In this document: one piece after another, positions 1 through 40,493 of the stretch
How the letters are laid out: each line of letters begins with the position of its first letter
How positions within the stretch are numbered: position 1 is the stretch's first letter
NCBI GenBank assembly: GCA_000697455.1
Contig: JNET01031755.1
Location: 1-40,493 of the forward strand
Direction: 5' to 3'
DNA length: 40,493 bases
Source of the DNA: Basidiobolus heterosporus B8920
Taxonomy: Eukaryota > Basidiobolomycota > Basidiobolomycetes > Basidiobolales > Basidiobolaceae
Made by a program: the position numbers and the translations under genes
Notes under the pieces: generated by a model
What the model was told of the DNA's origin: nothing
What the model saw: the letters and a program-made list of their open reading frames with translations, nothing else
Databases searched by the model: none

Positions 1-2573
1 AGTGTCGAATTTACCGGATTGGCATGGACGTACAAATCATGATACCCATGAGTATTACACATTGAAGCTGAATTCACAAAGCGTGCCTCCTTTAGATATT
101 GCTACCTTACTTGGTCTAGAATACGTTGGTGATATTAGTCACGTAGGAGACTATCATCTATTTTCAACACCAAAAAACGCCATACATATCCATGGTTCAG
201 TAGAAAAGCTTTTTGCACAGTTGAAGGAAGACCATGCCTTTGGAAAATTGAAAAAACGTGAGCTACATGTGTTTAGTCAAGTAGAAAGCCAACTTCAAAA
301 GCACTCGCTTAGAAAGCGAGTAAAGCGCCTTGTGCCAGCACCTCCTCCTCCAACTGCAACGGAAGTTTCAACAGCAAACCCTCAAAATATTACCGCCAAA
401 TCGATCGCGGATTCTTTTGGCTTTCGTGATCCCGGATTTCCTGCACAGTGGCATCTCTTTAACGACCAGACTTTGGGAAATGATATGAACATTACTGATG
501 TATGGCGCCAAGGTTAGTCCGAAGATTCGATAAATGATTCAAGTGGTTACGCCTTCGCTAAGTCTTTATCAATTCTCTAGGCATAATTGGCAAAAACGTA
601 GTAGTAGCACTATTAGATGATGGCTTAGATATGAATAGTGAAGATCTTAAACCCAATTATGTAAGTTGTGTATGATGTCTTCAATATTTGAACAATGTAA
701 ACTTACCTGCAAATGCTGACGGAGTAGTTTGCTGAGGGCTCTTATGATTTCAACGACCATGTCGCTGAGCCTAAACCGAAGTTATTTGATGATTATCATG
801 GAACTCGTTGCGCTGGTGAGATTGCAGCTGCTAATAATACAGCCTGTGGCATTGGTGTAGCGTATGGTGCTAAAGTCGCGGGTATAGCCAATAATTCTTT
901 AAGCTGTAGATTTTCCCAACTTATTATAACATTGTTAATGTTGTTAGGGGTCCGTATTCTTTCGGGAGAAATAAGTGATGTTGACGAGGCTTTAGCTTTG
1001 GTTTATCATAATCAAGAAAACCACATTTTTTCATGCAGTTGGGGGCCTCCTGATGATGGACAATCTATGGAAGCACCTAGCGAGCTTATTCATAGTGCTA
1101 TGGTAAAAGGCATTAATGAGGGACGCGGCGGAAAAGGTAGTATATTTGTATTTGCTACAGGCAATGGCGGCAGTTATGAGGACAATTGCAACTTCGATGG
1201 TTATACCAACAGTATATATACTGTCTCGATCGGTGCAGCGGATAGGAACAACGGCCACCCTTTTTATTCAGAGAAGTGCTCTGCTCAGTTGGCTGTTACG
1301 TATAGCAGCGGAGCTGCTGGTGCCGATTATATCTACACTACTGATGTTGGCAAGAACTCATGCACTAACCGACATGGAGGTACGTCAGCAGCTGCGCCTT
1401 TGGCCGCCGGTCTCTTTGCGCTTGTACTCTCGATACGCCCTGAACTTCACTGGCGAGATATTCAACATCTTGCGGTGAACACTGCGATCCCCATTGCCTT
1501 GGATGATGATGATTGGAAAGAGACAGCTGCTGGTCGTAAGTTCAACCATAAATATGGCTATGGTAAGCTGGACGCTTATCGTTTGATCGAAGCAGCAAAA
1601 GTATACAAATCCGTCGCACCACAAGTTCAATTAACTTCTGACGTGATTAACGTTAACCAAAGTATTCCTTCTGATCCTTACGGGTTGAACAGTTCTTTTA
1701 CGGTCTCTGAAGAGCATATGAAAAAACAAGCATTTGGAAAATTGGAGCACATCACTGTTAAGCTGAATGTTGAGCATCAACGACGCGGTGATGTTATTGT
1801 ACATTTAATCTCCCCGAATAATGTTACATCAGAGCTGTCACCTGGTAGAAAATATGATGAGAGCACTGAGGGGTTTCAGAATTGGACTTTTATGACCGTC
1901 AAGCATTGGTAAGTTGTAGAATTCTGTTTTTGTGTTTATACTAGAAAAATATTGACTTTTCTCAAGGGATGAACTACCAGCAGGCGAATGGACTCTTCGC
2001 ATCATAGATCGAGAAAACCCTGATAAAACGGGCACGTTCGTCAATTGGGCTATTAATTTCTTTGGATCTAAAGCTGAGCTTCCTTCCAAACCCATATCTA
2101 CTGAGACACGCTCAGCAGCAGTCCCAACACGGCACTCTGAAAACGAGCCGGATAATCTCGAAATACCAGTTCACTCAACTCCAAATGCCATATTGTATAG
2201 CATACTTGGTATCTTCGGAACTATCAGTATAGTTGTAGCAGCATTTTTGGTTCATAGGCGTTATGTTCGGAATCAAGGCACGCGGGAATCATACGAGTTT
2301 GATACCATTGTGCCTGTTAGTGCAAATCAGACGCCGCGAGTTGGGATCTTTGAGCAGGCGCGTAGATACTTCAAACCAAGTCACGATACTGAAGATTCAC
2401 AAGATGCTCTGTTGGGCAACAAAAATGAAAGCGATATCAACGCAATGTCAGCGTTTGTAGACGTAGAGATGACATCTACGGTTGGTGAACAAACAGGCTT
2501 CGAAATTGGAGATACTAGCGATGATGAATTGGGCGAACATAGTAGAAAGAGTTTCAATTCAGAAAGTGAGTAA
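1..2573 (+). CDS. KEX2: Kexin-like (Kex2-type) prohormone-processing protease, copy A, 5' end off the window
   Basis: Membrane-bound subtilisin-family protease that cleaves secretory proproteins after dibasic sites in the late Golgi. Exons 2-512, 581-660, 728-881, 948-1908 and 1967-2573 join in frame to 770 visible residues. The start and signal peptide lie upstream: the frame is open at base 2 and copy B has about 40 more N-terminal residues. Seen in order: a propeptide ending near RKRVKR (likely autocleavage), catalytic Asp in ALLDDGLD, His in [10 protein letters not shown], oxyanion Asn in FATGNGG, Ser in HGGTSAAAP, a P domain ending in NWAINFFG, one membrane segment (about 2190-2255) and an acidic cytosolic tail. 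The tail carries YEFDTI (2292-2309), close to the Tyr-based Golgi-retention signal known in yeast Kex2. All catalytic residues are intact, so I infer an active enzyme. A paralog lies inverted at 22027-24603. Confidence 0.93.
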
Positions 2574-3030
2574 CCACTACTACATCAGTATATTCTTTGT
2601 ATATCTTTTCACAGCATTATATAAAACCATTATTTATTCCTCTTAAAATAAATCAACAATACACACATCTCGAGGCTCTTATTGCCTACTCAGCTCAGTG
2701 TGAACAACCACCATGGCCCAATCAGTGTTGTAAACAAACCATGCACCTAAATAGTCCAAGGGTACAAATAAGACCAGGATAAATATTTGACCCAATCGTT
2801 ACGCGTGTAAGAGACCAATCACCGGGGTGTTTACAAAAACCAAAACAATAATGATCATAATGGATGAGTAGTTAAAAACAATAACAGTCGTGGCCAAACG
2901 TTCAGTTGGTATTCTTCCGCAACCGTACCTTCACTCCTCTGTGGCCCCTTTTTCTGTGCAATTTATTCGTCATTTATTTACGAGAGCAACTCTCGATATC
3001 TAAGTCTTTCATCGAAATTATACAGCTATT
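2574..3030. other. Intergenic: kexin A 3' flank and MCM7 promoter
   Basis: No gene seen. The stretch holds the kexin A 3' flank and the upstream region of MCM7, including the ACGCGT element listed separately. The open frame at 2597-2782 has no recognisable motif and I take it as chance. Confidence 0.6.
2801..2806. promoter_or_regulatory. MCB-type element (ACGCGT) upstream of MCM7
   Basis: A perfect ACGCGT hexamer lies 225 bp before the MCM7 ATG. In fungi this is the core site of the MBF (Mbp1/Swi6-type) G1/S transcription factor, whose known targets include MCM genes. Only one copy is visible here and none in the MCM2 upstream region, so the regulatory role is inferred from placement. Confidence 0.45.
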
Positions 3031-5295
3031 ATGAGTAGTCTTTTATACACCGTTTCTATTCCCATTAATATTGAAGATGAGCTTGACAAGATCTCTTCCT
3101 TTTTCGAGAAGTTTTCTGTCACTGGAAAGCCAGCACAGAACTCTGTAGAGGAGGATTCCATGGATATAGACACACCTTCTGAACAACAAAGACGCTACAA
3201 ATACCTGGATTTGTTGCAAGATGTAGCAAATTGCGTTGTCGACTCTGTAACTATCGAGCTAGACGATATAGCCAAGTTTGAAGAAACCGAAAGTGGACTT
3301 GTTAGAAACATTATGCAAAATACCAAGAGGTACCAGGATTTGTTTTCAAGAGTAATCGATCGTCTGTTACCTGCACCTACTGTCGATGTATCCGTAAAAG
3401 GGTCGGTCATTGATGTCATTATCAACCAACGTCGTCAGCGTGATCAAGAACGTAGCGAAGAGACTGGTCCCAAGTTCCCAGACATCCTTACTCGTAGATA
3501 CTCCGTTTACATTAAGCCACTCTCCAAAGACAAGGCTGTAGCAGTACGTGAAATTCACGGTGATCGTGTTGGTCAGCTGGTAACAGTTCGTGGTATAGTA
3601 ACCAGAGTCTCGGATGTTAAACCGCTATTATCCGTTTGCGCATACAGTTGTGATTCCTGTGGATTTGAGGTTTTCCAAGAGATCAAGCAGAGACAGTTCA
3701 TGCCTCTCACTGAATGTCCTTCAGAAGAGTGTACCAAAAACAAAACTAAAGGCCAATTGTTTATGCAAACCCGTGCTAGTAAGTTCTTGAAATTCCAAGA
3801 GGTCAAACTTCAAGAAATGACCGATCAAGTTCCCATGGGTCATATTCCCCGTACAATGACAGTGCACATGTATGAGGACTTGACCAGAAGCGTCAATCCT
3901 GGTGATGTAGTTCATATCTCTGGTATCTTCCTACCCACTCCATTTTCTGGATTCCGCGCTATTCGTGCCGGGTTGATTGCTGACACCTTCCTTGAAGGGC
4001 AGCATGTCGAACAACTTAAGAAGCAGTACGAGCAAATGGAAATCACCGACGACGTTCGAGCTGAAATTGAAAACCTTAGCCAGGATCCTGATATCTACAG
4101 TAGATTGGCCAAGAGTATAGCACCAGAAATTTACGGCCACGAAGATGTCAAGAAGGTTTTGCTTCTTCTCTTGGTTGGCGGTGTCACAAAGAACACTGAA
4201 GATGGTATGAAGATCAGAGGTGATATCAACGTGTGCTTAATGGGTGATCCAGGTGTAGCCAAATCCCAAATGTTGAAATTCATTGCCAAGACCGCTCCCC
4301 GTGGAGTATTCACTACTGGTCGTGGTTCTTCCGGTGTAGGTCTGACTGCTGCTGTTATGAGGGATCCGGTTACTGATGAAATGGTTCTTGAAGGAGGTGC
4401 TTTGGTGTTGGCTGATAACGGTATTTGTTGCATTGATGAATTCGATAAAATGGATGAGCAAGATCGAACTGCTATCCACGAAGTAATGGAACAGCAAACT
4501 ATTAGTATCAGTAAGGCCGGAATCAACACCACCCTGAATGCTCGTACTTCCATTTTGGCTGCTGCCAATCCAGTACATGGCCGCTATAACCCCAACTTGC
4601 CCCCGCTTCGTAATATTAACTTACCTGCCGCTCTCCTCTCTCGTTTTGATATTCTCTATCTCATGTTGGACACTCCATCCGAGATTGATGAGCTACTTGC
4701 TAGACACGTTACTGAGGTTCATATGACCAATTGTCATCCACAAACTGATGTTGAAGTCTTGGAGCCTAGCATGCTTCGCCACTACGTCTCCATGGCAAGA
4801 CAGAAGCGACCCACAGTTCCCCGCGATGTTGCAGAGCATATCGTCAACTCCTACGTCCAAATCCGTCATGAGTACTTTTCTCATTTGAAGGGTGGCTCAC
4901 GCAACGGACAAAAGGGCCCTGCTGTTCACATTACTGCACGTACTTTGCTTGGTATCATCCGTCTCGCTCAAGCCTTGGCCCGAATCCGATTCGCTGATCA
5001 AGTAGATCCTCAGGATATTGATGAGGCTTTGCGTTTGATGGACTCCGCTCACTCCAGTCTTGATTCATCGACTAAGGGAACACAATCTTCCACTCAGGAC
5101 ACTATCTTCACCACTATACTTCAGATGTTCAACGAGCTTCCTGGTGAAAAAGTGCTCAAATATCGCTCTGTTGTTGATCGCTTGTCCAGAACAGGAAACA
5201 GCGAAAAGAAAATCATTGATGCCATTAAGAAATATGAGAACTTGAATATCTGGGTCCTCAACCAGGCTCGTACCAAGTTGACCTTGATTAATTAA
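3031..5295 (+). CDS. MCM7: MCM7 subunit of the replicative helicase
   Basis: AAA+ ATPase subunit of the MCM2-7 hexamer that licenses origins and unwinds DNA at forks in the nucleus. It is a single-exon gene of 754 residues, the usual length. In order: an MCM N-terminal domain; a C4 zinc finger (CDSCG ... CPSEEC, about residues 206-235); Walker A GDPGVAKS (about 405-412); Walker B CCIDEFDKM (about 465-473); arginine finger LLSRFD (about 538); and a C-terminal winged-helix region. MCM7 rather than another MCM is indicated by the run APEIYGHEDVKK, the TRVSDVKP and KFQEVKLQE segments and the LPAALLSRFD context. The ATG is the first in frame and gives a typical MCM7 N-terminus. An MCB element lies 225 bp upstream, and MCM2 follows 0.5 kb downstream on the same strand. 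Confidence 0.97.
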   Translation: MSSLLYTVSIPINIEDELDKISSFFEKFSVTGKPAQNSVEEDSMDIDTPSEQQRRYKYLDLLQDVANCVVDSVTIELDDIAKFEETESGLVRNIMQNTKRYQDLFSRVIDRLLPAPTVDVSVKGSVIDVIINQRRQRDQERSEETGPKFPDILTRRYSVYIKPLSKDKAVAVREIHGDRVGQLVTVRGIVTRVSDVKPLLSVCAYSCDSCGFEVFQEIKQRQFMPLTECPSEECTKNKTKGQLFMQTRASKFLKFQEVKLQEMTDQVPMGHIPRTMTVHMYEDLTRSVNPGDVVHISGIFLPTPFSGFRAIRAGLIADTFLEGQHVEQLKKQYEQMEITDDVRAEIENLSQDPDIYSRLAKSIAPEIYGHEDVKKVLLLLLVGGVTKNTEDGMKIRGDINVCLMGDPGVAKSQMLKFIAKTAPRGVFTTGRGSSGVGLTAAVMRDPVTDEMVLEGGALVLADNGICCIDEFDKMDEQDRTAIHEVMEQQTISISKAGINTTLNARTSILAAANPVHGRYNPNLPPLRNINLPAALLSRFDILYLMLDTPSEIDELLARHVTEVHMTNCHPQTDVEVLEPSMLRHYVSMARQKRPTVPRDVAEHIVNSYVQIRHEYFSHLKGGSRNGQKGPAVHITARTLLGIIRLAQALARIRFADQVDPQDIDEALRLMDSAHSSLDSSTKGTQSSTQDTIFTTILQMFNELPGEKVLKYRSVVDRLSRTGNSEKKIIDAIKKYENLNIWVLNQARTKLTLIN

Positions 5296-5802
5296 TGCTT
5301 AATGGCACTTGGCTATCGGTGTGTCAGTCCATCGGTTTATTTTTCAATGTTTCAATATCAATGTCTATTCTTATTTGTATATAGATTGTTTTCCTTCATT
5401 TGTGAATTGGATTTCTGCGCAAAAGTGTGGTTGGTCTTACCACTAATAAAGTTGACAAAAATTTGTTTTCTCGAGGCTTTAAATGATACTGGGCAACCAT
5501 TAGATAGTAGAATCGCTTCGATCATTGAGATGATCACTATGATTGGTTCTTTTTGCTCCAAATATCCATATGAGAGGCCACATCAAAACAGTATCCCGAG
5601 ATTTCAAAACAAACAAGTACAAATATAAATATAAACAATGATACCTCTAAAAGTCAAAACATTGTGGATAAAACCTACTTTATACCTTCTCTCCTCCATA
5701 CAACCATCCACTACCTAATATTGTATCTGGATACGCTACCGTTGTTTATTTTGTCCTGTACAATTCCTTTTCTTCGCTGTATCCCCTTCACAATAGCATA
5801 TA
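5296..5802. other. Intergenic: MCM7 3' flank and MCM2 promoter
   Basis: No supported gene. The open frame at 5302-5628 lacks domain features and probably lies in the MCM7 3' UTR and MCM2 promoter. No ACGCGT element is seen here. Confidence 0.6.
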
Positions 5803-8662
5803 ATGGTAATTTTACTATACGTAGACCGTTTATGTCCGTAATCGAATAACCTAACCTTGTTGTTGTCTAGGCTTCACGTAAACGTACCAGAGATTCACCC
5901 GCTCCAATCCAAACCAGCGATGATTTGGTTAGCTCCCCGCCAGCCAATTTCCTACCTTCTAGCCCTTACCTTTACTCTGACTTACCTGGTGAGGAAGACC
6001 TCATTCATGAGGACATGGTCGAAGATCTTGACGATGAAGCTGGAGAGGACTTGTTTGGCTCAGACATGGAAAAGTAACTCACGTTATTAATAACAATCAC
6101 AGGGTTTTTATTCTAACTGTCTACTTGATATATTAGTGATTATCAAGAAAACATCAAACTCGACACCTATGAAGCTGATGATATCGATGATCAAGAATAC
6201 GAAGCCATGGATATTGGATCCAGGGCTGAGATTGAGGCTCGCATGAAAGCCCGAGATGCCATGTACGGAAGAAATGTCCCAGCAGCTTTTTTGGGAGAAT
6301 ATGACGAAACAGATCAACGTATTTCTGAACCCCGTCGTCGTAGAAGATTGAGAGAAAGAGACATGGATGTGGGCATGCAGATTGATGACGATTCCACATA
6401 TACACCACTCGAGGATATGGACATGAAAGGTCAAAGTATTGCTGAGTGGGTGTTGAATCCCGAAGTTACTAAGGCTATCAAGAGAGAGTTCAACCACTTC
6501 CTTCTCACATACGTCGATGACCATGGCAATTCTGTCTATGGTGAACGGATTCGTCGACTTGGAGAAAGTTAGTATTTTTCACTATTCGAAGGTGGTAAAC
6601 TGTTGATCTTCTTACTTATCGAATAATTATTTTAGTTAACGCCCAAAGTTTGGAAGTCAGCTACACTCATCTCGCTGATTCAAAGCCTTTATTGGCCTAT
6701 TACCTCGCTAATTCCCCTTCACAGATGTTGACCATCTTGAACCAGGTTGCTTGGGAAACTGTACTCAAAATGTACCCTTATTACGATCGCATTTACTCTG
6801 AAGTTCATGTTAGAATTGCAGAGTTGCCTTCCATTTGCAGTCTTCGTGACCTTCGCCAAACTCACCTTAACACTCTTGTTCGCGTATTTGGTGTAGTCTC
6901 CAGAAGAACAAGTGTGTTCCCTCAATTGAAATATGTCAAATATGACTGTCTCAAATGTGGTAATGTTCTTGGTCCCTTCTACCAGGATGCTCAGAATGAG
7001 ATCAAAGTCGGAAATTGTAACAACTGTGGATCCAAGGGTCCATTCAACGTTAATGCTGAGCAAACCGTTTATCGTAACTACCAAAAAATTACACTTCAAG
7101 AAACTCCTGGGACTGTGCCCGCAGGTCGCCTTCCTCGCCACCGCGAAGTGGTTTTGTTGTTTGACCTCATCGATAATGTCAAGCCTGGTGAAGAGATTGA
7201 GGTCACTGGTATATACAAGAATAACTTTGATTCTTCGCTAAATACCCTTAACGGCTTCCCCGTTTTTGCCACTATCCTTGAAGCCAATTCGATCAACAAG
7301 AGATCCGATGAGTTTGCTACATTCCGACTCACCGAAGATGATCTTAAAGAAATTCGTAATCTTGCTAAAGATGAAAAGATCGGACGAAGAATCATCAAAA
7401 GTATCGCTCCCTCCATTTATGGCCATGACGATATCAAGGCCTGTCTCGCCCTTTCTCTGTTCGGAGGATGCGCGAAGAATCATAACAACAAGCATCGAAT
7501 CCGTGGTGATATCAATGTCCTAATGCTTGGTGATCCTGGTACTGCTAAATCCCAATTTCTCAAATATATTGAGCAAACCGCACATAGAGCTGTCTTTACT
7601 ACAGGTCAAGGTGCTTCAGCTGTTGGTTTAACTGCTTCTGTTAGAAAAGACCCGATGACCAAGGAATGGACTTTGGAAGGTGGTGCACTCGTTTTAGCCG
7701 ATAAAGGAGTTTGCCTTATTGATGAGTTTGATAAGATGAATGACCAAGATCGTACTAGTATTCACGAAGCGATGGAACAACAAACCATCTCCATCTCAAA
7801 AGCTGGTATTGTTACTACCCTACAAGCACGCTGTGCAGTCATTGCAGCGGCCAATCCTATCCGTGGTCGCTACAATCCTTCCATTCCGTTCTCGCAAAAC
7901 GTAGAACTAACTGATCCAATTCTTTCCCGTTTTGACGCTCTATGCGTCGTAAAGGATGAGGCTGACCCACTTCTGGACGAACAATTAGGCCGATTTGTAG
8001 TCGAGAGTCACATGCGCAGTCACCCAGACTTCTCACCTGATGAATTGGAGACCACCACTACGCTTAAGGATGACGACTTTATCCCACAAGATTTACTTCG
8101 CAAGTATATTATGTACGCTAAAGAAAACGTTTTCCCCAAGATTCATCAAATTGATGAAGAGAAGGTTACCAACTTCTATGCTCAACTGAGACAAGAATCG
8201 GTTTTCTGTGGTGGTATTCCAATTACCGTTCGTCATCTTGAATCTATTGCTCGAATGAGTGAGGCGCGCGCCAAAATGCATCTTCGTGACTTCGTACGTA
8301 GCGATGATGTGGACTTCGCTATCAAGACATTGCTTCGCTCCTTTACCGAAGCTCAGAAGTATGCCGCCAAGGTCTATCTTCGTAAGAAGCTGGCCAAATA
8401 CCTTAGTTATGACAGCGACAGATACGAACTGTTATTACATTTCCTTAAAAATATTCTTATGGACCATATCAAGTTGCATCAACTCAAACACAAAGGACAG
8501 AGCCCCGATAAGGTATCCATTCCTCTCCAAGAATTCGAAAGCAAAGCAGCAGAGAAAGATATTCATGACATTTATCCTTTCTGTGAGTCAACATTGTTCA
8601 CTGAAAGTGGATTTGTACTCAATCGGGAGGCTGGTTTGATTGTCAAAGATTTGGCTGCTTGA
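5803..8662 (+). CDS. MCM2: MCM2 subunit of the replicative helicase
   Basis: AAA+ subunit of the MCM2-7 helicase; the acidic MCM2 N-terminus is known to bind histone H3-H4 and to be a DDK kinase target. Predicted exons 5803-5805, 5871-6073, 6137-6567 and 6636-8662 give 887 residues with every phase consistent. The first coding exon would be the ATG alone, followed by a 65-bp intron with a CTAAC branch-like site. In order: basic SRKRTRDSP start; acidic N-terminus (EEDLIHEDMVEDLDDEAGED); C4 zinc finger (CLKCG ... CNNCG); Walker A GDPGTAKS (about 511); Walker B CLIDEFDKM (about 574); and SRFD arginine finger (about 638). The AEWVLNPEV and GQGASAVGLTASV segments are typical of MCM2. The one-codon first exon is the least certain part; a different upstream first exon is possible. 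Confidence 0.95.
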
Positions 8663-9180
8663 AGTATTCGTAGAGTCATCAGCTTTTCATTTATGTTTAA
8701 TAGATCTCTCATACACTACCTTGAAACGTTTTATTCTTGTACACACCACCATTGCTTTATTTATGATTAAACTATCCAAAAGCCAAATCATCGTTTGTTT
8801 TATTCGAAGGTAGTGATATTTCCATTATTTTATTCGTATACAAAAAGTTATAGGCTTATATCATAATCATACTATTGTTCAAGCTAATTTCTGATTACGC
8901 CGTGAATAATCAAACTTCAAGCATCTCCACGCATTTTTTACAAGGAATGCAATGACTGTGTGATAGTGAATACCACATCACGTAAAACATGATATTGAAA
9001 ATAATTTAGTCGACTCTACAGCCAAAATCTAAATACCAAAGATTTGTACACATCGATTAATCATATGATCTACGTTCTACTTACAACAATTTGTTAGTAA
9101 AATATGGAAAGTATATTAAGGCCTAAAATTGGTTTTGCTCAAGTTTATTCCGTGTGTAGGTAGATGCGTATGTACACACT
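8663..9180. other. Intergenic: MCM2 3' flank and LUC7 promoter
   Basis: AT-rich and without long open frames. I searched it for the missing N-terminal QLMG-type segment of LUC7 and did not find it. Nothing else recognised. Confidence 0.6.
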
Positions 9181-10597
9181 ATGAATTCAAAAACTGCACC
9201 AGTGACCTTCAACGATCCCCAAGTTTGTAAAAATTACATCGTCAACGAATGTCCTAGTAGTCTATTCAAGTAAGATCACCTTCGATACCTGCATTCTGCG
9301 TGCAAAAGGTACTAACTATTCCTATCGAACTTTTAGCTTTGATAATGAGAAGGTAGAAAATTTTGTCCTTGAGCACTTGCAGGTAAGCTTCATTTTCTGA
9401 GACATGTGTTTATATACTGCTTTATTGATTTGTCAAACTAGAAAATTGGTCCGCCGAAATGCCACTTAATGCATGTCGAAGAACTCAAACAAGTGTACAA
9501 AAATGCGGGAAATGGTGGAGGATATCAAAGGATAGAGCAAGAGGCACTAGAGAGATTAAGACACTTGGTAAAAACTTGTGATGAGCAGATAAACGCTGCT
9601 AAAAAAGGATTGGAAATCAACTTTAAAAGCGATGATTCTTCTGATCGAGTCTCGAAAGAAATGGTATATTCTTCATAGTTATTCTGGAGATACTTATTTG
9701 CAGTCGCGATTAATACCTTCCATCCTTAAAGTTAGCAGAGATTAACAACATTAGTAAAGAGATAACGACTATGTTGGTTAAGGTAGAAGATCACGGTATG
9801 TGATCTCGTTGCTGACTCAAAACTTCACGCGATACATAACACACTCTTTATTATCAGTCAAGAACTCTCAAATTGTGCAAGCAAACTTACTTATAATGAG
9901 GTTGGATACACTAAAACGAATCAAACAATCAAAAGAGGTAAGAAATACACTTAAAGATCATTCAGAAAAAACAAGATCCTCAGAGTTTCACTCCACATAG
10001 GCAAATCTTATGAATACCTTGAAGAAAGGTGAGGATGCATCTTCCACCCGTACCTCGAGATTAACAGTATGTGATATCTGTGGTGCTTATCTGTCAATTC
10101 ATGATTATGGAATAGAGAGAAGGTAAAGTACACGGTATCTTGGTTTCGTTTGGCCACAATATTAAAGCATCTGCTATAGATTATACGATCATACTGAAGG
10201 GCTGGTAAGCTACCTGTATCTAAAGTACCTCAATCGCACCAGTAAATATTGACATGCACAATATGAACAGATGCATAAGGCATTCAAAAGGTTAAGGGAG
10301 ATCCTCCAAGAGCTAGAAAAAACCGTAAGATCCAGAGATCAGCAGCAGTCTAATCCCCACTCCGCCGAAGTGGGTAGTAATGCTAGTAATACAACACATA
10401 CCAATGATAAGGATAAAAAACGCAAACGCTATGACCCTGACGTAAACATTGATCGTGGGCATTCAAAGATGCGTCGATCACGTAGTCGCTCAAGAGAAAG
10501 AAAATACGCTCGAAACAATTCAAATTATAACTCCTCAAGAAGGTATTCTAATCCTAATAGTGAAAGAGGGTACAAAGAACGGGACAGATATAGATAG
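9181..10597 (+). CDS. LUC7: LUC7-like U1 snRNP / splicing factor
   Basis: U1 snRNP-associated protein that helps choose weak 5' splice sites in the nucleus. Eight exons: 9181-9269, 9337-9382, 9442-9663, 9741-9795, 9858-9937, 10001-10122, 10180-10204, 10271-10597, giving 321 residues. The first, CCCH-type zinc finger is seen as DPQVCKNYIVNECPSSLF ... CHLMH. A charged coiled-coil segment follows, then the second finger TVCDICGAYLSIHDYG ... DHTEGLMH, which matches the LUC7 C2H2 signature, and an RS-type tail (RRSRSRSRERK). The N-terminus is about 30 residues shorter than in yeast or human LUC7, lacking the usual QLMG helix; an unseen upstream exon is possible, since GTA GAT GCG precedes the ATG in frame after a TAG. 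The acceptor of exon 4 (GCAGAG|ATT) is atypical; the more usual TTAG or GCAG just before it would bring a stop. Confidence 0.9.
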
Positions 10598-10813
10598 TTG
10601 CTAGCAGAAGCATTTAGAGGTCAGTTGAAGAAGATTGAGCTAGAAAGATCTATTTTCATGTATATTATTGAATATTTTGAGCTTAGCATGAATAAACCAG
10701 CAGTGTCTATAAAGAAACAGAATTGGATCAAGGAGCCTGCCAGTTCGCAAAGCTGGTCGGAAACAAGGGGTATGGGTTGGTTCAACTTGTACCACGGGCA
10801 ACCTCATCAATGA
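10598..10813 (+). other. In-frame open extension after the LUC7 stop (status unknown)
   Basis: Directly after the LUC7 TAG the same frame stays open for 71 codons. An internal ATG at 10688 would give 41 residues, rich in Trp and Gly near its end (SWSETRGMGWFNLYHGQPHQ), which reads more like protein than random sequence. I recognise no family. It could be a translated readthrough tail, the last exon of an unseen gene, or chance within the 3' UTR. Confidence 0.2.
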
Positions 10814-11326
10814 AGCATCGTATATATGCATATAAAATAATTCCATTTGTATAAACTTACGACCCTTAATGATTGGTTAAATCAGTTTTCAAAACCAAAG
10901 GTAGAATACTCATAATTTATTATAGTCTAATCGAAATGGTATATTAGTGTTTCATATAGTTCAGACAATAATCAGTGAGAAGCACAATACGTACTAATTT
11001 AAATATATTATCCATGATTAAGTTCTAGATTTTATAAAGGTCCAACCATTTTCACTGGAAATCAGTCCACACAAGTAAGAATCACGTGATTCAGGAGTTC
11101 GATTTGGAATTACTTTAGAAAACGAGGCAAGACGGCAAATGATTTTCAACATCAAATATTTAGCATTGAAAAGATTGATACATCTTCTTCTACTATTCCG
11201 CACAACTCGTAAAACTCTCGGAAGTACCTGACAAGTACGAGAACACAATAAAGAGGGAAACAAGAAAGGAAATTCAGTCTTATAAGTGGATAGACAAGAT
11301 AGATACAAACATATTCCAATCGAAAT
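10814..11326. other. Intergenic: promoter region of the JmjC gene
   Basis: AT-rich region before the demethylase gene. Apart from the E-box palindrome at 11079-11092, nothing was recognised; open frames on the minus strand here (11018-11448) partly shadow the JmjC gene. Confidence 0.5.
11079..11092. promoter_or_regulatory. 14-bp perfect palindrome centred on CACGTG
   Basis: GAATCACGTGATTC is its own reverse complement and contains the extended E-box TCACGTGA, the type bound by Cbf1-like bHLH proteins in fungi. It lies 235 bp before the ATG of the JmjC gene, a usual distance for a fungal upstream element. Binding is inferred. Confidence 0.4.
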
Positions 11327-13978
11327 ATGAAAAAAGTTCGCGCCAACGTTTCTAATATTCGCGTTTCCGAACGTGCCCCAAAATTCGACCTTAGCACAGT
11401 GTGTACCGAGCGTCCCAATATCCCTCCAAAAACAAAGCGACTATTCAACTTGGAAGAGGCGCCTACTTTCTATCCAACGGAAGAGGAATTTGCGAACCCA
11501 CTTGGATATATCGATAAAATCAAAGCAGAGGGCGAGAAATATGGCATTTGTAAAATTGTTCCTCCTAAAAACTGGAAACCTACCTTCTGCGTAGATACTG
11601 AGGTAATATTCGACTATAGCTCAAACGTTGGTGGCGTATATTATCCAGTTTTGAACACTCTATATATTCCCCATAGACTTTCAAATTCAATACTCGAATT
11701 CAGAAACTGAATACTCTGGATGGGAAGACACGTGCAAATGTGAACTATCTAGAACAATTGTACAAGTTTCACAGACATAACGGCACTCCTGTCAACAAAG
11801 TACCTCAGTTAGATCACAAACCAGTAGATTTATATCGACTTGGAAAAGAGGTAGCTGCTCGTGGAGGACCAGAAAAGGTATTATATTACTAAGGGCATGT
11901 AGAGATTGAACTGAACTTGAATGGCTCCTAATGCTCCTTTAGGTCACCAAAGATAAAAAATGGGCGGAGATTGGAAGAATTTTAAACTATTCTCGTAAAA
12001 CATGTACTTCTCTCTCCAACTCACTTAAGACAATATATACCAAGGTAGTATTGCCGTATGAGACTTATGTCGAGACAATGAAGAAAAAATCAGAGTTAAA
12101 GAGGAAACAAGACGACTCTTCCAAAGACAATCTTTCCCAAAACTCGGTTGATGATAAATCCCAGAATACTCCTCGACCGAAAAGAGGAAGGACCTCATTA
12201 AACCCATCAGGTAGGTCAAACAGAAGTAAATTCTCCTTAGAATTACTCATTGACGTTTAGTGCTTAGAGAAATCTTTAGTGACTACGCCGCCTCCAACAC
12301 CACCACAAATCGACCAAAGCTCAAGTACGAAGCGTTCACAAACTTCAGAAGAAAAGCCATCCACACCGGTACTGAACTTTTGAACTCATTATCCACAATC
12401 AAGTTATGTTCTAATATTAGACTTTTGCATACTTTAGGTATGCCATGTTTGCAAATCTGAAAATCAAACAAACCTATTTGAATGTGATGGTTGTGACCAT
12501 CATTTTCACTTTACCTGCCTTGACCCACCTTTAAATGCAGCTCCTAAAGGAGATTGGTATTGCTTAGATTGCCTGAATGAGGTTGATGAGTTTGGCTTCG
12601 AAGACGGAGGTGTATATTCACTCCACTCGTTCCAGCAAAAAGCAGAAGAATTCAAGAAAACTTGGTTTAAAGATCGCTTGGCAAAGAGAAACTACACGGA
12701 CGTGAATCGGGCATTGACCGAGGATGAAATCGAGGAGGAGTTTTGGAGACTTGCAGACTCTCCTCACGAAGACGTTGAAGTTGAGTATGGTGCTGATCTA
12801 CATTCCTCTGAACACGGAAGGTAAGATAGATCGAAACTTTCCGGTTATAATTCATTTCTCACATGTGTTTAGTGGATTTGCAACCAAGGAAAAAGCGCCC
12901 AATGATCCCTATGTCAATGATGGATGGAACCTGAATGTCATGCCGGTACTCGACGAATCTCTATTGAGATATATCAAGACAGGAATCTGTGGAATGATGG
13001 TGCCTTGGTTATATGTTGGAATGTGTTTTTCTACCTTTTGCTGGCACACAGAGGATCACTACACTTATTCCATCAATTATATGCACTGGGGTGAAACCAA
13101 AACTTGGTACGGAATCCCATCATCAGAAGCAGCAAAATTCGAGGAAACCATGAAGAAAACTGTACCAGAACTATTTGAGCAAACACCTGACCTTTTATTC
13201 CAACTCGTAACAATCATGTCTCCTAAAACTCTAACCGAAAACGGAGTCAAAGTTTGTGCATTGGACCAACGTGCAGGTGAATTCGTTATTACGTTTCCTC
13301 AAGGCTACCATGCCGGTTTCAGTCACGGGGTAAATTTACTTTACAAAAATGCTCAAGTTTGTTCAGAATTAAATTCAGTTATTTTAGCTTAATTTTGGGG
13401 AAGCTGTCAATTTTTGTCCGAAGGACTGGCTTCCATTCGATTTGGACTGCGCTTTGCTGTATAAGCAGTTTAAGAGAGTTCCGGTCTTCTCTCACGACGA
13501 GTTACTAGTTACAATAGCCAACGAAAACCAGTCACCGGATACTGCTGAATGGTATCAAGTTACTTTGTTTGATATTTACGTAGCTATCAATGCTAACACT
13601 CTTTCAATATTAGGTTGTTGGCACATTTGGAGGAGATGCGAGCCCGTGAGTTTCACGACAGAGAAAAAGTCCGAAAGTACTCTACTACATTGATAGAATA
13701 CCTAGATACTACAGAGCCAACAGAGGATCAGATGCGATGCTCTTATTGCAACACACTGAACTATTTAAGCTCTTTAACTTGTCAATGTGGCAGTAAATTT
13801 GTATGTTTGGACCATGGTGAACATGTAAGTTTCTGGTTGTATATCTTCACTCCTACTCGAATTAACCACTCATCCCATCCAGCTTTGCCAATGTGACCCA
13901 TCTGTAATAAAGATGCGAACTCGATTCTCGGACACACAGCTTGATGAACTTATTACAAGAGTCAAAGACCGGATATGA
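11327..13978 (+). CDS. KDM5: KDM5/Jhd2-type histone H3K4 demethylase
   Basis: Predicted Fe(II)/2-oxoglutarate-dependent nuclear demethylase of methylated H3 lysine 4. Nine exons (11327-11602, 11704-11877, 11943-12210, 12280-12368, 12438-12820, 12873-13329, 13388-13551, 13614-13824, 13883-13978) give 705 residues with all phases consistent. Domains in order: JmjN ([18 protein letters not shown], about 28-70); ARID (about 97-180); a Ser/Pro/Thr-rich linker; PHD finger (CHVC ... [14 protein letters not shown] ... WYCLDC, about 271-315); JmjC with iron ligands His455 and Glu457 (FCWHTEDH) and His543 (YHAGFSHG); and a C5HC2 zinc finger (CSYC ... [12 protein letters not shown], about 630-680). Only about 30 residues follow the last finger, so the PLU-1 region and extra PHDs of animal KDM5 are missing. 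The length matches the compact yeast Jhd2 type. The PHD exon is joined through a short linker exon chosen because only that frame keeps phase. Confidence 0.93.
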
Positions 13979-14372
13979 AGTTAGAGGCCTCTATTTCTGG
14001 GTGCTTCTGTGCGTTGACACATACCGGGTAGCAACTCCGCCTTTTCACTATCACCAAAAAATGTAATATAGCACTGTTCGACTATCAAGTGTTGTTTATA
14101 CTTGTATTCAGCAATGAAATGGAACTATTTTAGACCGACTACTTATGAAGCTTAAAATTTGTCTACTTTGTTGTTGACAACCTTTCCTATCCTCGTTTCA
14201 CTAGAAAAGTGCCGAGCTTTATATTGATTGTCCTAGAATATACAAGCGTAGTTTTTCTGTTAAAATCCAATCGAACATCGCTTATTACTCCTAAAATATA
14301 ATTTAATAATTCTCTATTAATCTTCGGCCAATTCTAAACTGGGATTATTTTAAAGGTGGTTTATTTTCTTTT
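13979..14372. other. Intergenic: 3' flank of the demethylase gene
   Basis: AT-rich, with many stops in all frames. No gene or repeat recognised. Confidence 0.55.
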
Positions 14373-15017
14373 TTGTATATTGCCTACCAATGCCAAAATG
14401 AGGGATGCACTGGAAATAGAAATATCGATTGGCTAGTCCAACCACAAGTTATTATCCAAGTGATATATGTAAAAGCTGCGGTTGAGATTAAGCCTGCGAT
14501 TATTTACCAGAATGAACATAAATATCATTCTCTATTCTATTCTCCTGTAATACCGTCTGTATCAATATCTTGTCTACAATCTTCGCAGTCGGCCTTCCCC
14601 TTCAGGATACTCCTTATTTTATCGATTAAATAGTATGTGTTTTACGGGATTACTCGAGACGGAAAGGCTTCGATTTCATTAAGGACAGTTTATGAAGTAT
14701 CAGGATTAGATACAGTCGAACCTATTTCCGCGTAGCGTTAGAACTTTATATGTTAATTTCGGCAATAGACTGTACTCTCCGGAAGTTAAGGAAGGGCAGA
14801 CTGTTCATATTGAGACCGAGATTTCACCTGATACAAGGGAAGTCCTTACAGCTATCCAAAATGATTTCACTTTAAAAAGCATCCATAACATTGTAGGCAT
14901 CTGGAAAAAAGGAACGATGGGTATATGGTTTTTGTAAAGATTGGAGGGCTTAAAAAGAGACTTGGCGTCAAACAGTCATCAAAGCCAGCTGATGAGATTT
15001 TGGTTTGGTTTACTTGA
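14373..15017 (+). pseudogene. Possible broken gene with zinc-ribbon-like fragment
   Basis: Coding-like fragments on the plus strand are interrupted by stops and frame changes. From about 14373 a frame reads YQCQNEGCTGNRNIDWLVQP; about 20 bp later the next frame reads PSDICKSCG before a stop, together giving a CX4C...CX2C zinc-ribbon-like pattern. From about 14739 another open stretch begins RTLYVNFGNRLYSPEVKEGQ and ends at 14937; a further frame (about 14940-15017) reads IGGLKKRLGVKQSSKPADE. I found no set of splice sites that joins these without a stop, so I call it a decayed gene. The family is unknown to me. Chance open frames are possible, and the stretch ends close to the 3' end of the phosphatase gene on the other strand. 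Confidence 0.3.
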
Positions 15018-15063
15018 TGTACGTTAGTCTGAATATGTCCATAATTCTTGGAACTTTATCAAA

Positions 15064-17337
15064 CTACTGCATACGGCATATAGAGTTGTTCTCTTTGGCC
15101 AACTTCGCCAGCATAAGGTCACGCTGCTGCTCGATTGTTTGAACCACAGTTCCTTGCTCAACATAACTCTGTAGCTCTGTAATCAACTCTTGCTTCCAAT
15201 TAAATCTTATCGAAAAGACTCCTACAACCGGTTTGTGATCTGAGCCATACATCTCCATCAAGCCGTCATAACGAAGTACATCTATTTCCCCGGTTCGGGA
15301 TTTATACAGGATCCGATCAGTCCAGGATGGAATTCTAGCCTTAGGACTCGAATCATAAATATGCCTCAGTGAGGGAGGCATGGAGTCGGAAAAGGACGAT
15401 TCTGAATTCATGAAAGTTTGTCCAACATGTGGGACATCAAACTTATAGGTTGGTGGGAAAGTGATCGGCGCTTCCTCGAAATCTGGAAACACTGTTCCCT
15501 TCTCTCGTTCTTGGATCAGTTGATCGCGGTCCAACAAATACTGAGGAGTGGTTGTTAGGAAGCGTAAAATATGTCGTTGACAAGCTTGTGTTTTACTTAC
15601 TCCATAATCCCCTGAGCTTAGTTTAGAATCAATGGTCCTGCGGTCCCCTTCAACACGGTAATTAAGATCGCCAACCCAAAAAGTATAATCAAATCGGTCA
15701 CTAACTGTGGCGGGCTTTTGACCTAATTCAAATCCATAAGAATCACTACCAAATACTTGTCTACGAGTAACGCTTCAATACCTGGTGGATAAGCTTTGTA
15801 TCCGTTCAATCTAAGTTCTTTATCTATGCGTTTATAGTCGTAATTTCTATCGGCAACTTTTCCTTGATGTGCTGTTCAAGTCAACCGTAATTAACGAATA
15901 TTCAGCGGGATATTCAGCAATGTAGTCCATATTTACCAGTAAAGTGACTATTTACAAAAAGCAACGATGTGGTTCCGAATAAGACCGAAATTCCAACTCC
16001 CCCTTTATTCCCAATCACGCCACCTATACCAGTCGCTACCTGAGCAGAGTGGGTGGCTGGATATCAAGAGAGTCATTAATAATGCCTGGTTTGATTGCTG
16101 GTCTAACACTTGACCTACCTTTGATCCAGTGTCTACAATCTCTCCATACAAACACGGCCAGATGCAAGGCAGCCATAGTTTCGGATTTTACCAGGACATA
16201 TTGTGGACTCAAAAGCTTGACCAATTGTCTTTCCCACTCTTCCTTTGAGGGAAACAGCACGGATTCAGAAATGGGTCGTTGGCATTCTTGAGTACCAATA
16301 ACCAAAAAATGGTACGGGTGCCCTGTCTGGTGGCTTAGGTAAGGGGTGACACTAGGTGTTTCTTGGGTGGACTTCTGAATGAATGGATCCAAATTCTTTG
16401 GTGGTGGCTTTGAATGGATATTAGATAAAGGCGAGACAAGAGCCTAGACCCAAGCTACAGCGAAAGAGCGAAACTTACCTTGCCATACATATTCCAGGTA
16501 CCGCAAAATATCTTGAGGGATTTCTTGTCAGGTGCATCGTCACTGACATCAAACAGAGTCGAGTATCTATCGGAGCTTCTATTTTTATGCTTGAAAACAG
16601 ATCCCATCACTGTGAGAAAGCTCTTCACAGATCGGGGTAGAGTTGAATGCCTTAAAGAGGCAGTATCTGTATCCAACTCCATTCCAGCTTCATCATTCAT
16701 ACTAAAGTGGCGTCTACGAGTACCTCTTGATGCTGGCAGAGAGGGTCTTCTATCTATGTCTAATTGTCATAAAGAAGAAGGGTCATTTTTTATCTGCTCA
16801 TTATCTATTTTGCCATGAACGTCAGACAAACCTGCAAGTTTTCTCTTACGCAAGTGACGGATTCTCCTAACCCTTTCCCTCTGTCATTCTTAAATTTAGT
16901 TTGTGTCGCTTTGGTCAAGTACTACTCTACCAACCCTTTACCTGAATTCTCCATATCTCCTCATCTTCATTCCAACTTGAATCTGAAAGATTAGGCTGCT
17001 GAGGGAGTTCTCCAAAGGACTGTGACCCAAAAGAGCCTCTATGATATTTCACGTACTTCCCTCGGATCGATGTGTGCTCAAAGGAGGTCTTCCTTCCTTG
17101 ATCGGAGTGTAGGCTTTGATCAGTGTCATCTGTTTCGGTATCAGTGTTTCCTCTCTCACTATCACAGGAAGAATTTGTTACGGAGGATTTGTCAGAACCA
17201 GATGAATTCTCCAAATCCCCGTCGCAGCTATCGGTGTCATTCAGCTCAGGCGGACTCGTTTTAGGTGTCAGTGAAGGGGAGAGTATTGAAGCAGTGGTCT
17301 CAATCGCAACACGCACTCCATTCCAAAGCGATACCAT
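15064..17337 (-). CDS. Inositol polyphosphate 5-phosphatase
   Basis: Removes the 5-phosphate from phosphoinositides or inositol phosphates. Exons (minus): 17337-16942, 16880-16832, 16753-16479, 16407-16119, 16035-15937, 15871-15782, 15722-15601, 15540-15064; 598 residues. The first about 220 residues are Ser/Asp/Glu-rich with a basic patch (RERVRRIRHLRKRK). The catalytic domain shows all family motifs in order: CGTWNMYGK (about 232), LVIGTQE, IGNKGG, SHFTAHQGKVADRNYDY, WVGDLNYR (about 412), PSWTDRIL (about 510) and GSDHKPV. No SAC domain is present, so it is not synaptojanin-like; it fits the smaller INPP5-type enzymes. Two junctions needed judgement: intron 3 is read as 71 bp (acceptor TTCAAAG|CCA), not 35 bp, and exon 5 starts after GTAG rather than the TCAG four bases earlier, because only these keep the frame and conserved residues. 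Confidence 0.92.
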
Positions 17338-17357
17338 TTACGGTTAAATACGAAAAA

Positions 17358-18023
17358 ATGCTAGACGCCTCGTATCTGTGTTCACGGGTACAAACTAATC
17401 TAGGTCTCCTACGTGATATCAGGGTTTGTGCTTTCGTAAATTTATTCAAGAAGTATTACGGGCAAGAATTACTTGATCAGTAAAAGCAAGAAATCGAGAA
17501 GCAGCAAAGGTATCAAAGTAATCAAAGGAGCCGCTTGGAAAGAAAGAAAGAGTTAGATTCCTGGGGAGAGGATAAACTGGACGGCATCAATGTGACTCGA
17601 CTTTTATAGTCACAGCCAGTCACGCATATTTTCCGAGATTCAACAAGAGTTGATGCACATTCGGGCTCCTGTTCATAAAGGATTCTACGTGCGTACGGAT
17701 GGACGACCTCTTCGACCTCTTACTTGTCTACAACATCCCAGATCAACCCGTAGATCACTTCATCGATCTATCCCTTTATCCCTTTATCCCACTGTTGACT
17801 CCAGTTCTGTGTTGAGTGATGCAACGGAGAATTCCTTTAATAAGGTGCATTATGCCTGTTAGTCTCCTTGAACTGATTGTTTCACTTGATTATTCCGGCA
17901 GGAGGTAAGGATCTCTCGGAAAGAGGGCTCAGAGCATTGAGAGAAGAAAACATGCTACGAGTAACCCCGACAATGACGTCAATGAAAATGGATTTATTTT
18001 GGGATATAGACGATATGCAGTGA
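17358..18023 (+). CDS. Possible small spliced gene of unknown function
   Basis: I do not recognise this protein. Four candidate exons (17358-17423, 17487-17591, 17638-17857, 17905-18023) join in frame to 169 residues. Residues about 20-55 are very rich in Lys, Glu, Gln and Arg (QEIEKQQRYQ, RLERKKELD) and could form a coiled coil. The middle is Arg/Ser/Pro-rich (HPRSTRRSLHRS), and the end is acidic (DLFWDIDDMQ). Against it: the three acceptors (AAAAG, CGAG, GGAG) are not the usual CAG/TAG, and two introns (46 and 47 bp) are shorter than others in the window. Its ATG lies only 20 bp from the divergent phosphatase ATG. It ends 77 bp from the convergent TIM54 stop. It may be real, mis-spliced in detail, or a decaying gene. 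Confidence 0.42.
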
Positions 18024-18100
18024 AGTTGTGGAGAGTCATGGATTGAAGATATATCAGTATATAACATAACGATGCAGCGTAACGAGCCAGCTAACAAACA

Positions 18101-19170
18101 CTAGATTTGATTGAAAATCGTCAGATTAGAAAGAATGCGATCGTCAACAGCGATGACCGGTGGCTCGTCTGCGAGATGCTGAAACTCGACTTCCTCCTCC
18201 TTACCCAAGTCAAGATCTGCCTGGACTAGGTTGCGCGCCTTGCCCAATGCAATATCCACTGACTGTTGCCCAGCGAAATCAACCCATTGATAGTCAGTAA
18301 ACCATGAATAAACCTTGCGAGGGAAATTACGCCATCCGATGATATTACATGAGGGTACAAATCCAATCGTAGGTAATTCCGGTGGTGTGTCAATACGGCT
18401 ATGGATTTCTGCAGCTGGCTCATACTCAGAAAGGTCCATGGCAGCATCCTTTGTCTCTTCTTGAGGGATGTCCTTGATCTCGTTATCCTGTGCTTGAACT
18501 TGGTCTGTGCTAGGTTCTTCGGCTTTTATTTTGGTATCTTGAGACTCCACCTCCTCAGGCTCCACTAACGAGTCATAGCTACCTTTGCTCAAGCCATTCA
18601 GCACTTCCGTATATGCAATTCGTCCTACGACTACCACTCCATCTGCAAAAGGTCTATCCTTGTCACGGTTTAAGATAGCGCCAACAGGGTCAACTTCAGG
18701 ATCAATAGGGGATGAAGGTGTAATGTGCTCACGACGTAAACGTTTAACCTCGCTGCTGACCAGCTTTTCAATGTCACCAGGTTCCTTTCCTTCCTTAACT
18801 TCGTAGTCTAAAGCTGCAGCATCCATGATGGGCTGTTAGGTATCGTGATAAGTAGAGATTAGTTGACCTGTTGCTGTGCATATATCAAAAATAGTATTCA
18901 ACATACCTTGACATATTCTTTAAAGAAATATCTAGACTTATGAATGCCATCGCCAGCAGGTGGAGCAAGATAGACAACAAGTTTTCGAGGCATTTCTGAG
19001 GTAGATAAGGGCTCCTTAGCAATGTGTTCTACTTGCTTGACATAGCGTTCACGTGTTTGTTTCGTTAGATATCTGTCTCTCTGAATCAGTCCAAGTATAC
19101 TTCCTGTGACACCAAAGAAAATGAGGGTTCCTCTGGAGGGTAGTTTTGGCTTTTTGAACCAAGTAGACAT
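18101..19170 (-). CDS. TIM54: Mitochondrial inner-membrane translocase subunit Tim54
   Basis: Tim54 is a TIM22-complex subunit that supports insertion of carrier proteins into the mitochondrial inner membrane. Exons (minus) 19170-18907 and 18832-18101 are joined by a 74-bp intron in phase 0, giving 331 residues. Seen: a basic start (MSTWFKKPKLPSRG), one membrane segment (FFGVTGSILGLI, about 18-30), the conserved VVYLAPPAGDGIHKSRYFFK segment spanning the splice site into EYVK|PIMDAAALDYE, an acidic low-complexity middle (about 180-225) and a conserved-looking IIGWRNFPRKVYSWF region. It is shorter than yeast Tim54 (478 residues), mainly in the C-terminal part; a further unseen exon cannot be excluded but the TAG-bounded end looks clean. 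It is divergent from eL22 across about 400 bp. Confidence 0.88.
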
Positions 19171-19574
19171 CCTGATTGTTTCGGATATTATGAACGCGAA
19201 CTAGTACGCACAAAGTGTCTGCTCTCACCAGTTTTCTCCGAACTCTACTTCATCGAATTCAACCCAAATTTTTTCCAACCGATTTTTCCAACTCAACTCA
19301 ACTCTGTTAACATAAGCAATGTTCCATAAGTAATTGATTAGATGAACGGAATCCAGGTCTCTATCAAGTCAAAAGATGTTTGATTCCTTAGCAGTCATTA
19401 CACGTGAGAATCCCCATGCCTAAGAACCTTACAAATAATCCAAAAGAAAGCATCCAATGAGGAGTGAGTAGAGAGGAAAAAACCGAAGCAGAATAAAATC
19501 TGCCAATCTTGGCGATAACCTATTCCTTCTCTCTTTACCAGTTGGTGATTTAGCAAGACTAGATTTTATCAGCC
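19171..19574. promoter_or_regulatory. Divergent promoter region between TIM54 and eL22
   Basis: About 400 bp separate the two start codons. A CACGTG E-box is at 19401-19406, 169 bp before the eL22 ATG; Cbf1-type sites are known in many fungal ribosomal-protein promoters. A pyrimidine-rich stretch (about 19525-19545) just before the eL22 start resembles leaders of ribosomal-protein mRNAs. Roles are inferred. Confidence 0.4.
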
Positions 19575-19952
19575 ATGCCTGCCGCCAGACAAACCAAAGC
19601 CAAGAAGGTCACTTACAAGTTCACCTTGGACTGCAGCGGTCCCGCTAACGACAAGATCTTCGATGCTGCCGCTTTCGAGAAGTTCCTTCACGATCGCATC
19701 AAGGTCCAAGGTCGTACCAACAACCTTGGTGACATCGTCTCCATCAAGCGTGGTGACGACGCCAAGATCACTGTTGTCTCTACTCAAGCTTTCTCCAAGC
19801 GTTATCTTAAGTATCTTACCAAGAAGTTCTTGAAGAAGCACAACCTTCGTGACTGGCTCCGTGTCATTGCCACCAACAAGACCACCTACGAGCTCAGATA
19901 CTTCAACATTGCCAACCAAGAAGAAGAGGAAGAGGAATCTGATGAGGAATAA
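19575..19952 (+). CDS. RPL22: 60S ribosomal protein eL22
   Basis: Structural protein of the large cytosolic ribosomal subunit. A single exon gives 125 residues, the normal family length. The whole chain matches the family: [20 protein letters not shown] near the start, [30 protein letters not shown] and an all-acidic tail ([10 protein letters not shown]). Codon use is strongly biased to C- or G-ending codons (AAG, GTC, ATC, AAC), unlike the A/T-ending codons of its neighbours, as expected for a very highly expressed gene. The absence of an intron is notable because ribosomal-protein genes often have one near the start in fungi. Confidence 0.97.
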
Positions 19953-20168
19953 ATGTTTCTCCCTTAGAATTTCTTTACATAGTCTTTTAAACATTTCCAA
20001 AATAAAAGCTAACGGCCCTCTTGTCGGTGTTTGGTCAACGTATAATGAACCTTTTTAACTATTATTGATGGATGCATGCTATTGCATTAGGATTAGATGA
20101 GTGTAGAATAGTTTTATTGAAATGATTTGTTATGTGGCAGACAGAGAGACATCCTTGGAAACGATGAG

Positions 20169-21695
20169 CTACTCTTGAATATGGTCAACAGTTGGATCGC
20201 AAGCTTTGACTAATTTCTCGCTAACTCCTTGGCTAAGCTTGGCCCATTGGTCTTCGGGTATATATGACTTGATTTCTTCTACTGCAGCCTTGGCATCCTC
20301 CAATCTACCACTTTCGACATAGGTATCTACCATTAATCCGAGGGTCTGGCTGGTGCATTTTCCGAGAGAGTTCAGTTGTTCGAAAATCACTTTTTTGGCC
20401 ACTTCGGGCTTTCGAAGAGTATAACATGTTTGAATCAGAGAATTGAAGACACCGTCGTCAGGCTTGAGGTTATACCTCTCCAAGTCTTGATAGAAATGAA
20501 TAGCTTGGTTGAGGTTGCCATATCTCCCAAACTGAGTGATCAAATTAGTGAAAGTTTGAAGATTTGGTCGAATGCGGAACTTTCTCATTTGTGCAAACAT
20601 TTCCTTGACTTTATGCATTTCCTGTGCGTTCCCGAATCCAGTGATCAAAGTGTTGAATGTTGCGGTAGCTGGTCGGATTCCCAGATCGGTGAGGCTATCG
20701 AACACCTTGATGGCCGAATCTAGATCGCCGTTTTGCATATATCCCTTGATGAGGATGTTAATGGTCACTACGTCAGGAGATACTTCGTATTTCTTGAGTT
20801 CTTCGTTGTACACTCTTTCCATGTTTGTGATGTCATTTTGCTTAACATAGCCATTAAGTAGTGAGTTGAATGTACGTATGCTTGGCTTGACTCCATAGGC
20901 AACCAATCTATCGAACATCTTCATTGCAGACTCCATATCGTCATGGAAGATGTATCTGGAAATAAAAACATTGTGCGCCACTGGGCCTTTCTTGATACCC
21001 TGCTTCTCCATATCTTCTAAGAATCTTTTAGCTTCCTCCACTTTGTTAGCTTCCAAGCGAGAGGTGATCAGGACACCGAATGTGTTATCATCGGGCTCAT
21101 ATCCATTAGCAATTAGCTGGGCGTATATGGAGTCAATCTGGGCAAGATTATTGGAAGATTTGCAGACGGCACCCATAACGATGTTATAATGTGTTAAAGT
21201 AGGTTTCACTTTTGGGTCGTTAGTGAGTTGCTCCCACAACTTAAGTGCACCTTCGTTATCTTTGTATTTCAGCATATTCTTAAACATATGGCTGTAGTTT
21301 TCTACTGTGTACTCCAACCCGGATTTCGCGATATCCTCGAATACTGCTTGAGATTTGGCTCTATCGAAGTATTGGATTAACACATCATAATCTTCGTTAG
21401 TGAAACTTCCCTTTCCATCCACTCTGTGGTCTTGATATAGTGACCAGGCATCTCGGAAGTGATGGTTGTCGATAGCGTTACGTAAATCTTCTTTCCAAGC
21501 AAGACCTTCTGAATTTTGAAGGTTTGCGTTAAAGAGTACATTCGAGACGCTCTGAAAGGTTCGTATACCAGCTAGGCCTCCTGTACGGATTAGGCTCAGT
21601 TTAGGTAGGGTTCGAATAAATCCAGAGGTCGCAGAAAGACTACGGAGACTAGGACTCCTCAAGGACAAAGCTAGCTTGGAGACAAGGATGTTCAT
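20169..21695 (-). CDS. Mitochondrial pentatricopeptide-repeat (PPR) protein
   Basis: A 508-residue intronless gene. The first about 55 residues are rich in Arg, Ser and Leu and poor in acids (LALSLRSPSLRSLS), as in a mitochondrial targeting sequence. Residues about 110-470 are tandem 35-residue PPR units, about ten by eye, each with the pattern TFN.LI..... and a Gly-x-x-P turn: for example RPATATFNTLITGFG, RPNLQTFTNLITQFG, SPDVVTINILIKGYM and KPDDGVFNSLIQTC. PPR proteins bind organelle RNA in a sequence-specific way and act in its processing, stability or translation. The RNA target cannot be read from here. It is convergent with eL22 (about 215 bp between stops). Confidence 0.92.
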   Translation of the reverse strand: MNILVSKLALSLRSPSLRSLSATSGFIRTLPKLSLIRTGGLAGIRTFQSVSNVLFNANLQNSEGLAWKEDLRNAIDNHHFRDAWSLYQDHRVDGKGSFTNEDYDVLIQYFDRAKSQAVFEDIAKSGLEYTVENYSHMFKNMLKYKDNEGALKLWEQLTNDPKVKPTLTHYNIVMGAVCKSSNNLAQIDSIYAQLIANGYEPDDNTFGVLITSRLEANKVEEAKRFLEDMEKQGIKKGPVAHNVFISRYIFHDDMESAMKMFDRLVAYGVKPSIRTFNSLLNGYVKQNDITNMERVYNEELKKYEVSPDVVTINILIKGYMQNGDLDSAIKVFDSLTDLGIRPATATFNTLITGFGNAQEMHKVKEMFAQMRKFRIRPNLQTFTNLITQFGRYGNLNQAIHFYQDLERYNLKPDDGVFNSLIQTCYTLRKPEVAKKVIFEQLNSLGKCTSQTLGLMVDTYVESGRLEDAKAAVEEIKSYIPEDQWAKLSQGVSEKLVKACDPTVDHIQE

Positions 21696-22026
21696 ACCGT
21701 GTTAAAGCACTTACTGTAATTCGCTTACAAGCAGATAATTATTTCGGTGGACGGGAGAAATCTCTACCCATGCTGTAACCAAAATTTTTCGAGATATCTA
21801 TCATAACCCAGATCACACGGATCATTTTTAAGCTAATTAAGCAGTCAGCGTCACTTTTATTCACCATTGTTAAGACTGTACGCTTTACCACGTTTTATAC
21901 ACGTTTTAGATTACGGACTGTACGCTTTATTAACTTGAGTCTAGGATTCAGATGTTGAGTATGGTAATGTAATATGAGGTATGAGCGAGATTGTATAAAT
22001 ATATAATGTAAGCAAAACTCTGTCAG
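21696..22026. other. Intergenic: PPR gene promoter and kexin B 3' flank
   Basis: Short AT-rich stretch with two near-repeats of TACGCTTTA (about 21877 and 21929). No gene seen. Confidence 0.5.
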
Positions 22027-24603
22027 CTAAAGATCCACACTGAAGTCACTATCGGAGCTTTCTGACGACTCACTGCTTTCGGAAGATACAGAAGATAAAT
22101 CCGATTCAGAGGAGCTGGTGTCAAAAGAAATACTTGAAAGTGGAATCCCTTCCATTCCGTCTGCATCAAAATCGATTATAGATTCAGACTCCACCTCCAC
22201 CTCCGCATCCGCCTCTGCTTCCTCGTTATGTAGTGCTATATATGTATCTCTAGTCTCCGGATTGACTTCACGTAACCGATATGCTGAAGCAACAACAAGA
22301 AGTGTTACGGATCCTACTAGACCTATTATGGAATATAAACCACGTTTTGTAGGATTTGGGGGTAAAACATCGGGGTTTGTGGCGATATCTGAGACTTCAG
22401 TATCCCCTGAGCGTTCTATAACTGGTTCATACTTGGCACCGAAGAAATTTAAGGCCCAAGAATGCAGTGTCCCTACTTTTTCAGGGTTTTGGTTGTCTTT
22501 GACAAGAAGTGTCCAAGTGCCTACAACTGGCTCATCCCTAAAAGTATTGATTAGAGCAGTAAAGATGAGTGCGGAGTGAGATTAGCTTACCAGTGTTTGA
22601 CCGACATGAAAGTCCAGTTTTTAAACCCCTCTTCGCTTCTGTCAAGTGGACGGCCTGGTGATAGCACTGAGGTCACGTTGTTTGGTGATGTGAGATAAAC
22701 TTCAACATCCCCGCGTAGTTGGTGAGATATGTCCACAACAACCGTAACATGCTCTAACAGATTCAACGAATGATTTTGTGCCACTTCGGTCGACACAGTA
22801 AATGCTTGGCTAATGCCAGCACTATCTGATGGGATTGGTAGCTCCACCTTTAGCAACCCTGTGCTAAATTGAACTTGCGGCCCAACAGAGTCGTACTTTT
22901 TGGAAGCTTCGATAAGTTCATAAGCATCAAGCTTCCCAAAACCGTATTTGTGATTGAACTGTCGTCCAGAAGCAGTATATCGCCAGTCAGAATCATTAAG
23001 CGAAAATGGCTTAGCAGAACGAACGGTTAGGTGCTGGATATCTCGCCAGTGAAGATCAGGCCGGATTGACAGCACAAGTGCAAACAAACCAGCAGCTAAC
23101 GGTGCAGCTGCAGAAGTACCACCATGGGCATTTGTACACGCGTCTTTGCCCACATCTGTAGTGTACTACATCAAAAGGATTAGCTTTAGGTTTCGGAAAA
23201 CAAGTTGGAGAAATATTTACAATTCCATTGCCATTCATGTTGCTACTATATGTAACTGCCAATTGGGCTGAGCATTGTTCGGAGTAATTCGGCAGTTGAT
23301 CAAAGCGGTCAATAGCCCCGATAGACGCTGTATATATACTATTGGCGTATCCGTCGAAATTACAGTTATCGACGTTTCCTCCGTTTCCAGTGGCAAATAC
23401 ATAGATACTACCTTTTCCACCTCGTCCACTGGTAACTCCGGAAATAAGAGCATCGTGAATGATTTTGCTGGGACCTTCCATTGCAGAGCCATCGTCCGGG
23501 GGACCCCAACTACATGAATAGATGTGATTTTTTTGGTTTTCGTAAACCAAAGCTAGTGCTTCATCTAAATCACTAACTATGTCCGAAAGAATGCGAATTC
23601 CTATCAATGGTCTTGAGTTGTTGGCAACCAATTATCCGAAATCATGAAAGGGTATTACCGGAAACCTTAGAGCCAAATGCGACACCCACTCCGCAAACAC
23701 TATTGTTAGCGGCTGCGATTTCGCCGGCACATCTTGTTCCATGATAATCATCGACAAGTTTAGGCTTGGGCACACTAGAGCGATCATTGAAATCATACGA
23801 TCCTTCAGGAAACTTCAATAGTTGATTAATACACAAGTGCATTCATTTAGATGTTTCGTCACAAGTACGCACATAGTTGGCCTTTAAATCTTCGCTATCC
23901 ATATCCAATCCATCATCCAATAGTGCAACTACCACATTCTCTCCGAAAATACCTGGAATTGAAGAAGTTGGCTATTGAGGGCACTGTCAAGCTTCAGTTG
24001 AAAGGGTCAACTTACCTTGCTGCCACACTTTTAGAATATTCAAGTCATGACCCAAGTTCTCCTCGTTATGCTAAAAGGATTCTCAGTACGGTATAAGCAT
24101 TATTCTTGAATTGATAAAATGAAGAAGGATATGCATAGAAGCAAACTCACCAGATGCCATTGTTTTGGAAACCCGGGGTCTTGTATTTCGGCTGTGTCAA
24201 ACACCTGTTTTATTTGGGAGTTGTTATGGTTTTGTGGTTGTGGAATAGGACCTCTCTTAATTCGCTTTCGAAATGATTCCTTATAGATGTGTTGGATGTA
24301 GTTTGGCATAGAATTGTCTCGTTTCCTAAGCGTCTCATTACGAAGCATTTCTTCGAATAGGTCTTCTGAAGAAGCCTCAATTCCAGGCATAGAAAACAGA
24401 TGGTATCCATCTAGATTGTCTAGTCTTCCTACGTAGTTAATTCCAAGTTGTTTCGATATCACTTGCGGTGTGACTGAATCGGGTATCTGAATCGCGTAGT
24501 GGCTGTGTGCATGATTTCGAGTGCTGTACCAGAGAGGTAAGGACCCATCAACAGTACCTGAGTATAAGGCATGTAGAAACAGGATTGTATTTAGTTGCCA
24601 CAT
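22027..24603 (-). CDS. KEX2: Kexin-like (Kex2-type) protease, copy B
   Basis: Second dibasic-specific secretory protease, paralogous to the gene at the window start and inverted relative to it. Exons (minus): 24603-24151, 24070-24016, 23952-23873, 23812-23659, 23600-23221, 23165-22591, 22537-22027; 735 residues. Start chosen at [16 protein letters not shown], a good signal peptide; an ATG 12 codons upstream is less fitting. Propeptide ends near RKRIKR. Catalytic Asp (ALLDDGLD), His ([10 protein letters not shown]), Asn (FATGNGG) and Ser (HGGTSAAAP) are all kept, with P domain (WALNFFG), one membrane segment ([20 protein letters not shown]) and a short tail. Four introns match copy A in place and phase; those after QWHL (24071-24150) and before YTTDVG (23166-23220) are only here. 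The tail is acidic and Ser-rich and lacks YEFDTI, having DTYIAL instead, so location may differ. Confidence 0.93.
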
Positions 24604-26841
24604 GATAACAATAAACTGTTGGCCAAGGTGAATCAACAATATTGATGTTTTCTGAAGCTAATGCATAAAAAAATTGTGGCTACGAACTAAACTCATGATT
24701 TTGAGAGGAGCCTAGGCTTTATATATGAATAAATCTAAACGACTGGAATGATGATTTGTCACATTAAGAAAAAAGAAGTTCGAAAATCGTTCTTGTGCTA
24801 CAATGGCGTGACTTTAAATGACTAGGTTATTTAGTAACGTCCCAATGTTGCCAAGCAATTTGTCAAATCAAACACATCACGAACTCAAGATCGTCGAACA
24901 ATGAACATAGTTATTCCATCATAAGATTGTCAATTAAAACATGACATCTAGGGCGTATTTTGTAATCGAGTTGTGGTGAATTCTTTTCAGGATGTTTAAT
25001 TCCTGCTTCTTATCTGCCTTGAACGTCGGTTGTTTATTGGTACTTTCACTGACTAACCGGAATCAGAAAGAACGATTAGCAACATTACAGTCGAGATCTA
25101 GACAATCTGCTATAATCTATTCATGCTTTCATTTTGAATATAAGCATCCAGAATAAGAAAGTCGGGTGGGAAATATTCCGTTAGAATTGAACCAGAATGG
25201 TACCTCATTATTTGCATTCTTTAGTGAATTAGCATAACTTTGTATCTAACGATGTAGGATCTCACATGTATGTGTGAGTTCTAGCTAAGAAGAAGTTATT
25301 AAGTAGATAAAATTGCTAGAGTTCGCATAGTTTAGCACCTAATTACTCATACTAGATCTTACCCTTATTATATTTACTTATCAATTTCCTTGAACCCAAA
25401 ATTCACATTGGGTTTTACTTAGAATATCTTTCACTAACTTGGAGGTACCCAGAAAACTTGACTTTCTCAAATATATCCAAATGCTCCTAAACTTTGCATA
25501 CATGTTTCCGGGACCTCCTTTGGTACATTCTAGTACACTCTACACATTGCTTTGTTTACTTATTGACAAAAGTATAAATGCCAACTTTACATTCAATGAA
25601 TCTACAAGTGAAAGTCACATATTCCTCTAATTCACCAAATCACTTCCAATAGCTTCCAGAATCTCACAAGATCTATCATGATAATTAGATGGTAAATCAT
25701 ATGAATTTTGATACTCCCACTCAGCGATATACTCATATAAGCTAATCCTAAGTAACTTTGCAAGTATTCCAATTTCTCTCTAGCTAATTAAATAAAACCT
25801 TGATTATGTTGACATATAGCAGCTGTTGAATTTTGAAAATAGCCCAGATTTTTTAGTAGTCTTGTTCACTGCATGACATTCTTTGTAGCTTCACAGACTG
25901 GCATATTTCCACTAAAGTAGTCAAAAGTGTTGTTGAAGTTAACTTAGTTTAGCACATGAGTATTCATGTAATTAGGCACATAATTTTTATTTTGTATTTG
26001 TGAGAAATTTGTTGAAGTTGAAAATACATAGGCCTATTTCGGATTAACTACTAGACTACGTAAATGTGGATTTATGATAAATCTTAAACATGCCCAAATG
26101 AGCTGAAAACTCTGCAGTATGTTTTTACAGTCCTTTAAGATAGTAGATAATAGCTTTTTGATTTGGTTCGCACAACAAAGTATAAATACCTTTAATGAAC
26201 ACAATAGAGCATCGATTGAAAGTACAACAACTTGTTGAAAGTAAAAATAATGCCATTGGAAGTGACTTGGGATATTAACAAGTGTACCTACAGTTAGTGA
26301 AGACATTCCAAGTAAAACCCCAAGTGAAATCTCGATAGGGAGAAGTTGATAAGCAAATGTGATGTGGTATGATCACGTATGAATAGTTGGGTGCCTGGGT
26401 ACTTAAGTTTCAGTCAACTTTTTCCTCAATAGATCTATTACAGACACATAAAACCTCATATTTTTATTGTTCTCCAATAGTTTCTATTCGAGCACTATGT
26501 TCACTCACAGATACTCAATGTATAGAGGAATCTACCTTACTACACCTCTTTCCTTGCTATGCAAACTAAGCCAAAGAGCATTTAGGGTTATTCATGGTTA
26601 TTCATTATTGCTGGTGAACCAAATTCTCACACTGTCGTTACTCTAAGATTTCCCGAGTCTTCTGACTGCCGGTCCGATCTCCAATTTGCGATTTGATTGT
26701 GACTCCTCACACAATTTGGAGCAAAAATAGAAATAATGGTGATAGTTGAGTATACTTGTTCCTCTCGAGTTCTATTGTACCGTTGGATAAATGACTTATA
26801 ATGGATGTAATATATACACATCAGTAGGATTTCCGTAAATC
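24604..26841. other. Gene-poor AT-rich region
   Basis: About 2.2 kb with no supported gene. Open frames are short (up to 90 codons), have no recognisable motif, and are flanked by many stops. No tRNA, simple repeat or transposon signature was seen by eye. The first few hundred bases should hold the kexin B promoter. Confidence 0.5.
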
Positions 26842-28175
26842 CTATTTTTTGATCATCAGCCTAGTCAATACATATACTGCTCCAGTATAAGAATTGCCTC
26901 TGCCATCGCTAGCTTGATTGCCTAGAGAATATAGATAGTTATATTGCCACATAATTGCTTTATAAAATGAAGATCTCCTGTTGCTGGACAAAGCTACACA
27001 TAACTGAGTATTACACGCGAGCTTACACCAATCCATGTTATTAGTAATGCGGAAGGCTGATTATCGTGAAGGTGAGCCTCGAAACTCTATACCATTTTAA
27101 ATACACAACCTGTAAGATGCCACGCATTTAGTTATCGCTATCTATTTGACCGGATAACGAGAGGAAATTACTGGAAGTGAAAGGCCTTCACCGGCATTAA
27201 ATTCATTCTGGTCTGACCTTTTACAACGATGGTGAAAATGTGTATCGATGACCGGAATTCTCTGAAAGATTGGTTCCTCAAAGGTAGGACTACGTCGCCT
27301 CACAATGCTACTTTTCCTCTTCATAACGCCATTATCGGGTATCTAACATAATTAACAAAATGGTGTAGTTTAAAAATAATGCTCCGATAGCAAGTAATAT
27401 GTTACGATGGACTGAAATATCAGAATTCCTGTCTATAGTTACGCCAAGTCTGGATTGTTCACACGTGAAAGATGTAAACCGTTCTTGACTCTGCAAAAGA
27501 TAACAGTCTACATTGATGCAGTACGAATCCAAATAAGACTTCGATATAATTATACAAGAATCTACCTGGATTATTGTTTCACCTAAGCAAAGGAACAAGA
27601 CACGTATCTGTTGTCAATACCGCGTGCTTAGTAACTGAGAAACAGTAAGATATCATTAGCAATCACCAGATATTAATTATGAATTACTGAATTAACTCAC
27701 CATGGTAGCTTCTTACACGCATCACTGCTGGATGCCACAGGACGTACAATCATAGCCCACCTCTCACCCCAAAACTCAGCGTTTCCTGTACAACGCAAAA
27801 AGTTAATATGAGCTGGTATTAAGTTTAAATAAACATCCGGGACCCAAACGTAGTGACCAACCACAGTAGAGTTACTATGCACCTAGTGTGAAACTTTTTT
27901 ATGAACTTTTTGTACTCGTTAGAGTCATCAGATCAAGTATATACGGAATCCACATTCATAGAGATCGTTGCTAAGTCCTACCACAATTACAACTGCCAGT
28001 AGCTCGGAGTATCTTAGTATTTCGAGCAATCGAGAACAATTCAGCCAAATGCAGCTACATCCCAATAGAATTTGGTAGCTGAATGATAGACCTAGAATGC
28101 ACCCAAAGGTATATCCAACGCTAGGGTGAACCACTCGCTTCCGTTGAAACAAACGATTAATCTGTATCGAGAGAG
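26842..28175 (-). pseudogene. Possible broken membrane-protein gene
   Basis: Five coding-like blocks run in order on the minus strand: 28175-27930 (hydrophobic, LAVVIVVGLSND), 27894-27709 (HYVWVPDVYLN and a CCATG|GTGAGT donor), 27598-27332 (Cys-rich, then a membrane segment NILLAIGALFLNYTILLIML), 27324-27142 (basic tail-like RRRSPTFEEP) and 27036-26842. Good donors and acceptors lie between several of them (for example CACACTAG|GTG at 27894), yet every junction I tried breaks the frame. Between the third and fourth blocks the frame would be restored by a single-base change near 27332. This suggests a decayed gene for a membrane protein with an extracellular Cys-rich part. The family is unknown. 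It could also be a chance cluster of open frames. Confidence 0.25.
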
Positions 28176-28727
28176 CGGATTTCTATGTTTAGTATCAATG
28201 ATCGATCTGTGTAACTAGAGATAGATTCATTCATTTATGTGAGTTGAGGATTTCAAACACTCGATTATTTTATCACGATTTTAGGACGAGGTCAGTTATT
28301 GCCCATAACTCGAAAGCCCATTTTCATGTGACCCCGGGTCATTTGTTTGTCACACAGTTAAGTATCCTTTAAGCTAGCATTCAGTATTTGGTGCTGCTAT
28401 GTTATGGGGTTAACTGAGCTGAGAGGGGAAAGGCTGCCAATCGCATTGAAGTGATATTTTAGGTATTTTCAACCTGATCCGAATTATGAATGACGCCTAT
28501 CAAGAATGTCAGAAAAGATCAAGAAGCTTTGTCTTACGAGAGTATCGAAGTTATCTTCCTTCATCAGTGTCTTGGTCCTACCAAAAAGGTCATTGTGCTA
28601 GCGATTGACTTGTATATAAAGCTGGACTTCCTCCATCATTCAGAGATTACCAACAAAAATCACCATCTTGTCAATTACCCTATAGGGATTCTTGCATACC
28701 CTTTTTTCTCATACAGACGTCAAAAAC
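28176..28727. other. Intergenic: chitin synthase upstream region
   Basis: Probable promoter and leader of the chitin synthase. An ATG at 28486 opens a 42-codon frame (MNDAYQECQKRSRSF) whose splicing (donor about 28589, acceptor CATACAG at 28717) would join in phase to the chitin synthase frame. The donor is weak, so I treat it as a possible uORF or alternative first exon. Confidence 0.35.
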
Positions 28728-31148
28728 ATGTCAAACGGGAATATCTCCAACGATTCCCCTTCACACTCTAGTGTGAATTCCATTAGTCCTACAAGCACTG
28801 TTAGGAGCCCAATATGCTCTGTTAGCTCTAACGAGAACACAGTCATGGATGATGATGAGATATTTTGGGACGAAAAATATCAACTTCCACCTATTGAAAA
28901 GCCCATCACTTCTCCCAAGGCTCAGAAAATCTGGATCAGAATCAATAGCGTTGTGGACTTCTTCTTCATCAAGACGTTTCTCAAACCCTGCGGCCTTGAT
29001 ACCAAAGAGAAACGTGAAGCATGGCGCGAAAAAATCCGCTACTTCCGTGCGATGGTGTTTCTAGTACTACTGATGATCTCTCTCTTATTCGTATTGCCTT
29101 TCCTTATCTGCAAATTATCTGATGGAGTTGAAAAAGGAATCATCACCATTAAGACACCCTACTGCATGTTCCTGGATGTTGTCTTCATTATCTTTATGGT
29201 TTGTGCTGTTGGAGTAATGATACTGAATGTGCTGGCCGCGATCATTGTTCAACGCTCTGGGAAGATGTACAAGTCCGCAATGGATCCTGAAGTGAAGCCA
29301 AAGAAACTACTGGCCCTGCATATTCCTTGCTATAGTGAGAGTAAAGATGTCATCCTCAAGACAGTCAACTCAGTAGTTCAAAGCGAGTATGACGATGATT
29401 CCAAGCTACTATTTGTGGTTGCAGATGGAAACGTTACTGGCTCTGGCAACGAGAAATCCACTCCTAGAATTTTAGTGGAGGACATCTTCAAATGCGAGGA
29501 TCAGGCCGAGCCCTTGATGTATCAATCAGTTGGTCATGGCGATCAACGACTAAATAAGGCATGCGTATACACAGGATTCTATTCCCCGGACAGTGAGCCT
29601 GAAAGAAAGATCAAGTATCTACTTATCATCAAAGTTGGTTTGGAGACCGAAGTAGGTGCCGCTAAGCCTGGAAACCGCTCAAAGCGTGACTCTCAACTGA
29701 TTGTGTACAATTTCTTCAGAGAAGCAAATGGATTTTTCCTTGATGATGTCTTGCAGAAAATTGAAACTGAGGAGCAGAATCCATTTATGAATACCGCATA
29801 TGACTTCGGTGGCTATAATGGCTCAACATCAGTCAACTCTGAAATCGCCAGAACCAGTGCCTATATCCAAGATTTATCTCTATGGGGTACAGGTCCCGGT
29901 AATGGGTATAGTGTCTCCTCTCTCTCTACGGCTTATGACTCAACTCCCGGAACTCCCGCAAGTAATATCAACAGTAATATGTCTGGAAGCTACTTTAGAA
30001 GAAAGAAGACCCGCTTTAGCTGCCCAATGTTTGCTGAGATGTATGGCTCATTGAAACGTGTAGGTTGCAATGCCAAGGACGTCGAATATGTCTTAGTGGC
30101 CGACGCTGATACTTACATTAGACCCAATGGACTTGATATCCTCGTACATGCTCTGGAAACAGATGAATCCTTATCCGGTGTCTGCGGCGAAACCAAGGTG
30201 GAAAATCGCACCCAAAGCTATATTACTATGATTCAAGTATTTGAATACTTCTTGACTCATTGTTTATTGAAATCTTTCGAATCGTTCTATGCAAATGTGT
30301 TGGTTCTTTCTGGATGCTTTACTGTCTACAGACTCAAACGTCATATCAAGGATCCTGAAACTGGAAAAACTGTTATCAAACCAGCGGTGCTTGACCCAAG
30401 GATTATGAGAGATTACATGGCTGAGCCCAAACTCATGAGAGAGCACAATCTCCTTACCATTGGGGAAGATCGTTATCTGTGCACATTGGTGATTCGGTAC
30501 CTAAATGACATGCGCACAAGGTACATTCCAGCCGCAGTTTGTACAACTACTGTACCAGATACACTCAGTGTCCTTCTTTGTCAACGTAGAAGATGGACCA
30601 ATTCTCTGATTCACAACCACTTTGATTTATTCGTGAATCGACCAAAGTTTCCCACATTACGTATGAGACTCTGTATGCACTTGGTAATGCTCTCTGAACT
30701 ATGGTCTGCTGCTGCCATTCCTTTCTTCTTGCCATTCGGTTTCGTGATTGCTATCTATGGCTTCTGGACACATCTCACCTGGCTGTCACTTACTTTTACA
30801 CTAGTTCTGTTTTGTCTTCCTGGTTTAATCGCCATTATGGCAGGACGTTACTCTCAAGTTGGTTGGTGGCTAGCATTTTTACTAGGATTACCGTTGTGGG
30901 CAGTCGTGATTCCATTGTACAGTCTCTGGAAAATGGACGATTTTAGTTGGGGAAGCACACGTCCAACCGACGCTCCACCAATGGATGAGAAAAGCGAGAT
31001 TGCTGCCAGAGATTTTGTGTCAATTGATATTCCAGAGCCCACATATCAGTCACGTAATACCTCAAGCTCTACTATTAGTCACGGAACTGCATCAAGCGAG
31101 AGCTCATCAGACATATCACCTGCACATTGCCGTCAAACTAACGCCTAA
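28728..31148 (+). CDS. Chitin synthase (division 2-like)
   Basis: Integral membrane glycosyltransferase that polymerises UDP-GlcNAc into cell-wall chitin. A single exon gives 806 residues from MSNGNISN; the frame is open 12 codons further but without an ATG. In order: a Ser-rich cytosolic start; two membrane segments (about 105-180); the donor-binding part with HIPCYSES and VVADGN; PGNRSKRDSQ (about 320); a Ser/Gly/Thr-rich insert (about 355-425); VADADT (about 457); the GEDRYL acceptor site (about 579); QRRRW (about 620); and a C-terminal membrane cluster. FSWGSTRP after the last membrane segment resembles the FSWG.TR motif of division 2 (class IV/V/VII-like) enzymes. There is no myosin motor or N-terminal extension, so it is compact. 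All catalytic motifs are intact. The exact class cannot be settled by eye. Confidence 0.93.
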   Translation: MSNGNISNDSPSHSSVNSISPTSTVRSPICSVSSNENTVMDDDEIFWDEKYQLPPIEKPITSPKAQKIWIRINSVVDFFFIKTFLKPCGLDTKEKREAWREKIRYFRAMVFLVLLMISLLFVLPFLICKLSDGVEKGIITIKTPYCMFLDVVFIIFMVCAVGVMILNVLAAIIVQRSGKMYKSAMDPEVKPKKLLALHIPCYSESKDVILKTVNSVVQSEYDDDSKLLFVVADGNVTGSGNEKSTPRILVEDIFKCEDQAEPLMYQSVGHGDQRLNKACVYTGFYSPDSEPERKIKYLLIIKVGLETEVGAAKPGNRSKRDSQLIVYNFFREANGFFLDDVLQKIETEEQNPFMNTAYDFGGYNGSTSVNSEIARTSAYIQDLSLWGTGPGNGYSVSSLSTAYDSTPGTPASNINSNMSGSYFRRKKTRFSCPMFAEMYGSLKRVGCNAKDVEYVLVADADTYIRPNGLDILVHALETDESLSGVCGETKVENRTQSYITMIQVFEYFLTHCLLKSFESFYANVLVLSGCFTVYRLKRHIKDPETGKTVIKPAVLDPRIMRDYMAEPKLMREHNLLTIGEDRYLCTLVIRYLNDMRTRYIPAAVCTTTVPDTLSVLLCQRRRWTNSLIHNHFDLFVNRPKFPTLRMRLCMHLVMLSELWSAAAIPFFLPFGFVIAIYGFWTHLTWLSLTFTLVLFCLPGLIAIMAGRYSQVGWWLAFLLGLPLWAVVIPLYSLWKMDDFSWGSTRPTDAPPMDEKSEIAARDFVSIDIPEPTYQSRNTSSSTISHGTASSESSSDISPAHCRQTNA

Positions 31149-34100
31149 TTCCATTGGGATAGGGCTTAGACCACTCCATTCTATATTCCTTTGTTACTAT
31201 TCCCCGCTTTAGACACGATACACACCAGAAATATTCATAGCCCGTATTCCCCTATATTCATATTGAAGACCTTGTAGAAAATTATATATAGTAAAATTTA
31301 ATAGCTTTCTCTAATGAGTGTTCGTTTTTTTCCAATTGATTCAAGCGGATTAGGATCATGAAGTATTTTGAGTCTTAGTGTAACCGCTCCGCTCTATTTT
31401 CTTCAAATGTCTAATTTGATGGTTCCACAATAATATATCTCGCTCCCAAATTGGTCAGAAGCTATAAAATCTCCAAGACAGTGGCTTAGCAACTATATTG
31501 GGTAAACTCTGCGCTGGAGAAATTTATGGAATTTCATTCGAGATAATTGATTATTGGTAAAATAATGATTTTTATATATAGATCAAGTTAGTTACCAATA
31601 GTAAAACTCCGTATACGGTGCCAAAATATTTAGTGGACTTTTTGGTGATCATTGTTCGAGCCATATATGAAAACAATGGACTCATGTGATATCGGCAATA
31701 TTTACTGTACTACTGTGTGAGTTTCTTTTGTAGGATAAAAAAATTCCAAGTCTAACCGACTGATGTTAGAGTAAATGAGATGTACTCTACGGTTTCTTTA
31801 TTGACATTGTAGCAACAGTTATACTTTATTCACTCTAAATATAACGGTAGAATCTGGACGATATTTGCTTAACATCAATAAGGTTAGATTGTATTCCAAC
31901 GTGCATATGGACAACAAGTCCGCAGTCTAAACTATTTTTAGACCTTTCAGCCATTACTTCAATACCCGACCAAATGCATTAAGCAGTGCATGCAGTCTAA
32001 CTCTGGTTAATCCACTCAGACTTATCAATAAACAGTGATGGCGACATCTATATTTATTGACTAATTAGAATGACTATTTATGTATCGCTCATTAGTTGGC
32101 TCTACTGTTTTGTTTCGAATGACAAATAGACAGTAAAACCTTTTTAAAACTTCATAATTTGGCTAACGTGGCTGGATGTAAAAAATCGAAGCCAATCAAA
32201 AGTAGATGGGTGAAGTCGGGGCTTACTTGGGATATTGTACTCAAGAGTCATATTTCCAACGCAGTCTAGTATAATGATGCTTTTATTTCAACTAGTGATC
32301 ACCAGGCTACCTGCCGCCATTCTGTCAGATAATCTGCCTTACTAACATAAGTGGAAATACCAGGTCAATCTCTATTGATGTCTGCAGCATTTCGCTATCT
32401 GTGAACGATATGAGTGCCTCAAATCATAGTCAAGAAGCTTTCTATCGGTATTTCGTATCACCCTGTAATCATCATAATTAATATAACGCTGAGGTGTTGC
32501 TTGAGAATTCATTTTTATGGGAAGTCCTATTTGGTAATAACTACAGGACGGCGTATAATGCAATGCTTATTGAGTGCTTAAAAGACTGTTATTTTCCAGT
32601 TACTACGTAGGTTGAGCTGATCATAGCAGACCCATTTCGATAGTTAGTAATCGGTATCTGGTGGGTTCCATCTCTTTGCTCACAGAAAGAAAGGTCTGAT
32701 TATGTCATTGGAGAATTCACAGGCTATTGTGATAGGTAAGTTTGAATAGAAAATCCACATATTGAACAGAGTCTATTTGGCATATACTTGATATACAATG
32801 TTGCCGTTAGCTAGCAGTACACCAAATGTACGGTACTAGAACTAGCGTCGATGATGAATCTGCTCCCAACACTAAGTGAGAGTAAGGTAAGGACCACTTA
32901 GTATCGGTTTATTCATAGAAATAGGAATGATTCCAATATCGTGATAGAGCGGGGGATTTATCAGTATTCTAGAGCGTTGACAATGGAGAATGCCGTGGGA
33001 TAGGAAAAGGAAATTTCGTAGTATTTTCAACGTTGCACATGTATTGCTCACATTTCAGAACTGTTGGCTCCCAATGCTCCCCTTATTTCCTTTTTTGATT
33101 ATCTTTGTAGTGGTACGGCCAATTAAACTGCTATGCTATCGAGTACCAAGTGGGATTGAAATAAAGGACGGTCATATTTGGTAATTGAATCGGGAAAGTT
33201 TCTCAAACGATCAATATACTACGTATTATACGACTCCAACTATTTGTCAACAATAGCACTTAATTGTTACGACCAAATAAGCAATTAAAGTACCGACTAA
33301 CTGTGTTGTATCAGGTATCACGATTAATCTGAAATTTTGGTAACTGGAAAAGAAATTAATATATCCAAGCTGGTTAGCTAACCAGATTAATTTGTTTCTT
33401 CGGTGAGTCCATATTAGGCATCTCTTACTTGAGAAACGGGTTTTCCATCTTTGGGGTGTTGGATATGATTTAATAACATTGCCGAAATCGCTTCAACAAG
33501 TTGTTTCAAGAAACGCCATGTACGTGCAATATTCTTCACAATGCTTTATGCCATAGATGGTATTGCAATATCCACGACGATTTTGTGTTGACCCAATCTT
33601 GTTCGGGTTTATCGTAACTATATCAGTTCATGATAGAGATTTACTTGTTAGTTTATTTCGTATCTGAGACGAATAGACTTCGGCCAGTGAAGTATTGTAG
33701 CACTACTCTTTTTGAGTCAAAATACGAAGGAATCATTTTTACAGGTAACCATAACCAATGACTGCCGCTTATTCTGGCCAGCAGTAACTGTGGAGGATTG
33801 ACAGGTTGTAAGAGCCAATACTGACTGACCTTAAGTATAAATAGTGTTTCAAGTTACACGATTAATTATAAACGAAATTTAATACTTCTGTTTAGCACGA
33901 GTGCTGAGCCGAAAGAAATAGGATCAACAATGGCTGTTGTTTCATCGACATCAAGTGCGAATTGTCACAGCACATGGTTTCTAAAAAAATTCCTTTTCCT
34001 ATCAGAGATTTCATCATGAGTTTTCAAGGTACAGTGATAATAAGGAAAGCCGCCAACAGTATTGGTATTGATAAAATTTTTGCTACTCGGCCTCCAGGTT

Positions 34101-34929
34101 TCGGAAATTTTAGGCTCTAGATCGTTGACTTTGAAGTGTATATGTGATCTTGGTAAGCTTCTATATATATTCATTCTTTTTATCCGTCCACCGGCAACGA
34201 ATAAGCAATTGTTACATGGGTATTGGTGGTTGAAGTATTGATTGCTATACTGGTTCTACTTGAATAATTGAAAAGCCATAAGTTTTGTTGGTAATATGTT
34301 CAAGGCACTAAGAGATATTGACTTTTTCAAAGAAACTTGCCTCACCTAGAGCTACTCTGACTAGTATCACATTTGAAAAATTCCCGGATATATTGTGGAT
34401 GCTTTAATAAACCTTTATTCTAATCAATGATTCCCTTTTCAAAATCATATTGGTTATCTCCATTTCTCCACAATGGTTTCAGAAGGAAGATCATTCTGGT
34501 ACTCATGACCAAAATTTGATTTTTCTATTACTTTATATTGCAAGATTCAAGTATAGACAATTCTGACATAAAGCTTTGTAATGCGGAGTATATATGCAAC
34601 CTATCACATTTACTATGGAAACGGTATTTATTGAATGAGTGCTTTGAATTGGACTGCATCACAATTATTAGGAATTATTATTGTCATGAATTTAAAAGGA
34701 TTGAAGAGTATAATTATAATATAATATCAGGTTATTTCAATATGTACAAGTGAAAAGACTACGAATTCAATGGCAGGATATCCTCAGTAGTACTTGCTCC
34801 TCTTCTCTCTTGTATGTAAACTGCATACAATCAAAATCAATGATCCGCAGAAGACAGCCTACTTCAGGAAAATCACTTTGTACCAAATTCGGTTTTCTTG
34901 ATTCAGCCCCAAAGACTCAGCGTATGCAA
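31149..34929. other. Gene-poor AT-rich region
   Basis: About 3.8 kb between the chitin synthase and the 3' end of sulfate permease copy 1. Open frames are short and without motifs; two minus-strand frames (32372-32563 and 33965-34174) have protein-like composition but no partner exons. No tRNA, tandem repeat or transposon ends recognised. Confidence 0.5.
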
Positions 34930-37768
34930 TCAATGTCCCATGTGTATCTTGATTTCTTCCACTTCTACTCTTCGCTCACTTGGTGGCTGGGGTACTGAGA
35001 CATTCGGTTGATATGATGGGTGTCTGTGCCAGTTCTGAGTGATACAACTCAGCGCATCGCGAATACTCAGATGCAAGTACCGATGATCATCCTCAGGTCC
35101 ATCGTCTGGATGCTTCGTAATGCCTGAAGGTTCAATACGTCTGAGTACGTTCGATTTCAGTCCAACAAAGTGCAACTCAAATCCATGGTTCCCTGCATAG
35201 TTGCTCAGTTGCACCTTCAGGTCAAGCAGCCATTGCAGACCGGCAAAGTCCACATGGTTTACACTACTGAAGTCCAAGACCACAGCACGAAGGACAGGGA
35301 AGCGCGGTTCATCGGCCTGCTTCTCTTGCGTCTCACTTCTCCCGATTGTTTGCGTGTTGAGGCTATTGTGCGTCAGTTTCTCCTGGTCCTCATTTGGTCT
35401 TGGGAATGCATTGAGTGGAAGTCGTGGTAACAGGAAGTTTCGTATCCGCTGAATGCGGAGGTCCCGATCATCGGACCAATTCTTCTCAGCCCATGATTTC
35501 TCCGACTTTTCAGCAGGATCGGTAGCGACATAGGCGGCATTGAGCACCTTGTTCTTGAAGTACTCCCCATTCAAGAATGTGATCGACTCGGAGAACCGGA
35601 AGATCACCACTCCTGGGGGTGCTGGATACGTCGCCCAGTCACTGGACCACCGGTCTACATAGATATCCGAGTCATCCACTGCTTGACCTAGCATCTGCCA
35701 TTTTGGTCGAGCAATCCTGTGAAGACTGATGATTAGCGAGAACCCCGCGGCAACCCCGATGCCAGTCTGAATGTTTGTGAAAACGGTGAGAAGGAAGGCT
35801 AGTAGACAGGCGACCATGTCAGTTCCTAGAAATGGAGAGTGAGAGATTGGTCAGTGTGGTTTGGTGGTAGATGGTGGATTGCGTCGACACGGTCAATGAG
35901 GGTTATTGGGCCACGGTTGTCCACAAAGTATTACTTACTCTGGATCTTCCATAGCTCCCGGTACATCTTGTAGTCGTAGATCAAGGGCATGATGCTCACG
36001 ATGATCACAGCTGCCAGTGTCGCCTTGGGCACATAGTACATCACCGGTGGCAAGAAGTTCATGCTAAGCATCACAATGATGCTGGTGAGGATTCCACTTC
36101 CCGGAGTCTTGACCCCTGACTGTGAAATCACCGCAGAGCGGGACAACCCGCCCGTTACCGGATATGCCCGGAAGAATGAGTTTGACAAGTTGCATATGCC
36201 CACTGCAACCATCTCCTGGCTACTGTCCACCTTGTAATGGCTTTGTCGGGCTATGGAAGTTGAGATGATACAAATGGTTAGTAAGTTCTGATCACCTCGT
36301 GTGTGGGCGATGAGTTAGGTGATGGGGAAAGAGAGGTGCCAATTTCCCAGAGATTCGGATTAAATGCTCATGTACACATGTATGTATGTACGCGTATGTA
36401 TGTATGTATGCATATATATGCACATAGGCTTGTTCAGTCACACTTTCCACAGTTTCACTTATCATCCCCATCCTCTCTCTGGCATATCCTCACTCTCACT
36501 CTCACTCTCACCCCCATCACACCACCCAGCTCATTTGTTGGATGCTTCACAAGGACTTACCATATGTCCTGGCACCGGAAATATGCTCAATAATCGCCAC
36601 AAGTACACCCACGGCCGATGGGGTGATCACCTCTGATAAGAAGCCACTGTCCAGACGAGGGATACTCGGCTTCGGAAACCCTTCTGGAATCTTGCCCAAC
36701 ACCGTGACAACCCCGCTACCCCGAGCCTTGGACACAATGAAGGCGATCAGAGTGTACGCAATGACCACAATGGCACTACGTCCAATCCCCACCATCTTTA
36801 CTGCTGGATGAAGATAGCTGAATCTGGCCGCGAGTCGTTTCAGCAGCATCATCATGGCTATTCCACTGAATCCAATCAGCGCGTCCTGCCAGCGAGTTCT
36901 GCTCAGTGCACTGATGATCGCCTTGAGTACATCTACGAGTGGCCCTTGGGCCTTTACTCCAGCCAACCCTAGAAGTGAGGGGACCTAAGGAGGGGACAGA
37001 GTAAACTGGGGTCAGTATGGTGTGTCTTACCGATACACGACGTCACTCATCTGTGACTTTGCTATTGGGCAAGCAACCTGACCGTTTACTTACTTGACTG
37101 AAGAAGATTGTTACTGCTGCTCCTGCGGTGAACCCTTTCGTCACCGGAATCGATATCAGATCAAGGATGATTCCCAGCTTCAAAACACCCAAACCGATCA
37201 TGAAACATCCCATCAGAAATGATATGGCGGTCACACACTCAATTGGGTCTAGTCCTCTGGCCACCAAAGATTCCAGCGTGATGCCAATGTACAAGGACAA
37301 CACCGCTGACGGGCCAATCGAGATGTCCTTGGTGGTACCGAAGAAACAGTATATGGCGGTCCCCACAAAGCACGAGTAGAGTCCATATTGCAGAGGGACC
37401 GTGGCTAGTTGGGCATACGCAAGGGCCTATATTCCGTACATTGGGTAAGTTGTGTTGGTCAGTCAGTTAATTAGTCGGGTGATCACTACGTGCACACAAT
37501 ACAGTATAGTACTCGTTGTGAGAGCACTTCAGCTGAAATGCTGCCTCACGCTGAATACGGGAAGTGATGAGTTGTTGTGCACGAACACACATACCTGAGG
37601 GACAATCAGAATGCCAATAGTGATGCCGGCGATCAAATCACCAATCAACCACTTCTTGTTGTAGTGTGGAACCCATGTGATGAACGGAATATGACGCTTA
37701 ACGATGCTGCCTAAGCTGAATTCTCTGGTCTCGGTGATTTCTTGAATAAACTCGGGTACTCTGATCAT
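34930..37768 (-). CDS. SUL1: SulP-family sulfate permease, copy 1
   Basis: Predicted plasma-membrane sulfate importer. Exons (minus): 37768-37595, 37426-37094, 36984-36561, 36250-35939, 35825-34930; 712 residues, all phases consistent. Seen: N-terminal PEFIQEITETREFSLGSIVK; the SulP core (ALAYAQLATVPLQYGLYSCF, FGTTKDISIGPSAVLSL); about ten or more hydrophobic segments; the conserved SFFRAYPVTGGLSRSAV segment; and a C-terminal STAS domain (about 440-690; FPVLRAVVLDFSSVNHVDFA) with a roughly 60-residue hydrophilic insert. Exons are much richer in G+C than neighbouring genes and introns are long (168, 109, 310 and 113 bp against 53-83 bp elsewhere), which suggests a different history. From codon 9 into exon 4 the gene is identical to copy 2. 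The family also includes other anion carriers, so sulfate is the likely but unproven substrate. Confidence 0.92.
36207..37744. repeat. Left arm of a perfect inverted repeat
   Basis: Base x here pairs with base 76700-x in the right arm. I compared introns 1 and 2, parts of intron 3, the exon 4 start and multi-frame translations and found no difference. The inner boundary is the third base of codon 8 of the permease gene; the outer boundary is set only by the window end, so the arm may be longer. Confidence 0.95.
36371..36511. repeat. Microsatellite pair inside permease intron 3 (left copy)
   Basis: The 310-bp third intron holds a TATG-type tetranucleotide run (about 36379-36410, followed by CATATATATG) and a CTCACT run (36490-36511). 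Such tracts normally change length fast. Confidence 0.85.
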
Positions 37769-38931
37769 TTAGTGAATTTACTTGGGTTAATAACAATTCA
37801 GATGTCTTTAAAGTGAGTCTTCTCCAAATCGAGTACTTCAACCTCGAAAGATCTCAATAGAAGGAGATATGCACATTTAAATGTTAATGGGGTCATTTAT
37901 ATACCTAGAAGCGGTGCAGTTTTTTCCTGGAATTTTTAGGTTTATTTCTATCATAGTCAGTGCTTCGTTCACCGTTTCGAAGTCTGGAGTAATTACCAGA
38001 CTACCAGTTAGGCAGCACCCCTTAGTGTAACCAGAATCCACCTCCTTTAACTAGCTCTGTTCTAATTGAAAACTAGTCTTGACTTACTTAGTAGATTTGA
38101 TCCTAACAGTAAAACTCCTACGAGGTTGAAACAAAAAAGCTTCATATAATATTTTGATTGGATTTCTATTACAAATGGAGATCCATCCGCACTAAATCCA
38201 AAATGTCATTTAAGTTCTAGTCCTTATTCAACGGAAACCTCGTGATTAGTTTAGGGGATTGGAGTATGAAATCTCCTCGATTTATTTGAGATTGTCTAGT
38301 GGACGAATCTAGTTGTGGGGTGTAAGACATCACCATATAATAGTTTGAAATGTAAGAACGAGTACCAGCAATTATCTACAAGAGATGATTTTTCACTTGA
38401 ACGGTATGTAACTTGATCTTGGGTCAATTAACAAGAATTAGGGTTAAATCAATTCCCATAGAAAATTGCTTACAAACGACTGAATCCATCACTTTCACTG
38501 GTTTAATTCAGGTTAATTTTGTATAGGTCTCATCGTAACAATGTTGAGATTATTTAGACTATAGAAAGGTATAAAGTGAACCGCTATGGATTAAGGGCAT
38601 ATTCCAGTAGTTAACAGAACTAGTTCAAATAAAAGAAACAATCTCATAAATGTTAAGGGGAATTCCTTAACAGGCTGTTAGCCCAAAGTAAGACCACATA
38701 TTCCTATGTCTAAACCGAATTTCTAATTAATCAATATCAAATATGATAGACATAATTTCAGGTACTTACAAGTTTATGTACCTCAGAAATTCGATGCTAC
38801 TAACTCTACGAGAATAAATACTCGCAAGATTGTCTACTTCTTGTCACCGGTTGGTTTGTCTCCAGATTACATTGTTACTTTCACACCTGAGTATCAAAGC
38901 AATCTCTCCCTTTCATAACTATCGGCCTAAC
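37769..38931. promoter_or_regulatory. Spacer between the divergent permease copies (bidirectional promoter region)
   Basis: 1163 bp, AT-rich, with no open frame worth reporting. The two halves show no inverted similarity to each other, so the copies have unrelated upstream regions. No CACGTG site, the usual Cbf1 element of fungal sulfur genes, is present. Confidence 0.6.
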
Positions 38932-40493
38932 ATGCTCAAGGTACCAGAATTTATCCAAGAAATCACCGAGACCAGAGAATTCAGCTTAGGCAGCATCGTT
39001 AAGCGTCATATTCCGTTCATCACATGGGTTCCACACTACAACAAGAAGTGGTTGATTGGTGATTTGATCGCCGGCATCACTATTGGCATTCTGATTGTCC
39101 CTCAGGTATGTGTGTTCGTGCACAACAACTCATCACTTCCCGTATTCAGCGTGAGGCAGCATTTCAGCTGAAGTGCTCTCACAACGAGTACTATACTGTA
39201 TTGTGTGCACGTAGTGATCACCCGACTAATTAACTGACTGACCAACACAACTTACCCAATGTACGGAATATAGGCCCTTGCGTATGCCCAACTAGCCACG
39301 GTCCCTCTGCAATATGGACTCTACTCGTGCTTTGTGGGGACCGCCATATACTGTTTCTTCGGTACCACCAAGGACATCTCGATTGGCCCGTCAGCGGTGT
39401 TGTCCTTGTACATTGGCATCACGCTGGAATCTTTGGTGGCCAGAGGACTAGACCCAATTGAGTGTGTGACCGCCATATCATTTCTGATGGGATGTTTCAT
39501 GATCGGTTTGGGTGTTTTGAAGCTGGGAATCATCCTTGATCTGATATCGATTCCGGTGACGAAAGGGTTCACCGCAGGAGCAGCAGTAACAATCTTCTTC
39601 AGTCAAGTAAGTAAACGGTCAGGTTGCTTGCCCAATAGCAAAGTCACAGATGAGTGACGTCGTGTATCGGTAAGACACACCATACTGACCCCAGTTTACT
39701 CTGTCCCCTCCTTAGGTCCCCTCACTTCTAGGGTTGGCTGGAGTAAAGGCCCAAGGGCCACTCGTAGATGTACTCAAGGCGATCATCAGTGCACTGAGCA
39801 GAACTCGCTGGCAGGACGCGCTGATTGGATTCAGTGGAATAGCCATGATGATGCTGCTGAAACGACTCGCGGCCAGATTCAGCTATCTTCATCCAGCAGT
39901 AAAGATGGTGGGGATTGGACGTAGTGCCATTGTGGTCATTGCGTACACTCTGATCGCCTTCATTGTGTCCAAGGCTCGGGGTAGCGGGGTTGTCACGGTG
40001 TTGGGCAAGATTCCAGAAGGGTTTCCGAAGCCGAGTATCCCTCGTCTGGACAGTGGCTTCTTATCAGAGGTGATCACCCCATCGGCCGTGGGTGTACTTG
40101 TGGCGATTATTGAGCATATTTCCGGTGCCAGGACATATGGTAAGTCCTTGTGAAGCATCCAACAAATGAGCTGGGTGGTGTGATGGGGGTGAGAGTGAGA
40201 GTGAGAGTGAGGATATGCCAGAGAGAGGATGGGGATGATAAGTGAAACTGTGGAAAGTGTGACTGAACAAGCCTATGTGCATATATATGCATACATACAT
40301 ACATACGCGTACATACATACATGTGTACATGAGCATTTAATCCGAATCTCTGGGAAATTGGCACCTCTCTTTCCCCATCACCTAACTCATCGCCCACACA
40401 CGAGGTGATCAGAACTTACTAACCATTTGTATCATCTCAACTTCCATAGCCCGACAAAGCCATTACAAGGTGGACAGTAGCCAGGAGATGGTT
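38932..40493 (+). CDS. SUL1: SulP-family sulfate permease, copy 2, 3' end off the window
   Basis: Divergent partner of copy 1. Exons 38932-39105, 39274-39606, 39716-40139 and 40450 onward mirror those of copy 1 exactly, giving 325 visible residues before the window ends in exon 4; the rest of the transporter core and the STAS domain must lie beyond. It starts MLKVPEFIQ against MIRVPEFIQ in copy 1: two conservative changes and three silent changes in the first eight codons, then none. The first in-frame ATG is the one used; the frame is open upstream without another ATG. Upstream DNA is unrelated to that of copy 1, so expression may differ although the visible proteins are nearly the same. Confidence 0.9.
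38956..40493. repeat. Right arm of a perfect inverted repeat
   Basis: Mirror of the left arm, reaching the last base of the window. It covers most of exon 1, introns 1-3, exons 2-3 and the start of exon 4 of permease copy 2. Confidence 0.95.
40189..40329. repeat. Microsatellite pair inside permease intron 3 (right copy)
   Basis: Same GAGTGA-type and CATA-type runs as in the left arm, with the same repeat numbers. Confidence 0.85.

Follow-up and report, generated by a model that had tools for sequence, protein, structure and literature searches.

Two inverted sulfate permease paralogs in Basidiobolus heterosporus, probably homogenized by ectopic gene conversion

Permease genes at the contig end

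The window, 40,493 nucleotides (nt) of Basidiobolus heterosporus B8920, is one entire contig (C213) and ends within a sulfate permease gene (copy B) that lies head to head with a second, complete one (copy A). Copy A encodes a Sulfate_transp domain (PF00916, residues 41 to 423, 335.9 bits) followed by a C-terminal STAS domain (PF01740, residues 483 to 652, 41.6 bits), both above cut-off, and this domain order predicts a SulP/SLC26-type sulfate permease. To find the remainder of copy B, we used the remaining part of gene A as a query against the assembly, which comprises 428 contigs and 8,137,145 bases. A second copy was located at the very start of another contig, C83, where positions 1 to 836 (836 nt) are identical to copy A (window 35790 to 34955). 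The frame and orientation of this sequence fit copy B, and it is most likely the missing 3' end of that gene, with 416 nt unassembled between the two contigs. Two 5' and two 3' ends of the gene are present in the contigs searched, and their pairing depends on the assembler's path across the 2.8-kb repeat. The features are as follows.

~377-2078, plus strand, and ~22426-24231, minus strand: two inverted S8 protease genes, kexin-like (Peptidase_S8 and P_proprotein)
34930..37768, minus strand: copy A, complete sulfate permease gene, 712 amino acids
37768-37595, 37426-37094, 36984-36561, 36250-35939, and 35825-34930, minus strand: the five exons of copy A, joined by reading frame and GT..AG sites
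34930..34954, minus strand: diverged 3' margin of copy A, the final 25 nt of the open reading frame (ORF) with stop TGA, 5 mismatches to C83
34955..37744, minus strand: putative homogenized block of 2790 nt, given in the coordinates of copy A, of which 2374 nt can be compared with copy B (0 differences)
35791..36206, minus strand: stretch of copy A lacking an assembled second copy, 416 nt
37745..37768, minus strand: diverged 5' margin of copy A, covering ORF positions 1 to 24, with 6 mismatches to copy B
37769..38931, no strand: unique spacer of 1163 nt (35.1% G+C) containing both divergent 5' flanks, which are promoters by position
38932..38955, plus strand: 5' diverged edge of copy B
38932..40493, plus strand: 5' part of copy B (exons 1 to 3 and the beginning of exon 4), truncated where the contig ends
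38956..40493, plus strand: putative homogenized block of copy B, the 1538 nt that lie in the window
C83:1-861 (locus L013): probable 3' part of copy B, assigned by its match to the rest of gene A, frame, and orientation

Further sulfate permease genes lie on at least C92, C381, C215, C2, and C338. An unconverted paralog (paralog C, locus L014) carries introns at the same four protein places as copy A; these measure 63, 59, 61, and 64 nt, versus 168, 109, 310, and 113 nt in copy A, and intron 3 of copy A contains short simple repeats.

Among the best 120 matches listed, after scoring of the 7997 candidates sharing most words with the permease, its best relatives are Basidiobolus proteins. A PPR protein of the same contig has 77% identity to a B. 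meristosporus protein and 74% to a B. ranarum protein. The permease locus seems to be syntenic in other Basidiobolus, as judged from the proteins compared: the longest contig is 115,344 bases for both P0003 and P0131 of B. meristosporus CBS 931.73 and 48,756 bases for both P0002 and P0132 of B. ranarum, and equal size was taken to mean the same contig. We also considered whether P0003 (B. meristosporus K493DRAFT_181305) is itself a conversion mosaic. It matches copy A at 91 of 91 residues in early exon 5 and at 344 of 391 upstream; this candidate was rejected, as 14 other pairs are 82 to 98% identical in that stretch and constraint may explain the match. The cluster containing P0003 comprises two sequences from a single contig, perhaps a sign that it carries a second, nearly identical copy.

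All 20 contigs that we sampled from the 428 exceed 10 kb (range, 10,174 to 45,975 bases), a pattern suggestive of a larger assembly filtered by length. Two Basidiobolus assemblies built from Illumina data with MaSuRCA have been published (PMC4961843, PMC7466969). A dispersed repeat of ~425 nt, with 87 to 96% identity across contigs, occurs at L028:1-423, L033:704-1126, L035:6368-6792, and L034:5441-5863. L028 starts inside this repeat, and L018 starts inside a different shared repeat.

Identical bodies and diverged edges

A repeat search of the window returned a single inverted pair, 36207-37768 and 38932-40493, of 1562 nt and reported as 100% identical. Comparison base by base revealed 6 differences over these 1562 positions, all within ORF positions 1 to 24, a placement with a probability of 6.7e-12 if differences were spread evenly. 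The first-pass annotation had described the arms as identical over 1538 bp, introns included, and this description holds: past ORF position 24, there are 0 differences in 1538 of 1538 positions. The first three introns of copy B (168, 109, and 310 nt; 587 nt in total) are identical to those of copy A; the fourth falls in the 416-nt unassembled gap, so that the intron comparison covers these three. Because the introns are identical as well, the identity cannot be attributed to selection on the protein.

The 5' edge differences occur at ORF positions 4, 8, 9, 15, 18, and 24, and they comprise two conservative codon changes (I/L and R/K) and three silent ones. The same five changes had been noted before, together with the statement that the first eight codons differ; the changes stand, but five of the eight codons differ rather than all of them. 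The 3' edge has 5 differences in the final 25 nt of the ORF, and the stop codons are TGA in copy A versus TAA on C83. Both edges are recognizably homologous. With a chance match of 27% assumed, matches after the ATG number 15 of 21 (P = 2.8e-5), and those at the 3' edge number at least 19 of 24 (P = 1.5e-7, computed with 19; the listed differences leave 20). The edges start at the ATG, finish at the stop codons, and keep the frame.

Beyond the coding sequence, similarity between the two 5' flanks in the 1163-nt spacer was not detected, with 78 of 200 shuffles scoring as high, in agreement with the earlier description of the upstream sequences as unrelated. The 3' flanks after the stop codons of copy A and C83 likewise have no clear similarity (16 of 200 shuffles score as high). 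The spacer itself is present once in the assembly contigs searched.

The two copies thus share an identical block of ~2.8 kb, bordered on each side by a coding edge that has diverged yet remains homologous, and two independent contigs (C213 and C83) each display one of these edges. Of the 2423 positions compared, the outermost 49 contain all 11 differences, a distribution with P = 7e-20 under even spreading. Divergence is 22% at the edges (11/49) versus at most 0.13% in the body (95% bound), the latter being measured on assembly sequence, whose consensus might hide rare differences between the arms.

Base composition of the permease

We compared the base composition of copy A with that of paralog C and of the surrounding DNA by Fisher tests that treat bases as independent. 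G+C at third codon positions (GC3) is 418/713 (0.586) in copy A versus 319/718 (0.444) in paralog C (P = 8.8e-8), and at fourfold sites, it is 0.569 versus 0.418 (P = 9.3e-5). The two genes are not different at first and second codon positions (GC1 and GC2). The introns of copy A are 45.6% G+C versus 38.5% in paralog C, which is not significant (P = 0.062). Against noncoding neighbors, the same introns exceed the spacer at 35.1% (P = 8e-6), the 3' flank of copy A at 34.2% (P = 2.5e-6), and, weakly, the 3' flank on C83 at 40.1% (P = 0.025).

At 49.5% G+C, the permease stretch is the highest of 312 windows of 2.8 kb (278 kb, C213 included; mean, 40.5; standard deviation, 2.9). None of 35 stop-to-stop ORFs of at least 250 amino acids reaches the GC3 of the whole permease coding sequence, two of the 35 being the permease's own last exon. 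The survey of introns (12 of 59 other intron candidates at ≤130 nt; mean GC, 0.38) serves as a loose guide, being noisy with overlapping and false candidates, some of them within the permease itself.

Raised GC3 and intron GC have been reported for mammalian gene pairs under conversion in the excerpted text of one study (PMC2720389). The raised GC3 of copy A and, less firmly, its intron GC agree with GC-biased conversion. Codon selection could account for part of the GC3 rise.

Origin of the identity and related systems

Since diverged homologous edges flank an identical middle, the pattern points to old paralogs that were overwritten rather than to a new duplication or a fold-back. We propose that ectopic gene conversion recently homogenized two old inverted sulfate permease paralogs along almost the full extent of their homology, and we assign this reading, drawn from sequence comparison, a probability of about 0.8. 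The starting state would have been two head-to-head paralogs with ~20% nucleotide divergence and unrelated 5' and 3' flanks. Non-reciprocal homologous recombination, probably intrachromosomal or between sister chromatids, would recently have made their bodies identical, and the inverted layout with its 1.16-kb spacer would help such conversion. Repair may have copied one gene over the other, stopping ~25 nt from each end, where homology ends. The raised GC suggests, more weakly, repeated GC-biased conversion rather than a single event. The first-pass annotation had already favored older paralogs homogenized by conversion. On this account, a second diverged coding edge is expected at the 3' end, and such an edge was found on C83, beyond the DNA on which that annotation was based.

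The strongest alternative, which we consider unlikely, is an assembly artifact in which one gene was folded back at the contig end or two diverged copies were collapsed. Copy B does break off twice within the repeat, where C213 ends and where C83 begins, and because the sampled contigs all exceed 10 kb, pieces may be missing. However, a fold-back, or a missed adapter, would not produce a unique spacer of 1163 nt together with edges that are diverged yet homologous, and it would not supply a different 3' flank for the second copy; the earlier remark that a simple fold-back fits poorly is supported by these features. Nor would collapse leave copies ~20% apart with 2374 identical positions in common, and no alternative true body of copy B was found in the contigs searched. 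As a further control, we examined the first 10 kb of 20 other contigs (of 428 in all), none of which contains an identical inverted repeat of >150 nt. The repeats that they do contain (>150 nt, ≥80% identity) are two inverted ones, the better of 357 nt at 97.8% and the other of 153 nt at 83.7%, and a direct one of 246 nt at 98.4%; none is identical. Homogenization is also not general on C213, as the S8 protease paralogs, ~20 kb apart, have diverged: they have 71 to 83% identity in patches and are not homogenized.

Somewhat less probable still is a third identical copy whose end lies on C83, with the 3' end of copy B elsewhere and three genes in conversion. The assembly leaves C213 and C83 unjoined across the 416-nt gap, and the contig set may be a subset; against this, exactly two 5' and two 3' ends were found, and C83 fits copy B in frame and orientation. 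A recent inverted duplication followed by fast change at both ends, with no gene conversion, would explain the identical gene bodies but is scarcely credible, since the flanks are unrelated on both sides while short coding margins are homologous, and we see no plausible cause for 49 coding nt to have changed by 22% when the adjacent 2374 nt, including introns, stayed the same.

Returning to ectopic conversion, a broader and rather doubtful proposal is that Basidiobolus has a standing conversion system, which would extend over all of the homologous gene to ~25 nt from its ends and raise GC, and in which crossovers between the arms would flip the 1.16-kb promoter spacer, repeatedly exchanging promoters and bodies.

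Conversion between linked inverted paralogs is known from other organisms. In the excerpted text of PMC3924832, the palindromic Drosophila Amylase pair (Amy-p/Amy-d) has coding regions homogenized within species and flanks that evolve independently, and Hsp70Aa/Hsp70Ab and Hsp70Ba/Hsp70Bb form tightly linked mirror-image pairs with ongoing ectopic conversion. As far as that excerpt goes, the permease pair resembles Amy in its linked inverted paralogs, homogenized coding regions, and independent flanks, and it resembles Hsp70 in its tight mirror-image layout. Whereas Amy is documented through orthologs and populations, the present pair is known from one fungal genome and a single species, but it has identical introns and both edges can be read to the base. 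Among mammalian genes, the available part of PMC2720389 describes homogenized exons and introns for BMP8A/B (an inverted pair), DDX19A/B, and TUBG1/2, with a GC3 rise that is not significant for Bmp8a/b. The permeases are similar in their homogenized exons and introns, and the GC3 of copy A exceeds that of paralog C; in contrast, the mammalian pairs covered there are 13 to 235 kb apart and converted over part of each gene, while the permeases are separated by 1.16 kb and homogenized over almost the whole ORF. What is new is a fungal pair with unusually legible edges, beside the known cases of Amy, Hsp70, and BMP8A/B. Our literature search found no work on gene conversion between Basidiobolus genes and none joining gene conversion, sulfate permease, and inverted repeat.

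The yeast gene SUL1 encodes a sulfate transporter, and origin-dependent inverted repeat amplification (ODIRA) creates new inverted copies that include flanks of the same origin. Inverted amplification of SUL1 is an ODIRA event according to the excerpted text of PMC10766183. In both systems, a sulfate transporter gene is present in inverted orientation more than once. The permease copies differ in being, on our reading, old paralogs with unrelated flanks; common flanking DNA, as left by ODIRA, was not found, since neither the 5' nor the 3' flanks have clear similarity.

Read as conversion, this locus would be a clean case of nearly whole-gene homogenization in an early-diverging fungus, in which both edges of the conversion tract can be read at single-base resolution. 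It would also give a measured distance, ~25 nt, at which conversion stopped before the end of ORF homology. Because of such homogenization, trees of sulfate permeases in Basidiobolus may mix paralogs.
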